From Sulfuricurvum sp. (GTDB lineage Bacteria; Campylobacterota; Campylobacteria; Campylobacterales; Sulfurimonadaceae), in the NCBI GenBank assembly GCA_020721585.1, contig DYMK01000003.1:1-64000 (forward strand): DNA of 64,000 nt. The letters are read 5' to 3'. Both the position numbers and the translations under genes were made by a program. Positions 1 to 64,000 of this stretch are shown here, piece after piece. How positions within the stretch are numbered: the first letter of the stretch is position 1; each line of letters starts with the position of its first letter. The notes beneath the pieces are model-generated. The model was not told the origin of the DNA. It was given only the letters and a program-made list of their open reading frames with translations, and searched no databases.

Positions 1-469
1 TGACCATGCGATTGAAGCGTACCAAAAAGCAGTAGAGCTTAATCCGCAAAGCGATCAAGCTTACACCAATATGTGAGTTGCGTATTATCAAAAAGAGGAG
101 TATGACCGTGCGATTGAAGTGTACCAAAAAGCAGTAGTCATTAATCCGAAAAAGTATGAAGCTTACACCAATCTTTTTGAGCTTCAACTTATACTGAATC
201 GCCCCTTTGATCCTATCGCAGAAGAACGCTATGTAACTGCATTTCACGATCATAAAAAGATATTTATACACTATGAAATACTAAAAATAGTACAGTCCAT
301 CGTAAGGGGTGATCCTCTGAGTATTACGTCATGGGAAGAAAAATATCAGGGGATTGGTTTGGGTGGTTGGAGTTTTAACGAATTAGAGCAATGGAATGAC
401 GCGATGGAGGAGGGGACAATTAAAGTCTCTTTGCGCGAAGCGATAGAACGATTTAAACAAAAAAGGTAG
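1..469 (+). pseudogene. TPR-repeat protein, 5' end outside window, in-frame TGA
   Basis: Reading from base 2 gives tetratricopeptide repeats of 34 residues (102 bp): the unit beginning DHAIEAYQKAVELNP is followed exactly 102 bp later by DRAIEVYQKAVVINP, and the two DNA copies are nearly identical. Between them the frame meets TGA at 74-76, where other TPR units have a glycine codon (GGA would be one base away). After the stop the frame stays open to TAG at 467-469, with a non-TPR tail of about 85 residues. A restart at GTG 119 would lie inside a repeat and has no ribosome site. I read this as a TPR gene disrupted by a nonsense change or a base-call error. TPR proteins serve as protein-binding scaffolds; the partner is unknown. 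Confidence 0.7.
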
Positions 470-475
470 TTTAGA

Positions 476-494
476 CCCTGAATCGAGTTCAGGG
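476..494. repeat. Intergenic hairpin repeat, CCTGAA/TTCAGG type, copy 1
   Basis: CCCTGAA and TTCAGGG flank a 5-base loop, and the hairpin is followed by GTGACGA. The stretch TTAGACCCTGAATC is repeated at 1769-1782 on the other side of the next gene, and a related hairpin lies at 51596-51614. The minus strand translates to the HPELDSGS-like peptide often mis-annotated from repeats of this kind. It may also act as a transcription stop for the TPR gene. Confidence 0.75.
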
Positions 495-517
495 TGACGA
501 GAATAAAAATTATATAG

Positions 518-523
518 TATAAT
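518..523 (+). promoter_or_regulatory. -10 box of the AAA/DUF4143 gene
   Basis: TATAAT lies 31 bases before the ATG at 555 in a very AT-rich stretch. No clear -35 is visible, as is usual for sigma-70 promoters in Campylobacterota. An AGAGGG ribosome site lies between it and the start codon. Confidence 0.5.
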
Positions 524-554
524 GGTATAAAATATACTTGTATAGAGGGTAAAT

Positions 555-1757
555 ATGAAAACAAGAACATTAGAAACTATTTTAAAATTAGCCCTTGAAA
601 CATTTCCCATCGTCCTTTTAAATGGAGCCAGACAGGTGGGTAAATCGACACTGGCACTCGAAAAATTTCAAAATTATCTCACGTTTGATGATGGAGAGTT
701 AAGGCTTTACGCAAAAGAGAATCCAAAAGCATTTCTTAAAAATCTTGAGCTTCCTATCTGTCTTGATGAGATACAAAAAGTCCCCTCTTTGCTTGAATAC
801 CTGAAAATGCACATCGACAACGAGAGGGTAAATGGCAGTTTTCTCCTGACAGGCAGTTCCAATGTATTGGATCACAAAGATGCGAAAGATACCCTTGCCG
901 GACGACTGTGTGAGCTACGGCTTCATCCGCTCAGTTCAAAAGAAAAAAAGGATAAAGCGGATGAAAACGTAATCGAAAAACTGTTAAAAAGAGATTTTAA
1001 GCTTCCCCAAAAAGAGTACAGCGATGAGATCATTCAACACATTCTTGATGGTGGTTATCCTGAAATTTTAACCCTTGAAGGGGTACAAAAAGATTTATGG
1101 TATAAATCCTACACGGCTACGTATATCGAACGCGATGCACGCGATTTGGCGGACATACGAGACATTGATAGCTTTATAAAGTTTGTGAATGTATTGGCTT
1201 CTCGAAGTGCCACACTCCTTAACAAATCAGCGCTTAGCAGTGACATAGGGATAAAAGATATGACAACAGACAACTACCTCTCGATCATCAGTCGTATCTA
1301 TCAAGTGACCCTGCTTCGACCCTATTTTGCCAATATCGGCAAACAATTTACCAAGTCACCCAAAGTGTTTTTCAACGATACGGGAGTGCTTTGTTCCTTG
1401 CTACGCATTGACTCAAAAGCAAAACTTCTTAGCTCACCCTATAGCGGAGCCATATTTGAGACCTATGTCTTTGGCGAACTGCAAAAACACCTCGCGTATA
1501 GGCAAAAAAGCGGTACACTTTATCACTACCGAACAAACGACAAAAAAGAGATAGATTTTATCCTCGAAGTGGACAACGAGCTAATCGCGTGTGAAGTAAA
1601 ACAAAGCGGTAGTATCAAAAAAGATGATTTCAAACACATCATCGATTTTCAAAGCAGATGCGGGCAAAAATGTTTAGGGATCGTGTTTTACAATGGTGAA
1701 CGCGTTAGGGAGTTTAGTGAAGATTTAGTAGCGATTCCATTGGGGGTGTTTTTATGA
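555..1757 (+). CDS. AAA_14/DUF4143 family ATPase
   Basis: A 400-residue protein with a P-loop ATPase domain at the N-terminus (Walker A GARQVGKST at 24-32, Walker B LDEI around 70-73) and a C-terminal DUF4143 domain. The C-terminal EIDF...EVK pattern is the core of a PD-(D/E)XK nuclease-like fold, which is usual for DUF4143. The family is common in accessory regions of bacteria and archaea and its physiological role is not settled; a part in DNA handling or defence is inference. ATG 555 has an AGAGGG ribosome site. The gene stands alone, bracketed by two copies of the same hairpin repeat, which suggests a cassette acquired as a unit. Confidence 0.85.
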   Translation: MKTRTLETILKLALETFPIVLLNGARQVGKSTLALEKFQNYLTFDDGELRLYAKENPKAFLKNLELPICLDEIQKVPSLLEYLKMHIDNERVNGSFLLTGSSNVLDHKDAKDTLAGRLCELRLHPLSSKEKKDKADENVIEKLLKRDFKLPQKEYSDEIIQHILDGGYPEILTLEGVQKDLWYKSYTATYIERDARDLADIRDIDSFIKFVNVLASRSATLLNKSALSSDIGIKDMTTDNYLSIISRIYQVTLLRPYFANIGKQFTKSPKVFFNDTGVLCSLLRIDSKAKLLSSPYSGAIFETYVFGELQKHLAYRQKSGTLYHYRTNDKKEIDFILEVDNELIACEVKQSGSIKKDDFKHIIDFQSRCGQKCLGIVFYNGERVREFSEDLVAIPLGVFL

Positions 1758-1768
1758 TGTTACGTTTT

Positions 1769-1797
1769 TTAGACCCTGAATCACGTTTGGGGTGACA
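1769..1797. repeat. Intergenic hairpin repeat, copy 2
   Basis: TTAGACCCTGAATCACG followed by TTTGGGGTGACA resembles the copy at 476-494 but its right arm has decayed (TTTGGGG instead of TTCAGGG). It starts a few bases after the ATPase stop, so that gene lies between two copies in the same orientation. Confidence 0.65.
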
Positions 1798-1839
1798 GAT
1801 CAGGATAGCCGTAAAATGAGAGAAATCAAAAAGCTACGT

Positions 1840-1845
1840 TATAAT
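1840..1845 (+). promoter_or_regulatory. -10 box close to the NifU-like start
   Basis: TATAAT ends 6 bases before ATG 1852. If it is used, the transcript would begin at or next to the ATG and be leaderless. The same spacing occurs before RNase R at 26195-26200. The alternative start, ATG 1816, has an AGGA 10 bases upstream and would lie upstream of this box. Confidence 0.4.
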
Positions 1846-1851
1846 AATCCC

Positions 1852-2283
1852 ATGGAAAATAATCTAAATCAAGAGATCATCGAGCATCTCATGCACCCCA
1901 AAAATTATGGCCCCCTTGACAACCCAACCGGTGTTGGTGTTGGACACAGTGAACAGACAGGAGAATTTGTCATTTTTTATCTTCGTTCCCAAAACAATCG
2001 CCTTGAAGCGGTCACCTACGCTACCAATGGGTGTCAAGACACCGTCGTCTTTGGCTCCATGTTTACGGAGATGATTCAAGGGGAAACCTTTGAGTATGCC
2101 CAAAAAGCAGCCCAAAAGCTTCACCAAAAAGTGATGGAGGGTTCCCCCAAACAGCAAGCGTGCGCCACCATGGTCTTACAATCCTTTGAAGCGGCCAAAA
2201 TTCATGAAGAACGCCAAAAACAAGGGTTTGATGAAGAACTCCATACCATCGAAATTGGGATGGATTGCGAGGTGGAAGAATGA
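1852..2283 (+). CDS. IscU/NifU-like iron-sulfur scaffold, first cluster cysteine missing
   Basis: A 143-residue protein of the IscU/NifU-N fold: HPKNYGPLDNP near the N-terminus, ATNGCQD in the middle and KQQACATM later, matching the start and the second and third cysteine positions of IscU. IscU-type scaffolds normally bind a [2Fe-2S] cluster with three cysteines and an aspartate; the first (usually ACGD) is replaced here by the stretch GHSEQTGE, with no cysteine. Either the cluster is bound differently or the protein has another role. The stop overlaps the next start (ATGA), so it is probably co-translated with the ferritin-like protein. The start is uncertain: ATG 1816 (AGGA upstream) would add 12 residues. 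There is no cysteine desulfurase in the window. Confidence 0.75.
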   Translation: MENNLNQEIIEHLMHPKNYGPLDNPTGVGVGHSEQTGEFVIFYLRSQNNRLEAVTYATNGCQDTVVFGSMFTEMIQGETFEYAQKAAQKLHQKVMEGSPKQQACATMVLQSFEAAKIHEERQKQGFDEELHTIEIGMDCEVEE

Positions 2284-3104
2284 CCCACAATACCCTTTTT
2301 CAAGCAAAACATCAGTTATGGTTAAAAATCGCTTTTGCCTCCTTTGCCCTAAATGACCCACGCATCAAAAGTCGTCTGTATGAATTTTCCCAAATCGAAT
2401 TTCGGCATCTCAAATGGCTAGCACAGTCACTGTATGAGGAAAACACCCCGTATGACTACGAACGTGATCCTCATTTTAGCATTGAAAATGAGACTTCGTT
2501 TGGGTTGATTAACCATCTCCTCCAAGCTATCCAAACGGTTCACCTTTCGTATCCTGATACCCCTTTATGTGAGCGGATGCACCACGATGAGGAGTACATC
2601 GTTCACACCCTTAATGCGTATCTTACGACGACAAATGATGAAAGGATCACCGCATTTAATCGTTCCCGAATATGGTGTGAAGGAACGCTTAATGAGGTGG
2701 AAACCGATGCGTTAACCCTCTTTTTATTCGAGGAACTGTATAAAGAATACGAACTCATTATGGTCTATTTTTACCAACACATTCGTGCCACTACCCCCGC
2801 GCAAGTGACCCATTTTCAAGATCTGATCGATGAGTCCCATTTTCATCTACGGTCGTTTGGGGAGATGATGGCACAATTGGGGATACTCTCCCTTCCCCGC
2901 ACACTTCATCCCCGCACCTATCAGATTACGGATAGGGAGAAATTTCTCAAAGGGGGGATTGTCGAAGAGGAAAATGCCAAAGAGGAGTGCAAAAAACTCT
3001 CCTCCGCTATTGGGGATGAAAAACTCTCTGCCTTTTTTGAGTTTATCAATTTTCAAGAGAGTTACCACATCGAAATTATGAAAAAATTACTCAAGGAGCT
3101 TTAA
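2280..3104 (+). CDS. Ferritin-like helical-bundle protein
   Basis: A 274-residue, almost wholly helical soluble protein. Three Glu/His clusters resemble diiron ligand motifs of the ferritin/rubrerythrin superfamily: EFRH (ExxH) near residue 44, ESHFH around residue 190 and ESYH (ExxH) near the C-terminus. I cannot name the subfamily. ATG 2280 overlaps the stop of the NifU-like gene as ATGA and is preferred to an in-frame start five codons upstream. The coupling with an Fe-S scaffold-like protein suggests a shared role in iron storage, iron delivery or oxidative protection; this is inference. A 26-residue membrane protein follows directly. Confidence 0.6.
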   Translation: MTHNTLFQAKHQLWLKIAFASFALNDPRIKSRLYEFSQIEFRHLKWLAQSLYEENTPYDYERDPHFSIENETSFGLINHLLQAIQTVHLSYPDTPLCERMHHDEEYIVHTLNAYLTTTNDERITAFNRSRIWCEGTLNEVETDALTLFLFEELYKEYELIMVYFYQHIRATTPAQVTHFQDLIDESHFHLRSFGEMMAQLGILSLPRTLHPRTYQITDREKFLKGGIVEEENAKEECKKLSSAIGDEKLSAFFEFINFQESYHIEIMKKLLKEL

Positions 3105-3105
3105 C

Positions 3106-3186
3106 ATGGACCAGCAAGGGAACATTTATATTCTATTAGCGATCGTCGCCCTATTCGCCTTTGTCCTCACCCGCAAAAAAAATTAG
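3106..3186 (+). CDS. 26-residue single-helix membrane protein
   Basis: ATG 3106 has a strong AAGGAG 7 bases upstream, placed at the end of the ferritin-like gene and only one base after its stop. The peptide has a short polar head (MDQQGN), one hydrophobic segment of about 17 residues (IYILLAIVALFAFVL) and a basic tail (TRKKN): a single transmembrane helix with the tail on the cytoplasmic side. Its TAG overlaps the stop of the opposing lapD gene. The size, ribosome site and position argue for a real gene at the end of this three-gene unit. Function unknown; small proteins like this often act as membrane tethers or regulators. Confidence 0.6.
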   Translation: MDQQGNIYILLAIVALFAFVLTRKKN

Positions 3187-5159
3187 TCGTCCATTTTCTT
3201 GTGTTGCACTAATGCAACAGGATCAATAAACGATCCTTGGAAGTGTTTAATTCCGACGTTTTGCAACTCTTTTAGTTGTTGCTGTGTCTCGATCATCACG
3301 GCAATCACAATAATATTAAGACTTTTCATCACATTGTGTAAACTTTCGCGAACACTTTGGCTATCGGAATCAAACAATATCTCAACAAGATATTCTCCAT
3401 TGGCTTTAACGTAATCAGGATCAATCTCCTGTAAATACCCCGCACCACTTTCAGGGAGAATAAAATGGTCAATTCCAAAACGATGACCCCATTTTTTGAC
3501 CATCTTGGCTACCATCGTGACCGTTTTAGGGTTACTTAACGCAATGGAATTACTCACTTCAAAACACAATCGCGTCGATTTGTAACGGGAAAAAAGTTCC
3601 AGTTGCTCCATTAACCATTCAAGATTAGCCGACTTTGTAATAAAATCAGCACTAAAATTTAACGCCATAGAAATAGTGGGTTCTTCCGTTTTTAAGTAGT
3701 TGAAAACTTGTGCAATCATATTACGGTCGAGTTTATCGATTAATCCTAAACTTGTTGCGATGGGGATAAAATAGCCCGCACAATGGACACTTCCATTTTG
3801 ATCCACCAGACGTAAAAAGATCTCTTGGTGTGTTACCTCAGATTCATTTTTATCAATCCGTAAAACACATTGCGAAGCCAAAATAATGCGTGATTCTTGA
3901 AGACTCAAAAGAATCTCTTTTCGCCACTCTTCCCGTCCTAAAATAAGAGAATTCTCTCCATCACTATTAAGATCAATCGCAAAATTGTGTCGTAATTTGG
4001 CTTGGGTAAGGGAATAATCAGCACGCGACAAGAGGGTTTTTAGGGTGTCATTTTGGCTATAATTCCCCATACCACACCCCAAAACAAGATACTCTATAAT
4101 TTTTATCTCTTGCTGAATGATGATTTCTTGCATTTGACGCATAACCTCTTCAACCCTACGGATCACCGCTTTGCTCTCCTTAGAGGGGATCAAGAGAAAA
4201 AAATCGCTTTCGTTGAGACGGGCAATCAGCGTATGGGGTTCTTCAAATTGCCCTTTTACTACCGTTGCAAAAGCGACAATCAGCGAACGGTACGCCTCAT
4301 ACCCTAACTCCTGCTTGAGCCGATCCAATGCATCAAAACCAAATAAGATAAAGACCCCAACCGGAAAAGAGGTATCCATTTCCAAATAATCGGGAAGCTT
4401 ATTGGTAAGATAACGGCGATTAAAAAGATAGGATTCACTGTCTTTGAATTTCAACTCATGATACCGTTTAAGTCGTTCATCTTCTCGATCAAAAATATCT
4501 TTGACCTTACCGACCATCCCATTCATCGCGATGGTCGCTAACCGAAATTCGGTCGTAAAGGGGATTCTCTCTTCAAAAATAAATTGGTTATTGATAATCC
4601 CTTTGGCTTGTGCGCTGATACGTTTGAGCGATTGTAGACTCAAAGAGAGAAGCAAATACAACACCGCAAAAACAATAACACCTAAAATACAAAAAATCTT
4701 GATTAAATCCATCAACGTACCATAAAGCTGTTGATACGCATGACCTGTATGACCTTGTACCGCTAAGGTTCCAAAATGGTTCCACCCTATCATAATATCA
4801 CTGAAAGCAGTTTGATTCTCAATAGGAACTTTCCTAATAAACCATTGAGGGACATTTTGAACGACCACATCGGTTTTACGTTCATAAATGATCTTACCCT
4901 CCACATCATTGAGGCGAATCATCTCATAGTAACCGCTGTCAAAAATTGCATCCATCATCGTTTTCATGGTCGAAGTATCCTCAGGATCGGCGACATGGGA
5001 AAGGGATAACCCTAACGAGTGGGCGGTATTTTTCGCATCAGCATAGAGTTGATTTTGAACAAACAGCGTCGACGTTTTAAAATTCAGCCCCATTATAGAG
5101 ACGAGAATAACGACCAAAAAGAGGGTTAACATAAGGGAGAGTTGCTTAAAGAGGGTCAT
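3183..5159 (-). CDS. lapD: LapD-type c-di-GMP receptor with degenerate GGDEF and EAL domains
   Basis: A 658-residue inner-membrane protein: helix 1 (about 8-27), periplasmic LapD/MoxY-type domain (28-150), helix 2 (about 152-176), HAMP, GGDEF-like and EAL-like domains. The GGDEF signature is degraded (NESDF) and the EAL signature reads EIFLRLV, so it should be inactive as a cyclase or phosphodiesterase and act as a receptor, as LapD does. NRRYL at the start of the GGDEF domain is typical of LapD. In the Lap system, c-di-GMP-bound LapD sequesters the periplasmic protease LapG and stops it cutting a surface adhesin. It lies 4 bases after lapG, which settles the call. No adhesin gene is in the window. 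Confidence 0.85.
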   Translation of the reverse strand: MTLFKQLSLMLTLFLVVILVSIMGLNFKTSTLFVQNQLYADAKNTAHSLGLSLSHVADPEDTSTMKTMMDAIFDSGYYEMIRLNDVEGKIIYERKTDVVVQNVPQWFIRKVPIENQTAFSDIMIGWNHFGTLAVQGHTGHAYQQLYGTLMDLIKIFCILGVIVFAVLYLLLSLSLQSLKRISAQAKGIINNQFIFEERIPFTTEFRLATIAMNGMVGKVKDIFDREDERLKRYHELKFKDSESYLFNRRYLTNKLPDYLEMDTSFPVGVFILFGFDALDRLKQELGYEAYRSLIVAFATVVKGQFEEPHTLIARLNESDFFLLIPSKESKAVIRRVEEVMRQMQEIIIQQEIKIIEYLVLGCGMGNYSQNDTLKTLLSRADYSLTQAKLRHNFAIDLNSDGENSLILGREEWRKEILLSLQESRIILASQCVLRIDKNESEVTHQEIFLRLVDQNGSVHCAGYFIPIATSLGLIDKLDRNMIAQVFNYLKTEEPTISMALNFSADFITKSANLEWLMEQLELFSRYKSTRLCFEVSNSIALSNPKTVTMVAKMVKKWGHRFGIDHFILPESGAGYLQEIDPDYVKANGEYLVEILFDSDSQSVRESLHNVMKSLNIIVIAVMIETQQQLKELQNVGIKHFQGSFIDPVALVQHKKMDD

Positions 5160-5163
5160 GGGT

Positions 5164-5805
5164 TCATTCCTTTTTTCGACTAATAACCAGTTCGTTCCAC
5201 GAACGTTTTTGTGCTTTAGAAGCGGGGATGAGTTTTCCTAGTTGGGCTTGTTTCGCCGAAAAAAGGTCATCACCCGTAAAACTGTAGACCGGCTGTAAAT
5301 CATTACGTTGTGAGGCGGGAAGAATGTTTCGATTATAGTTATCCAACACCAAGGGGATTGATTTTGGGGTTGCATAATAGCTCAACACCAAATGGGAGGC
5401 TTTAAATGTGACCAATTTAACGTAGGTCATATAAAGTTTTTTGGGCGAAACACCTAAATCTCTCAGCGTAAAATACTTAGCAATCACGTAATCTTCACAA
5501 TCACCCTTATCGTTACCAATCAATTCCAATCGCGTTGCCCAATAATCGGGAATCCCATAGGTTTCTCTATCAGGAACATAGGGAGTTTGATTAAAAAAAT
5601 CGTTCACAAGGGTCAGTTTGGTACGTTCATCGTGATCTTTAGCGTTATTCATCATATCCACCAAGGCAAGGGTGCGTCGCTTCGCAAAAAGACCGTACCT
5701 TTTTTCAATCTTATTTAAAAGAGGTTGAGCAATAAAAAATTCCGAAGAAGCACTTAAAAAAGAGAAATACCCCATCAGTAAGAGAAGAAAAAGAGCTTTG
5801 AACAT
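5164..5805 (-). CDS. lapG: LapG-type periplasmic cysteine protease
   Basis: A 213-residue protein with a signal peptide (hydrophobic residues 4-19) and the transglutaminase-like cysteine protease fold. The catalytic Cys (GDCEDY), His (SHLVL) and Asp (LDNYN) are all present in order. LapG cleaves the N-terminal retention region of giant adhesins when c-di-GMP is low, releasing cells from surfaces. ATG 5805 has a GAGGA ribosome site. It is followed at once by lapD, whose periplasmic domain is its known inhibitor, and preceded by dusB. Confidence 0.85.
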   Translation of the reverse strand: MFKALFLLLLMGYFSFLSASSEFFIAQPLLNKIEKRYGLFAKRRTLALVDMMNNAKDHDERTKLTLVNDFFNQTPYVPDRETYGIPDYWATRLELIGNDKGDCEDYVIAKYFTLRDLGVSPKKLYMTYVKLVTFKASHLVLSYYATPKSIPLVLDNYNRNILPASQRNDLQPVYSFTGDDLFSAKQAQLGKLIPASKAQKRSWNELVISRKKE

Positions 5806-5825
5806 CTCTTAATCCTCTCACCGAA

Positions 5826-6815
5826 TCAACATTCACATAGCATTTCAAAAGGGTTATACGCCTTTCCAATTTGGACATGAGTACGAAAAAAATCATCTAA
5901 AACTATGCGGGTTTCATGTGGATCTTCCAAGCGATTCACACAATCTCGAAGGGCAGAAGCCCCCTCATACCCTTTTGAATAGGTATGGGCGTGTTTACGA
6001 AATAAAATAGCCCCTCTCTCTCCATACCAACGTATCATCCCCTCGAAATGCTCCATAATAATAGCGTGTTTAACCAAAGGATCCACATGCGCATTACCGG
6101 TTTTGAGTTGATGAAAAATCCACGGCGCGCCAACCGCACCCCGACCAATCATCACCCCATCCGCGTGCGTGTGAGCTAACACCCATTGTGCTTTTTCAAA
6201 CGAATCAATATCCCCATTGGCGATCACAGGGATCGAAACTGCCGCTTTAATCTCCCCAATCGCATCATAATCGACGGGAGCTTTAAATTTTCCTGCACGG
6301 GTTCGCCCATGAACGGCTAAAAAATCGGCACCACACTCTTGGACGAGTTTAGCAATTTCGATATGGTTTTTGGATTCAAATCCTAACCGAATTTTGACAC
6401 TCAAGGTCGATTTATGGGAGGTTTTTTTGATCATTTCAATGATTTTAGCCATACGGGGAAGATCATTGAGCAATGCACTGCCCGAACCATGCCCCACAAT
6501 TTTAGGGACAGGACACCCACAATTAAGATCAATAATATCAATATCCTCTTGTGAATTCAAAACCTCCACAGCACGTCGTACCACCTCTTCCTCTGAACCT
6601 GCGATTTGTACCGAGTAGGGATCTTCATTGGGACTTCGTTCCAACATTTTGAGGGTTTTTTCAGAGCCATACGCCAAGGCATTGGAACTGAGCATTTCAC
6701 TCACCGTTAAATCTGCACCAAATTTTTTAACCACATTACGAAAAGGGAGATCGGTATAGCCAGCCAAAGGGGCCAGCGCATAGATGGGGGTCGAAAAAGA
6801 GAGTTTTGAAGTCAT
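5826..6815 (-). CDS. dusB: tRNA-dihydrouridine synthase
   Basis: A 329-residue FMN enzyme of the Dus family that reduces uridines in the tRNA D-loop. Visible family motifs are APLAGYTD at the N-terminus, DLNCGCP with the catalytic Cys, KIRLG, HGRTR, IPVIANGDI and MIGRGA at the phosphate-binding site. I chose ATG 6815, since the longer frame from 6845 would run into the upstream gene, which ends at 6823. Campylobacterota often carry one Dus enzyme named DusB; I cannot assign the exact site of action. It sits mid-operon between an unknown membrane protein and lapG. Confidence 0.9.
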   Translation of the reverse strand: MTSKLSFSTPIYALAPLAGYTDLPFRNVVKKFGADLTVSEMLSSNALAYGSEKTLKMLERSPNEDPYSVQIAGSEEEVVRRAVEVLNSQEDIDIIDLNCGCPVPKIVGHGSGSALLNDLPRMAKIIEMIKKTSHKSTLSVKIRLGFESKNHIEIAKLVQECGADFLAVHGRTRAGKFKAPVDYDAIGEIKAAVSIPVIANGDIDSFEKAQWVLAHTHADGVMIGRGAVGAPWIFHQLKTGNAHVDPLVKHAIIMEHFEGMIRWYGERGAILFRKHAHTYSKGYEGASALRDCVNRLEDPHETRIVLDDFFRTHVQIGKAYNPFEMLCEC

Positions 6816-6822
6816 ACGCGAA

Positions 6823-7839
6823 CTATTTTTTAAGGAACAACGCAATATCGTAATGCTTATTGGCCGCTTTCAAATCACGGTACGCTTTAAAGACAAGGTA
6901 ATCCTCTTTGGCGGTATTGTTCAAAATTTCATTCGCCGTTTCAACCATTTGGAGATCATACAAAGTGTATAAATATCCCACCATCGCATCATCATTATGC
7001 TCACTGGCGGTTTCAAACAAGCGAATTCGTTGTTCAGGAAGCATATTTTTTGACAATCCCATAGCCAATTCTAAATAATCTTCTTCGGTGAGGTTAAGGG
7101 TTTTAAACAATGCCAATACTTCATCGTTGGTCATCACAATCCCATTAACATCACTGTTAATCCGTTCCACAAAGGCGTTCAAAGAGGTAATCGTAAAAAG
7201 CTGTTGGTATTTAAGCACTGAACCCACTGAAGCCGTCTTTACATACGATTCGTATGCTTTGGAAGCCACGATGGTTCCATAGGTATCAAGGCGGGACAAA
7301 ATCTCTTCTACCCCTAATTCCCCTCGCTCTAAACGATTGAGGTTATTTTGAACCCCCAACGTACTGCTATTGGTTAAATGGAATTTTTTCAAATCCACTT
7401 TTCGTTTCTCTTTGATGTCACGTACCAAACGGAGGGCTTCATCAATTTTTTCGTGACCGACCTCTCTGAGTGATTCATTGGGGAGCAAAATCACATTCGT
7501 TAAAATTTTTCCCATCAATTTGTAAGCATCACTTTTAAAGACGTATGTCCGTTCACTTGCCCCCAAAAAGGCATCGGTAATGGCATCGATCATTTTTTCA
7601 TTATCGCGATCCAATTTACGCAATTTTAAATCACCTAACAACGCATGAAATGCCATATGCAATACACTGACCAAATACATCAATGCCATAGGGGCGACCA
7701 CCCAAAAAGCAACCGGCAAACTAGGAAAATGGATTCCCAAAAGGTCAAAAGACAAAAGATTTGCATTAATGGTATAGGTAGCCATTCCTACTAAAAAAAT
7801 AAATATAAATGAAGCAATCGTGTAACGTTTTAATTCCAT
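6823..7839 (-). CDS. Conserved membrane protein of unknown function
   Basis: A 338-residue protein with two N-terminal transmembrane helices (about 8-30 and 42-66) and a long cytoplasmic part that is mainly helical, rich in charged residues and without a recognisable catalytic motif. The helical tail has the look of TPR-like or other solenoid repeats, but I cannot place repeats with certainty. A good AAGGAGAGG ribosome site precedes ATG 7839. It is probably co-transcribed with dksA upstream (19-base gap) and dusB downstream. Confidence 0.8.
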   Translation of the reverse strand: MELKRYTIASFIFIFLVGMATYTINANLLSFDLLGIHFPSLPVAFWVVAPMALMYLVSVLHMAFHALLGDLKLRKLDRDNEKMIDAITDAFLGASERTYVFKSDAYKLMGKILTNVILLPNESLREVGHEKIDEALRLVRDIKEKRKVDLKKFHLTNSSTLGVQNNLNRLERGELGVEEILSRLDTYGTIVASKAYESYVKTASVGSVLKYQQLFTITSLNAFVERINSDVNGIVMTNDEVLALFKTLNLTEEDYLELAMGLSKNMLPEQRIRLFETASEHNDDAMVGYLYTLYDLQMVETANEILNNTAKEDYLVFKAYRDLKAANKHYDIALFLKK

Positions 7840-7858
7840 CGTACCCTCTCCTTATGCC

Positions 7859-8212
7859 CTAAGCTCTATTTTTTTCAACAATAGGACGACAGATAATGCA
7901 ATAACGCGCGTGGGGCTTGACTTTTAGCCGTTGAAAACCAATATCATCCTCACACATTTCACACACACCGTATTGTTTTGATTTGATCTTTGCTAATGCA
8001 CACTCAATTTCCGATAACTCTTGGGATTGTTGCGCGCTAATGGCACTCTCAACCAAGTTATCATTACTCACTGAGGCATAATCCCCCTCATCTTTGAGTT
8101 CACACTCTCGTAATTGTACCATCTCCGCCTCAACCCCATTCAAATTCTTGATAATTTGTGTTTGACGGGCCAGTAAAATTTCCTCGAAATATTGCAACTC
8201 ACTCTCTCTCAT
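7859..8212 (-). CDS. dksA: DksA/TraR-family zinc-finger regulator
   Basis: A 117-residue protein: N-terminal coiled coil, then a C-terminal C4 zinc finger (CEMC and CIIC). DksA-type proteins bind the secondary channel of RNA polymerase and, with ppGpp, adjust rRNA and amino-acid promoters. The coiled-coil tip lies in the region CELKDEGDYAS. ATG 8212 has an AGGA five bases upstream and gives the usual start MRESEL; an alternative ATG at 8224 overlaps the rlmH stop. The run accD-thiE-rlmH-dksA reads as one operon. Confidence 0.85.
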   Translation of the reverse strand: MRESELQYFEEILLARQTQIIKNLNGVEAEMVQLRECELKDEGDYASVSNDNLVESAISAQQSQELSEIECALAKIKSKQYGVCEMCEDDIGFQRLKVKPHARYCIICRPIVEKNRA

Positions 8213-8220
8213 CGTGTTCC

Positions 8221-8679
8221 TCATTTGTGATAGGGATGGTTATTTAATAGACTAAAAGCACGGTATATTTGCTCAAGCAAGACCGACTTGGCAATTTTAT
8301 GACTCATGGTCATCTCTGAGAGACTAATAACACTGTCGCACTGTGCGACAAAAGAGTCTTCAAAGCCGTACGCTCCACCTATAAAAAATTGTATCGCGAT
8401 TTTATCACGTATAAGCTTACTAAACGCCAAAGAGTCGACTTTTTTACCATCGGGATGCAACGCAATGGAATAACTTTTACCGATCATCGGTTCAAGAAGT
8501 TTGGTGTATGCTATCTTAGAAGCGTCTGCCCCAATGGTATGGGCTTTCATAATCTCTTTGGGGAAAAGCTCAATATCCTCTACTTTGGCAAAACGGGAAA
8601 TCATCTTCAACTGTTCTTGATAGAGAGGATCGTACAACGAGCGTTCTTTTTTGGCTATGGAGATCACAGAGAGGGTCAC
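8221..8679 (-). CDS. rlmH: 23S rRNA pseudouridine-1915 N3-methyltransferase
   Basis: A 152-residue SPOUT-class methyltransferase. The C-terminal knot is visible in FFIGGAYGF (SAM site) and in [24 protein letters not shown], written here only as its family position near the C-terminus, where RlmH proteins have the LSxMTxxHxxxRxxLxEQxYRA pattern. The start is GTG 8679, which overlaps the thiE stop as GTGA; a longer in-frame reading to 8808 lies inside thiE and encodes no family sequence. RlmH modifies the decoding-centre-facing helix 69 of 70S ribosomes. Confidence 0.9.
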
Positions 8680-9233
8680 AACAGTCCTGTTCCTATGACA
8701 AGGTAGGTCACATAGGTAAACGTATCGTCCAAACGTACCCCCCCAATCGCCCCAACAGGATGGATCGAATGGGAGGCTAGGGCATCCAAATCTTCCCCTA
8801 ACACGCACGCTTCTTTTTTGGTGGAGGTAGCGCGATACGCACCCAAACCAATGTAATCAATCGCTAAGGTGTTGGCTATTGCAATCTCCTGACGATTATG
8901 GGTCGAAAGACCGATTATTTTTGTATTCCCAATGGTCTGCTTGAGCTTAGCCATTGCGTTATGGGGATTGGGATCAAACGCGTACAAATCCTCTTGACCA
9001 ATATGAACACCATCACACAGTGCAACAAGTTCATAATAATCGTTAATTAAAAGGGTCTTTCCCCACAAAGAACGTAACGCGATTAATTCGTGGCGGATGG
9101 TGTCGGGAGAATCGGATTTATTACGGTATTGTAAAATGGTCGCGTTGTGTTCTTTGGCTTTGTGAACAAACTGCTCTAAGGTTATTTTTCGCGAGCGTAA
9201 TGCATCGCGATCGCATAGCGCATAGACCTGCAT
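8676..9233 (-). CDS. thiE: Thiamine-phosphate synthase-like protein (ThiE/TenI fold)
   Basis: A 185-residue TIM-barrel protein with ThiE motifs in order: [35 protein letters not shown] and AIGGV. ThiE joins the hydroxymethylpyrimidine and thiazole phosphates of thiamine; TenI is the thiazole aromatase of the same fold. The conserved QYRxK and GQED motifs favour ThiE, but at 185 residues it is short, so TenI is possible. ATG 9233 overlaps the accD stop (TAATG). thiC, for the pyrimidine branch, is elsewhere in the window at 51625. Confidence 0.75.
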
Positions 9234-10075
9234 TAGGGGAGAAGAAGGGTAAGAAGATCACTCAAAGTCTCTTTGAGTTCACTCCGAGGAACAACCATAT
9301 CAATAGACCCTTTTTCCAGTAAAAATTCCGCCCGTTGGAACCCTTCGGGAAGATCAGACCCGATGGTTTGCTTGATAACCCGCTGACCGGCAAACCCAAT
9401 CAACGCCCCCGGTTCGGCGATAATAACATCCCCAAGCATCGCAAAAGAGGCACTCACCCCCCCCATGGTCGGATCGGTTAAAAGGGAGATGTAAGGGAGC
9501 TTTGCTTCGGATAATTTGGCCAATGCGGCAGAGGTTTTGGACATTTGCATCAACGAAAAGGTACTTTCTTGCATTCTAGCCCCGCCACTGGCACTGACAA
9601 TAATAACCCCTTGTCGTTTGCTCAAGGCACGGTTGACCGCACGAACAATCTTTTCCCCCTCAACCGAACCTAACGATCCCCCCATAAAGCTAAAATCAAA
9701 AACAACCAGCTGAACCGCTACCCCATTAATGGTACACTCACCACTTACGACCGAGGAGTGTCGCCCATTTTTGGCGTATGCCTCTTCTATCCGTGCAGCA
9801 TAGCTTTTTTTATCCACAAAAGAGAGAGGATCAATAGGTTTTAGATTGGCATCATGCTCTACAAAACTTCCTGTGTCACTAATTAAAGAAAGACGCTCGT
9901 TAATTCCAATACGCAAGTGAAAACCACATTTTGGACAAACGTGATTTTGTTTCTCCATCTCCTTATAGTACATCAAAGACTGACACGAAGAACACTTCAC
10001 CCAGTGTGAGGGGGCTTCACTTTTCGTGGGTTGCTGCTTTTTTTTGGAATCCCCAAACAAATTAAATAGACTCAA
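9233..10075 (-). CDS. accD: Acetyl-CoA carboxylase carboxyltransferase subunit beta
   Basis: A 280-residue subunit that, with AccA, moves the carboxyl group from biotin to acetyl-CoA to make malonyl-CoA. An N-terminal zinc ribbon (CSSC ... CPKC) precedes the crotonase-fold domain with [10 protein letters not shown] and [11 protein letters not shown] place the start at TTG 10075, giving the usual AccD beginning (fMet)SLFNLFG, because AGAGGAG lies 5 bases upstream; an ATG frame start at 10099 would bury that ribosome site. It is the first gene of the accD-thiE-rlmH-dksA run. Confidence 0.9.
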
Positions 10076-10150
10076 AACTACTCCTCTACAAATCTTCAAA
10101 CCCTATCACTATGGATCAATCAAGTGTGGCTTAGATCATAAAACTTTCTT

Positions 10151-10156
10151 ATTATA
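10151..10156 (-). promoter_or_regulatory. Extended -10 promoter of the accD operon
   Basis: On the minus strand the stretch TTTTTGCTATAATAAG contains an extended -10 (TGCTATAAT), 75 bases before the accD TTG. It directly follows the U-tract of the gltD terminator, so one operon stops where the next begins. Confidence 0.65.
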
Positions 10157-10166
10157 GCAAAAAGCA

Positions 10167-10185
10167 CCCTAGATTCCTCTAAGGG
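10167..10185 (-). terminator. Terminator of gltBD
   Basis: On the minus strand, just after the gltD stop, CCCTTAGA and TCTAGGG pair around GGAA with one bulged base, followed by TGCTTTTTGC. The U-run is short, so termination may be partial. Confidence 0.5.
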
Positions 10186-10195
10186 GGGAATGTCC

Positions 10196-11581
10196 CTATC
10201 CGTTTAACAACGATTTGACCATCGTTCGTGCTGCTTCACGCCCATCATACGCTGCGGTAACCACCAAATCAGCGCCACGATAGCAATCACCTCCCGCATA
10301 AATCCCCGCCGTTGTGGTTTGAAAAGATTCATCGATAATAATTCCTCCCCAACCATTCACTTCAATCCCATTTTCTGCTAAAAAGCTGGGGACAACCGGA
10401 TCAAATCCAAGTGCCATAATGATCACATCGGCATTCACCGTGAAATCTCCCCCTTTGACCTCTTCCATTTTTTGACGACCACTTTCATCTTTTGCCCCAA
10501 GAACGGTCTTTACCATACGAATGGCAACCGCACTCCCATTTTCCCCTAAAATGACCTCTTTGGGGGAAGCGTGAAAGACAAATTCAATCCCCTCTTCAAG
10601 GGCATTTTTATACTCTTTTTGGGAACCGGGCATATTGTGTGCATCACGACGATAAAGACACGTCACATTTTTTGCCCCTTCTCGTTTGGCGGTACGGACA
10701 CAATCCATGGCGGTATCTCCCCCCCCAATAACAACCACATCCAAATCTTTAAAATCAAAATGTTTATCGTACATCAATCCAAAATTTTTGCGTTGGATAG
10801 CCGTTAAATATTCCATTGAAGCGTAGACGTTAGAGACATTTTCCCCAGCAATATGGGCTTTTTTTGCTTTCGTTGCCCCCAATCCCAGAAAAACGGCATC
10901 ATGGGTATTGGCAATGGTATCGAATTCTATATCCTGCCCTACTTCGCAATTCAATAATAACGTCAATCCCGCCTCTTCTAAAAAGCTCACCCGTCGTTCC
11001 ACAATTTTTTTATCCAATTTAAACCCTGGAATACCATACGTCAACAATCCACCTGCACGGTCAGATCGTTCATACATCGTCACCGAAATCCCTGAACGAA
11101 GCAAATAGGTCGCACACGAAAGCCCTGAGGGACCAGAACCAATGATAGCTACTTTTTTATCGGTTGTAATCCCCGGAAAATAGGGGCGTAACCCTTGCTT
11201 AAACCCTTCTTCATTAATAAACGTTTCCACAGAACCAATAGTAATAGCACCATGCCCATCGTTAAGGGTACAGTCCCCTTCGCACAAACGGTCATGAGGA
11301 CAAATACGCCCCATCACTTCAGGAAACGGTGAAGGTTCATTGGAAAGATTGAAAGCAAATTTCAAATCTTTTTCGGCAACGGCTTTGAGCCATTGGGGAA
11401 TATAATTGTGCAAAGGACATTTGTTGAGACAAAAAGGGTCGCCGCATTGGATACAACGGTCACTTTGTGAGGATGCATCATGGGACTCAACAACCTCATA
11501 AATCTCTCTAAAATCTTTAAGACGTTCTACAACCCCCCGTTTAGTGGGATCAAGACGTTCAATGGTTAAAAATTCTCTCAT
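10196..11581 (-). CDS. gltD: Glutamate synthase small subunit (NADPH)
   Basis: A 461-residue flavoprotein that supplies electrons from NAD(P)H to GltB. The N-terminus carries the two-cluster cysteine region (CIQCGDPFCLNKCP), followed by a FAD-binding GSGPSGL and a NAD(P)-binding GGGDTAMD, the normal layout. It follows gltB by 5 bases, so the pair is one transcription unit. Length is as usual for the family (about 460-480). Confidence 0.95.
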   Translation of the reverse strand: MREFLTIERLDPTKRGVVERLKDFREIYEVVESHDASSQSDRCIQCGDPFCLNKCPLHNYIPQWLKAVAEKDLKFAFNLSNEPSPFPEVMGRICPHDRLCEGDCTLNDGHGAITIGSVETFINEEGFKQGLRPYFPGITTDKKVAIIGSGPSGLSCATYLLRSGISVTMYERSDRAGGLLTYGIPGFKLDKKIVERRVSFLEEAGLTLLLNCEVGQDIEFDTIANTHDAVFLGLGATKAKKAHIAGENVSNVYASMEYLTAIQRKNFGLMYDKHFDFKDLDVVVIGGGDTAMDCVRTAKREGAKNVTCLYRRDAHNMPGSQKEYKNALEEGIEFVFHASPKEVILGENGSAVAIRMVKTVLGAKDESGRQKMEEVKGGDFTVNADVIIMALGFDPVVPSFLAENGIEVNGWGGIIIDESFQTTTAGIYAGGDCYRGADLVVTAAYDGREAARTMVKSLLNG

Positions 11582-11586
11582 AATAA

Positions 11587-14500
11587 TCAGTCCCCTTTAT
11601 CAGGATTAAGTGGCAATTTGGTTAAATTTTTGGGGCGAATCAGCCAAAAATTTCGGATCTCATTTCGGAAATTATCCAAAAGCATTTGGGCTTTTAGACT
11701 TTGGGTCTCAACAACATAATCTTTTAAAAGACGTTTAAGATAATGGCGTGCTTCATCCCCTTCATCGGTATCAATACGAACCGCATCGATCAATTCACGG
11801 TTAACATTTTCGACAAAACTGTGATTTTCATCGTACACAAAGGCGATACCTCCGGTCATACCAGCACCAAAATTGATACCTGTTTGACCAAGAATAACCA
11901 CAATTCCACCGGTCATATACTCACACGCATTATCACCCGTCCCCTCAACAACGGCCAATGCCCCTGAGTTACGCACCGCAAAACGCTCCCCTACCGAACC
12001 GGAAATATAGAGTTTCCCACCGGTTGCACCGTAAAGACAGGTATTTCCTCCCGCTGCGTACGCTTCACCTTGGTTTTGGGATTGAATAACGATTTTACCA
12101 CCGTGCATCCCTTTCCCGATGTAATCATTGGCTACTCCAGTGAGACGAATGGTGACACCGTGAATCAAAAAGGCTCCCAAAGCTTGACCCGCAATCCCCG
12201 TTAATTTAATATTAATCGTATCATTTTTTAACCCTTTATCACCATAGTATTGGGCGATTTCACCGCTGATTCTCGCACCAAAACTTCGGTTAAGATTACA
12301 AATGGTTCGGGTAATACGAACAGGACTGTCAGGATGTTTAATTGCATCCATTGCTTCGCTCAAGACATCAATTTCGTATGCATTATCATCAAAAGGATCA
12401 TTGCTTGGGAACTGACAGGTATTTACCCCCTCTTCCCGATGCAACACATGACTAAAGTCAAATTTACGGGCAAAATCGGTATCAATGGTTTGAAGCAAAT
12501 CGCTACGTCCCACCAATTCTTCCATCGTTTTGTACCCAAGTTTTGCCATAATAAGACGAACATCTTCGGCTAAATAGGTGAAGTAATTGATCAACTGCTC
12601 CACGGTTCCTTTGAAGTGTTCTTCTCGCAGAGTCTCGTTTTGGGTCGCAATTCCCACTGAACATTTATTGACATGACAAATACGGAGCATTTTACACCCA
12701 ATGATTGCCAAAGCTCCCGTACCAAATGCGTAACTCTCCGCCCCTAAAAGGGCTGCTTTGACAATGTCCATACCACTTTTGAGTCCGCCATCGGTTTGGA
12801 GATGCACCAATCCACGAAGATTGTTTACTTTAAGGGCATTGTGCGCTTCAGAAAGTCCCAATTCCCATGGATTTCCTGCGAATTTAATGGATGTTAAGGG
12901 TGCTGCACCCGTTCCGCCATCACCTCCAGAGATAATGATTTTATCGGCATACGCTTTGGCAACCCCCGCTGCAATGGTTCCCACGCCCGCTGCGGAGACC
13001 AATTTGACCGCGACGGTGGCTTTAGGATTGACTTGTTTCATATCAAAAATCAATTGCGCCAAATCTTCAATCGAATAAATGTCGTGATGCGGTGGAGGCG
13101 AAATAAGGGTGACCCCTGGCATCGTATAGCGTAAACGGGCGATAAGACCACTCACTTTATGCCCCGGGAGTTGTCCCCCCTCCCCTGGTTTTGCCCCTTG
13201 GGCTACTTTGATTTGGATCTCTTCAGCAGAACGCAAATACGCCGGTGTCACCCCAAAGCGTCCTGACGCAACTTGTTTGATTTTTGAATTTTTAAGGGTA
13301 TCAAAACGCGCTGCGTCCTCTCCCCCCTCCCCTGAGTTGCTTTGCGCACCGATGGTATTCATCGCGATTGCCATACACTCATGCGCTTCCGGAGAAATTG
13401 ATCCTAAAGACATGGCAGCTGAAGCAAACCGTTTGAAAATGGCCTCTTTGGGTTCTACTTCACTAATATCAATGCTGGAACGATCTGAGCTAAATTCAAA
13501 GAAATCACGGATAAATTTTTGCCCACGCTTATTGATCAACGCACTGAGTTTGTCAAAATCTTCCCGCTTTCCACTGCGAGAAACCGCGTGAATAGCATGA
13601 ATAACCGCTGGGTTAAAGGCGTGGTACTCTTGACCGTTGTAAAATTTATAGAATCCTCCTATTTTGAGCGGGAACATTCGATTAAATCCATTTTGTTCAA
13701 ACGCCTCTTTGTGATCACGATCCAAACGTTCATCAATATCTTCATAGGTTAATCCAGGGATCAGAAGATGGGATTCCCCAAAACACTCTTCAACGATCTC
13801 ATGGCTTAATCCAATCACATCAAAAAGCCCTGAATTTCGGTACGATGCGATGGTCGCAATCCCCATTTTGGACATAATTTTCAACAAGCCTGCATTCAAA
13901 GCGTATTGTGCTGATTTAAATGCTTCTCCACAATTTCCCTCACTTCCATTGTTCGCTTGCTTACTGCGCGCGGCAATGGTAGTCAACAATAAATGGGGGT
14001 AAATGGCACTGGCACCATACGCAATTAAGGTTGCTGCTCCATGGGAATCAACAACTTCGCCCGTTACCGCTACAATCGAGGCCAAATGGCGGATTTTCGC
14101 GTCCAACAATGCACGACTCACCCGTCCAACTGCCATGAGCATGGGGATAACTTTATGCTCTTTGTCCAAACCACTGTCATCTAAAATAATGACACGGATT
14201 CCCTCTTCACGGACATCATGCAAGATGCGTGCAACCAATGCTTCAATTGCGGTGCGTAAACTTCCACTAAATGCGGTCGAAAAGGTTTTATTGGTATACG
14301 ATGGGTTAAATCGAGGGGATTTTTTATCCCCAAATGATTTCAATACATCCAACTTTTCTTTGAGCATAATAGGAGAAATTGCTTTTAAGCGGTTAGCATG
14401 GGCAGGAATTTCATCCAAAATATTATGCACTTCCCCAAATCCTGTATTGAGACTCATCACCACTTTTTCACGAATAGGATCGATAGGAGGGTTGGTCACT

Positions 14501-16032
14501 TGAGCAAAACGTTGTTTGAAAAAATCACTAAAATTACGTTGCACGGTACTAAACGCTGCTAGTGGGGTATCATCCCCCATCGATCCAACTGATTCTTTAC
14601 CATCGCGCATCATCGGCTCAATGACTTGCTCAATAATCTCTTGGGTGACGTTAAAATAGCGTTGGCGCGGGATTAAATCCTCTGAAGAACACTCACATTT
14701 GGCTTTATAGGGGTGTTCGACGTGTTCTTGAAGGTAGGTCATATGTTCATTCAGCCAGCGAACGTATGGATTGGAGGTTTTTAGATAATGGTTAATATCA
14801 CTGTCTTTGAGTACTTTCCCAAATTTAAGATCCAGGCCAATCATTTGACCGGATTGTAAACGTCCACGCTCTTTGATATTCTCTTCAGCAATATCGATAA
14901 CCCCATATTCACTGGCAATTAAGAGTGTATCATCATGGGTAATAATGTATTTAGAAGGGCGCAATCCATTACGGTCAAGTACACATCCAATATAACGACC
15001 ATCGGTCAAAGAAAATGCCGCAGGACCATCCCACGCTTCAAATACCGTCGAATGGTACTCATAAAATGCCCGTAATTGAGGATCCATATGGGGGGCATTT
15101 TGCCAAGGCGCAGGGATAACCGCACGTGCTGCTTTGAAAAAGTCCATCCCATTGGCAATCAAAAACTCAAAGAAATTATCCGCACTGGCACTATCGGAAG
15201 CGTGAAGCTGTAAGATAGGTAAAATTCGTGCAATCTCTTCATCGGTAAAGACATCACTTTTAATCGATTCGGATTTGACCGCAACATTAAAACGGTTTGC
15301 TTCTACGGAGTTAATTTCCCCATTATGGGCAACGGCACGGAAAGGTTGTGCCAAACGCCATTTTGGGAGTGTATTCGTCGAAAAGCGTTGATGAAAAAGG
15401 GAAAAAGAGATTTTAAATTTTTCATCTTGCAAATCAACGTAAAACTCTTTGATGTGGGTGGGCATAATCAGCCCTTTGTACGAAATGACACGCGCACTCA
15501 TAGAAGGAATATAAAACTCTTGATCCCCCACTAACGTATGTTCGGTCTCTTTTCGGCTCAAATATAAGAGTGCATCAAAACGTTGAGATGCCATCAAAGA
15601 GTTTGGGGTAATAAAGATATGGTAAATTTCAGGAAGATTTGCCAGTGCTTGCTGCCCCAACGCATTCGTATCCACAGGGACACGTCGCTTTAACACGACT
15701 TTTAAATCGTTATTGCAACAGGTTCGTTCTAATACGTCCAATTGGGTCGCATCTTTGGTAAATACAACGGCAATTGCATACATTTGCGGTAGTTCAACCC
15801 CATGTTCCAATGCTTTAGCGCGCATAAATTCTTGGGGAATAGAGAGTAACAAACCACTTCCATCACCCGTTTTTCCATCAGCAGCGACTGCCCCACGATG
15901 CATCATTCTTTCCAATGCGGTAATCGCATTTTCCAATGTCTCGTGAGACGAACGGTTCTTAATATTGGCGATGAGACCAAACCCACAGTTATCTTTAAAC
16001 GATCGTAATAAATCTTGGTATTCCACTGACAT
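11587..16032 (-). CDS. gltB: Glutamate synthase large subunit
   Basis: A 1481-residue enzyme making glutamate from glutamine and 2-oxoglutarate. Residues 1-15 form a short propeptide before Cys16 (NCGFG), the amidotransferase nucleophile once the propeptide is removed. An FMN-binding synthase domain follows with GEGGEDAARF and PGEGGQLPGHKV; the [3Fe-4S] cysteines appear as C-x5-C-x4-C (CKMLRICHVNKC). The C-terminal glycine-rich beta-helix (GXXGXG repeats, GGNTCLYGATGG) is complete. It is co-transcribed with gltD and divergent from recO. Confidence 0.97.
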   Translation of the reverse strand: MSVEYQDLLRSFKDNCGFGLIANIKNRSSHETLENAITALERMMHRGAVAADGKTGDGSGLLLSIPQEFMRAKALEHGVELPQMYAIAVVFTKDATQLDVLERTCCNNDLKVVLKRRVPVDTNALGQQALANLPEIYHIFITPNSLMASQRFDALLYLSRKETEHTLVGDQEFYIPSMSARVISYKGLIMPTHIKEFYVDLQDEKFKISFSLFHQRFSTNTLPKWRLAQPFRAVAHNGEINSVEANRFNVAVKSESIKSDVFTDEEIARILPILQLHASDSASADNFFEFLIANGMDFFKAARAVIPAPWQNAPHMDPQLRAFYEYHSTVFEAWDGPAAFSLTDGRYIGCVLDRNGLRPSKYIITHDDTLLIASEYGVIDIAEENIKERGRLQSGQMIGLDLKFGKVLKDSDINHYLKTSNPYVRWLNEHMTYLQEHVEHPYKAKCECSSEDLIPRQRYFNVTQEIIEQVIEPMMRDGKESVGSMGDDTPLAAFSTVQRNFSDFFKQRFAQVTNPPIDPIREKVVMSLNTGFGEVHNILDEIPAHANRLKAISPIMLKEKLDVLKSFGDKKSPRFNPSYTNKTFSTAFSGSLRTAIEALVARILHDVREEGIRVIILDDSGLDKEHKVIPMLMAVGRVSRALLDAKIRHLASIVAVTGEVVDSHGAATLIAYGASAIYPHLLLTTIAARSKQANNGSEGNCGEAFKSAQYALNAGLLKIMSKMGIATIASYRNSGLFDVIGLSHEIVEECFGESHLLIPGLTYEDIDERLDRDHKEAFEQNGFNRMFPLKIGGFYKFYNGQEYHAFNPAVIHAIHAVSRSGKREDFDKLSALINKRGQKFIRDFFEFSSDRSSIDISEVEPKEAIFKRFASAAMSLGSISPEAHECMAIAMNTIGAQSNSGEGGEDAARFDTLKNSKIKQVASGRFGVTPAYLRSAEEIQIKVAQGAKPGEGGQLPGHKVSGLIARLRYTMPGVTLISPPPHHDIYSIEDLAQLIFDMKQVNPKATVAVKLVSAAGVGTIAAGVAKAYADKIIISGGDGGTGAAPLTSIKFAGNPWELGLSEAHNALKVNNLRGLVHLQTDGGLKSGMDIVKAALLGAESYAFGTGALAIIGCKMLRICHVNKCSVGIATQNETLREEHFKGTVEQLINYFTYLAEDVRLIMAKLGYKTMEELVGRSDLLQTIDTDFARKFDFSHVLHREEGVNTCQFPSNDPFDDNAYEIDVLSEAMDAIKHPDSPVRITRTICNLNRSFGARISGEIAQYYGDKGLKNDTINIKLTGIAGQALGAFLIHGVTIRLTGVANDYIGKGMHGGKIVIQSQNQGEAYAAGGNTCLYGATGGKLYISGSVGERFAVRNSGALAVVEGTGDNACEYMTGGIVVILGQTGINFGAGMTGGIAFVYDENHSFVENVNRELIDAVRIDTDEGDEARHYLKRLLKDYVVETQSLKAQMLLDNFRNEIRNFWLIRPKNLTKLPLNPDKGD

Positions 16033-16077
16033 ATCACCTTATACATCGGAAAAATCCGGAAATTATTTCTATTTAAT

Positions 16078-16106
16078 CTCTTTTTAAACACAACTAGTTT
16101 AAAGAG
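16078..16106. promoter_or_regulatory. Inverted repeat between gltB and recO
   Basis: CTCTTT(TT)AAAC and GTTTAAAGAG flank 7 bases: a near-perfect 10-base inverted repeat with two extra T in one arm. It lies 46-74 bases upstream of gltB, just downstream of a possible gltB -10 (TAAAAT on the minus strand, 16122-16127), where an operator or a hairpin in the gltB leader would be expected. The binding protein, if any, is unknown. Confidence 0.4.
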
Positions 16107-16206
16107 GATGGAAATTGCTTAATTTTACCAGTTATTAGGTTAAAAAGTTTTAAAATTAGAGGGTCAAAAGAAACAAATAAAACGAAGTGGGCAGTGAAGT
16201 AACATC

Positions 16207-16824
16207 ATGCAAGGATTCATCATTAAACTTACTCGCATCAAAGAGGAAGATATGATGGTCACTATCATATCCGAGGATTCCTTAACAACCCTTTATCGTT
16301 TTTACGGCGCACGCCATAGCCCTATCAATCTTGGATTTAAAATTGATTTTGAACGTGAAACCTCACTTAAAAGTTCTATCCCCCGTATGCGAGATCTGCT
16401 CCATTTGGGATTTTCGTGGATGGGAGAGTACCATCGTCTTCAGGTATGGCAACAATTTATTGCCTTATTCTATCCCCACTTAAGCCACACCGAGACCATT
16501 GGCCATTTTTATTTTGACCTCTTGGTCTCCCTCTCCCATCGTTGGAATACCCAAAATCCCAAACGACTTGCCGTAGAGGGATACGTGCAACTTTTGGAAC
16601 ATGAGGGGCGATTGCATCGCGACCTCCACTGCTTTTTTTGTGACCATCCCATCCACACGGACATTTCTTTGATACGGGCTTTTTTACCTGCCCACAAAGC
16701 GTGTTCCCATACATTATCCATTAATCCCAAAGGGTTAGCATGGCTCTATGACCATCACTCCACCCTTTTTTTGGATGACACCGAGATAGAGCGGTTATGG
16801 TATATTATCAATGAAGGATTTTAA
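16207..16824 (+). CDS. recO: RecO-type recombination mediator (Campylobacterota form)
   Basis: A 205-residue protein starting MQGFIIKLTRIKEED, the usual opening of the short Campylobacterota RecO: an N-terminal OB fold followed by a helical part with a Cys/His group (CFFC, H, C at about 142-167) placed where RecO zinc sites are found. RecO loads RecA with RecR on gapped DNA coated by SSB. Divergent from gltB; the stop abuts the next gene. Confidence 0.8.
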   Translation: MQGFIIKLTRIKEEDMMVTIISEDSLTTLYRFYGARHSPINLGFKIDFERETSLKSSIPRMRDLLHLGFSWMGEYHRLQVWQQFIALFYPHLSHTETIGHFYFDLLVSLSHRWNTQNPKRLAVEGYVQLLEHEGRLHRDLHCFFCDHPIHTDISLIRAFLPAHKACSHTLSINPKGLAWLYDHHSTLFLDDTEIERLWYIINEGF

Positions 16825-17958
16825 ATGAACCCATTCGTAGAGTATGATGTCATTATTATTGGCGCGGGTATCAATGGGTGCATGAGTGCCTATCATCTTC
16901 ATCACGGGGGATTGCGCGTCGCCCTTGTCGATGCTTCCCATATCGCTAGCGGAGGCAGTGGCGCAGCAGGAGCGTTTATCTCCCCAAAAATTTCCAAAGC
17001 GGGTCTTTTAAAAGAGATCATGACCCAAGCGCACAGCGAAGCACTGGCTTTTTACACGAATACTTTTCCACACCATACGCTCCAAAAACCCCTCCTTCAT
17101 ATTAGTAAATCCGCAGAAGAGGCAACAACCTTGCGCCAATTTAAAAAAGAGACCCAGCTTCTCTCCACATCCATAGATGAAGCAACGTGGGATCTTTTAA
17201 CCCCACAAGCCCACACTTCTGAAGCGGTGTATCTGTCTCACGGAGCGGTTGTGAATGCACAAGGAATATGTCACGCACTCGTAGAGGGAATAGATTTTTA
17301 CCCCCTTCACGTAGAGGATTTGGTACAAGAGGAGGGAAAATGGCGTATTGGTCACCTTACTGCCAAACACGTCATACTAGCCATTGGCGCGTATCCAAAA
17401 CTCCTTTCCCTACCTTATTTAACCCTTCGCGGGATTTGGGGACACCGTATTGACATTCAAACCTCCACCCCGCTTCAAACGATCTTGCACCATTTTGTCT
17501 CCATCTCCCCCACTTCGCATGAGGGGGTTATGGCAATTGGGGCAACCCATGATGTCCATTTTTCCCCTTTTAATGATTGCATTTATGATCTGGAAGCGGG
17601 GCGAAAAGAGCTATTGACCAAAGCGTCTCAAACCCTTGATCTTAAAGAGGTAAAAATAATTCGGGACTACACAGGATTACGCTCAGGTGCCAATGACTAT
17701 CTTCCTATTTTAGGGGGAGTTGTTGATGCTTTTGCAACCTTAGCGCGTTATCCCCATCTTCGACATGGGAAAAAAGTGGATCCCAAAGAGTATGTTTATT
17801 ATCCTAACGTAACCATGATTAATGGCTCAGGCGGATATGGATTTGTGTTAGCACCTTATTTGGCAAAACGGTTAAAAGAGTATTTAGTGGATAAAAAACC
17901 TTTGAATGAGGAACTCTCACCCGCTCGATTTTTTCCACGATGGGCGAAAAAAAGTTAA
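16825..17958 (+). CDS. FAD-dependent oxidoreductase, DAO family, MnmC C-domain-like
   Basis: A 377-residue protein with an N-terminal FAD-binding fold (GAGINGC) and the DAO layout. The stretch GGSGAAGAFISPKISK resembles the C-terminal oxidase domain of MnmC, which acts on carboxymethylaminomethyl uridine in tRNA. It has no methyltransferase domain, so it would be a stand-alone form if MnmC-like; a glycine/D-amino-acid oxidase role cannot be excluded. It begins directly after the recO stop and its stop overlaps that of the opposing NlpC gene. Confidence 0.7.
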   Translation: MNPFVEYDVIIIGAGINGCMSAYHLHHGGLRVALVDASHIASGGSGAAGAFISPKISKAGLLKEIMTQAHSEALAFYTNTFPHHTLQKPLLHISKSAEEATTLRQFKKETQLLSTSIDEATWDLLTPQAHTSEAVYLSHGAVVNAQGICHALVEGIDFYPLHVEDLVQEEGKWRIGHLTAKHVILAIGAYPKLLSLPYLTLRGIWGHRIDIQTSTPLQTILHHFVSISPTSHEGVMAIGATHDVHFSPFNDCIYDLEAGRKELLTKASQTLDLKEVKIIRDYTGLRSGANDYLPILGGVVDAFATLARYPHLRHGKKVDPKEYVYYPNVTMINGSGGYGFVLAPYLAKRLKEYLVDKKPLNEELSPARFFPRWAKKS

Positions 17959-18506
17959 TTGTAGTTTTTTAGGCTATTTGTATCCTTAAGAGCGATACGC
18001 TTGGCACAAAGAAACCGTTTTTGATAATAGCCCAAATTAATTGAGTCGTACTGAACTTTTCGAGAACGGTAGGACGCGTGAATCATTTTTCCATTACCTA
18101 CATAAATGGCGACATGGGAGGGAGCACGCTTATAGGTACGATAAAAGAGCAAATCGCCCGCTTGAAGATTTTTAAAATCTACTTTCTCCCCCAATTGTGC
18201 TTGTTCCGCTGCGCTATGGGGTAAACACACACCAAAACTTTTAAATACTTGTTGCGTAAATCCTGAACAATCAGTACTACGAGCAGTACGACTTCCAAAA
18301 CCGTATCGAACCCCTAAATACTCTTTTGCTTTTCCTAAAACGCTCGCTTTAGCAGAGGTCAAATGGGAGATAAAAGAGGGTTCATTATCAGAAGAGCTAT
18401 TGAGGGTTGAGAGGTCTTGATTGGACAAAGGGTTTAGATTAAGAGAGTCGGAAAAAAGAGAGGTGGTAAAAAAAAGAACAATGAAAGTAAAAAGCAGCCT
18501 ACTCAT
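17955..18506 (-). CDS. Secreted NlpC/P60 peptidoglycan endopeptidase
   Basis: A 183-residue protein with a signal peptide (residues 1-19) and a C-terminal NlpC/P60 domain. Catalytic Cys (TDCSGF) and His (SHVAIYVG) are present, and a third polar residue is provided near HASYR. Such enzymes cut cell-wall cross-links between D-glutamate and diaminopimelate. AGGAGG lies 6 bases before ATG 18506. It is divergent from hemH with a shared 145-base intergenic region. Confidence 0.9.
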   Translation of the reverse strand: MSRLLFTFIVLFFTTSLFSDSLNLNPLSNQDLSTLNSSSDNEPSFISHLTSAKASVLGKAKEYLGVRYGFGSRTARSTDCSGFTQQVFKSFGVCLPHSAAEQAQLGEKVDFKNLQAGDLLFYRTYKRAPSHVAIYVGNGKMIHASYRSRKVQYDSINLGYYQKRFLCAKRIALKDTNSLKNYN

Positions 18507-18552
18507 GTGGCCTCCTGTATCTTAGTTGGTGATATACCGTTTGACTTAAGCC

Positions 18553-18558
18553 ATTATA
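18553..18558 (-). promoter_or_regulatory. -10 box of the NlpC/P60 gene
   Basis: TATAAT on the minus strand, 47 bases before the start codon. The palindrome at 18575-18588 lies just upstream, in the -35 region. Confidence 0.5.
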
Positions 18559-18574
18559 AACTTAAAGAACTTTG

Positions 18575-18588
18575 ATTCTCATTAGAAT
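18575..18588. promoter_or_regulatory. Candidate operator between hemH and the NlpC gene
   Basis: ATTCT-CATT-AGAAT is a perfect 5-base inverted repeat, with a further ATTCT at 18594-18598. It sits between the two divergent -10 boxes. Because ferrochelatase makes haem from iron, an iron-responsive regulator such as Fur is conceivable, but the site does not closely match a standard Fur box. Confidence 0.35.
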
Positions 18589-18609
18589 TTAATATTCTTC
18601 TGATGGCGT

Positions 18610-18615
18610 TATGAT
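18610..18615 (+). promoter_or_regulatory. -10 box of hemH
   Basis: TATGAT lies 36 bases before the hemH ATG; GAGG four bases before the ATG is the ribosome site. No clear -35. Confidence 0.4.
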
Positions 18616-18651
18616 ACACTGCCATTCTAAACACATCGTTAATGAGGCGAA

Positions 18652-19599
18652 ATGAAAGAAGCAATTATCCTTCTCAATATGGGTGGTCCCAATAATCTCC
18701 ATGAAGTGGAACTTTTTTTGACCAATATGTTTAATGACCCTGCTATTATCCGAACCAAAAGTTCCTTGTTGCGTCGTTTTATCGCCGCAATGATTACCCT
18801 TTCTCGTACCGAAAAATCCCAAGAAATTTATCGACGCATTGGGGGGAAATCGCCCATTGTGGGGTTAACTACCTCGTTGGTAACCAAACTCCAAGAGGCA
18901 TTAAGCGATGAAGTAATGGTCGATTTTGTGATGCGTTATACTCCCCCTATGGCACGTAAAGTAATTGAAAAGCTTCAACGCAATGGAGTCGAAAAAGTCT
19001 TTTTGATCCCCCTCTACCCCCACTACTCTTCCACCACCACCGCCTCTTCGTTGGATGATTTTGAAGCCACCGCGCACGCGATGGGGTGGTCTCCTATTAT
19101 GGTAGAAATTAAACACTTTTTCATGAATGATCGGTATAACACCCTCTTGGTTTCCTTGATCCAAGAGACCTTAGGTCGTGATCATCCCCAAGAATTTGAA
19201 CTTATTTTTTCCGCCCATGGCTTACCCCAAAAAATTGTCGATCAAGGGGATCCCTATCAGCGGCACGTCATGGCGCACGTCGATCTTTTGACCACCAAAC
19301 TCCATGAAGCAAACCTCTACTTTAATGCCATCCATTTGGCATACCAATCCAAAGTGGGACCCATGAAATGGCTTGAACCCTCACTGGAATCGATGCTTCA
19401 AGGGGTAAGAACTCCTAACGTGATCATTGTCCCCCTTGCCTTTACCATTGATAATTCGGAGACCGATTTTGAACTTTCCATTGAATACGCTGAAATTGCT
19501 CATGAACTGGGTATCACCGATTATCGGGTCTGTTCTTGCCCCAATGACCACCCACTCTTTGTCGATTTTTTGGTCAATACGTATCATAAGATGAAATAA
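18652..19599 (+). CDS. hemH: Ferrochelatase
   Basis: A 315-residue enzyme inserting Fe2+ into protoporphyrin IX, the last step of haem b synthesis. The start LLNMGGP is the family signature; the catalytic His lies in SAHGLP and the acidic partner in the NSETDFEL region near the C-terminus. Length is normal for the bacterial enzyme. It is a single gene, divergent from the NlpC hydrolase and convergent with purL. Confidence 0.93.
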   Translation: MKEAIILLNMGGPNNLHEVELFLTNMFNDPAIIRTKSSLLRRFIAAMITLSRTEKSQEIYRRIGGKSPIVGLTTSLVTKLQEALSDEVMVDFVMRYTPPMARKVIEKLQRNGVEKVFLIPLYPHYSSTTTASSLDDFEATAHAMGWSPIMVEIKHFFMNDRYNTLLVSLIQETLGRDHPQEFELIFSAHGLPQKIVDQGDPYQRHVMAHVDLLTTKLHEANLYFNAIHLAYQSKVGPMKWLEPSLESMLQGVRTPNVIIVPLAFTIDNSETDFELSIEYAEIAHELGITDYRVCSCPNDHPLFVDFLVNTYHKMK

Positions 19600-19650
19600 G
19601 AGGATTGTGTTTGTAAAAAAAGAGAAAAATTTAAAGAACCATGAACACTT

Positions 19651-19680
19651 CACCCTTCGACAAGCTCAGGGCGAACGGGA
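19651..19680. repeat. Intergenic repeat CCTTCGACAAGCTCAGG type
   Basis: The element CCCTTCGACAAGCTCAGGGCGAACGG occupies the gap between the convergent hemH and purL genes (written in parts: CCCTTCGACAAG and CTCAGGGCGAACGG). CCCT and AGGG form the ends of a small hairpin. It is a widely seen short repeat in many bacterial genomes, often mistranslated as PFDKLRANG, and could also end transcription of both genes. Confidence 0.7.
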
Positions 19681-19683
19681 TTT

Positions 19684-21897
19684 TTACAAATCCCCTTCTA
19701 TCACTTTTTTGAAGGTGTTGTAGTAAATATTTTGCATCTCAGGAAGTCTCATCGACACGTCGTTGAGACTAAATGTATCACCACCCACGGTTCCAATTTT
19801 TTGACACGCCAATTCACCCACCATCGCTTCAAACGCTACACAGTTTTCATGGGAAACTTCGAGTATCGCACGAGACATACTTTCGGCAAAAATATCACGT
19901 TCATCACTTACGTTAAGTGTCGCAATAACCCCTTTATCACTCACACACGCCATCTTGGCAAGAGCAATCGCAAGACCGCCCGAACTACAATCTTTGGCAG
20001 AGGCTAAAAGTCCTTGCTTATTGGCTTCAATCACCAAATTCCACAATGCACGCTCTTTGTCATAATCGATAGCAGGAATGGTTCCCGCAACCACATTATA
20101 AAGTTCTTTCATATAAAGAGAACCGCCGAATTCCGAACGGCTTTCACCGACGAGATACACTACGTTTCCTTCTTTTTGGAACGCAGACATCAACACTTTG
20201 TTTTGATCTTCATTGACCCCCACCATCGCGATTGAGGGGGTTGGGAAAACTGATTTTCCATTGGTTTCGTTATACAGCGATACGTTTCCGCCGATAACAG
20301 GGGTATTGAGTTCAGCACACGCTTCTTTGATCCCCAGACACCCTTGACCAAACTGCCACATCACTTCAGGGTTTTCTGGATTACCGTAGTTGAGACAGTC
20401 GGTGATTGCTTTAGGCGTTGCACCGCTCATCGCGACATTACGACCGCTTTCGATTACCGCTGCCGCCGCACCTGCTTTGGGGTCGATAAAACAGTAGCGA
20501 ACGTTACAGTCGGCACTCATTGCCAAGGCTACGCCGTTTTCTTTGATACGGATAACGGAAGCGTCAAGTTCGCCCCCTTTTTTGACCGTATTGGTTTGTA
20601 CCATCGAATCGTATTGCTCATAAATCCAATGTTTATCGACCACTTCCATCGAAGCGATCAATTTTTCGAATGCTTTTTGGTTATTAACGGCATCGAAATC
20701 ACTGAGTTTTACGTTGGCGATCTCATCGAGATAGGCCGGACGAGACATAGGGCGATCCAATACGGGTGCCTCTTCACTCACTGGATCAACTGGAACCTCA
20801 GCACATTTCTCGCCGTGCCAGAAAAGTTCCATATTACCCGTCGCCGTTACTTCACCGATAACCGCGCAGTCGAGATCCCATTTCTCGAAAATATCAATAA
20901 TCGCCTGTTCAGTCCCCTTACGAGCACAGATGAGCATACGTTCTTGCGACTCGGAGAGCATGAATTCATACGGCATCATCCCCTCTTCACGAGCAGGAAC
21001 TTTATCGAGGTGCATAATCATCCCGCTACCAGAGCGTCCCGCCATCTCGAATGAACTGGACGTTAATCCCGCTGCTCCCATATCCTGAATCCCGACGACG
21101 TAATCGGTTTTAAACAGTTCCAAACACGCTTCGAGAAGGAGTTTTTCGGTAAACGGGTCACCCACTTGTACCGTCGGACGAAGCCCTTTGGACGCTTCGG
21201 TGAAACTGTCCGAACTCATAACCGCACCACCAAGACCATCACGCCCTGTTTTAGATCCGACGTAGATGACCGGATTGCCGATCCCCTCCGCTTTTCCGTA
21301 GAAGATTTCGTCACTTTTGGCGAGTCCGAGGGTAAACGCATTGACGAGGATATTACCGTTATAGCACTCATCGAAACTTGTCTCTCCGCCGATGGTCGGA
21401 ACCCCCATACAGTTACCATATCCACCGATACCCGATACGACACCGCGTACCAAATAACGCTGATGCGCACTGATGGCATCATCGTTAAGAACATTTCCAA
21501 AACGCAACGCATTGAGGTTGGCGATAGGACGCGCACCCATCGTAAAGACATCCCGCATAATACCGCCTACACCCGTAGCAGCCCCTTGGTAGGGTTCGAT
21601 AAAACTGGGATGATTGTGGCTTTCCATTTTGAAAACCGCCGCATAGCCGCCACCGATGTCGATAACACCCGCATTTTCACCCGGCCCTTGGATAACCCAT
21701 GGTGCTTTGGTGGGGAAACCGCTCAAATGTTTTTTAGAGGATTTGTAACTACAATGTTCACTCCACATCGCCGAAAAAATACCGATTTCCACAAGATTAG
21801 GCTCGCGCCCGAGGATTCTTTTGATGTGGTCATAATCGTCAAGAGAGAGTTTGTGTTGCTTAAGAACTTTTTCAATGTCTGGGAGGGGAGTGCTCAC
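19684..21897 (-). CDS. purL: Phosphoribosylformylglycinamidine synthase subunit PurL
   Basis: A 737-residue small-type PurL, which with PurS and PurQ converts FGAR to FGAM in purine synthesis. The motifs [14 protein letters not shown] (N-terminal), GGDGLGG-type glycine loops, and SESQERM are visible, and two AIRS-like halves can be followed. I place the start at GTG 21897 (AGGA 8 bases upstream); the frame is open to 21948, but a TATAAT -10 at 21932-21937 lies in that stretch, so it should be upstream of transcription. Divergent from the Hsp20 gene. Confidence 0.95.
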
Positions 21898-21931
21898 GGC
21901 AGTTTCCTTAGTATGTAATAATAGTGGCGCG

Positions 21932-21937
21932 ATTATA
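21932..21937 (-). promoter_or_regulatory. -10 box of purL
   Basis: TATAAT on the minus strand, 34 bases before GTG 21897. Its position supports the shorter start of purL. Confidence 0.55.
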
Positions 21938-22028
21938 CCCAAGGGCAAACAAACCCCCCCTTAATTTACCTTCTATTTACAAAATTGCTTTAGATTTATC
22001 CCCTAAAAAATTCTAGGAGGTTTACACC

Positions 22029-22511
22029 ATGACCATCTTGCTGAAACGTCTTTTAATCACTTTAGGGGCTGTTCCCCTCATACTTACTGCGGCAACACCA
22101 CCATCAGCTCCCAAATCACCCTGCGAAAGAGGATGCCCTTTTTGGGGATTTGAAGAGATGGAGAGTTTTTTTAATCGCCCTTTTTTTCGAGGGACAACGC
22201 TTTATAGCAGTTCCACAATGAATGAAACCGCTAAAGAATATCTCATTACCCTTGATCTACCGGGGATGGATAAAAAGGATATTGCCATTGAGACAGTGGG
22301 AAATCGATTGATAATTAAAGGGGAACATAAAGAGGATAATAGCACCCAAGGTCGCACCAATCGCTCGTTTCGTTCGGTGAATCAAAGCATCGTATTACCC
22401 GATGATGCTGATATGAGCAAAATTCACGCCCGTAGCAAAAATGGAGTCTTAACCCTCACGATTCCCAAAACAGCGGGGAAAAAGGTGTCACGTACGATTG
22501 AGGTTCAATGA
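22029..22511 (+). CDS. Hsp20/alpha-crystallin chaperone with signal peptide
   Basis: A 160-residue small heat-shock protein. The alpha-crystallin domain (about 62-150) is complete, with the closing GVLTLTIPK motif. Unlike cytoplasmic Hsp20 proteins, it starts with a basic end and hydrophobic stretch (residues 8-22) ending TAATP, a normal signal-peptide shape, followed by a short proline/cysteine-rich link (Cys32, Cys36). This predicts a periplasmic chaperone that keeps unfolded exported proteins soluble; export is inferred from sequence only. AGGAGG precedes ATG 22029. A hairpin terminator follows. Confidence 0.85.
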   Translation: MTILLKRLLITLGAVPLILTAATPPSAPKSPCERGCPFWGFEEMESFFNRPFFRGTTLYSSSTMNETAKEYLITLDLPGMDKKDIAIETVGNRLIIKGEHKEDNSTQGRTNRSFRSVNQSIVLPDDADMSKIHARSKNGVLTLTIPKTAGKKVSRTIEVQ

Positions 22512-22521
22512 AACACTCTCA

Positions 22522-22547
22522 TTCTCCCGAATTCATACTCGGGAGAA
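22522..22547. terminator. Terminator hairpin after the Hsp20 gene
   Basis: TTCTCCCGA and TCGGGAGAA form a perfect 9-base stem with an 8-base loop, 10 bases after the Hsp20 stop. It lacks a strong T-run on the plus strand. The convergent DUF4276 gene ends at 22569, so it may serve both. Confidence 0.7.
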
Positions 22548-22568
22548 AATAACATAAAAACTGATTTT

Positions 22569-23180
22569 TTACGTCAACTTTTCAAGATACTCAAAAAACT
22601 CTTTTGAATGTTTCCCATGATTTTTCACTTTATTTGCATCCAACATTCCAAGAATTTTAAACGAATGGGCACCTTTTCCATATGTACCTTTGGTCGTATC
22701 TTTTGTAGCGTTTTCTAATGCATTATAAATAGTTTGTTTGCATGTGGATTCTAAATTAGTATTTTTTGGTAAAGCATTCTCATGAAAATCTTTTCCATAA
22801 AAACTCTTCAGTGCATCTTTATCAGCTAAAAACCATGATTCCATACATTCAATCATAAAAAATAAGTTATCTTCATCAGCACTTTTTGGCTGCTCCCAAT
22901 TATCTCCAACTCTTGTTTTTACATAATCCCATTTTTTTATGTCTCCATCAATACAGCCTTCACTATCAACTAAAAGTAATATCACTTCATCAAATTTTTT
23001 ATTTTTTATAGCTGCTTTAAAATCACCGAAGGCTTCACTTCTGCTTCCAGATGCAATAATTTTTGAAACTTTACTTTTGATTCCTAACTTATCAAAAAGT
23101 AATGAAAAAGCCATTCTTAGCTCTTTATTAAGCTGACTATTGTTTTTTGCACCGCCTTCAACATATATTTTAGCTTTCAA
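22569..23180 (-). CDS. DUF4276 protein, TOPRIM-like partner of an AAA ATPase
   Basis: A 203-residue protein with the DUF4276 signatures VEGG at 7-10, LVDSEG at 70-75 and ECMESWFLAD around 110-120. The spacing of the N-terminal acidic residue and the later D-x-E is that of a TOPRIM nuclease-like fold. DUF4276 proteins are usually encoded with an AAA ATPase, and such pairs are common in phage-defence islands. The start is TTG 23180, overlapping the ATPase stop as TTGA. The exact activity is not shown by sequence. Confidence 0.75.
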   Translation of the reverse strand: MKAKIYVEGGAKNNSQLNKELRMAFSLLFDKLGIKSKVSKIIASGSRSEAFGDFKAAIKNKKFDEVILLLVDSEGCIDGDIKKWDYVKTRVGDNWEQPKSADEDNLFFMIECMESWFLADKDALKSFYGKDFHENALPKNTNLESTCKQTIYNALENATKDTTKGTYGKGAHSFKILGMLDANKVKNHGKHSKEFFEYLEKLT

Positions 23181-24343
23181 AATCGGTTTCCTCCAATTTC
23201 ACCCTTTGACCAAAGCTGACCTAACGTATACCGATCTAGCCAATCTTCAAGATCTTCTTGACATAAGCGATTCATCTGTGTAGCCCCATTCTCATTTTCG
23301 CATACAATAACATCTTCAGGACTCTGTGTTAAAGCATCAATAATTATTTCTGAATGTGTTGTAACTACAATTTGTACTTCTTCGGAAGCTTCTTTTAACA
23401 ATTCTGCTATAGTAGGTAAAATATCAGGATGCAATCCAAGTTCAGGTTCTTCGATACACAATAATGAGGGTTTGTTAGGTGAATAAAGAATGGCTAATAA
23501 CGACAAATAACGTAGCGTACCATCCGAAAGACGTGTTGCAGGAATATTATAATTTTTTTCAGTAAAAAATATTTGTATAGTAGTGCCTTGAATATCAACG
23601 TAAAAATCATCAAAACGGGGATAAAGAATTTTTAACTTTTCAATTATTTGCTTTTTAACATCAGGGTAGCGATTCATTCCATTAAGAATCAAACCTAAAT
23701 TTTTATAGTCTTCATCAAGGAATTTGATATTTCCTTCAACACTTTGAGCTAATCGTGGGGCAGAACGTCGTCCAAATGACCACTCTCGATAAATTCTAAT
23801 TTTATGATATTCTTTGGACAATTTACTAATTTCAGGATATTGATCGGGGTCTTTTCGTTGTGATAAGATAGATTGTTCTGGATCTATATCTATCCTTGCT
23901 AGTTTTCGATCTTTGCCTTTTATATTTAAAACAGGGTGATTATTCTGATATTTATAATAAAAATAGGGTACTTTCCCCCCATTAGAGGACTTTTCATCTT
24001 CAATTCGTTCATCTTGCAAATCAAATTTGTTACCCACTGCACCAAAAGAAATTGAATGTTTTATACAGATATTATTCTTATCATTTTTAACGCCTGTTTT
24101 TACTTCAAGATGCGCTATTGGAAACGGTGTCCCTTGATGCAACCAAACAGCAATCCCTCCATTTTCTTTTACCGTGCTGGCAAGAAGTGTCGGAGCCGAT
24201 TGAAGTAAACTTATAGCTTCAATAAAATTGGATTTACCTGAACCGTTGGAACCAATGAGTACATTGAGATTTTTTAAGGGTAAATCAATCCCTTTATTAT
24301 CAAAAGAGAGTAGATTTTGAATTTTTATGTGATTAATTAGCAC
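23177..24343 (-). CDS. AAA/RecF-like ATPase, probable defence-system sensor
   Basis: A 388-residue SMC/ABC-type ATPase: Walker A GSNGSGKSN (31-39), signature-like LSDGTLRYLSLLA, Walker B LLCIEEPELGLHP and a switch His in VTTHSE. This is the AAA_21/AAA_15 architecture found in OLD, PARIS and related defence ATPases. The start is GTG 24343 with AAAGGA upstream. It is translationally coupled to the DUF4276 protein and has no other partner. I infer a two-gene anti-phage system; an ordinary DNA-repair role is less likely because of the DUF4276 partner. Confidence 0.75.
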   Translation of the reverse strand: MLINHIKIQNLLSFDNKGIDLPLKNLNVLIGSNGSGKSNFIEAISLLQSAPTLLASTVKENGGIAVWLHQGTPFPIAHLEVKTGVKNDKNNICIKHSISFGAVGNKFDLQDERIEDEKSSNGGKVPYFYYKYQNNHPVLNIKGKDRKLARIDIDPEQSILSQRKDPDQYPEISKLSKEYHKIRIYREWSFGRRSAPRLAQSVEGNIKFLDEDYKNLGLILNGMNRYPDVKKQIIEKLKILYPRFDDFYVDIQGTTIQIFFTEKNYNIPATRLSDGTLRYLSLLAILYSPNKPSLLCIEEPELGLHPDILPTIAELLKEASEEVQIVVTTHSEIIIDALTQSPEDVIVCENENGATQMNRLCQEDLEDWLDRYTLGQLWSKGEIGGNRF

Positions 24344-24462
24344 GTAATATCCTTTAAAAATAGCAGATCAAAATATAGACGATTTTAGCTTATACTTACA
24401 AGCTTAACATAGAAGACATTAAAAAATTTCGTTCCAACTAGTGCTTGAAATCCTAAAAAAAA

Positions 24463-24993
24463 TCAATGAAACGCAAAATCAGATTCACTGCGGTGATCCT
24501 TTTTGAGGGTAAAAATATCGCTATACCCCAAAGAGAGGATTTCATACGTTTTTTTCCCTTGAGGAAGAGTAAGGGTAAACTCATCCCCCTCCTCTTTGCC
24601 CAATAATGCCCGTGCAAGAGGAGAATGTACCGATATAAGACCATTTTGAGGTTCACTTTCCAGTGTACCACAAATGGTATAGCTAAACTCTTCTTCTGTA
24701 TCACTCTGGACAATGCGGATCGTCGAACCAAAATGGACACGAGTATGATTTAATACAGCAGGATCAATGATCTGCGCTTTTTGAATCATCGAATTGAGAT
24801 AAAAAAGACGTTTATCGATGTGACGGAGCTTCTCTTTTGCCGCATGATATTCGGCATTTTCACTTCGATCCCCCAACTCTGCTGCACGCTGTTTTTCCCT
24901 ATTAACCTTGGGTTTTTCGACATCTTTTAGGAATTTAAACTCCCGCAAAAGTTCATCGTACCCTCGTGGGGTCATCGGTTCATTTTGGCTCAT
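24463..24993 (-). CDS. greB: GreA/GreB-family transcript cleavage factor
   Basis: A 176-residue factor that reactivates backtracked RNA polymerase. The N-terminal coiled coil carries the acidic tip (LGDRSENAEY) with K-x-LR-x-IDKRL-x-YL after it, closer to GreB than to GreA; the C-terminal FKBP-like domain has SPLARALLGKEEGD. A C-terminal tail of about 20 polar residues after LGYSD extends beyond the usual end. The GreA/GreB assignment is not certain. It is flanked by accessory genes rather than by its usual neighbours. Confidence 0.8.
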   Translation of the reverse strand: MSQNEPMTPRGYDELLREFKFLKDVEKPKVNREKQRAAELGDRSENAEYHAAKEKLRHIDKRLFYLNSMIQKAQIIDPAVLNHTRVHFGSTIRIVQSDTEEEFSYTICGTLESEPQNGLISVHSPLARALLGKEEGDEFTLTLPQGKKTYEILSLGYSDIFTLKKDHRSESDFAFH

Positions 24994-25037
24994 TTACTTA
25001 ATCTTTCTAGGTAACAATTACACCTAATTTAATGTAT

Positions 25038-25400
25038 TTAAGAAGCCAACGCTACAATGATTTTCTCTTTTAAATCACTCAATTCATCATGGCAAATTTC
25101 AAAGACAACTTCCGAGTTAATATCGATATAGTGGCGCGATATTACTTCTCTGAATTTGATAATGTCACTCCAATAATTTTTGGGAGCAATCTTTTCAAGC
25201 ACTTCTTTGTCTGTTTTATAAATATTTTTGAGGGCTTCACCGATACTTTGAAGGCGCATCGAGATTGAACCGAGCTTTTCTAGCCCTTCATCATCTTTCA
25301 TGAAATCATCACTTTGTCTGATAACCAAAAAACGTTTTTGGACAAGTTTAATACTTTGAAGTATGTATTCAAGTAATTCTGTGGTATTTTTCTTATCCAT
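25038..25400 (-). CDS. HepT-like HEPN RNase toxin (DUF86), module 1
   Basis: A 120-residue helical DUF86/HEPN protein. The motif region reads REVISRHYID: the usual RX4HXY becomes R-x4-R-H-Y, so the histidine is shifted by one position while RX4-6H and the tyrosine are kept. HepT RNases are silenced when the MntA nucleotidyltransferase AMPylates the tyrosine of this motif. ATG 25400 overlaps the antitoxin gene by 8 bases; an in-frame TTG at 25418 is less likely. The pair is a type VII toxin-antitoxin module. Confidence 0.8.
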   Translation of the reverse strand: MDKKNTTELLEYILQSIKLVQKRFLVIRQSDDFMKDDEGLEKLGSISMRLQSIGEALKNIYKTDKEVLEKIAPKNYWSDIIKFREVISRHYIDINSEVVFEICHDELSDLKEKIIVALAS

Positions 25401-25686
25401 AAATAACGTCACGCTCAATAGTGTACTTCAATGAGGGTCGCATATATTTATGGGGATACAAGAGATCGATTTTGGTTCCAAAAGCTTCTTCAAAATAGTT
25501 CCATGCCCCAGCGATATTTCTAAATTTTTTATCTTCAAATTCAGCATAAATATCAATATCACTCTCAGGGGTTGCGACACCTTTGGCATAGCTACCAAAA
25601 AGCCCAACTTTAACGAGAGAGTATTTTTCCCGTAGCTCGTCTTTGTGATTAACAAAAAAATCAAGGATTAACTCTTTGGTAACCAT
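25393..25686 (-). CDS. MntA-like nucleotidyltransferase antitoxin, module 1
   Basis: A 97-residue minimal nucleotidyltransferase. GSYAKG (31-36) and DID (43-45) form the GSX10DXD catalytic motif. In known MntA-HepT pairs this enzyme poly-AMPylates HepT and blocks it. It overlaps the toxin gene by 8 bases, the same geometry as the second module at 63279. Confidence 0.85.
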   Translation of the reverse strand: MVTKELILDFFVNHKDELREKYSLVKVGLFGSYAKGVATPESDIDIYAEFEDKKFRNIAGAWNYFEEAFGTKIDLLYPHKYMRPSLKYTIERDVIYG

Positions 25687-25805
25687 CTCACCCTACTTCT
25701 GCATTACATGATTTGTATTGTACCACAGTCACAATTAGACGCGATATTGATGGAGCTTCACTTTACGTTGGCTCCACATATACCTTCGCCTCGATTCCAT
25801 GGTCA

Positions 25806-26132
25806 TTAGGCGGTAAATCCTACAATATAATAGGTCTCTTTTCCTGCCACTTTTTCTAATTTGACCTTATACTTATGGGAAAAATGGTCAATTTTTTCAC
25901 GTGCATCGCTTTTACTCACCTCACTGACCCCTTCAATCTTAATCTTCAAAAAATCATGGGTATTGGACATCGCCACATACGACTTGTCCGCTTTCAACGC
26001 TTCGTGTAAATCCATCACGTGTTTAATAATTTTATCAAATCCAACGGTATTGGCTTCAATCCGTCCTAACTGCTCCATCAAGGGGAGATTGGGGACGTAA
26101 CCCAATTGGTTCAAAATACTTTCGTGTGTCAT
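25806..26132 (-). CDS. Conserved hypothetical protein
   Basis: A 108-residue soluble protein, mixed helix and strand, with no signal peptide and no motif I can name. The end (KLEKVAGKETYYIVGFTA) suggests a small alpha/beta domain. It is divergent from RNase R, the two starts separated by 74 bases. Real gene judged from codon use and length; function unknown. Confidence 0.6.
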   Translation of the reverse strand: MTHESILNQLGYVPNLPLMEQLGRIEANTVGFDKIIKHVMDLHEALKADKSYVAMSNTHDFLKIKIEGVSEVSKSDAREKIDHFSHKYKVKLEKVAGKETYYIVGFTA

Positions 26133-26194
26133 GGCTGTTGCTCCTTTTTTTCGTAAAACAAGGGGGTTATTCTATCACAGAAGTATTTACGGGC

Positions 26195-26200
26195 TATAAT
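26195..26200 (+). promoter_or_regulatory. -10 box directly before the RNase R start
   Basis: TATAAT ends 6 bases before ATG 26207, and no ribosome site is visible. If used, transcription would start at or next to the ATG and give a leaderless mRNA. Confidence 0.45.
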
Positions 26201-26206
26201 AATGGG

Positions 26207-28159
26207 ATGAAATCACTTTTAATTCGACTTACCCATGGCTTATTTACCCAAGATGTGACCGCTGAAGAACGCCCTTTGGTTCAGGAGTGGCTGGAAAAAA
26301 AGATGCTCATCCTTGAAGAGGGAAAATACCAATTTTCCTCGCGTTACCGTGGGGGCATTATTGCCAGTGTCCAATCCACGGGTGCTTATTTGCAAAGCGT
26401 CGGAGAGAGCGTTCGAGACCATTTTATCGATACGGCGTATCTCAATGGTGCCAAAGCGGGAGATTTGGTCATCGTCCAACGACTGCTTGGCAAACGCGGT
26501 GGTCCCAGTGCTAAGGTGGTGGTCTTGGTCGGGAGAAGTGAGACCTTTAGTGTAGGATTGCTCTCCCATCATAACGGTGAATTGACCTTACGCGATATAC
26601 GAACATCGCAACCCATCCCCCTATCGCTTCTGGATTTACCCCACACGCGCGAGGGATCGGTGTATCAGATCAACAATCAAACCAACACCATTAGTGCCTA
26701 TTTGGGAGACATGAGTGACCCTAAAGTGGATGAAAAAATTGTCCTAGCCCTTTATAACAAGCACGATGATTTTGACCCCGAAGTGATCGCAATGGCGCAA
26801 TCGTTCCCCAAAGAGGTGGATGCGTCGCTGTATCCCCATCGTCGTGATCTTCGCCACTTGCCTTTTTGTACCATTGACCCTGTGACCGCCAAAGATTATG
26901 ATGATGCCATTTGTTATGTACCCCAAACGCACACGCTGTATGTCGCCATTGCCGATGTGAGTGCGTATGTCCTCCCGTTTGGGGCGATTGATGCGGAAGC
27001 CATTTACCGCAGTTTTTCGATTTACCTCCCCCATCGCTCTATCCCGATGCTTCCACGTATCTTGAGTGAAACACTCTGTTCGTTGCAACCGTTGGTCGAT
27101 CGACTGGCGTATACCTTTGAACTCTCCCTTGATCCGCAAACCCTTGAAGTGATTCAAAGCGATGTGTACGAGTCCATCATCCACTCCCATCGCCGCTTTA
27201 CTTACGAGGAGATTGACCTCTTTTTAGGGGGAAATCTTCACGCTTCCAACGACAAAGAGCAACGGGTGTTGGACTATATCCCCCAACTCAACGACCTCAC
27301 TACCCAACTCAAAACCCAACGAATGGAGAAAGGGTACACCTTCCGCTCCAGCGAATTGGAGATGCAACTCGATGAAGCACAAAATATACTTACCACTGAG
27401 TTTGCCCTCGAAACCCCCTCCCATGCCCTCATCGAAGATTGTATGCTGCTTGCCAACAAAGCTGCGGCATCGATGTACGAGCGGGGAGTGTTTCGTATCC
27501 ATGAACCTCCCAGTGCCATGAAACTCCAAAGCCTCACTACTGAGTTAGCCAGTATCGGTATTTTTGTTGAGTTTCAAGGCTCGATCAAAGAGACCATCAC
27601 CGCCATCCAAGTCGAAGCGCAAAAACGGGAGCTTGTAAGTGAAGTCGATACCCTCATCATTCGCGCTCAGATGCAAGCGCGTTACGCCCCCTACAATACA
27701 GGGCATTTTGGATTGGGATTTGAACGTTACACCCATTTCACCTCTCCTATTCGCCGTTACAGTGATCTCATCGTCCATAGATTGCTCAAAGCAATCAAAG
27801 CGGGTGATACAGAAGAAGGTTCCTACGTATTGCGCAATATCGAATCACTCTGCACCTCCATCAGTGAAAAAGAGCGAGAAGCTAGCGACATCGAGATTCG
27901 CTTCCAAGAGCGTAAATTTGCCCGTTGGGCAGCTACGGTCATAGGGCAAGAATTCAATGCCCGCATTGTCCAAACCGAAGATGCCATTCGAGCAGAGGTG
28001 CATGATGTCATCATCGGAGCCAAAGTGACCCTCACTGACCATTTTGGATTGGGATTATTTGAGGATATTCGGCTCAAAATCGAAAGTGTCGATTTGGCCA
28101 CCGCGAAAATTACGGGGTCGTTTGTGGAGAAAATAGACAAAGAGAATGATAACGTTTGA
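26207..28159 (+). CDS. rnr: RNase R / RNase II-family exoribonuclease
   Basis: A 650-residue 3'-5' exoribonuclease. The RNB domain shows DPVTAKDYDDAI with the metal-binding aspartates, IADVSAYV and the closing HFTSPIRRYSDL motif; OB-fold domains lie before and an S1-like domain after. It is shorter than E. coli RNase R (813), as is normal in Campylobacterota. The start is ATG 26207; an in-frame codon at 26126 lies inside the divergent gene. In Helicobacter the rnr gene is next to holA; here they are 35 kb apart. Confidence 0.92.
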   Translation: MKSLLIRLTHGLFTQDVTAEERPLVQEWLEKKMLILEEGKYQFSSRYRGGIIASVQSTGAYLQSVGESVRDHFIDTAYLNGAKAGDLVIVQRLLGKRGGPSAKVVVLVGRSETFSVGLLSHHNGELTLRDIRTSQPIPLSLLDLPHTREGSVYQINNQTNTISAYLGDMSDPKVDEKIVLALYNKHDDFDPEVIAMAQSFPKEVDASLYPHRRDLRHLPFCTIDPVTAKDYDDAICYVPQTHTLYVAIADVSAYVLPFGAIDAEAIYRSFSIYLPHRSIPMLPRILSETLCSLQPLVDRLAYTFELSLDPQTLEVIQSDVYESIIHSHRRFTYEEIDLFLGGNLHASNDKEQRVLDYIPQLNDLTTQLKTQRMEKGYTFRSSELEMQLDEAQNILTTEFALETPSHALIEDCMLLANKAAASMYERGVFRIHEPPSAMKLQSLTTELASIGIFVEFQGSIKETITAIQVEAQKRELVSEVDTLIIRAQMQARYAPYNTGHFGLGFERYTHFTSPIRRYSDLIVHRLLKAIKAGDTEEGSYVLRNIESLCTSISEKEREASDIEIRFQERKFARWAATVIGQEFNARIVQTEDAIRAEVHDVIIGAKVTLTDHFGLGLFEDIRLKIESVDLATAKITGSFVEKIDKENDNV

Positions 28160-28247
28160 GATAACGAAATACAAATGCACGCTTTAAAAGCTTACAGGCA
28201 TAAGGGATTCAACCCCTGCTGTTACCTCTCTTTTAGCTTGATTCACC

Positions 28248-28253
28248 TACAAT
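28248..28253 (+). promoter_or_regulatory. -10 box of the S4-trpD-tsaE-lptB run
   Basis: TACAAT 37 bases before GTG 28291, in a 131-base gap after rnr. Candidate only. Confidence 0.35.
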
Positions 28254-28290
28254 AAGCCTCTTAAATCACCTAGCTATTGGAACTTTTTTT

Positions 28291-28539
28291 GTGCGTATCG
28301 ATAAATTTTTAAATGCCGTAAACCTCACCAAACGCCGTGCTGTAGCGCAAGATATGATTAATGAAGAGGTGGTTATGGTCAATAACAAAGTTGTTAAGCC
28401 CGCCAAAAACATCGCCATTGGGGATGTCATTACCTTGGTGTATCTCTCCAAAGAGCAACGTTTTGAGGTATTAGCCCTCCCAACGATCAAATCAACCCCC
28501 AAATCACAACAACATTTGTACGTCAAGGAGTTGGTATGA
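28291..28539 (+). CDS. S4-domain RNA-binding protein (Hsp15/RqcP-like)
   Basis: An 82-residue protein made almost wholly of an S4 domain (MRIDKFLNAVNLTKRRAVAQDMI, then KPAKNIAIGD), described here by its two halves. Small S4 proteins such as Hsp15 and RqcP bind 50S subunits that carry stalled nascent chains. The start is GTG 28291. The stop overlaps trpD (ATGA), so both are probably translated together. Confidence 0.8.
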   Translation: MRIDKFLNAVNLTKRRAVAQDMINEEVVMVNNKVVKPAKNIAIGDVITLVYLSKEQRFEVLALPTIKSTPKSQQHLYVKELV

Positions 28540-29516
28540 ATCCGATAAGATCTGATTTTGAAGCACTTTTTGACCATCAACTAAGTGATGGTCAGATGCA
28601 CGATTTTTTACGCTCACTCAGTCTCAATGAAGAGACCTCTTCGGAGATGATTGCCACCGCAGCAGAGGTGATGCGAAGTCATTCAATTATCCTCGAAGTC
28701 CCCTCTGACCTTAAACCCAAACTCATCGATGTGGTCGGTACAGGCGGGGATAAAAGCGGTAGTTTTAATGTCAGTTCCACCGTGGCGCTTGTTCTTGCTG
28801 CATCGGGAGCGTATGTTGCCAAGCATGGTAATCGCTCCATCACCTCCCAATCGGGGAGTGCTGATGTCCTTGAACATCTTGGGGTCAAACTTGATCTCAC
28901 TTTGGCACAAAGTTCGACGTTGCTTCAGGAGTGCGGATTTACCTTTTTGTTCGCCCAATACCATCACCCTGCGATGAAGTTCATTATGCCCATTCGACGC
29001 AGTATCCCTGATAAAACGATCTTTAATATTTTAGGGCCGTTGACCAATCCTGTTGGGTTATCCAAAATTCTTCTTGGGGTGTTTGATCCCCTTTTTGTCC
29101 CTAAAATGGCACAAGCGGCGCAAAAATTGGGGATGGAGTCTGCCATTGTGGTGAGTTCACGCGAAAAAATGGATGAGATTAGCATCAGCGACATCACCTA
29201 TGCGGGGGGGCTAAAAAATGGGACAATCGACTATTTCGAGATTGATCCTCAAGCTTTTGGGATTAAAAAAGCCCCTTTTGAGGCGATACTTGGAGGAGAT
29301 GCCCACCAAAATGGGAAAATTCTCACCGATATTCTCAATAACCGTGCTACCGATGCGCAACGGGATATGGTGGTGATCAATGCCGCGTATGCCCTCATCG
29401 CCGAGGGGATGGCACGTGATGTCCAAGAAGGATTGGAGATTGCCCATGAAACGTTACGTAGTGGTAAAGCCGCGCAAAAACTCCACCAAATCATTACGGT
29501 CTCCTCCAAGCTATGA
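28536..29516 (+). CDS. trpD: Anthranilate phosphoribosyltransferase
   Basis: A 326-residue TrpD, transferring phosphoribosyl from PRPP to anthranilate in tryptophan synthesis. DVVGTGGDKSGSFNVS is the PRPP-binding loop, with KHGNRS and the DE metal motif (KMDEI) following. AAGGAG precedes the start. No other trp gene is in the window, so the pathway genes are dispersed. It overlaps the S4 gene and tsaE. Confidence 0.95.
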   Translation: MNPIRSDFEALFDHQLSDGQMHDFLRSLSLNEETSSEMIATAAEVMRSHSIILEVPSDLKPKLIDVVGTGGDKSGSFNVSSTVALVLAASGAYVAKHGNRSITSQSGSADVLEHLGVKLDLTLAQSSTLLQECGFTFLFAQYHHPAMKFIMPIRRSIPDKTIFNILGPLTNPVGLSKILLGVFDPLFVPKMAQAAQKLGMESAIVVSSREKMDEISISDITYAGGLKNGTIDYFEIDPQAFGIKKAPFEAILGGDAHQNGKILTDILNNRATDAQRDMVVINAAYALIAEGMARDVQEGLEIAHETLRSGKAAQKLHQIITVSSKL

Positions 29517-29923
29517 TGCACTTATCCCTCAATGAACTTCCTCTTTTGTGTGAACGTATGGCACGTGAGCTACCTCAGGGTGGCGTGATTATTCTTCAAG
29601 GGGATTTGGCCAGTGGTAAAACGACCCTTACCCAAGCGTTCGCACGCTATCTTGGAAACGACGAAGCGGTCACGTCCCCTACGTTTTCCCTTCAACAACA
29701 GTATGGACGCACCCTTTACCATTATGATTTGTACAATTATGGATTTGAAAAATTTTTGAGTTTGGGAATGATGGAGGAGTTAGAGCAAGAGGGATACCAT
29801 CTCATCGAGTGGGGGGATGAAGCATTGATGGCATTACTCCAACGGTGTGGGATGGCGTATCTGAGGGTAACAATCACCAAAGGCGATGACCAATCGCGCT
29901 ATTACGAGGTAACCAATGGATAA
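29513..29923 (+). CDS. tsaE: tRNA t6A ATPase TsaE
   Basis: A 136-residue P-loop protein (GDLASGKTT, about 30-38) needed with TsaB, TsaC and TsaD for threonylcarbamoyl-adenosine at tRNA position 37. SPTFSL and YHYDLYN are family motifs. It overlaps trpD by 4 bases and lptB by 8 bases. Confidence 0.93.
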   Translation: MMHLSLNELPLLCERMARELPQGGVIILQGDLASGKTTLTQAFARYLGNDEAVTSPTFSLQQQYGRTLYHYDLYNYGFEKFLSLGMMEELEQEGYHLIEWGDEALMALLQRCGMAYLRVTITKGDDQSRYYEVTNG

Positions 29924-30650
29924 TCAAAACCATGTACTAAAAGTTGATCACTTGGTCAAAACGATCAAAAAACACGAAATCGTTCGCGGTATCAGTATGG
30001 AGCTTCACACCGGTGAAGTGGTGGGGTTGTTAGGCCCTAATGGGGCGGGGAAAACCACCACGTTTTATATGATTTGTGGTTTGGTTGAGGCAACTTCGGG
30101 GCATGTCTACATCGATGACCAAGAGGTCTCTACTATGCCCTTGCACCAACGCTCTCGCATGGGAATTGGGTATTTGCCCCAAGAAGCTTCGATTTTTAAA
30201 GAACTCACCGTCGAAGAGAACCTCATTATCGCCGCAGAAGCAGGGAGCCTTTCCAAAGAGATGCAAGAGCGACGGATTGAAGAGCTTTTGGAGATGTTTA
30301 ACATCGAACCCATCCGCGCCCGTCGGGGGATCAATCTCAGTGGTGGAGAGCGACGACGGGTGGAGATTGCCCGTGCTTTGGTCAATAAACCCCGATTTTT
30401 ATTGCTCGATGAACCCTTTGCTGGGGTGGATCCCATCGCGGTAATGGACATTCAGACCATTATTGCGCAGTTGATCGAGTATGGGATTGGGGTGCTGATC
30501 ACCGATCATAATGTGCGTGAAACCTTGGCGGTATGCCATCGTGCGTATGTGATCAAAAGTGGTGCGTTATTGGCTGCGGGTACCAGTGATGAGATTGCCC
30601 ACAATCCGGATGTACGCGAACACTATTTGGGTGAATCGTTTAAATTGTAG
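29916..30650 (+). CDS. lptB: LPS export ABC ATPase LptB
   Basis: A 244-residue ABC ATPase with Walker A GPNGAGKTTT, signature LSGGERRR and Walker B LLLDEPFAGVDP; YLPQEASIFKELTVEENL follows the LptB pattern. LptB drives lipopolysaccharide transport with LptFG from the inner to the outer membrane. In some relatives rpoN follows; here a TrkA-C protein does, 14 bases on. Confidence 0.95.
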   Translation: MDNQNHVLKVDHLVKTIKKHEIVRGISMELHTGEVVGLLGPNGAGKTTTFYMICGLVEATSGHVYIDDQEVSTMPLHQRSRMGIGYLPQEASIFKELTVEENLIIAAEAGSLSKEMQERRIEELLEMFNIEPIRARRGINLSGGERRRVEIARALVNKPRFLLLDEPFAGVDPIAVMDIQTIIAQLIEYGIGVLITDHNVRETLAVCHRAYVIKSGALLAAGTSDEIAHNPDVREHYLGESFKL

Positions 30651-30663
30651 AGAGGAATTCGCA

Positions 30664-32070
30664 ATGAAAAAAATTTTAATCGTCAGTGATGGCATCCTTG
30701 GTCACCATTTTGTTCAACGGGTCATTGGTGCGTATACGACGGAAAATATTTACTCAATCATTCAGACCAAAAATGGGGTAAATTACACGGGATATAACCA
30801 AGCGCGCTTTAAATTTTTTCATTTTGACCCTACCAATTACTATAAAATTTCTCCCTTACTCAAAAATGATTTTACCCAAGCGGTTTTAGTCATGGATCAA
30901 TCACTGGAGATGGAACAAACCATTAAAAATATCCATCTTATCCAACCCTCTTTACGTATTATTGCCCTTAATCTGTGGGACTTACCCCACATAGAGGGGG
31001 TTGAGTGGATCAATATGCACCAAATTGTCTCCCTCAATCTTTTGGATCACCTCCCCAATATCCCCGTTATCGCCCAAAACATTGGATTAGGCAATGGGGA
31101 GATCATGGAGGTCTTGGTTCCGTTTGGGAGTTCCTTTGTCTATCGTCATATTGGCTCCATAGAGCAAAACAATTGGAAAATTGCCGCGTTGTACCGCAAC
31201 CGTCAGTTGATCTTACCCTCCGATCAGCGGATGCTTCAACCCAATGATCTGTTGGTATTGGTGGGAGAACCCACCGTTCTTAAATCGGTTTATCGGGCGA
31301 TTAAACGGGAATTGGGGCAATTTCCTGCCCCCTTTGGAAGCAAATTGTACCTTTACATCGATATGGCGTATGATACCCCCAAAACGTTAGTGGAGTTGGT
31401 GCGACGAAGTATCTATATTCAGCAAAAGCTCAAAAAACCGTTGTTAATCAAAATTATGAATCCCACCCATATTGAGACGTTACGTCGTATCAAATCGTAC
31501 AGCACTAAAGAGGTGGAGGTGGAAATTGTCTATAGCCCATTGGGTGATCCCTCTATGCTTGTAGCTGACATCAAAAAACACCATATTGGACTGTGTTTGG
31601 TCTCCCAAAAGATGTTTGCTAATGATGCAATACGTGAAAAATTGTATGAGGGAAAAATCCCCATTTTGAAATTGGCAAATAGGTCGTTTTCGACCTTAAA
31701 AAAATCGTTGGTGATGTTAGGAGAACAAAATCATCTTGAGCCTATTTCCAGCACGGTGTTTGATGTCGCTTCGCAATTGGGCTTTGATTTGGAATTGATT
31801 GATTATGCCATTGAAGACCGCGACGCAGCTGCACGCTCTATTGACCATTTCAAAAATCTTTCGGCTATTTTTTCCAAAAAAATTCGGGTGGTCAAAACCG
31901 AAGAAAATCCGATCCGTTTTGTCCGTGAATACGATAATTTTTTGCAGTGTCTCCCTTTTTCCCAAAAAATGTTTCAAAATCCATTGAAGCGGTTTTTTGC
32001 CACCGATATGGAAATTTTGTATACGAAGTTGGATTCCTACCATCAGCTTTTTATCCCAACCCAAATATAA
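30664..32070 (+). CDS. TrkA-C (RCK) domain protein, Campylobacterota-type
   Basis: A 468-residue cytoplasmic protein. Residues 1-60 look like a nucleotide-binding fold, and PFGSSFVYRHIGSI ... NDLLVLVGEP (about 150-215) matches a TrkA C-terminal (RCK_C) ligand-binding domain. The rest matches no family that I can name. RCK proteins bind nucleotides or c-di-nucleotides and gate ion transporters; no channel gene is adjacent. The start is ATG 30664 with GAGGA upstream, not an in-frame start inside lptB. Confidence 0.7.
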   Translation: MKKILIVSDGILGHHFVQRVIGAYTTENIYSIIQTKNGVNYTGYNQARFKFFHFDPTNYYKISPLLKNDFTQAVLVMDQSLEMEQTIKNIHLIQPSLRIIALNLWDLPHIEGVEWINMHQIVSLNLLDHLPNIPVIAQNIGLGNGEIMEVLVPFGSSFVYRHIGSIEQNNWKIAALYRNRQLILPSDQRMLQPNDLLVLVGEPTVLKSVYRAIKRELGQFPAPFGSKLYLYIDMAYDTPKTLVELVRRSIYIQQKLKKPLLIKIMNPTHIETLRRIKSYSTKEVEVEIVYSPLGDPSMLVADIKKHHIGLCLVSQKMFANDAIREKLYEGKIPILKLANRSFSTLKKSLVMLGEQNHLEPISSTVFDVASQLGFDLELIDYAIEDRDAAARSIDHFKNLSAIFSKKIRVVKTEENPIRFVREYDNFLQCLPFSQKMFQNPLKRFFATDMEILYTKLDSYHQLFIPTQI

Positions 32071-32129
32071 TTTAAGCCCTTTTAACGTATCATCACAGCT
32101 GTTTCATTATTCCCATTTATAGGCTTTTT

Positions 32130-33179
32130 ATGACCGTATCTATCACCCTTGACCGTATTATCAACGACTCCTATCCCATCCATATTGGTGCGTTAGACAC
32201 CATCGAATGGGGGGGGAAAGTGGCGATTGTCACCAACCCAAAAGTTGCAGGCTTGCACCTTGCCACACTGCTTAATGTCCTTAAGGCAAAAGAGGTCTTT
32301 TTGATTACCGTTCCCGATGGAGAACAGTACAAAACCTTAGCGACCATTGAGTTTATGTTGGATCGGATGTTTGATCACCGTCTTAACCGAAAATCGCTTT
32401 TGATCGCTTTTGGTGGAGGTGTGATCGGAGATATGGGGGGATTTGCTGCGAGTTTGTACAATCGTGGAATCGATTTTATCCAAATCCCCACCACGTTGCT
32501 CTCGCAAGTGGATGCCAGTGTGGGGGGAAAAACGGGGGTAAATAACCGATTTGGTAAAAACCTTATTGGGGCATTCCATCAACCCAAAGCGGTTTATATC
32601 GACCCAAGCTTCTTAAAGACTCTCCCATTGAGAGAATTTGGAGCAGGGGTAGCTGAGATTGTCAAAATGGCGGTCACGTTTAATCGGGAGTTTTTTGAGT
32701 GGTTGGAGTCTCATGATCTGCGCGAAGAGGAAAATCTCTTAACCGCCATTGCCCACGCGGTGGAGACCAAAGCCCGTGTCGTCGAAGCGGATGAAAAAGA
32801 GCAAGGGTTGCGCGCTGCGTTGAACTACGGTCACACCTTTGGTCACGTGATTGAAAACGAAACCCATTATGAGACCTATTTGCATGGGGAGTGTGTCGCT
32901 ATGGGGATGATGATGGCGAATGAATTGGCGTGTGACGTGGGGCTTATGAGTAGCGTTGAAGTTCAACGGGTGCGTGCTGTCTTGGAACGGTATGCCCTAC
33001 CGCTTGATTATACGATTGCCGATGTTGAAAAATTTTATGAAACCTTTTTTCTCGATAAAAAAAGTGCCGATGATGCGATTACCTTTATTCTCCCCCGTTC
33101 ATTAGGGGGTGTTGAGATTACCGATACGGTCAATTCTGAGGTGGTCAAATCGGTTTTAAGACGTTTTACGAATGGCTAA
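32130..33179 (+). CDS. aroB: 3-dehydroquinate synthase
   Basis: A 349-residue NAD-dependent enzyme of the shikimate pathway. GGGVIGDMGGF, TTLLSQVDASVGGKTGVN, GAFHQPKAV and NYGHTFGHVIE (metal-binding His) are visible. An 8-G run lies at about 32209-32216 within the WGGK codons, the longest homopolymer I noticed in the window. It overlaps the MscS gene by 8 bases. Confidence 0.96.
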   Translation: MTVSITLDRIINDSYPIHIGALDTIEWGGKVAIVTNPKVAGLHLATLLNVLKAKEVFLITVPDGEQYKTLATIEFMLDRMFDHRLNRKSLLIAFGGGVIGDMGGFAASLYNRGIDFIQIPTTLLSQVDASVGGKTGVNNRFGKNLIGAFHQPKAVYIDPSFLKTLPLREFGAGVAEIVKMAVTFNREFFEWLESHDLREEENLLTAIAHAVETKARVVEADEKEQGLRAALNYGHTFGHVIENETHYETYLHGECVAMGMMMANELACDVGLMSSVEVQRVRAVLERYALPLDYTIADVEKFYETFFLDKKSADDAITFILPRSLGGVEITDTVNSEVVKSVLRRFTNG

Positions 33180-34767
33180 ATATCTTTTTTGGTTCCTCTT
33201 GGTCGCATTATGCGCGTATGCAGAGGGGCAGAGTGATCAAAACATCAGCGTTGATCATCAAAATGAGATTGCGGTTAAACTTTTCCAAATCGATCAGCTC
33301 CAAAAAGGGCTTGCCAAAGGGAACAATGTTTGGATCAAAAGTTATGACTCCTACACGGCGTATCGGGAAGCACGACAAAGTTTATCCGCCATTAAAGTGC
33401 GTATGGCACTCCTTAAAAACAGTGATTTAAGTGATAAGCGAAAATTAGAATTTGAAGCCCTTCAAGCCAAAGAGAAGATCCTTACCGATCAACTCGAACT
33501 GCTCAAAGCCCAAGGGAGTTCCCCTTTCGTTACCCTCTTAAAACCCGATGAAGCGGGTGTTCCCCCCTCCGTTACCAACCCTTTTGATATTATTCTTGGA
33601 TTGTCGTACATCAAACGGTTGGATGGGCAGTTTAAAGAGTATAAAGTTCGTTCAGATGATTTAAATGAGATTATCAGCAATTTAGAACAACAAATTGAAC
33701 TCTACAAAGAGGTTTTAGTATTAAATCCCCAAGAGATCACCTATCAAGATAATCTTGAAGAGACTTTTTTGAAAGAGGAAAAATTTAAATTAGCCTTAGA
33801 TACCCTTGAAGCGACCACTCAAGTGTACGAAAAACGGATTGAATCGACCGAAGCCAAAATCAATGAAGCGATTAAAGATCAGCTTACGAAATTAATGACC
33901 TTGGTGATCGTAGTAATGATCATATTCGCACTGATGTTTTTGATTAAACAGATGGTAAAGCGGTATGTGAGTGATAATGAACGCTTTTATATGGTCAATA
34001 AGGTGATCACCTTTACAGGGATGAGTTTTATTATTTTGCTGTTATCGTTTAGTTATATCGACAATGTGGGCTATTTCGCGACCATTTTGGGGTTTGCTTC
34101 AGCGGGGATTGCCATTGCGATGCGCGATTGGTTTATGAGTATGTTGGGGTGGTTTGTCATTGTCTTGGGCGGTTCTATTCATGTGGGGGATCGTATTCGT
34201 GTGGAGAAAGATGGGATGCTTTATTTGGGGGATGTATTGGACATTTCGTTTCAACGGTTAACCCTCCTTGAAGATGTTACCCTCACGACGCTCATGCACA
34301 ATCGTCGAGCGGGGCGGATTATTTTTGTCCCCAATAACTACATTTTCACCTCCATGATTGCCAATTACACCCATGGATCGCTCAAAACGGTGTGGGATGG
34401 GATTGATATTGTCATTACCTTTGAGTCCAATCACAAAAAAGCAGCCCATTTGGTGAAAGAGATTTGTCGCAAATACTCCAAGGGGTACACCGATATTACC
34501 CGTAAGCAACTCAATAAACTACGGGATCATTACAGCCTAAAAAACACCAACGTTGAACCCCGCATTTTTACTTTTATCGAACCCAATGGGATGAAGATTA
34601 GCGCGTGGTACCTTACCAATGCGTATGGGACGCTGACTTTGCGCAGTACCATTTCGGGGGATATTGTCGATGCGTTTATGAAAGAAGAGGACATTACCAT
34701 CGCTTACCCAACCCAAACGGTGTATGGCACACTCTCTACGCCACACGAATTGTTGAAAGAAGTGTAA
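33172..34767 (+). CDS. MscS-family mechanosensitive channel with periplasmic coiled coil
   Basis: A 531-residue inner-membrane protein: signal peptide (1-19), a periplasmic part rich in coiled coil (about 25-235), transmembrane helices near 240-262, 275-297 and 300-330, and a C-terminal MscS domain with GFASAGIAIAMRDWF as the pore helix and GGSIHVGDRIRVE as the beta domain. Such channels open under membrane tension to release solutes. aroB followed by an MscS gene is a known order in Campylobacterota. The hyp genes begin on the other strand right after it. Confidence 0.9.
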   Translation: MAKYLFWFLLVALCAYAEGQSDQNISVDHQNEIAVKLFQIDQLQKGLAKGNNVWIKSYDSYTAYREARQSLSAIKVRMALLKNSDLSDKRKLEFEALQAKEKILTDQLELLKAQGSSPFVTLLKPDEAGVPPSVTNPFDIILGLSYIKRLDGQFKEYKVRSDDLNEIISNLEQQIELYKEVLVLNPQEITYQDNLEETFLKEEKFKLALDTLEATTQVYEKRIESTEAKINEAIKDQLTKLMTLVIVVMIIFALMFLIKQMVKRYVSDNERFYMVNKVITFTGMSFIILLLSFSYIDNVGYFATILGFASAGIAIAMRDWFMSMLGWFVIVLGGSIHVGDRIRVEKDGMLYLGDVLDISFQRLTLLEDVTLTTLMHNRRAGRIIFVPNNYIFTSMIANYTHGSLKTVWDGIDIVITFESNHKKAAHLVKEICRKYSKGYTDITRKQLNKLRDHYSLKNTNVEPRIFTFIEPNGMKISAWYLTNAYGTLTLRSTISGDIVDAFMKEEDITIAYPTQTVYGTLSTPHELLKEV

Positions 34768-34828
34768 GGGTAAATCGGTATGATTGGGGGGAAAAGTGGA
34801 TGAGGGTGTATGAACAAATAAGGGTCGT

Positions 34829-35953
34829 TCAAGACAAGGGCAAATTCCCATACTTATAATACGCCGAACACGCCCCCTCGGAGCTGACCATACAGCTTCC
34901 CACAGGAGTCGTCGGTTTACACGCGGTGCCGAAGATACTACACTGCGGCGGGGAGGCTTTTCCTTTCAGAATATCGCCACAAATGCAGAGCTTGTGATCG
35001 TTGATCTCCTCTTTGGGCAATACGGCATCATAAATCTTTTCGGCGTTGTAGCGATCATACTCGCTCCGTAGACCCATCCCGCTTTGGGGAATATCCCCCA
35101 GACCACGCCAGCGAAAGTCTACCTTGTGGAAATATTTGTCCATCATCGCTTGAGCTTTGAGGTTCCCCTCACGCGTCACGGCACGTTTGTACTCCACTTC
35201 GAGTTCGCATCGGTTTTCGATAAATTGTTTGACGATCATGCTGATAGAGTGCATCACGTCCACCGGCTCGAATCCGCTGACTACGACGGGTTTGCCCCAA
35301 TCGCGCGGGAACTCTTCGTAGATTTTGCTTCCGCTGATAACGCTGACGTGGGAAGGTCCTAAAAACGCATCAATAATACACGCTTCATCACTAATCAACG
35401 CGCGCATCGGCTCAGGTACGGTGACGTGGTTGACGTGCAAGAGGATATTTTTGACCTCTTGGCGGATCACCGTGTCTAAAAGGGCGGCGGTCATCGGGGT
35501 CGTCGTCTCAAATCCGATAGCGAAGAAGATGACTGTTTTATCGGGGTTTTCTTGGGCGATTTTGAGACAATCCAGAGGTGAGTAGACGAAACGGACATCC
35601 GCACCCTTGGCTCTAGCATCTTGTAAACTTCCATTGCTTCCAGGGACTTTGATCATATCGCCCAGCGTCACCAAAATGACATTAGGCTGTTGACTCAATA
35701 CGTATGCGTGATCAATCCGCTCTTTGGGCATGATGCACACGGGGCATCCCGGACCGTGAACGAATTTAATATTTTTAGGTAAAAGCTGAAGAATTCCGTA
35801 CTTCATGATGGTGTGGGTATGTCCGCCGCACACTTCCATGATATTGATCGGGTGGGAGAGCTTTGAGGCATCCACGGCGATGATCTTCGCGTATGCTTTT
35901 ATCGTATCCGCATCTCGAAAATCATCATAGAGATTTTTAAGTTCCAATCCCAT
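34829..35953 (-). CDS. hypD: Hydrogenase maturation factor HypD
   Basis: A 374-residue [4Fe-4S] protein that with HypC assembles the Fe(CN)2CO group of [NiFe] hydrogenase. EVCGGHTHTI, HGPGCPVC and the C-terminal cluster-binding cysteines (CICGDILKG, GTACKP, VGSCMVSSEGAC) are all present. The start ATG 35953 follows the hypC stop by one base and gives the usual beginning MGLELKNLYDDF; the longer frame overlaps hypC. Confidence 0.95.
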   Translation of the reverse strand: MGLELKNLYDDFRDADTIKAYAKIIAVDASKLSHPINIMEVCGGHTHTIMKYGILQLLPKNIKFVHGPGCPVCIMPKERIDHAYVLSQQPNVILVTLGDMIKVPGSNGSLQDARAKGADVRFVYSPLDCLKIAQENPDKTVIFFAIGFETTTPMTAALLDTVIRQEVKNILLHVNHVTVPEPMRALISDEACIIDAFLGPSHVSVISGSKIYEEFPRDWGKPVVVSGFEPVDVMHSISMIVKQFIENRCELEVEYKRAVTREGNLKAQAMMDKYFHKVDFRWRGLGDIPQSGMGLRSEYDRYNAEKIYDAVLPKEEINDHKLCICGDILKGKASPPQCSIFGTACKPTTPVGSCMVSSEGACSAYYKYGNLPLS

Positions 35954-35954
35954 C

Positions 35955-36245
35955 TTAGACTCCGCCGTTCGGACAGTTCTCACTCTCTTCTATCGCGGCA
36001 CGCCTCTCTTGCTCATCCATCACATCGAGTATCTCTTTATAAACCCTCAGCGATTCGAGGGCATCTTCCTCATCGATCTTGTTCATGATAAATCCGATAT
36101 GAAGGAGTACATAATCGCCGATTTGAACACTTCCCTCTTCCATCAAATCCAATCCAGCACTGCGCTGAACCCCCATCGTATCAACGGTGGCGGTGTTGGT
36201 CTCGGGATCAATTTTAACCACTTTTGAGGGGATAGATAAACACAT
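35955..36245 (-). CDS. hypC: Hydrogenase maturation chaperone HypC
   Basis: A 96-residue HypC/HybG protein starting MCLSIPSKV, in which Cys2 becomes the catalytic N-terminal residue after Met removal. The start follows hypB by one base. HypC carries the Fe(CN)2CO unit from HypD to the large subunit. Confidence 0.95.
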   Translation of the reverse strand: MCLSIPSKVVKIDPETNTATVDTMGVQRSAGLDLMEEGSVQIGDYVLLHIGFIMNKIDEEDALESLRVYKEILDVMDEQERRAAIEESENCPNGGV

Positions 36246-36246
36246 A

Positions 36247-37017
36247 TTACGCTCTCATCTTTCGTTTAAATTCAACCCACTCGATCACCTTCATGATGGA
36301 GGCTTCGTCGTTGATGTTCACTTCCAAAATATCGACGTTGGGTTTGAGCCTGCGTGCTTGCGCTTTTTCGCGCTCGATATCGTATTTGAAATACGGCAAC
36401 AAATCGGTTTTGGTGATCAGGATCAGATCGGCACAACGGAACATAACGGGATATTTAGCGATTTTATCTTCCCCCTCAGGGATCGAGACGAGGACGATAT
36501 TAAGATGCGCACCCACATCGTAGCTCGCAGGGCAAACGAGGTTCCCGACGTTTTCGATAAAGCAGACATCCAGTGGAGCTAAGGGCAAATCATGCAGCCC
36601 TTTGTGTACCATAAATGCGTCCAGATGACACGCACTCCCCGTCTGAATTTGAATGGCATTTATCCCTTTGGCTTTGAGACGGTCGGCATCGCGACTGGTC
36701 TCTAAATCCCCCTCGATCACCCCAAAGGTAAAGGGGGAAATCCCCACCATCGCTTCTAACAATGCCGTTTTTCCGCTCCCCGGTGAACTCATCAGATTAA
36801 TCGCTAAAACGCCATGCTCTTCAAAATGTTCACGGTTGTGGTGCGCCTCTTGATCGTTTTTATCCAAAATCTTTTTGATGACGGAGATCGTTTTTGCATC
36901 ATTGAGCTGAGGGTTATGGTGAAGCGTCTCATGCGCCGCTTGATGGGGGTGTGAATGGTCATGATGATGACCGTGGTGGTCGTGATCCGTCAGTGAGCAT
37001 CCACAATCTTTACACAT
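36247..37017 (-). CDS. hypB: Hydrogenase nickel GTPase HypB
   Basis: A 256-residue GTPase that inserts nickel into hydrogenase. The N-terminal metal site CKDCGC is followed by a histidine-rich stretch (about 12-35) for nickel storage; the GTPase part has SSPGSGKTA, the switch region GDLET and TKTDL. Its ribosome site AAGGA lies in the 12-base gap after the nickel permease. hypA, hypE and hypF are not in this window. Confidence 0.95.
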   Translation of the reverse strand: MCKDCGCSLTDHDHHGHHHDHSHPHQAAHETLHHNPQLNDAKTISVIKKILDKNDQEAHHNREHFEEHGVLAINLMSSPGSGKTALLEAMVGISPFTFGVIEGDLETSRDADRLKAKGINAIQIQTGSACHLDAFMVHKGLHDLPLAPLDVCFIENVGNLVCPASYDVGAHLNIVLVSIPEGEDKIAKYPVMFRCADLILITKTDLLPYFKYDIEREKAQARRLKPNVDILEVNINDEASIMKVIEWVEFKRKMRA

Positions 37018-37029
37018 TACTAATCCTTT

Positions 37030-37674
37030 TTATCCAAATAACATATTTCCACTCACAAGAAGGGAGAGGATTCCAACCGTGGTAAACGCACGGCGCACAT
37101 TTTTGATCGTGGTGAGTATATCGTTATTTATCCATAATATCACCCATCCAAACGTTAAAAAAATGACCATCACCCCTGCAATAAACGCCACAATCATCCA
37201 CGCATCAATGCTTTGCCCCTGAAGCATCCCAAGGGTGACCAACATCCCCCGCACTCCCCCAATCCCCATAAGGACACCAATCCCAAACGCAGAACGACCA
37301 CCTGTGGAAGAAGATGGGTGGTCGTGTTCGTTGCCAAACCAAATATGGATATGGTTGTGGTCATTATGGATATGGGTGTGCAGATGAATTTTGTTGGCGT
37401 AGACCATATACAGAAGATACAAACCAATACCGAAAAGAACACTCGAAGCGATCACATCTCCATAATCGGTAATGCGTTGGGGGATCACAAAGAAGTGGAG
37501 CAATTGGGCAAAGATAAACAGCATCAACCCATGCCCAATGGCAAAAGCACCCACCACCATCAACGTTTTTTTCGTATCTCGACCGATCGAAAAATCGGCA
37601 ATGGCGGTGAGATGGTCAGGCCCAAAGGCGTGCAACACTCCGTACCAAAAAATGATGATTAACCCAAGTTCCAT
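37030..37674 (-). CDS. HupE/NicO-type nickel permease
   Basis: A 214-residue membrane protein with about six helices. HAFGPDHLTAI in the first third is the metal-binding motif of NiCoT/NicO-type transporters, and a cytoplasmic His-rich loop (about 95-118, several HxH) lies between helices. The position inside the hyp genes makes nickel the likely substrate. The family assignment is by motif; the exact subfamily (UreH, HupE, NicO) is uncertain. Confidence 0.8.
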   Translation of the reverse strand: MELGLIIIFWYGVLHAFGPDHLTAIADFSIGRDTKKTLMVVGAFAIGHGLMLFIFAQLLHFFVIPQRITDYGDVIASSVLFGIGLYLLYMVYANKIHLHTHIHNDHNHIHIWFGNEHDHPSSSTGGRSAFGIGVLMGIGGVRGMLVTLGMLQGQSIDAWMIVAFIAGVMVIFLTFGWVILWINNDILTTIKNVRRAFTTVGILSLLVSGNMLFG

Positions 37675-37686
37675 ACACGAATCCTT

Positions 37687-38217
37687 TTATCGACAAAGGG
37701 TGGGATACGTAAATGCCTCTATAATATCATGTACGTTCTTTAAGGTCTCTTTGGGGGTAGCATCAATCCCGATGCTTTTAAGGGTCGCGATGACCGTGGC
37801 GATATAGGGATCAAATTGGTGGATGAGTGGCGCACTTAACCCCATGGTAAAGCTAAGTGATTGTGGGACGATCCCCATCACGCTTGAGTAGGGCAAGGGA
37901 TGACCCATGAGTTCAATCATGTCCAAACACTGCATCACCCCCACTTCATGCGCCCCACCGCGGTTAAGTCCATAGCCGCTGAGGTGTTCTGAGGGGATAT
38001 GGTAGATACTTCCGGCAACATCATCAAGATGAATCGTATCAAGGATCAAAATGGGATCGTTTTCTAAAAAAAGGTTAAGCAGATTAATCCCCTCAACGCC
38101 CCCATTGATCATCTCAATCGGGGGGCTAAAGGTATAATTGGCATAGAGATAGGTACACGCATAGATCCCAAAGCCATCGTCCTCTTGGAGAACATTTCCC
38201 ACCCCTAAGACTACCAT
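37687..38217 (-). CDS. [NiFe] hydrogenase maturation endopeptidase, copy A
   Basis: A 176-residue HyaD/HupD-type protease that removes the C-terminal tail of a hydrogenase large subunit after nickel insertion. VLGVGNVLQEDDGFG holds the first nickel ligand (Glu); ILDTIHLDD and the later HEVGV with its His supply the others. It follows a second protease gene by 6 bases. Likely gene name hyaD or hupD; I leave it open. Confidence 0.85.
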   Translation of the reverse strand: MVVLGVGNVLQEDDGFGIYACTYLYANYTFSPPIEMINGGVEGINLLNLFLENDPILILDTIHLDDVAGSIYHIPSEHLSGYGLNRGGAHEVGVMQCLDMIELMGHPLPYSSVMGIVPQSLSFTMGLSAPLIHQFDPYIATVIATLKSIGIDATPKETLKNVHDIIEAFTYPTLCR

Positions 38218-38223
38218 GAAATC

Positions 38224-38781
38224 TTAAAACCCTTTCCCATGTTCAATACTGGGATTGGCAAACTGCTCGATGATCGCATCCAAATCCATCCGCTCGTTTT
38301 TTGGGGTTGCAGTGATACCGCATTGGGCAAGTTGTTGTACGATCATCTGAAGGTAGTTTTCCCAGTGCGTGCGCAAAGCGGGAGAGACATTCACGCAGAC
38401 ACTGAGTATGTCTTCAGGGACAATACTCACCATGGTCACCTGCGCACAATGGTGTGCCATCGAACAAATTTGAAGCATCTCGGTAATCTCTACTTCGTTG
38501 GCGGTTTTCTTAATCCCTTGATGCGAGAGGAGTTCTTCCCCCTTCATCACCGTGATTGTCCCAACGTTTCTAGTACCTTCTGAACTGGTATTGGCGATAA
38601 TAACGTATTCATACGCTTGAAGCAGTGGCATCAACGCAAAGCCAAGCGTCCCCCCATCGACAATATCCAAAGCAGGCGCGTAGGTAAAATTATCTTTGAA
38701 GTATTTTCCCGCATACAACCCAATCCCCTCATCGCTAAAAAATGGGTTTCCTGAACCAATTAGGGCTACGTTTGCGTCCAT
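38224..38781 (-). CDS. [NiFe] hydrogenase maturation endopeptidase, copy B
   Basis: A 185-residue paralog of the next gene: LIGSGNPFFSDEGIG replaces GVGNxLxxDDG, and the central ligand position reads VIIANTSSEG, where family members keep D or a related residue. The metal ligands are less typical than in copy A. Two proteases suggest two [NiFe] hydrogenases in the genome, each with its own protease; the hydrogenases are outside the window. It is the first gene of the hyp run. Confidence 0.8.
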   Translation of the reverse strand: MDANVALIGSGNPFFSDEGIGLYAGKYFKDNFTYAPALDIVDGGTLGFALMPLLQAYEYVIIANTSSEGTRNVGTITVMKGEELLSHQGIKKTANEVEITEMLQICSMAHHCAQVTMVSIVPEDILSVCVNVSPALRTHWENYLQMIVQQLAQCGITATPKNERMDLDAIIEQFANPSIEHGKGF

Positions 38782-38883
38782 GATATTTTTTCCTGACCTT
38801 TGTGTTTAGCTATAAATTTGATCTAATGGCGATTGGTTCTTTTCTGACGCTAAGGTGAATCTCAAAGCGAACATCTTATGCTA

Positions 38884-38898
38884 GGGTAAATTCTACCC
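38884..38898. promoter_or_regulatory. Inverted repeat upstream of the hydrogenase-maturation genes
   Basis: GGGTA-AATTC-TACCC, a perfect 5-base inverted repeat, lies in the 257-base divergent gap between the hyp run and ilvB, 103 bases before the first protease start. Candidate operator for an unknown regulator; it could be chance. Confidence 0.25.
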
Positions 38899-38951
38899 CA
38901 TTATTCTTAAGTCGTCTCAACTATTTAACGTAATTCATAGCTAACCTCTCC

Positions 38952-38957
38952 TATAAT
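38952..38957 (+). promoter_or_regulatory. -10 box of ilvBN
   Basis: TATAAT 81 bases before ATG 39039, leaving a leader of about 75 bases. AAAGGAGA precedes the start. I find no leader peptide rich in branched amino acids. Confidence 0.5.
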
Positions 38958-39038
38958 GGCGCACTTTTTACAACCTGTTTCTATCCCTTGTTGGGCGATA
39001 AAGGACACGTTAGAACTTAATTTTACAAAGGAGACGAG

Positions 39039-40733
39039 ATGCAAATAAGTGGCGCACAGATGGTTATTGAAGCCCTTATCGCGGAAGAAGTCGAGGTAGT
39101 GTTTGGGTACCCAGGAGGGGCGATCATGAACGTGTATGACGCCATCTATCAACAAAATTCCTTTCAGCACATCCTCACACGCCATGAGCAAGCAGCGGTT
39201 CATGCAGCAGAGGGGTATGCCAAAGCCTCAGGGAGAGTGGGCGTTGCGATGATCACTTCAGGACCGGGATTTACCAATGCGGTGACGGGGATTGCCGATG
39301 CCTATATGGACTCGGTTCCCTTGGTGGTCATCAGTGGGCAAGTCCCGATGTCCCTTATTGGTACCGATGCGTTCCAAGAGATTGATGCGGTGGGTATTAG
39401 CCGACCCTGTACCAAACACAACTATTTGGTCACCGATGCCAAAGACCTTCCCCGTGTCTTAAAAGAGGCATTTTATCTTGCCCGTACGGGTCGCCCAGGT
39501 CCTGTCCATGTCGATATTCCCAAAGACGTAACGGCACAAATAGCCCTGTTTGATTATTCCAAAGAAGTAGAGCTAGAGACCTACAAACCCACGATCAAAG
39601 GAAATGTTCGTCAGATCAAAAAAGCGGTCGATGCCATTGCCCATGCCAAACGTCCGTTGTTGTATCTTGGGGGTGGGGTGATCAGTTCGGGGGCTTCGGA
39701 TTTGGTGCGTGAATTTTCCACGGCGATGAATATCCCTGCGGTAGAGACCTTTATGGCACGGGGAACGTTGCATCATTCTGATCCGTTGCTCATCTCGATG
39801 TTGGGAATGCACGGATCGTATGCCGCGAACATGGCGATGTCGGAGACCGATTTGGTCATTGGGCTTGGGGCGAGGTTTGATGACCGTGTAACGGGTAAAA
39901 TTTCCGAATTTGCCAAAAATGCTCAGATCATCCACGTTGATATTGACCCTGCGAGTATCTCTAAATTGGTCAATGCCCATTTCCCCATCGTAGGAGATGT
40001 CAAAAATGTCCTAGAGACCTTGATCCCTTTGGCAAAAGAGCAAGTAGACCCAAGTCGTTATGCCCCATGGATTAAGACCATTGCCAATTTTAATAAATTG
40101 CACCCCCTTGGTTATACCGAAGGGACCGATCGTCTTAAACCGCAATGGGTGGTGCAGCGTATTGGTCAGATTTTGGGCGATGGTGCCAATATCTCTACCG
40201 ATGTGGGACAACACCAAATGTGGACTGCCCAATTTTACCCCTTTAGCCGTCCCCGTCAGTGGAACAGTTCGGGGGGATTGGGGACAATGGGGTATGGTTT
40301 TCCCGCCGCCATTGGGGTAAAACGTGCCGATAAAGGGCGTGTCAGTATCAACATTACCGGAGATGGCTCGATTTTGATGAACATCCAAGAGTTGATGACC
40401 GCCGTAGAGTATGATCTTCCCGTTATCAATGTGATTTTGAATAACAACTTTTTGGGGATGGTACGTCAGTGGCAAACAATGTTTTATGACAAACGCCACT
40501 CTTCGACCGATCTTTCGATACAACCTGATTTTGTGAAATTGGCGGAGAGTTTTGGGGGAGTTGGATATCGCGTCACCACCAAAGAGGAGTTTGATGCGGC
40601 ATTACACGATGCGATTGAAAAAAATGTCGTCGCGATTATTGATGTCGCGGTTGAGCGTTTTGAAAACGTATTACCGATGGTTCCTGCGGGCGGGTCATTG
40701 TTTAATATGATGTTAGAATATAAGGATAAATAA
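39039..40733 (+). CDS. ilvB: Acetolactate synthase large subunit
   Basis: A 564-residue thiamine-diphosphate and FAD enzyme, the first shared step of valine, leucine and isoleucine synthesis. The catalytic Glu lies in RHEQAAVHAAEGYA, and the TPP motif is GDGSILMN ... NNNFLGMV. The stop overlaps ilvN (TAATG). Confidence 0.96.
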   Translation: MQISGAQMVIEALIAEEVEVVFGYPGGAIMNVYDAIYQQNSFQHILTRHEQAAVHAAEGYAKASGRVGVAMITSGPGFTNAVTGIADAYMDSVPLVVISGQVPMSLIGTDAFQEIDAVGISRPCTKHNYLVTDAKDLPRVLKEAFYLARTGRPGPVHVDIPKDVTAQIALFDYSKEVELETYKPTIKGNVRQIKKAVDAIAHAKRPLLYLGGGVISSGASDLVREFSTAMNIPAVETFMARGTLHHSDPLLISMLGMHGSYAANMAMSETDLVIGLGARFDDRVTGKISEFAKNAQIIHVDIDPASISKLVNAHFPIVGDVKNVLETLIPLAKEQVDPSRYAPWIKTIANFNKLHPLGYTEGTDRLKPQWVVQRIGQILGDGANISTDVGQHQMWTAQFYPFSRPRQWNSSGGLGTMGYGFPAAIGVKRADKGRVSINITGDGSILMNIQELMTAVEYDLPVINVILNNNFLGMVRQWQTMFYDKRHSSTDLSIQPDFVKLAESFGGVGYRVTTKEEFDAALHDAIEKNVVAIIDVAVERFENVLPMVPAGGSLFNMMLEYKDK

Positions 40734-41203
40734 TGGAGCAAACACGACACGTATTGTCCGTTATCGTAGTCAATGAGGCAAGTGTCCTCTCCCGTATCGT
40801 AGGACTTTTTTCAGGACGGGGATACAATATTGAATCACTCACCGTAGCGCCCATTCCCGATTCAAAATACTCCCGTATCACGATCGTCACCAATGGATCG
40901 CTTAAAGTGATGGAACAAATCACCAAACAACTGCATAAGCTCATCCCCGTACTCAAAGTGTACGAGTATGCCGATTTGGTCGAAAAAGAGGTGGCTATGG
41001 TCAAAATCCCTTTGAGCGAATCGTTAGCGGATATTCAAGTGCTTGCCCATGCGTATAATGGAAAAATTATCAATGTGGGAAGTGATTCGGTAATGGTTAT
41101 GGTTGCGGATGAACCCAATCGGGTCAATCATTTTTTAGAAGCGATTAAACGGTTCCATCCCCGTGAAATGGTACGAAGCGGTTCTGTCGCTTTGGAGCGT
41201 TAA
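40733..41203 (+). CDS. ilvN: Acetolactate synthase regulatory subunit
   Basis: A 156-residue ACT-domain subunit ([19 protein letters not shown] at the N-terminus, GYNIESL next) that binds valine and controls IlvB. It is coupled to ilvB by overlap. Often named ilvH in this group. Confidence 0.95.
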
Positions 41204-41205
41204 GC

Positions 41206-42156
41206 ATGACCCTTTCTGACATTGGTTCGTTATTGGGATGGAAAATACCCTCAGGATATGAGGGAGAGATTAGCGGTATCAATACCCTCAAAGAATCGGT
41301 ATCGGGAGAAATCTCATTTCTCTCCGATTCCAAATACGAAAAAGATTTAGCCACGACCAACGCTTCGTGCGTGATCGTACCCGAAGCTAAAGCGCATCTT
41401 CTCCCCGCTCATGTGATCCCCATTATTACCGAAGAACCGTATTTGATGGTGGCAAAACTCTCTAAACTTTTTGCTAAACCCGTTGTTGATAGTGACCGTG
41501 AACCCTCTATTGGGGATAATACCATTATCTATCCCACTGCCCATATCGAAAAAGGTGCCTCTATCGGCGCACATTGTACGATTATGGCGGGAGTCTATGT
41601 GGGATGCAATGTGACTATCGGGGATAATGTTACGCTGTACCCTAATGTCTGTGTCTATCGGGATTGTACCATTGGTCGTAATTGCCTTATCCATGCGGGA
41701 ACCGTGATTGGGAGTGATGGATTTGGGTATGCCCATACCAAACAAGGGGAGCATATTAAATTTTACCAAAACGGGAATGTGGTGATCGAAGAAGAGGTGG
41801 AAATTGGTGCCAATACCACCATCGATTGTGCCGTTTTTGGGAGTACTGTGATTAAGCGGGGGACTAAAATCGATAATCTCGTCCAAATCGGGCATAACTG
41901 TATCGTTGGTGAATACACTATTTTGGTCTCCCAATCGGGACTGGCAGGCTCAACGACGTTGGGACGAAACGTTGTTATGGGGGGACAATCCGCCACCGCA
42001 GGTCATCTGACCATCGCCCCCTTTAGCACCTTTGCTGCCCGTTCAGGGATTACCAAAAGTGTTACCAAAGCGGGAATTTATGGGGGTTTTCCACTGATGG
42101 AACAAAAAGCGTGGCTTAAATTTCAGGCAAAATTGGCAAAACTATTCCACGTATAA
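41206..42156 (+). CDS. lpxD: UDP-3-O-acylglucosamine N-acyltransferase
   Basis: A 316-residue left-handed beta-helix enzyme adding the second acyl chain in lipid A synthesis. After an N-terminal uridine-binding domain ([12 protein letters not shown]) many hexapeptide repeats follow; the catalytic His is in IGHNCIVGE. Two bases separate it from ilvN, so it may share that promoter. Confidence 0.95.
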
Positions 42157-42170
42157 CCAAGGAGTATGGT

Positions 42171-42725
42171 ATGAAGAAACTGCTATTATTAGTACTATTA
42201 GCACTGAGTGTATCCGCAGAAGAGGGCAATTTTGGGAGTGATATTCGTATGCCTGATATTGTATTGGATGCGATTCGTCATTGTGAATGCCTCAAGGAGC
42301 CTACGGGGGAGTGCAATCCCAATGTGATTCGGATTAACTCCAGTGAAGATGCATTGCGGGCGCAACAAGCGGGATTTCCTGTGGTCAATGGGCATATTAT
42401 CCGATGCAACTCCACCCAAGAGTGTGTCATGCAAGCCCAAGCCCTTATCGATGGAGGGGTCATTAATCTCGATCTTGGACCCTACCAAATCAATTACAAA
42501 TATCACCCTAATCCACGCTTGGCAGAGTATTTTATTGATGCCGTAGAGCGAGAACACGCCAACCGGATTATTACGGGATTGGTCAAAAGTTTTGGATATT
42601 CGTGGGAAACATTAGGACGATACCACCATTTTAGTGCGACTGACCGTACCCGAAATGAGCGTTATTACAAACGAATGTACGCTTTTATTTACGGAAATAC
42701 TAAAGCTTCTATCAGTTCAAACTGA
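42171..42725 (+). CDS. Secreted lysozyme-like / transglycosylase SLT-fold protein
   Basis: A 184-residue protein with a signal peptide (1-16). INLDLGPYQINYKYHP resembles the GLMQIN stretch of lytic transglycosylases such as VirB1; a Glu-rich stretch HCECLKEP stands where the catalytic Glu would be, though its context differs from the classic ESxF. Four cysteines may form disulfides. Peptidoglycan cleavage is plausible, not proven. AAGGAG precedes ATG 42171. Confidence 0.65.
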   Translation: MKKLLLLVLLALSVSAEEGNFGSDIRMPDIVLDAIRHCECLKEPTGECNPNVIRINSSEDALRAQQAGFPVVNGHIIRCNSTQECVMQAQALIDGGVINLDLGPYQINYKYHPNPRLAEYFIDAVEREHANRIITGLVKSFGYSWETLGRYHHFSATDRTRNERYYKRMYAFIYGNTKASISSN

Positions 42726-42801
42726 GCTGACTCTTTTTTTTAAGCTTTTTTTAGCAAAAATCCCGATACACTCCTACCATATCACTTTATTAGGAGAAAT
42801 T

Positions 42802-43023
42802 ATGGGATCAGCTGCTGCTATCATCAAAGAAATACCGTTGAATGGAACCAAAAAAGGGGTCATTGCTGTTAGTAAGATCGATACCCCCTATGGCGAAGGA
42901 TCTGATAGCGTTGCCAGTATTGGCATTTCACTCTCAGGCGATGCAAAAAATCCCGAGTGGAAAGTGCATCTTCCTTTGGGTAACATTGATGCCGTTATTG
43001 AAGCGTTACAATTGATTAAATAA
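42802..43023 (+). CDS. Small conserved hypothetical protein
   Basis: A 73-residue soluble protein with two strand-rich halves (KKGVIAVSKI, then SVASIGISLSG and WKVHLPLGN) and a short final helix. AGGAGA precedes ATG 42802; the frame is open further upstream, but there the reading runs through the end of the preceding gene. I do not recognise the family. Confidence 0.6.
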   Translation: MGSAAAIIKEIPLNGTKKGVIAVSKIDTPYGEGSDSVASIGISLSGDAKNPEWKVHLPLGNIDAVIEALQLIK

Positions 43024-43027
43024 TTTT

Positions 43028-43053
43028 AGACCCTAAAGTTACGCTTAGGGTGA
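43028..43053. repeat. Intergenic hairpin repeat, CCCTAA/TTAGGG variant
   Basis: AGACCCTAAAGTTACGC with TTAGGGTGAG: the same frame (AGACCCT ... AGGGTGA) as the repeats at 476 and 1769 but with other loop bases. CCCTAA (43031-43036) pairs with TTAGGG (43045-43050). It lies right after the small gene and before a second palindrome. Confidence 0.65.
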
Positions 43054-43062
43054 GAAAATTTT

Positions 43063-43091
43063 ATCATTCCCGCATTCGCGGGAATAATGAT
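43063..43091. repeat. Intergenic palindrome ATTCCCGCATTCGCGGGAAT type
   Basis: ATCATTCCCGC-ATT-CGCGGGAAT followed by AATGAT forms a strong stem. It is a widely known short palindromic repeat. It lies between the small gene and the convergent aminotransferase gene and may end transcription of both. Confidence 0.7.
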
Positions 43092-43099
43092 ACTAGAAG

Positions 43100-44266
43100 T
43101 TATTTTTGTGTTGCCACAAACGCAGCGATTCGTCCGATTCCCGTACGGATACTCTCCATATCGGTTGCAAAACTGAATCGAAAATACCCCTCACTCCCAA
43201 AACCAATCCCCGGAACCACCGCAACCCCTTGTGCTTCAAGCAGTGCTTTACAAAATGCCATTGAGTCATTAGTAATGGCTTTGATGTTGACAAAAAGGTA
43301 AAACGCACCTGCAGGAGAAAGAACAGAAAGCCCCTCAATGGCGTTAATGAGCTTGACTGCTTCATCACGACGCGCTTTAAATTGCACCCGCATCGTTTCA
43401 ATATCGGTATCCGCATCCCCATTAAGTCCTACGATAGCCGCTTTTTGGGTGATGGAGTTGATATTCGAGGTGCTTTGACTTTGAAGTTTCTTAGTCGCTT
43501 GGATAAGTTCCGTATTTGCCGCAGCCATATACCCAAAACGCCACCCCGTCATTGCCACTGATTTGCTTAACCCATTGATGGTGATGGTGCGGTTAAACAT
43601 ATCCTCGCTCACCGAAGCGACCGAAACAAACTCTCCATCGTAAATAAGTTTTTCGTACATCTCATCACTGGCAACCATAACCTCTGTCCCTTTAAGAACC
43701 TCACCCAGTGCGATAATCTCTTCACGGGTATAAACCGCCCCTGTGGGATTGGAGGGGGAGGTAAGGATAAGCATCTTAGTTTTAGGGGTTAAGGCTTCAC
43801 GCAATTGCGCGGGAGTGATCTTAAATCCACTTGCATCATCGGTCATTACTTCGACAACACTGCCACCGCAATACTGCACCAACTCAGGATAGGTCACCCA
43901 ATAGGGAGCGGGGATAATCACTTCATCTCCCCCTTGGATCGTTGCGGCAAACAGATTATAGAGGGAGTGTTTTGCCCCATTGCTGGCAATAATTTGGGAA
44001 GGCGTGTACTCCAAACCATTATCCCGTTTGAGTTTAAGGGCGATGGCTGTTTTAAGGGTAGGAATCCCATCAACGGCGGTGTATTTGGTAAAGCCCTCAT
44101 TGATAGCGGTGATGGCGGCTGCTTTAATCACCTGAGGGGTATCGAAATCGGGTTCACCGGCTGAAAAGCTGATGATGTCTTTTCCTTGCGCTTTTAACTC
44201 TTGCGCCAAGGTTGAAATAGCGATGGTAATCGATTCTGATAAGGTATTAACGCGATCGGTTAACAT
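43100..44266 (-). CDS. aspC: Aspartate aminotransferase, class I/II PLP enzyme
   Basis: A 388-residue fold-type I aminotransferase. SFSAGEPDFDTP at the N-terminus, SNPTGAVY, SDEMYEKL and the PLP lysine in NGLSKSVAMTGWRFGY are typical of bacterial aspartate/prephenate aminotransferases (type Ib). Substrate choice cannot be fixed from sequence. Confidence 0.9.
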   Translation of the reverse strand: MLTDRVNTLSESITIAISTLAQELKAQGKDIISFSAGEPDFDTPQVIKAAAITAINEGFTKYTAVDGIPTLKTAIALKLKRDNGLEYTPSQIIASNGAKHSLYNLFAATIQGGDEVIIPAPYWVTYPELVQYCGGSVVEVMTDDASGFKITPAQLREALTPKTKMLILTSPSNPTGAVYTREEIIALGEVLKGTEVMVASDEMYEKLIYDGEFVSVASVSEDMFNRTITINGLSKSVAMTGWRFGYMAAANTELIQATKKLQSQSTSNINSITQKAAIVGLNGDADTDIETMRVQFKARRDEAVKLINAIEGLSVLSPAGAFYLFVNIKAITNDSMAFCKALLEAQGVAVVPGIGFGSEGYFRFSFATDMESIRTGIGRIAAFVATQK

Positions 44267-44316
44267 AGTAGTCCCTTTTTTTTCGGAATTATAGCAATAT
44301 ACCCCTAAAAGTGGTT

Positions 44317-44322
44317 TATAAT
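44317..44322 (+). promoter_or_regulatory. -10 box of the DUF420 gene
   Basis: TATAAT 27 bases before ATG 44350. It lies inside the longest open frame, which argues for the shorter start of that gene. Confidence 0.5.
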
Positions 44323-44349
44323 GCGACTATTTTATTGGAATGGATGGCT

Positions 44350-44820
44350 ATGTTATTTGACTCTGGATTTTTGGGGACACGTGCGGCGTGCTACATGGAT
44401 GTCGTGACCCTTTTTTTTGCGTTGTTGCCTTTTTTATTGGGTTTATCGATCTATCAAGCTGCCATAGGGAGAATTAAAGCGCACTACGTGTCGCAAATGA
44501 TTATTTTGGGAATGACCATCGTGATGGTGCTGATTTTTGAAATTGGGGTTCGTCTGGAGGGTGGATTTATCGAATACGTCAAAATGTCCCCCATCTCATA
44601 CGACTTTTTGGTACTGTTTTTGGCAATCCATATCCTCATTGCCCTTTTAGCGGTGGGAGGATGGATCTATTTGATGATTAGCTCGTATCAAACCTATCAA
44701 CGCGTGGGGCAAGAGGGGATGAAAAAGCATCGCCGAATGGGACGATGGATTTTTGGTGCATTAACCCTCACTTCGCTTATGGGGTGTGGTATGTATCTGT
44801 TTTTATTTGTAATGAACTAA
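44350..44820 (+). CDS. DUF420 family membrane protein
   Basis: A 156-residue protein with four transmembrane helices (about 17-40, 51-72, 87-111 and 134-154). DUF420 proteins (YozB/CtaM family) are sometimes linked with haem-copper oxidase assembly; no oxidase gene is here. The start is ATG 44350 or the in-frame ATG 44344 just before it; the longer frame overlaps the promoter. The next gene is a methyltransferase 10 bases on. Confidence 0.7.
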   Translation: MLFDSGFLGTRAACYMDVVTLFFALLPFLLGLSIYQAAIGRIKAHYVSQMIILGMTIVMVLIFEIGVRLEGGFIEYVKMSPISYDFLVLFLAIHILIALLAVGGWIYLMISSYQTYQRVGQEGMKKHRRMGRWIFGALTLTSLMGCGMYLFLFVMN

Positions 44821-44830
44821 AGGAGAAAAA

Positions 44831-45436
44831 ATGACACAACGTTTTGATGCGGTTGCCAGTGAATGGGACAAAGGGGATATGCGACAGGTTATTGCCCACA
44901 AAGTTTTTGGGACGATTAGCAGTCGTATTGCGTTGAACACGACGATGTCCATTATGGATTTTGGTGCGGGGACGGGATTGCTAAGTTTTAAAATTGCTCC
45001 GTTGGTGCATTCGATGACAGGCGTAGATCTCGCTTCTAAAATGCTAGAACAACTTGAAGCAAAAAACAGTGCAGAAGCCAGCGTCAAGACCGTGTGTCAA
45101 GACATTATGACCACACCTTTGGAGAGTACGTTTCATGGGATTGTAAGCTCCATGGCACTGCACCACGTCGAAGACACCAAAGCTCTTTTTACGACGTTTC
45201 ATGCCCATCTTAAAAAAGAGGGGTTTGTTGCTCTTGCCGATTTGGAAGCCGAAGATGGGACATTTCACTCGCATGGCAATGAGGGGGTGTTTCATTTTGG
45301 ATTTGAGAGAGAAGCGTTACGTGCTATCATGGAGGAAGTAGGATTTGATAACGTTCGATTTCATCACGCTCACACGGTAGTCAAAGAAGAGGGGGAATAC
45401 CCCATTTTTGTCGTAACGGCGATAAAACGAGGGTAA
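44831..45436 (+). CDS. Class I SAM-dependent methyltransferase
   Basis: A 201-residue methyltransferase with motif I DFGAGTGLLS, acidic loop GVDLASKM and the motif SSMALHHVED. The substrate is unknown; the type is seen among small-molecule methyltransferases. AAAGGAGAA precedes ATG 44831. It is probably co-transcribed with the DUF420 gene. Confidence 0.85.
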   Translation: MTQRFDAVASEWDKGDMRQVIAHKVFGTISSRIALNTTMSIMDFGAGTGLLSFKIAPLVHSMTGVDLASKMLEQLEAKNSAEASVKTVCQDIMTTPLESTFHGIVSSMALHHVEDTKALFTTFHAHLKKEGFVALADLEAEDGTFHSHGNEGVFHFGFEREALRAIMEEVGFDNVRFHHAHTVVKEEGEYPIFVVTAIKRG

Positions 45437-45495
45437 AAAAAAGAGGTGTCATATCCGCTATGGCAGGCTAAAAAAGGTCATAATAGTAAAAAAGA

Positions 45496-45777
45496 CTAAA
45501 CGTGGGAAAATACCTCGGGATGCGTAGCAGCAATAGAGAGTAAAACCCGCGCAGGACCCTCTGGCTTACGGCGTGATTGTTCCCAATTACGGAGGGTGTT
45601 AACACTGATATTTAATAATTTTGCAAACTCATCTTGTGTGAGTTGCAATTGTGTTCGTATTGACTTAGCATCCGGTTCATCAAGCATAAAAGAGCGTGAA
45701 GGTTTTCTTTGATGGTTTAAAATTGCTTTGGCTTCACCGGCACTTGTTAATAAATCATTAAATAGAGACTCTTCCAT
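45496..45777 (-). CDS. XRE/HTH antitoxin-like regulator (NadS/HigA type)
   Basis: A 93-residue protein with a C-terminal helix-turn-helix (QLTQDEFAKLLNIS as the recognition half, RNWEQSRRKPEGPA after it), typical of antitoxins encoded with RelE/HigB toxins. The start is ATG 45777 with AGGAG upstream. The space before it to lolC holds no toxin gene, so it appears to be an orphan. It may regulate its own gene or act in trans. Confidence 0.7.
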   Translation of the reverse strand: MEESLFNDLLTSAGEAKAILNHQRKPSRSFMLDEPDAKSIRTQLQLTQDEFAKLLNISVNTLRNWEQSRRKPEGPARVLLSIAATHPEVFSHV

Positions 45778-45839
45778 TATACATCTCCTATAAAAGTTTT
45801 TCTTAGCATTCCAATAAGTCAATGGCGTAGTTTTTGACG

Positions 45840-47036
45840 TTACTCATTCCTTAACACCGTAAGGACATCGACATCAGAGGCTTTTTTGGCAGGATACCAT
45901 GCAGAAAGAAGGACGATAATAAAGGCTCCGGTGATAATCGAGAAAAAATCCCCTACGGTAAGATCAAGGGGGAGCGTAGCGGTGGGATAAACATCAGCAG
46001 GGAGTGAGATAATATCAAACGATCCCAAAATCCATATCCCCAAAAAGCCTAAAATGGAACCGCTAATAATCCCCAAACTCCCAATCACTACCCCTAAAAT
46101 CAAAAAGACTTTTTTAATTTCTGATTTGGCAGCACCCAAAGAGATAAGGAGGGCGATTTCACTTCGACGGTTCATGACGGTCATCAACAGCGAGGAGATA
46201 ATATTAATCGCGGCGATGAGAATAATGAGCATGAGGACGATGAAGAGGGAGGTTTTTTCCATTTTGAGTGCGCTAAAAAAGTTACCATTATCTTCCCACC
46301 ATCCCCGAATCGAGACACTTTGGGGGAGGAACGGGGCAATTTTTTGAATATCGACTTCGGGATTGGTTGAGTAGACATGAATCCCATCGTACAGACCCTC
46401 AGGAACCCCTAACACCTTTTGCATCGCTTCTAGGGGGATATACGAAAACCCTTTGTCGTAGGCACTTAACCCAGAATTAAAGGTACTGGTGACACTAAAA
46501 CGTTTCATTTTGGGGGTCATCCCCATCCCCCCCGGTTCGAGTTGGGTGAAGATGTAGGTCACTTTTTCATTCTCTCTAAGGAGGTACTCTTTTTTAAGTG
46601 CCTCTCCAATCATTACCTCAAAATGGTGCGGGGTGTGTTTTTTTAGAGCCTCTGCGACCACACTGTTGACCTTGGCTTCACGGGCAAAATCGACCCCAAA
46701 GAGGTATCCCCCCTCCAGCATTGAATCGTGACGGGACAAAATTGAGGAGTTAAGGTAGGGACTAAAGGAGAGTTGGGGAAATTTGGCTTCGAGTTGATGG
46801 AGCAATACGACATCCACCGAACCAAAAAATTTGGGCTGAATGGTGAGGGGGTAGTTCATGACGGTGAGTTTTTTCTTGAACTCGTTGTCAAACCCATTCA
46901 TAAGTGCCATGGCAATCATCAGTACCATCACCCCAAGGGCAATCCCTGAAAACGCCAACAAGGCAGAGAGAAAGATAAAGGGTTGCTCTTTATCGAACCG
47001 TAAAAAGCGTTTAACGAGATAGCCGATGATATTCAA
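45840..47036 (-). CDS. lolC: Lipoprotein-sorting ABC permease (LolC/LolE family)
   Basis: A 398-residue permease with four transmembrane helices: one near 20-50, a large periplasmic domain (about 60-270), and three at the C-terminus (about 270-295, 320-350, 365-390). This is the LolCE/MacB-type layout. LolCDE moves lipoproteins from the inner membrane to the chaperone LolA. It overlaps secA by 4 bases; lolA is divergent 2.6 kb upstream. lolD is not in the window, and Campylobacterota often carry one permease rather than two. Confidence 0.85.
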
Positions 47037-49600
47037 GAGGCAAATATCCCTTTTTTAGGCCCTGATTTACCGCAACAATTTTTGTATTTAAGACCACTAC
47101 CACAAGGGCAATCGTCGTTGCGGGAAATTTTGGTGTTTTCCAATTGAGAAGGGGCACCCATAAGGGACATCGCTAGCTCCTCTTGCCGTTTTTCAATCTC
47201 CATTTGGTGCGCTAAGGCTTGCGCCTCATCCTGAGCCTCTTCGACTCTAAAACGGATGATGTGGAGGGTTTTAACCGTATCGTATTTGAGGGTGGTGATC
47301 AATTCGGTGAAAAGGTTGTAACTCTCTTTTTTGTACTCCACTAAGGGGTCTTTTTGGTTATACGCACGTAAACGAATCCCCGTTTTCATGCTGTCCATTT
47401 GGTAGAGATGCTCACGCCATACCGTATCCAAGGTTTTGAGATAGATCTCTTTTTCGATGGCGGAGCGGGTCTCCTCATCGATGGGAGACATTTTTTCCTC
47501 GTAATCTTCTTTGAGTCCTGAGTGCAAGCGATCCAACACCCCCTCCACGGTAATCTCTCCCACGAAAGTGAAATCAAGGGCAATATTGACCTCTTCGATG
47601 ACCCGTTTTTGGAGATGCACTAAATCCATCTCTTCCCCTTGCATCCCCGCATAAATGCCACACTCACTCAGTAGATGATGGGCATATTCATGACGGATGG
47701 TGTCGATTTTAGCAGAGACATCGTAGGCTGGATCGAGCAATTCGGTGCGGAATTTATAGACAATTTTACGCTGTTCATTGGCGACATCATCGTATTCTAC
47801 GATACTTTTACGCCCTTCAAAATGCATATTCTCCACTTTTTTCTGCGCTTTTTCGACCGCACGGGTCACCATTGCTGATTCGATGTACTCCCCATCTTCG
47901 ACTCCCAAACGCTCCATAATCGCTTTGATCTTATCCGATCCGAAAATGCGCAAAAGATTGTCTTCCAAACTGAGGTAAAATTGGCTCACCCCTGGATCAC
48001 CTTGACGACCTGAACGCCCTCGAAGCTGATTATCAATCCGTCGGTTTTCGTGCCGTTCGGTTCCGATGATATACAATCCCCCAAGGGCTTTGATCTCTTC
48101 GCTGACTTTGATGTCAACTCCACGACCTGCCATATTGGTGGCGATGGTCACTGCCCCTTTGTGACCTGCCCCTTTGATGATTTCGGATTCTTGGGTATGA
48201 TTTTTGGCATTCAAGACCGTATGGGGGATTTTCTCATTTTTAATCAATTGGTGCAATTTTTCCGATTTTTCAATGGAGGCGGTACCGATCAAAATGGGTT
48301 GTCCCGTGGCACTAAGCTCTTTGATTTTGGTGATGACCGCAGCAAATTTTTCCGCTTCGGTTTTGTAGATCAGATCGTTAAGATCTTTACGGATAACGGT
48401 GACGTTGGTGGGAATCGAGACCACATCGAGGTTATAAATTTGGGCAAATTCGGTCGCTTCGGTTTGGGCAGTTCCGGTCATCCCTGCGATTTTGTCGTAC
48501 ATACGGAAATAGTTTTGGTAAGTGATGTCCGCTAAGGTTTGGGTCTCCTCTTTAATGATGACCCCCTCTTTGGCTTCAAGGGCTTGGTGCAGCCCTTCGG
48601 AATAGCGTCTCCCCTCAGAAAGTCGTCCCGTAAACTCATCGACAATGACCACTTGACCCTCGCGAACGACGTAATCGACATCCGCTTCAAAAATATAGTT
48701 TGCCTTGAGCGCTTGATCGAGGTGATGGGAGATGGAGGAATTTTCGACACTGTAGATGTTGCCCACCCCAAACAACACTTCCGCTTGGATAATCCCCTCT
48801 TCGGTGATAAGGATAAGGCGATCTTTCTCATCCACAGTGAAATGTTCATCGCGCACCAACGCTTTGGCAACGGCATCGGCTTTGGTGTAGTTTTCGAGTG
48901 TTCGATTCGTAGGGCCTGAGATGATCAAAGGGGTACGTGCTTCATCGATCAAAATCGAATCGACTTCATCGACGATAACAAACGAGTGACCCCGTTGTAC
49001 CATATGCTCTTTGGTGTAGGTCATGTTGTCGCGGAGGTAATCAAATCCAAATTCGTTATTGGTTCCGTAGGTAATGTCCGCACCGTACTGGATCCGTTTG
49101 TTGATAGGGTCATACTCCCCTTCTAAAATAACCCCCGTACTGTAGCCCAAAAACGCGTACAGTGGAGCCATCTCCGAGCTGTCCCGAGAGGCAAGGTAGT
49201 CATTAACCGTGACGACATGCACCCCTTTTGCGCTCATGGCATTGAGGGTGACGGCTAATGTGGCGACGAGGGTTTTCCCCTCACCCGTTTTCATCTCCGC
49301 AATACGTCCTTCGTGTAGAACCATCCCACCAATGAGCTGAACGTCAAAATGGCGCATCCCTAAAACCCGTTTGCTCGCTTCGCGGGTAATGGCGAACGAA
49401 TCAATCAATACCTCATTAAGGGTCGCTTCACCTGCACGTACCGATGCTTTTAGGGCAGTAAAAGCATCTTGGAGTGCTGCATCATCCATGGAAGCGAAAT
49501 GGGATTCCCGTCCATTGATGAGCGCGACACGCTTACGGTACTGTTTGACTTCACGATCATTTTGAGTTCCGAATAATTTTCCTACAAACGCTTGGATCAT
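47033..49600 (-). CDS. secA: Preprotein translocase ATPase SecA
   Basis: An 855-residue motor ATPase of the general secretion pathway. Walker A is in MKTGEGKTL, with VDEVDSIL, the cross-linking domain and [25 protein letters not shown], described here as the ATPase II block. The C-terminal zinc motif ([14 protein letters not shown]) is present, so SecB or ribosome binding is kept. Followed by lolC and divergent from lolA. Confidence 0.97.
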
Positions 49601-49641
49601 TGATTGCCTTCATATCTTAAGTTGCATTTAAAAAGTGGGTG

Positions 49642-49647
49642 ATTTTA
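49642..49647 (-). promoter_or_regulatory. Extended -10 box of secA
   Basis: On the minus strand TGCTAAAAT gives an extended -10 (TAAAAT), 41 bases before ATG 49600. Confidence 0.45.
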
Positions 49648-49685
49648 GCACATTGAAACTATTGTTTTGGTTAATGGGGATTGGA

Positions 49686-49691
49686 TACAAT
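49686..49691 (+). promoter_or_regulatory. -10 box of lolA
   Basis: TACAAT 26 bases before ATG 49718, in the 117-base gap between divergent secA and lolA. Confidence 0.4.
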
Positions 49692-49717
49692 TGCTTACTT
49701 TAAAAAAAAGGGAATTC

Positions 49718-50233
49718 ATGCGTTTTTTTCTTATCCTATTTTTGGGGGCATTGACCCTCTTGGCTTCCCCCAAAGAGCTGAAGTCGTTTCATGCGTTTTT
49801 TACCCAAACGGTGGTCGATGACCATGCCAAAAAAATCGTCTATCGTGGGGAACTGTGGGCTTCGATGCCCCAAAATGCGTTGTGGATGTACACCAAACCG
49901 ATCCAAAAAAGCATCTACCTCAATGGTACAAAATTGACCCTCATCGAACCTTCTTTGGAGCAAGTGACCCTATGCACCATGGGGGATGAGATTGACTTTT
50001 TGACCATCGTAAAAAAAGCCAAAGCCATCGATGCAACTCACTATAAAGCCACCATAGGGGAGCAAACCTATCTGATCGAATTTGTCAATGAGGTACTCTC
50101 ATCAATCCGCTACACCGACAGTTATGACAATCATGTGACCTTAAATTTTAGTAATGGGGTGATGAATAAAGCCATTGAAGCTTCCCGTTTTAAACCCATC
50201 ATCCCCGCTAATTTTGACCTTATTCGCGAGTGA
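49718..50233 (+). CDS. lolA: Periplasmic lipoprotein chaperone LolA
   Basis: A 171-residue protein with a signal peptide (1-17). SFHAFFTQTVVDDHAKKIVYRGELW and WMYTKPIQKSIYLNG follow the usual LolA pattern (an open barrel carrying lipoproteins to LolB or the outer membrane). The start is ATG 49718 with AAAGGGAA upstream; the frame continues to 49667 without family sequence. It lies opposite secA-lolC. Confidence 0.85.
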   Translation: MRFFLILFLGALTLLASPKELKSFHAFFTQTVVDDHAKKIVYRGELWASMPQNALWMYTKPIQKSIYLNGTKLTLIEPSLEQVTLCTMGDEIDFLTIVKKAKAIDATHYKATIGEQTYLIEFVNEVLSSIRYTDSYDNHVTLNFSNGVMNKAIEASRFKPIIPANFDLIRE

Positions 50234-50368
50234 TGTGGACGGTTCAGAATTGTGTGTCAGCATTCAGTAAAAAGTAATCTTAACAAGCTCTCATCGTGGG
50301 GAAAAGCTACTGTTTTTGTTAGGGTTTAAAACTAACGGTGTAGCGATTCAACGATGACAAGACTTTAT

Positions 50369-51535
50369 TTAGTGACAGCCACACCCTGTGCCACAGCTCT
50401 CACCACTGGAAGCTTTAGGAGCTACTGCTGCGGTGGAACACGCCGATACACCCGGAGGGGTATTGGGTTGAATCGCTTGGTTATCGACTCCCCCCTCTGC
50501 ATTGATTTTTTCAATGGTAGCCCACAGCTCATCCGCTGCTTTCATGTACCGTTTGGCGGTCTCTGAAGTGGGGACACAATAGGTTACGGGTTTACCCTCA
50601 TCGCCTCCGGTACGGATGGAAGGCTCGATGGGGATTTGCGCCAAGATATGGGTATCAAATTGTTTTGCCATCGCTTCAGAGGTTCCTTTACCGAAAATAT
50701 CGTATTCAACACCCGTATCAGGGGCGATAAATCCAGACATATTTTCCACCACACCTGCAATGGGGATATGCAATTTTTTAAACATATCAAGACTTCGGCG
50801 TGAATCATCCAAAGAGACCATTTGAGGGGTAGTGACCGTAACGCCTACGGTCACAGGGACACTTTGGGCAAGGGTGAGTTGCGCATCCCCTGTACCCGGA
50901 GGCATATCGATAACCAAACAATCCAAATCAGACCACAAAATATCGCGTAAAAATTGCTCAATCGCTTTCATGATCATCGCACCGCGCCAGATAAGGGATT
51001 GCCCCTCTTCCATAAGGGAACCCATAGACATCACTTCAACGCCATACGCTCTAATCGGAAGCACTTTATTTCCAACCACTTCAGGTTTAACCCCATCAAT
51101 CCCCATCATACGGGGGATATTAGGTCCATAAATGTCAGCATCCAAAAGCCCCACTTTTTTCCCTTGCATTGCCAAGGCAATCGCAAGATTCACCGAAGTG
51201 GTGGACTTGCCCACGCCCCCTTTACCGGAACTGACCATAATGAAATTCTTCACTTGCGGAGCAATGTTTTTCCCCTTAGAAGAACTTTCACGGGGCATTT
51301 TAGGGGCTGTAATGTTCACTACAACCTCATTAGCACCCGCACGTTTGAGTTCATCGGTCGCATTGAGGGTAATTTCTTGGGCTACTTCGGGTGCGCTGGA
51401 GGTAATATCTACCGTAATAGTGACATTAGAACCCTCAAGTTTAATCTCTTTTACAAATCCAAAGGCAACGATGTCTTTGGTAAATCCAGGATAAGTTACT
51501 TTGGATAACGCTGATTTTACACTTTCTTCGGTCAT
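50369..51535 (-). CDS. mrp: Mrp/NBP35-type Fe-S carrier ATPase
   Basis: A 388-residue protein: N-terminal MIP18-like (DUF59) domain (1-75), then a deviant P-loop SGKGGVGKST and the Mrp motif MPPGTGDAQL. The C-terminal tail adds Cys residues (ESCGTGCGCH) that may bind a cluster. It carries Fe-S clusters to apoproteins. mrp next to ispDF is known from Campylobacter; here thiC lies between them. Confidence 0.93.
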   Translation of the reverse strand: MTEESVKSALSKVTYPGFTKDIVAFGFVKEIKLEGSNVTITVDITSSAPEVAQEITLNATDELKRAGANEVVVNITAPKMPRESSSKGKNIAPQVKNFIMVSSGKGGVGKSTTSVNLAIALAMQGKKVGLLDADIYGPNIPRMMGIDGVKPEVVGNKVLPIRAYGVEVMSMGSLMEEGQSLIWRGAMIMKAIEQFLRDILWSDLDCLVIDMPPGTGDAQLTLAQSVPVTVGVTVTTPQMVSLDDSRRSLDMFKKLHIPIAGVVENMSGFIAPDTGVEYDIFGKGTSEAMAKQFDTHILAQIPIEPSIRTGGDEGKPVTYCVPTSETAKRYMKAADELWATIEKINAEGGVDNQAIQPNTPPGVSACSTAAVAPKASSGESCGTGCGCH

Positions 51536-51567
51536 GGTTTTTTTCCTTATATTTTATAGTATTGGTC

Positions 51568-51614
51568 ATTGCGGACGTGATCCGCAATCTAAAGCTCCTG
51601 AATCACGTTCAGGA
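51568..51614. repeat. Pair of intergenic hairpin repeats (ATTGCGGA and TCCTGAA types)
   Basis: First hairpin ATTGCGGA-CGTGA-TCCGCAAT (51568-51588), then TCCTGAA-TCACG-TTCAGGA (51596-51614), between thiC and mrp. The second is the same class as those at 476 and 1769; the first resembles the one at 63600. The paired arrangement suggests a composite element. Confidence 0.75.
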
Positions 51615-51624
51615 TGACGAACCT

Positions 51625-53040
<1,416 letters not shown>

Positions 53041-53046
53041 TTATAA

Positions 53047-53071
53047 ATAAGACCCCCTAAAAGGGTCTTAT
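53047..53071. terminator. Hairpin upstream of thiC (inner)
   Basis: ATAAGACCC and GGGTCTTAT form a perfect 9-base stem with a 7-base loop, 46 bases before ATG 53001. On the minus strand it is followed by TTATAAG, not a clear T-run, so it may act as a leader structure rather than a full terminator. Confidence 0.45.
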
Positions 53072-53101
53072 CCGTTTTGACTTATATTAAAAATTTCAAG
53101 A

Positions 53102-53138
53102 ATAATTAGGGAAAAATTATCGTTAAACCCCTAATTAT
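53102..53138. promoter_or_regulatory. Hairpin upstream of thiC (outer)
   Basis: ATAATTAGGG and CCCTAATTAT form a perfect 10-base inverted repeat with a 17-base loop. AATTATCGT occurs twice around the loop (53116 and 53133). It lies between the divergent thiC and ispDF genes and could be an operator or part of a thiC leader. Confidence 0.45.
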
Positions 53139-53195
53139 CGTGACGATTTGAAGGAGAATTTATCACAAACAAGATAAAAAACAGCTTTTTATATG

Positions 53196-53201
53196 TATAC
53201 T
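53196..53201 (+). promoter_or_regulatory. Extended -10 box of ispDF
   Basis: TGTATACT gives an extended -10 (TATACT), 42 bases before TTG 53244. It is preferred over a TATAAT at 53238-53243, which directly touches the start codon. Confidence 0.45.
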
Positions 53202-53243
53202 TTCGTAACACTATTAACACTATTCCATTAAACAGGATATAAT

Positions 53244-54365
53244 TTGTCCGATTTGACACTTATTTTACTCGCAGCAGGCGATTCAAGCCGTTTCAAGGTT
53301 CCTGTAAAAAAGCAGTGGCTTCGCATAGACCATGATCCTTTATGGCACTATGTTACCAACCGTATCACAAAAATGGGTGATTTTGCCAAGGTAATTGTGG
53401 TTTCGCATCCGGATGAAGTGGTATTCATGCGTAAGATGTGTGACTATACGTTTGTCGCGGGGGGGAAAACCCGTCAGGAATCCTTGCGTCATGCACTCTT
53501 TGAGGTTCAAACCCCCTTTGTACTGGTCAGTGATATTGCCCGATCGTGTGTGAGTCCTGAGTTGGTACACCGCTTGGTGGAAGCGAAGGGAAAAGCCGAT
53601 TGCATTGTCCCTGTATTGGGGGTGAGCGATACGGTGATTTATGGTGATGATACCATTAATCGTGATCACGTTAAGCGGATTCAAACCCCACAACTCTCCG
53701 CAAAAGCGGTGTTGATGGATGCCTTAAATACCCCACATGAGTATACCGATGAAAGCAGTGCGATTGTCGCGTATGGGGGAACAAGAATCTTTGTGGAAGG
53801 GGACAGTCGCGCCGATAAGATTACCCATGTGCAGGATGTTTTGGCATTAAGCTGTTTGGCTCCCCCCTCAAACGCTACCTTTACGGGGAATGGATTGGAT
53901 GTTCATGGGTTTGAGATGGGTAAACCGATGGTCTTAGGGGGGGTAAGTATTGATAGTCCGTTTGGATTTTTAGCCCACAGTGATGGGGATGTGGCGATTC
54001 ACGCCCTCATTGATGCATTGTTGGGTGCGGCGTGTTTGGGAGATATTGGGATGCTTTTCCCCGATACGGATACGGCGTATAAAAATGCTGATTCCAAAGC
54101 ATTGCTGAGCGAATGTGTTTTAAAACTACACCAATTTGGGTTTGTGGTTCTTCACGCTGACATTACCATTATCGCTCAAACCCCCAAAATTTCCCCCTAC
54201 AAAGAGGCGATGGCGAAGAGCTTAAGCGCTCTTTTGGGGATTCCTCGCTCAAGGATCAACATCAAAGCAACGACGACTGAACAGCATGGATTTATCGGAC
54301 GAAAAGAGGGGATTGCTGTCCTTGCAACCGCTTCGTTACACTATTTTAATTGGACCCTTGGATGA
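53244..54365 (+). CDS. ispDF: Bifunctional IspD-IspF
   Basis: A 373-residue fusion of two MEP-pathway enzymes: the IspD cytidylyltransferase (1-about 205; LLAAGDSSRF, VLVSDIAR) and the IspF cyclase (about 213-373; DVHGFE, HSDGDVAIHALIDALLG with metal-binding His and Asp, KATTTE). This fusion is usual in Campylobacterota. The start is TTG 53244 with AGGA six bases upstream. The stop overlaps the regulator gene (ATGA). Confidence 0.95.
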   Translation: MSDLTLILLAAGDSSRFKVPVKKQWLRIDHDPLWHYVTNRITKMGDFAKVIVVSHPDEVVFMRKMCDYTFVAGGKTRQESLRHALFEVQTPFVLVSDIARSCVSPELVHRLVEAKGKADCIVPVLGVSDTVIYGDDTINRDHVKRIQTPQLSAKAVLMDALNTPHEYTDESSAIVAYGGTRIFVEGDSRADKITHVQDVLALSCLAPPSNATFTGNGLDVHGFEMGKPMVLGGVSIDSPFGFLAHSDGDVAIHALIDALLGAACLGDIGMLFPDTDTAYKNADSKALLSECVLKLHQFGFVVLHADITIIAQTPKISPYKEAMAKSLSALLGIPRSRINIKATTTEQHGFIGRKEGIAVLATASLHYFNWTLG

Positions 54366-55249
54366 ACGTTTTAATTATTGAAAATGAGATCTATCTCGCA
54401 CAAAGTATTGCTTCTAAGTTGAGTGATTTAAATCACAATTGTGATATTAGCAGTTCCCCCAAAGAGGCGTTAAAGGAGAACGTGTACGATGTGATTCTCC
54501 TCTCCACCAACATTAGTGGTCACGATATTTACCCCGTGATTGATGCGTACAAAAATGCGGTAATTATCTTGATGGTCTCCTATGTGAGCAACGATACGGT
54601 TTCAAAACCGCTAGCAGCAGGGGCAAAAGATTACATCCTTAAACCGTTTATGATTGAAGAATTGATCCGAAAAATTCAACATTTTCAACATCATGAACGG
54701 ATTCGTCGTCAAAATGTGATGTACGAACGGTACCTTGCCCATACCTTTGAGAGTGTTACGCTTGAAGAAGATTTTGCCAAAACAGAATTACCGGTAATGG
54801 TTTGCAGCAATTACCCCAAATATGCCGATGCGTTTGCGTTTGGGTATACCAAATATCATAAAAAGACACTTCATTTTATTTCACTCAATACGTCTCATGC
54901 GTTACACGAGATTGCCCTTGCCCCCTCGGGGAGCGTTTTGTACATTACCGATTTTCAAACCCTCAAAAAAAGTGATCACAAAGTGTTTTTCGATTTGATT
55001 GAAAAACGAATGTCTATTATTGCAACAACAGAGCCTTTTGAAACTTTGCCATTTCGTTTGATTACGATTGAGAGTGAAACGCAGTTGTTTGATCAAGGGG
55101 AAATTTTACCCATTGAAGAGTATGTTAAATACATTATGACCAATTTTCAAAACCGTTTTCCCGATACGGAACTCTCCAAAAAATTGGGCATTTCACGTAA
55201 AAGTTTATGGGAAAAGAGAAAAAAATATGGCATCATCAAGAAAAAATAA
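54362..55249 (+). CDS. HP1021/Cj1608-type atypical response regulator
   Basis: A 295-residue regulator: receiver domain (1-120), a linker domain, and a C-terminal DNA-binding helix-turn-helix (about 265-290; LSKKLGISRKSLWEKRKKYG). The phosphorylatable Asp is replaced by Ser48 (VILLSTN), so activity should not depend on phosphorylation, as described for HP1021. Those homologs bind oriC and control many genes in response to redox state. The neighbours (ispDF before, a sat-like gene and pgpA after) match Campylobacter jejuni Cj1607-Cj1610, which I recall as the same order. ATG 54362 overlaps ispDF. Confidence 0.85.
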   Translation: MNVLIIENEIYLAQSIASKLSDLNHNCDISSSPKEALKENVYDVILLSTNISGHDIYPVIDAYKNAVIILMVSYVSNDTVSKPLAAGAKDYILKPFMIEELIRKIQHFQHHERIRRQNVMYERYLAHTFESVTLEEDFAKTELPVMVCSNYPKYADAFAFGYTKYHKKTLHFISLNTSHALHEIALAPSGSVLYITDFQTLKKSDHKVFFDLIEKRMSIIATTEPFETLPFRLITIESETQLFDQGEILPIEEYVKYIMTNFQNRFPDTELSKKLGISRKSLWEKRKKYGIIKKK

Positions 55250-56417
55250 GGCGTTATACATTGACCAAGAGGCATTAAGCGCCCTTGCATTGCTCAAAGC
55301 AGGCATCCTTGCCCCAGTAACCCATTTGATGAATGGCAAGGAGTGCGACGAGGTGCTGCAAAGTGGTGTGTTTAAGGGTTCCACGTTCCCTTTTCCCCTC
55401 ATCCTCTCTCCCAGCGGAAGCAAAAATGAGATTATTTTGATGAACGCCAAAGAGGGGGAACTCCTTGATTTGATATGTGAGCATGAATGGGTGGGGGAAA
55501 TTTGCGTGGATGAGGTATTTCTCATCAACCCTATTGAACGGCTTCGTCAAATTTACGGTACGGAAGACCTCGCCCATCCAGGGGTCAATGCCACCTACAA
55601 ACGGTTGGGAAAATACGCCGTTTGTGGGGAATATACCGTTGATCTTTCCCCCATTGAGGAGATTCGGATTAAAATTCAGCGCGCGCAAGAACAAATTGGG
55701 GCAAAACATACCACTGCTATGTTTATGGCAGCCAATCCGCTCCATCGAGCCCATGAACGATTGATTCGTCAAAGTTTGGAGGGGAGTGATCTCATTGTCA
55801 TCTTTTTACTCAAACCCTACCAAAGCAGTGATCTAAAATATGAGCTTCGGCATGAAACCTTAGAACTCTTTATCCAAAATTATCTTCCGATGGGGCGCGC
55901 CATTGTGGTTCCTTTGGAGAACAGCTACATTTTTGCGGGGAGCAATGAGATTATTTTGGATGCAATTGTGGCGAAAAATTATGGGTGCAATCGGTTGATG
56001 ATCGGGCAAAACCATGCAGGCATCGGGATGTATTATGACCGTAATGCCAACCAAGGGGTAATGGAGCATTTAATAGGGATTGATATTGAAATTTCGATGG
56101 CAAGCGAATATGCCTATTGTAATTCGTGCAAAACGTTAGTCAGTATCCAAACGTGTCCCCATGGGCATCATCATCATATTTCGTACAATTCCGAATCCAT
56201 TTTAGAACTTATGAAACAAGGGATGTTACCCCCTGCGGTGTTGGTGCGTAAAGAAATCTCTTCCCTGATTGTCTCGACCTTGCACCCCCATCGATTTAAA
56301 AATTTAGCCAAGCTCTATTATGATATTATGCCCATTCACGGGTTACTTGAAGAGCACAGTGAAAAAGATTTTTACAATGAACTGATGAATCTTTACCAAA
56401 CTACCTCATTGACCTAA
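55227..56417 (+). CDS. Sulfate adenylyltransferase-like protein
   Basis: A 396-residue protein with an N-terminal PUA-like part and an ATP-sulfurylase domain. NPLHRAHE carries the HxxH-like nucleotide site, GQNHAGIGMYYD is the second signature, and a CxxC ... CPHGH stretch (about 295-312) looks like the zinc site of some sulfurylases. No other assimilation gene lies near, so function (sulfate activation or a related nucleotide transfer) is inferred. It overlaps the regulator gene by 23 bases. Confidence 0.8.
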   Translation: MASSRKNKALYIDQEALSALALLKAGILAPVTHLMNGKECDEVLQSGVFKGSTFPFPLILSPSGSKNEIILMNAKEGELLDLICEHEWVGEICVDEVFLINPIERLRQIYGTEDLAHPGVNATYKRLGKYAVCGEYTVDLSPIEEIRIKIQRAQEQIGAKHTTAMFMAANPLHRAHERLIRQSLEGSDLIVIFLLKPYQSSDLKYELRHETLELFIQNYLPMGRAIVVPLENSYIFAGSNEIILDAIVAKNYGCNRLMIGQNHAGIGMYYDRNANQGVMEHLIGIDIEISMASEYAYCNSCKTLVSIQTCPHGHHHHISYNSESILELMKQGMLPPAVLVRKEISSLIVSTLHPHRFKNLAKLYYDIMPIHGLLEEHSEKDFYNELMNLYQTTSLT

Positions 56418-56433
56418 AGGAGTTGACACAACA

Positions 56434-56949
56434 ATGCGATTAAATTGGTTTTTTCTCACCCTGTTTTACAGTGGTCATGCCAAAAAAGCCCCCGGAACGG
56501 TAGGGACATTGGTCTCTCTCCCTTTGGGAGTTATAGTGTTGATGTTTTTGGGGTCACAAACCCTTTTTATGCTTAGTGTCCTTATTACGTTAATCGCGAT
56601 CAAAGGGATTGACAAGCACGAAGCCATCGTCCAGACCCATGATGATTCGCGCATCGTGATTGATGAATTGGTGGGGATGTGGATCGCCCTCTCCATTGCC
56701 CCTGCGGTGACGTTTACGCTTGGGGAATTAACCACTTTATCCAATGGCATTGCTCTCCAAATTGTGTTGAGTTTTCTCTTTTTTCGGGGGTATGATATTG
56801 CCAAACCTTCCCTTATTGGACGGATTGACCGTGAGGTCAAAGGGGGACTTGGGGTAATGGGAGATGATATTTTGGCGGGGTTTGCTGCTGGGATTACGAC
56901 GGCATTGGTGTGGCAAGTGATCCTTAAACTCCAACCGTTGTTGGGATAA
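56434..56949 (+). CDS. pgpA: Phosphatidylglycerophosphatase A
   Basis: A 171-residue membrane enzyme that makes phosphatidylglycerol. GHAKKAPGTVGTL and the DELVGMW stretch with conserved acidic residues are the PgpA motifs; helices follow. AAAGGAG precedes ATG 56434. It lies 16 bases after the sat-like gene and just before ovoA. Confidence 0.93.
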   Translation: MRLNWFFLTLFYSGHAKKAPGTVGTLVSLPLGVIVLMFLGSQTLFMLSVLITLIAIKGIDKHEAIVQTHDDSRIVIDELVGMWIALSIAPAVTFTLGELTTLSNGIALQIVLSFLFFRGYDIAKPSLIGRIDREVKGGLGVMGDDILAGFAAGITTALVWQVILKLQPLLG

Positions 56950-56965
56950 CACAAAGGGGAAAGCA

Positions 56966-58384
56966 ATGATAGATAAATTAATGGTCTCCGTCCCCTTAGA
57001 TGGGACGTATGTTGAAGTGAAGCGTGAAGAGGTGCGTCGCTATTTTCACCAAAGTTTTGATCTGTTTGAATCACTGTTTGACCTTTTACGCAGTGATGAG
57101 GTTTTTTATCTCCAATCCGAACCCACCCGCCACCCGATGATTTTTTATTTTGGGCATACGGCTATTTTTTATATCAATAAATTGGTCGCCTCTGGCGCAT
57201 TAACCCAACGGATCAATCCCCATTTTGAAGAACTTTTTGCGGTTGGAGTGGATGAGATGCGATGGGATACTCCAAGTCATTTATTGCAATGGCCTTTGGT
57301 CGCGGAAGTACGAGAGTATCGTAAAGCCGTTCGTGCGTGTGTCGATCATCTCATTCAAACCCTCCCTATGACCCTCCCTGTGACCCAAAAAGACCCTTTT
57401 TGGGCAATTTGGATGGGGATTGAACACGAACGCATCCACATTGAGACCTCCAGTGTTCTCCATCGTCAAATGCCTTTAAAGCATATTCAGTTCGATGTCC
57501 GTTTTGCACAGTGTCCTTCGTATGGGGAACACCCTATCAATCGTCTTGTCCCGTTTGAGGGGATGAAGATCACCTTAGGGAAAGGGTCTGAAGATCGTGG
57601 GTTATACGGTTGGGATAACGAGTATGGGGAAGAGACCCTCGAAGTTGAACCTTTTCAAGCCTCCCGTTATTTGGTGAGTAATGGGGAATTTTTGGAATTT
57701 GTTCAAGAGGGTGGGTATCAAAATCCTAAATACTGGGATGAAGAGGGATTAAGGTATCTCTCACTCTCCCATGCGCAATGCCCCCCCTTCTGGATTTCAC
57801 AAGCTAACGGGGAATTTTTTACCTATCGAACGCTCACGCAAGAGGTTCCCCTTCCGCTTAACTGGCCCGTAGAAGTCAATGCCCTTGAAGCGGAAGCGTT
57901 TTGCCGTTGGAAAAGTGCCAACACCCCCCATATTATCCAACTTCCCAGTGAAGCACAGTGGCGGGTAATGCTTGCCCATACCAAATTAGACACCCCCATT
58001 TTTGATTCCATTCATGCCAATATCAATTTTGCCCATTACGCCTCATCGGTTCCAGTAAATACCTTTTTGCATGGGAAACTGTACGATGTGGTAGGGAATG
58101 TATGGCAATGGACGCAAACCCAAATGGCACCGTATAAGGGATTTTTACCCCATCCGTGGTACGAAGATTTCACCGAACCTACCTTTGATGGGAAGCATAA
58201 TCTTATCAAAGGGGGATCGTGGGCTTCGAGTGGGAATGAGATCATGCGCGCTTCCCGTTACGCTTTTCGCCGCCATTTTATCCAACATGCAGGTTTTCGT
58301 TATGTGGTAGGGGGGGAGTCATCGACGCAAAAATACCGTCGTATCCAAGCGATGGAAAAAGCGTGGAAACAACGGTATGGATGA
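56966..58384 (+). CDS. ovoA: 5-histidylcysteine sulfoxide synthase OvoA, without methyltransferase domain
   Basis: A 472-residue non-haem iron enzyme that joins cysteine to the C5 of histidine as a sulfoxide. An N-terminal DinB-like domain carries HPMIFYFGHTAIFYINKL, and GIEHERIHIE gives His154, His158 and Glu160; with His64 these match the three-His iron site known from the EgtB family. A C-terminal FGE-sulfatase fold ends with FRRHFIQHAGFRYV. Known full-length OvoA proteins continue there into a methyltransferase domain of over 200 residues; this one stops about 25 residues later. The unmethylated product 5-thiohistidine would result unless another enzyme methylates it. AAGGGGAAA precedes ATG 56966. 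It overlaps ovoB by 8 bases. Confidence 0.85.
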   Translation: MIDKLMVSVPLDGTYVEVKREEVRRYFHQSFDLFESLFDLLRSDEVFYLQSEPTRHPMIFYFGHTAIFYINKLVASGALTQRINPHFEELFAVGVDEMRWDTPSHLLQWPLVAEVREYRKAVRACVDHLIQTLPMTLPVTQKDPFWAIWMGIEHERIHIETSSVLHRQMPLKHIQFDVRFAQCPSYGEHPINRLVPFEGMKITLGKGSEDRGLYGWDNEYGEETLEVEPFQASRYLVSNGEFLEFVQEGGYQNPKYWDEEGLRYLSLSHAQCPPFWISQANGEFFTYRTLTQEVPLPLNWPVEVNALEAEAFCRWKSANTPHIIQLPSEAQWRVMLAHTKLDTPIFDSIHANINFAHYASSVPVNTFLHGKLYDVVGNVWQWTQTQMAPYKGFLPHPWYEDFTEPTFDGKHNLIKGGSWASSGNEIMRASRYAFRRHFIQHAGFRYVVGGESSTQKYRRIQAMEKAWKQRYG

Positions 58385-59549
58385 GTTTAAGGCAATTGAT
58401 CGAGCTAGCTCCAATGCCGAAAAATACCAATTACGGGAAAAGCTTTTTGGTTCCAACGATGTACAACCTTTATGGGTGGCGGATATGGATATTGCTACCC
58501 CGCAATGTGTTTTGGAGGTGGTCAAACATCGCTTAAACCACCCTATCCTTGGGTATGAAATGATGCCACGAAGTGCTTTTGAGGCGCAGTGTGCGTGGAT
58601 TTTGTCTCATCATGCTTGGAGGATTGACCCCCAATGGCTTTTGTATTCCCCCTCGGTGGTGGCATCGCTTGGATGTGCGGTGCGTGCGTTGAGTAAAGTG
58701 GGGGATGAAATTATCGTCATGAGTCCGGTCTATCCCCCCTTTTTTACGGTTGTGACCGATAATCATCGCCAAGTGATTCGCTACTCCTTGACTCAAAATG
58801 GGGAGGGAAACTATTCGCTTGATAGTAGAGACCTAGAGCGACTCATTACCCCCAAAACAACGATGCTGCTGTTATGTTCCCCCCACAATCCTATTGGGCG
58901 GGTATGGGATAAAGACGAATTAAAAGCACTGGGAGCTTTTTGTTTGGCACATAATATCACCATTGTGAGCGATGAAATTCACAGTGATTTGGTGTTTGAG
59001 GGGCATTGCCATACCCCAATAGCCTCTTTGTCTCCCGAATTATCGGAGAGTACTGTGACGTTATTGGGGGTAGGGAAAACCTTTAATATGTCAGGATTTG
59101 GTATCTCAACGGTGTGTATCGCTTCTAAAAGGTTACGAGAAAAATTTCAGTATGAAACGCAAAAAATCCATTGGGGTGAGGGATCGGTTCTTTCACACGT
59201 GGCATTTGAAGCAGCGTACAACGAGGGAGGTCAATGGCATCAAAGGCTTCTCATGCATCTAAGTGGTAATAAAGAGCGATTACTCCAATGGTCAGATTCT
59301 CAAAATTTTATCACGGTAATGCCCCCTGAGGGAACCTATCTTGCGTGGTTGGATTGTCGCCCCTTGGGATTAAACGATCGTGATTTACGTCACTTTATGG
59401 TGCATGAAGCGCGATTGGGGGTGAGTATGGGGGTAAGTTTTGGGAAAGAAGGATCAGGGTTTGTCCGTCTTAATTTTGCCATAGCGCGTGACTCTTTGGA
59501 AGAAGCATTAAATCGACTTAATACTGCTCTGGCAAAACTTTCGTTATAA
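58377..59549 (+). CDS. ovoB: OvoB-type PLP sulfoxide lyase (MalY/PatB family)
   Basis: A 390-residue fold-type I PLP enzyme of the MalY/PatB C-S lyase group. WVADMDIATP opens it, SPHNPIGRVW and SDEIHSDL are conserved, and the PLP lysine is Lys234 in GVGKTFNMSGF. Alone it would be called cystathionine beta-lyase, but its ATG lies inside the ovoA end (8-base overlap), and OvoB, the lyase cutting the OvoA sulfoxide to 5-thiohistidine, belongs to this family. The pathway role is inferred from the context. Confidence 0.8.
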   Translation: MDEFKAIDRASSNAEKYQLREKLFGSNDVQPLWVADMDIATPQCVLEVVKHRLNHPILGYEMMPRSAFEAQCAWILSHHAWRIDPQWLLYSPSVVASLGCAVRALSKVGDEIIVMSPVYPPFFTVVTDNHRQVIRYSLTQNGEGNYSLDSRDLERLITPKTTMLLLCSPHNPIGRVWDKDELKALGAFCLAHNITIVSDEIHSDLVFEGHCHTPIASLSPELSESTVTLLGVGKTFNMSGFGISTVCIASKRLREKFQYETQKIHWGEGSVLSHVAFEAAYNEGGQWHQRLLMHLSGNKERLLQWSDSQNFITVMPPEGTYLAWLDCRPLGLNDRDLRHFMVHEARLGVSMGVSFGKEGSGFVRLNFAIARDSLEEALNRLNTALAKLSL

Positions 59550-59590
59550 TCGTCCTCTCGTGATGCTTGTACTAAAGGTGGGATAAAGAT

Positions 59591-60211
59591 ATGAAACGGT
59601 TAGCTTTTTCAATGTTGGAATTGGTCTTTGTGATTGTGGTGATTGGCATTTTAGCATCTGTCGCAATTCCCAGTTTAAGCCGTCATCCCTTACAAGAAGC
59701 CGCAGAACAAATTGCAACCCATATCCGTTATACCCAACATTTGGCGATGATGAATGATGTTTATAATCCTACTGCTCCCCAGTGGTATTACGCTCGTCCC
59801 CAAATTAGTTTTCGTTCGTGTTCGAGCGGAGGTAATTATTATTATGTGGGAAGTGATATGGACCTTAATACAGGTCATATTGCCGAGAGTGAATCGGCTA
59901 AAGATCCTTTGAGTGGGAAAAATCTCTATTGGCTCAACACCCAATGCACCCCTGCGAGCTATCCCAATCGAGAGCAAAAGCTCCTTTTGCAAGAGACGTA
60001 TGGGATACGTTCAGTAACGACTACGTGTGGTGGTACGATCTCTTTTGATAGCTTTGGACGACCTTACAACAGTTTTAGTACCACAAATCCGTATGGAGGA
60101 CAACTTACTACTGCGTGTAAAATTGTATTGACCCATAGTGATACCAAAGAAGGGACTGCCACCCTCTCTATTGAACCCATTACGGGCTATGTATCGATTA
60201 CCTATCCCTAA
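59591..60211 (+). CDS. Type II secretion/type IV pilin-like prepilin
   Basis: A 206-residue protein with a prepilin leader. Cleavage would be between Ala5 and Phe6 (AFSMLELVFVIVVIGIL), with Glu at position 5 of the mature chain and a hydrophobic helix, the class III signal. The residue before cleavage is Ala instead of the usual Gly. The rest is strand-rich with Cys residues. The role may be in transformation or secretion; a ComEA-like gene follows. ATG 59591 is preceded by a weak AAAG. Confidence 0.8.
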   Translation: MKRLAFSMLELVFVIVVIGILASVAIPSLSRHPLQEAAEQIATHIRYTQHLAMMNDVYNPTAPQWYYARPQISFRSCSSGGNYYYVGSDMDLNTGHIAESESAKDPLSGKNLYWLNTQCTPASYPNREQKLLLQETYGIRSVTTTCGGTISFDSFGRPYNSFSTTNPYGGQLTTACKIVLTHSDTKEGTATLSIEPITGYVSITYP

Positions 60212-60277
60212 AAAATGGCTTGACTTCCTTTTTCTTTCGCGTTAAAATCATAATATCTCATCCAAAAGGGGTTTATT

Positions 60278-60520
60278 ATGGTTAAAATAGGTGCGTTATT
60301 AGCAGTAATGGTTTCACTCTCAATGGCAGCAGTTAATATCAATACGGCAACATTGGCACAATTAGAAACACTTAGTGGTATTGGTCCTACCAAAGCGCAG
60401 GCAATTCTTCAATACCGCAAAGAGCATGGTTCATTTAAAAGTGTGAATGAGCTAGACAATGTCAAAGGGATCGGGATGAAAACCGTGCAAAAAATCAAAC
60501 CCCAATTAATGACGCGATAA
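60278..60520 (+). CDS. ComEA-like exported helix-hairpin-helix protein
   Basis: An 80-residue protein: signal peptide (1-17), then NINTATLAQLETLSGIG and LDNVKGIG, the two HhH motifs of ComEA. ComEA binds incoming DNA in the periplasm during natural transformation; small versions without a membrane anchor occur in many Gram-negative bacteria. It follows a pseudopilin gene by 66 bases. Confidence 0.85.
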   Translation: MVKIGALLAVMVSLSMAAVNINTATLAQLETLSGIGPTKAQAILQYRKEHGSFKSVNELDNVKGIGMKTVQKIKPQLMTR

Positions 60521-60549
60521 CAAAGAGGAATAAATAACAAGAGGAAAAG

Positions 60550-60583
60550 AACTCAAAAACCCCTTAATAAGGGGACTTGAGTT
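60550..60583. terminator. Bidirectional terminator between comEA and rpsR
   Basis: An interrupted stem: AACTCAA with TTGAGTT outside, CCCCTT with AAGGGG inside, in the 71-base gap between the convergent genes. The T-tracts are weak on both sides. Confidence 0.6.
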
Positions 60584-60591
60584 AATGAGGC

Positions 60592-60858
60592 TTAATAGCT
60601 ACGATCGTCGAAAGAAGCACCTGCAATCACTTTACGTGAAACAGTGTACGGGATCAATGCCGCTGCGCGAGATTGTTTAATGGCAATGGTTACCATATCT
60701 TGGTGACGTTTACAGTTACCTGTCAAACGACGAGGCATGATTTTAAAACGCTCAGAGAGGGAAAATTTCAACGATGCTACATCTTTGTAATCGATGAAAT
60801 CTACTTTTTGTTCGCAATATTTGCAAAAACGTTTTTTAAATTTTCTTTTTTCTGACAT
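60592..60858 (-). CDS. rpsR: Ribosomal protein S18
   Basis: An 88-residue S18 with CKYC (zinc-binding Cys pair) and [10 protein letters not shown] followed by the conserved basic stretch. It is the last gene of rpsF-ssb-rpsR. S18 forms a dimer with S6 in the 30S platform. AAGGA precedes ATG 60858. Confidence 0.97.
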
Positions 60859-60879
60859 GGTTATTTCCTTGTGCTTTTT

Positions 60880-61401
60880 CTAAAACGGAATTTCGTCTTC
60901 GTTGATATCAATCTCAGGGAGATTATTTTCCGGCATCCGTACGGGTGCGGGTTTAGAATACGATGGTGGTGGGGTATAAGCTGGCTTAGGTGCAGGGGCA
61001 GCATTGTACCCACCGCCATAACCACTGTTACCGCCATCGCTGTATTCATTATTATTTCCCTGAGAACCACTGTCGCTACGCGAATCAAGCATCTGCATGG
61101 TTTCTACAATCACTGAATGTTTGGAACGCTTTTGCCCGCTTGTTTGGTCAACCCATTGTTCAAACTGTAATCGACCCTCGACGAGGATTTTACTCCCCTT
61201 GCGAAGGTATTGGTTAGCGACTTCACCCGAACGACCGAAAAAAGTAATGTCGACAAAACACGTTTCCTCTTTTTTCTCACCGTTAAGGGTGAATTTTCGA
61301 CTGGTCGCAATCGCCGTTTTGGCAATTGCTGATCCACTTTGTGCATATCGAAGCTCAATATCACGCGTTAAATTACCAACCAAAATGACTTTGTTATACA
61401 T
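60880..61401 (-). CDS. ssb: Single-stranded DNA-binding protein
   Basis: A 173-residue SSB: OB fold (1-110), a flexible Gly/Asn/Pro-rich linker, and the acidic tip EDEIPF, which recruits other replication proteins. It lies between rpsF and rpsR, the usual position. AAGGAAA precedes ATG 61401. Confidence 0.96.
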   Translation of the reverse strand: MYNKVILVGNLTRDIELRYAQSGSAIAKTAIATSRKFTLNGEKKEETCFVDITFFGRSGEVANQYLRKGSKILVEGRLQFEQWVDQTSGQKRSKHSVIVETMQMLDSRSDSGSQGNNNEYSDGGNSGYGGGYNAAPAPKPAYTPPPSYSKPAPVRMPENNLPEIDINEDEIPF

Positions 61402-61419
61402 GGGCTTTCCTTAAAGGGT

Positions 61420-61797
61420 TTAAGAAGCTACTTCTTCTTTTTTCTCAGCAGCTACGGGAGCGACTTTTTTGGTTTTTTCAACCATACCGTTCCATGCTGC
61501 GATTTCACGTTTACTATCGTACTTCATGGTTACGAAACGTAAAATTTCCTCGTTGATACGGAAACGACGCTCAATTTCACTGATAGCAGCAGGCGCAACG
61601 GTGTAATAAAATACTTGGAAATAACCACGCATATTTTTTTCAATTGGGTAAGCCAGTTTTTTCATCCCCATTGCGTCACGACCGATAATCTCTCCGCCGT
61701 TTGACGTGATAACCTCTTCGATGGTTGCAAGGGTGTTTTTAATCTCTTCTTCAGTAAGAGTAGGTTTTACGATGACTAAGTTTTCGTAATGTCTCAT
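61420..61797 (-). CDS. rpsF: Ribosomal protein S6
   Basis: A 125-residue S6 with a C-terminal basic/acidic extension (EKTKKVAPVAAEKKEEVAS) beyond the core fold. The start is ATG 61797 (AAGGAGA upstream), giving MRHYENLVIVKP; an upstream in-frame reading to 61869 has no S6 sequence. First gene of the operon. Confidence 0.96.
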   Translation of the reverse strand: MRHYENLVIVKPTLTEEEIKNTLATIEEVITSNGGEIIGRDAMGMKKLAYPIEKNMRGYFQVFYYTVAPAAISEIERRFRINEEILRFVTMKYDSKREIAAWNGMVEKTKKVAPVAAEKKEEVAS

Positions 61798-61808
61798 AGC
61801 GTATGTCT

Positions 61809-61859
61809 CCTTATGGTGTTCGCCCCTTATGGTTGTTATACAGCACGACAATCGTGTTG
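61809..61859 (-). promoter_or_regulatory. rpsF leader: hairpin and doubled ribosome site
   Basis: On the minus strand the leader holds a small hairpin (CACGA-TTG-TCGTG, 61844-61856) and two copies of CCATAAGG (61825-61832 and 61809-61816), 16 bases apart. Only the copy nearest rpsF lies at ribosome-site distance from an ATG. In other bacteria the S6:S18 pair represses its own operon by binding the rpsF leader; whether this leader takes that fold cannot be told by eye. Confidence 0.35.
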
Positions 61860-61880
61860 CAAAGAGCAAGGAACGCGCGG

Positions 61881-61886
61881 ATTATA
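61881..61886 (-). promoter_or_regulatory. -10 box of the rpsF operon
   Basis: TATAAT on the minus strand, 83 bases before ATG 61797, in the gap after holA. Confidence 0.55.
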
Positions 61887-61914
61887 CTGAAGAATAGCTT
61901 AATATTAGTTTTAG

Positions 61915-62880
61915 TTAAAGAAGCGTTTGAAGCTTCAAAAGTGCTGAAAGCAGGAGGGCTTCTTGATCAGGACTTCCGCTTGATTTCATTTTGAGTTCGG
62001 TATCCAGTAGAAGAGTGATCCCTTTTTGGTAACTTTTGGGGGAAATTTTAATGGCAAGGGAGGCGCGCTCTTTTTCGATAAAACTGGGAAGTTTGTACCC
62101 CAATACCAAAGAAGAATCGACAAAACCATTCATTTTGATGGTCGTGTTAAACAAATACAACTCGGTCAAAAATTTACTTAACGTAGTGAGAAAATAGATC
62201 TCATTAACCCCCGATTCGAGTAATTTTTCCAGATCAGTGAGGTAACTTTTCTTCTCAATAATATGGGTAATCAGGGTGTCTAATGTGATTTCATTGAGTC
62301 CATACACGTGTTCGTCAATCTCTAAGGGGGTGATAGGTTTGTTGAGCAATGCCAATTTTGACAACTCATTGCACGCTAATCCAAGGTCATTGTTATGACA
62401 CTCCAATAGATGAATCGCCGCTTGGGTACTCAAAGAAACGCCCAAACGCTCCCCTTCGTGGATAAGAATCGTCCTTGCTTCATTGGCAAAAGGGGTATAC
62501 AGTCGCACCGATCCCGTATGTGCACCTTTAAACGCAGTGTCCACCCCTTTGACATCCTCCCCATAATAACAGTAGATAAAGGTGTTGTCAGGGTTTTTTC
62601 CCACCAACGTGACCAATGTATCCAGCTCCGCTTTGGGAAGTTTTTTGTCGTGTTTGATAATCAAAAGATTTTGATCCCCAAACAGTGACCCCTGAGAGAG
62701 ATGGGCTTTGGCAGTCGTAAAGTCATACTCATCATAGTACAGACTCAAAACCGATGCCCCCTCACTGTTGGCAAGCGCTCGCGCGTAACGGTCGATTAAA
62801 AAATGGCTCTCCCCAAAAAGTGCCATCGCATGAGGAGCGGTTTTTTTTTGTAAATGGCGGTCTAGGTCTTGGCGGGTCAT
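61915..62880 (-). CDS. holA: DNA polymerase III delta subunit
   Basis: A 321-residue HolA, the clamp-loader delta subunit that opens the sliding clamp. LFGESHFLIDRYA at the N-terminus and the helical C-terminal part with a HolA-like collar follow the family. It precedes rpsF-ssb-rpsR, as in Helicobacter; the rnr gene expected next to it is at 26207. The HepT gene ends 4 bases upstream of its start. Confidence 0.85.
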   Translation of the reverse strand: MTRQDLDRHLQKKTAPHAMALFGESHFLIDRYARALANSEGASVLSLYYDEYDFTTAKAHLSQGSLFGDQNLLIIKHDKKLPKAELDTLVTLVGKNPDNTFIYCYYGEDVKGVDTAFKGAHTGSVRLYTPFANEARTILIHEGERLGVSLSTQAAIHLLECHNNDLGLACNELSKLALLNKPITPLEIDEHVYGLNEITLDTLITHIIEKKSYLTDLEKLLESGVNEIYFLTTLSKFLTELYLFNTTIKMNGFVDSSLVLGYKLPSFIEKERASLAIKISPKSYQKGITLLLDTELKMKSSGSPDQEALLLSALLKLQTLL

Positions 62881-62884
62881 TGAT

Positions 62885-63286
62885 TTACGGTTCCTGACTT
62901 ATTTTTAAACAGTTGATTGATACATCGTTTCGCATCGTTTGAAGTACCAATAAAAGTTCAGAAATATTATTTTGGCAAATTCCATAAATCATTTCAGCAT
63001 CCAAATCAAAATAATGGTGACTGATAAAATCTCTAATTCCTTTAATTTTTTTCCATTCAATTGTTGGATAAAGTGGTAAAAGCGTGTGATTCGTAATCTT
63101 ATCAATATTTTTTAGACTTTCACCAATAGCGATTAGTTTCATACAAATACTATCGAGTTTTTCTTGCCCTGCTTTTGTATCCATAAAGTCATCAACACAC
63201 GTGGCGTATACGCATCGCTCTTGCACAATCTCAATTGATTCTATAATCTGGTCGAGTATTTCTATCACTAAAACTTTATCATACAT
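62885..63286 (-). CDS. HepT-like HEPN RNase toxin (DUF86), module 2
   Basis: A 133-residue DUF86/HEPN protein with the canonical RX4HXY motif (RDFISHHYFD). It should be an RNase silenced by AMPylation of the motif tyrosine by its partner. ATG 63286 overlaps the antitoxin gene by 8 bases. It is only distantly similar to module 1 (both have YLDEIL-type helices and the motif region), which suggests separate acquisition. Confidence 0.85.
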   Translation of the reverse strand: MYDKVLVIEILDQIIESIEIVQERCVYATCVDDFMDTKAGQEKLDSICMKLIAIGESLKNIDKITNHTLLPLYPTIEWKKIKGIRDFISHHYFDLDAEMIYGICQNNISELLLVLQTMRNDVSINCLKISQEP

Positions 63287-63569
63287 AAATAGCCTCTCTT
63301 AAAATCCTATTTTTTAAAGAGAGATTCATTTTATCTCTCAGTCTGATAACATCAACTTTGGTATGAAATCTATTTTCTAATGTCTCTTTAAAATCATACA
63401 GAACAAAATAATCGCTCAGTTGTGTCTCAATAGCAATATCAACATCACTATCGTCTCGATTTTCCCCTCGGGCATACGAGCCAAAAAGTGCCATTTTAGA
63501 AATTTGATATTTATTTTTAAACTCATTTTTGTGCTGTTTTAGATAGTGTAATATTTCTTCTTTTATCAT
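63279..63569 (-). CDS. MntA-like nucleotidyltransferase antitoxin, module 2
   Basis: A 96-residue minimal nucleotidyltransferase with GSYARG and DVDIAI, the GSX10DXD motif. The start is ATG 63569 (MIKEEILHYL); a longer in-frame reading to 63602 has no matching sequence. Pairs with the overlapping HepT gene. Confidence 0.85.
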   Translation of the reverse strand: MIKEEILHYLKQHKNEFKNKYQISKMALFGSYARGENRDDSDVDIAIETQLSDYFVLYDFKETLENRFHTKVDVIRLRDKMNLSLKNRILREAIYV

Positions 63570-63599
63570 TAAATACCTCTTACTATAATGTAAGCAACT

Positions 63600-63628
63600 C
63601 AATTGCGTCCGCAGTGTGGACGTAATTG
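63600..63628. repeat. Intergenic palindrome, ATTGCGTCC type
   Basis: CAATTGCGTCC and GGACGTAATTG pair in 10 of 11 positions around GCAGTGT. It resembles the ATTGCGGA hairpin at 51568 and lies between the antitoxin and the zinc-ribbon gene. Confidence 0.65.
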
Positions 63629-63657
63629 GAAGCTTTGTTTATTCAATAAATTTATTT

Positions 63658-64000
63658 TCATGCGAAAACTTCATTAGTAAGTGCTCTATTATTTAGCATT
63701 GCGAGGCTTATTTCGTTGCCGTCAATATTAACGACTTTATTGAACAAAATTCCAAAGATTTGCTTTTCACTTCTTCCATTTGCTTCAAGTGATTGTTTTT
63801 CATCCAAAAGTACTGCTTTGAATTTTGAAACTAAGTCATTTTGAGATGAGGGATATTTTTCTTCTCGATACGCACGATTAGTCTGTATATTTTTTAAGTA
63901 GGGATATTTAGATAAATCATAGTGTACATTGCACTCTTTACATTGATAGAAAGTTTCGGAAAGCTCTTCCATCCATTGACCACATTTATAGCAAAAATAT
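63658..64000 (-). CDS. Zinc-ribbon protein, 5' end outside window
   Basis: The frame stays open to the edge of the window beyond ATG 63972. Upstream of that ATG it reads CYKCGQW and then, after it, YQCKEC, two CxxC pairs of one zinc ribbon. So the true start is outside and the ATG at 63972 is internal. The visible part has at least 113 residues; the rest is helical with no known motif (KAVLLDEKQSLEANGRSEKQ). Function unknown. Confidence 0.65.
   Translation of the reverse strand, partial: YFCYKCGQWMEELSETFYQCKECNVHYDLSKYPYLKNIQTNRAYREEKYPSSQNDLVSKFKAVLLDEKQSLEANGRSEKQIFGILFNKVVNIDGNEISLAMLNNRALTNEVFA

Follow-up and report, generated by a model that had tools for sequence, protein, structure and literature searches.

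Gene content and family identity of the ovoA-ovoB locus

Two overlapping genes of the forward strand, ovoA and ovoB, end a same-strand run of genes in the window, the whole stretch of 64,000 nucleotides analyzed (Table 1). The position of ovoAB after pgpA departs from the gene order of the relatives, and the 8-bp overlap of the two genes, which contains both the start codon of ovoB (ATG) and the stop codon of ovoA (TGA), recurs in other Sulfuricurvum.

Table 1. Coordinates of the ovoA-ovoB locus (window positions) and of loci compared with it in other genomes (locus labels).
Feature	Position	Strand	Description
Upstream co-directional run	53244-56949	+	ispDF fusion, response regulator, ATP-sulfurylase-like, pgpA; gaps short or absent
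Probable ribosome-binding site of ovoA	56953-56960	+	AAAGGGGA, 5 bases before ATG; direct sequence reading
ovoA	56966-58384	+	472 aa; TIGR04344, 613 bits; phmmer, 500 bits to OvoA 8KHQ; genus clade support 100; predicted from its family as 5-histidylcysteine sulfoxide synthase without C-terminal methyltransferase (MT) domain
DinB_2 domain	57044-57448	+	OvoA residues 27-161; Pfam PF12867, 33.9 bits
His64, presumed iron ligand 1	57155-57157	+	Invariant in the OvoA set; also His in EgtB-IV; ligand role presumed from the family
His154...His158 (HERIH), presumed iron ligands 2 and 3	57425-57439	+	Invariant in the OvoA set; ligand role presumed from the family
FGE-sulfatase-like domain	57584-58306	+	OvoA residues 207-447; Pfam PF03781, 91 bits
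Short C-terminal tail	58307-58381	+	25 aa, replacing the MT domain
ovoA stop/ovoB start overlap	58377-58384	+	8 bp, ATGGATGA
ovoB	58377-59549	+	390 aa; PLP-dependent PatB/MalY-type C-S lyase; TIGR04350, 515 bits
ADP-ribosylglycohydrolase and OvoM loci	L074:5865-7713, L167, L168, L169, L171, L174-L180, L182, L184		
Fused-OvoA loci with distant hydrolase	L150:7108-9108, L128:3738-6789, L138:4501-6250, L146:6700-9756		

The match of OvoA to the NCBIfam model ovoA_Nterm (TIGR04344) was above the cut-off of 400 bits and covered model positions 4-444 of 444; its scores were below the cut-offs for EgtB (175 vs 360 bits) and SenA (165 vs 420 bits). Among solved structures, the best match (8KHQ) spanned residues 25-456 of a 728-residue chain, the rest of which is the MT domain, and EgtB-IV was the second-ranking family (341 bits). 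The MT region of 8KHQ is 100% identical to that of a campylobacterotal genome (G125). In OvoA, the Pfam domains follow the order DinB_2, then FGE-sulfatase. Every residue invariant among OvoA was kept, including the triad H64, H154 and H158, as were all OvoA-type residues at which EgtB-IV differs (H56, E155, Q381, Y432 and H437). OvoB scored above the cut-off of the PatB C-S lyase model (340 bits), and its nearest solved structures were 4DGT and PatB 6QP3. The initial annotation had read the locus as an OvoA with iron-site residues, ending after its FGE-like domain and overlapping the gene of a MalY/PatB-type lyase by 8 bases, and the two identities, the missing MT domain and the overlap were borne out.

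In the C-terminal tail of OvoA, the pattern K-Y-x-R-I-x-x-M-x-x-x-W-x-K-R-Y-G was conserved across 24 members of the genus, with Trp and Lys invariant. The conserved tail was confined to one group of MT-less proteins, the other group keeping 4 aa there, and contact of the tail with OvoB is possible. Derivation of the 25-aa tail from the first helix of an MT domain, both of which end in YG, was unsupported (52 of 300 shuffles scored equally high).

A PNPOx-like gene follows ovoAB in most Sulfuricurvum and lies on another contig in the window genome (G000:C88:430-822). Its presence in 40 of the 41 genus genomes regardless of OvoM state makes it an unlikely substitute tailoring enzyme.

Methyltransferase domains in the window's genome and in the genus

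The genome that contains the window (G000; 2.29 Mb, 112 contigs, 99.9% complete) returned no stand-alone OvoA-type MT. The model of the OvoA C-terminal MT (TIGR04345) matched nothing above 24 bits, a level also found in all 14 control genomes, and an OvoM from the same genus, used as query, gave a best match of only E = 0.018. At the dnaX-flanking site, which houses OvoM in many relatives, the genome carries other genes, with no remnant of OvoM or of ADP-ribosylglycohydrolase. Among the neighbors of ovoAB no methyltransferase was found, nor was an acetyltransferase found among those within the window. EgtD was absent from the genome, which therefore has no hercynine route and not the ergothioneine pathway.

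Among 41 species-level Sulfuricurvum genomes, OvoA was present in 40 (the exception is 57% complete), and in none of the 41 was a full MT fused to it. A separate full TIGR04345 protein, OvoM, occurred in 20/41 (usual frame 252-269 aa; approximately 300 bits), and an eroded fused domain was the sole MT in 4/41 (100-122 bits); G420 had both an eroded fused domain and a separate full MT. Neither OvoM nor an eroded domain was found in 17/41, including the window's genome, and nine of these 17 were at least 97% complete (e.g., G361, of 5 contigs, and G307, of 2). Truncation of OvoA by a frameshift or assembly gap after position 58384 was rejected because the MT-less form recurs throughout the genus and the sequence downstream contains no MT piece. 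The earlier proposal of either an unmethylated product or a separate MT thus describes two gene states that both occur in the genus (17/41 and 20/41), and the window's genome favors the state without an OvoM-type MT.

OvoA architecture across Campylobacterota

OvoA was found in 119 of 397 Campylobacterota genomes, with TIGR04345 above its cut-off in 103. The typical frame, of approximately 700 aa, was fused to the MT in most of the phylum set, including lineages sister to Sulfuricurvum. In 16 of the 119 OvoA-bearing genomes, no MT match in the entire genome exceeded the curated cut-off. In six of these 16, all of the window's genus, OvoA was MT-less (frames of 472-502 aa; no match at E 1e-12), and in the other 10 it had a shortened C-terminal domain (frames of 621-661 aa; that of G134 was below the search threshold). 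The shortened domains (nine examples) retained a SAM-binding-like motif and had lost the C-terminal stretch with SPYTW and ETPRK, both conserved motifs of full MT domains. A match to OvoA is consequently not equivalent to ovothiol production, which is a warning for annotation.

Eroded-MT OvoA (approximately 620-660 aa) was observed in several families (L067, L076-L083), and the tree suggests several independent origins of the eroded domains. One genome outside Sulfuricurvum (G299; L075:6925-7665) had both an eroded fused MT and a full 246-aa MT on a gene of its own. The latter branched with the fused domains, outside the OvoM clade of Sulfuricurvum, and a relocation in trans seems to have taken place independently a second time.

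Phylogeny and selection

The OvoA tree was computed by a quick method from the sulfoxide synthase part, with SH-aLRT support. The 38 genus sequences placed on it (33 without an MT domain and five with an eroded one) formed one clade (support 100), embedded among the fused forms; EgtB-IV fell outside OvoA. Within the genus, four eroded-domain sequences diverged first (grouping support 93); the other 34 included 33 MT-less proteins, among them that of G406, which is interrupted by a contig end. The window OvoA fell within a subclade of 18 rows (support 97), 15 of them without OvoM. The simplest picture of the genus history is that the MT domain was fused, then eroded, then lost.

On a separate MT tree, to be read with caution because long branches can mislead, the OvoM proteins of the genus formed one clade (support 96), sister to the full fused MT domain of another campylobacterotal MAG (L150; support 96), and the eroded domains of the genus stood apart on a long branch. 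Derivation of OvoM from the genus's own eroded domain was thus unsupported, subject to the same caution, and replacement is a likelier origin of OvoM than descent from that domain.

The dN/dS of ovoA was 0.05-0.13 in five pairs without OvoM (synonymous change was saturated in one pair) and 0.06-0.10 in pairs with OvoM. OvoA is thus under strong purifying selection, unrelaxed where OvoM is missing. The comparison of ovoB covered two distant pairs, the loci being short.

Stand-alone OvoM and ADP-ribosylglycohydrolase

The separate MT of G389 matched PDB entry 9BXL, "5-thiohistidine N-methyltransferase OvoM", at 354 bits; over the 246 aligned residues, 9BXL and the separate MT of another genome of the genus (G418) were 100% identical. 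The split pathway of MT-less OvoA plus OvoM is therefore established for Sulfuricurvum, at least at the level of a named, crystallized enzyme. Around 2025, stand-alone ovothiol methyltransferases of the OvoM type were reportedly described as a new clade.

Immediately upstream of the stand-alone OvoM lay a homologue of ADP-ribosylglycohydrolase (PF03747, 120 bits; Table 1). Of the 20 genus genomes that have OvoM, 16 carry this hydrolase, as against 0 of the 21 lacking OvoM (Fisher p = 5e-8; the genomes are related, so that p overstates independence). In G176 the two are fused into one protein of 613 aa, with an ADP-ribosylglycohydrolase as the N-terminal half and OvoM as the C-terminal half. 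The hydrolase may be a so far unrecognized partner in ovothiol metabolism.

Four loci with fused OvoA also contained a distant homologue of the hydrolase (72-92 bits), downstream of ovoAB within a few genes (Table 1). The order there was ovoA-ovoB, a SIR2-like gene with the distant homologue, then the PNPOx-like gene; by eye, the start of the SIR2-like gene resembles a SIR2-type NAD-dependent deacylase.

Proposed pathway and alternative explanations

The ovoA-ovoB pair is probably a two-gene thiohistidine pathway, with 5-thiohistidine as its final or differently tailored product; the activities are transferred from the enzyme families (PMC12631010). In an iron- and oxygen-dependent reaction, OvoA would link cysteine to histidine C5, giving 5-histidylcysteine sulfoxide, and OvoB, from an overlapping gene that is probably translationally coupled to ovoA, would cleave the sulfoxide and release 5-thiohistidine. 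Early in the history of the genus, OvoA presumably passed through an eroded stage and then lost its MT domain; as the window lineage has no stand-alone OvoM either, the methylation step that normally completes the antioxidant ovothiol A would be missing, and the pathway would stop at 5-thiohistidine or branch to another tailoring enzyme. As end product, this points most probably to 5-thiohistidine itself or to a derivative of it formed by an enzyme not related to OvoM. That a clade of Sulfuricurvum, without fused MT and OvoM, has a functional pathway ending at unmethylated 5-thiohistidine (or an undescribed derivative) is a favored reading, held with somewhat more reserve.

Formation of ovothiol A after all, by a methyltransferase acting in trans and not homologous to OvoC/OvoM, is unlikely. 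Methylation in trans is normal here, half of the genus having the step on a separate gene, and generic methyltransferase folds are present in the window's genome (weak match at C87, 24 bits), but such matches were no higher than in the control genomes, none adjoined ovoAB, and the relatives that methylate do so with an OvoM that is readily detected. Similarly small is the chance that 5-thiohistidine is tailored in another way, such as by N-acetylation like that of the Bacteroidota enzyme 5THNAT, with the derivative as product: some truncated MT-less OvoA are encoded together with 5THNAT, an enzyme that accepts 5-thiohistidine, but not ovothiol, for acetylation (PMC12631010), but no acetyltransferase neighbors ovoAB in the window, and the loci of the relatives, compared by clustering, had no common extra gene as a candidate.

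An OvoM that is present in the genome and missing from the assembly is very improbable. A gene could be lost in a gap between 112 contigs, but completeness is nearly full, the OvoM-less state clusters on the OvoA tree, and related near-closed genomes show the same state. Just as little weight falls on the window protein acting on another substrate, as an EgtB-IV-like or other sulfoxide synthase. Among solved families EgtB-IV comes second and likewise has no MT domain, but it scored 341 bits vs 500 bits for OvoA, the window protein is nested in OvoA with EgtB-IV outside, and EgtD is missing; scores, residues, tree and absence of EgtD together reject an EgtB or EgtB-IV identity. The tree likewise does not show the placement with EgtB or another sulfoxide synthase that the initial annotation had named as a refutation.

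Comparison with known systems

The window OvoA shares with fused OvoA such as 8KHQ the DinB and FGE-like sulfoxide synthase, the invariant residues and an ovoB that is often directly downstream, but the known enzyme runs on into an MT domain of approximately 240 aa in place of the short tail. Sulfuricurvum with OvoM (9BXL) are of the same genus, with the same MT-less OvoA and overlapping ovoB; they differ in having OvoM and, usually, the adjoining ADP-ribosylglycohydrolase, both missing from the window's genome. Bacteroidota can N-acetylate 5-thiohistidine instead, and some of their OvoA are also truncated (PMC12631010). That system has in common with the window an MT-less OvoA and 5-thiohistidine as branch point, but it belongs to another phylum, no 5THNAT candidate lies beside the window ovoAB, and the domain was likely lost separately. 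EgtB-IV (8VIG, 8VIH), likewise a sulfoxide synthase that stands alone, matches the window OvoA in family and size, but is outside the OvoA clade and differs at OvoA-invariant residues.

The "distinct branch" of thiohistidine metabolism proposed earlier was overstated and is only partly new. OvoA-like proteins without an MT domain were mentioned in a 2022 review (PMC9103826, section 3.6) and in the 2025 paper on 5THNAT (PMC12631010), and the structure of OvoM was already known. New, as far as the sources show, are the loss of the MT across the whole genus Sulfuricurvum, the eroded stage surviving at its base, the 17/41 genomes without any OvoM-type MT domain, and the link between ADP-ribosylglycohydrolase and OvoM. 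The genus-wide series of fused, eroded and lost domains, with replacement in trans, is an addition of the present analysis. For the question of why cells methylate 5-thiohistidine, Sulfuricurvum offers a natural comparison, in which OvoA and OvoB stay the same and the methyl step is present or absent, near relatives within one genus having OvoM, an eroded MT domain or neither.

Minor observations

In G402 (L205), and also in L101, an 801-aa frame joins OvoA to OvoB with approximately the first 45 residues of OvoB missing; it is either a deletion fusion or a MAG artefact. A partial OvoC-type methyltransferase, containing an internal TAG, was found at G058:C1:1074543-1074917 (within L232), in a genome for which OvoA is not listed, and is possibly a relic of a lost pathway. 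On the reverse strand of the window (62885-63602), a HepT-like gene (PF01934, 58.9 bits) lies beside a small ORF, the two possibly forming a HepT/MntA toxin-antitoxin pair.
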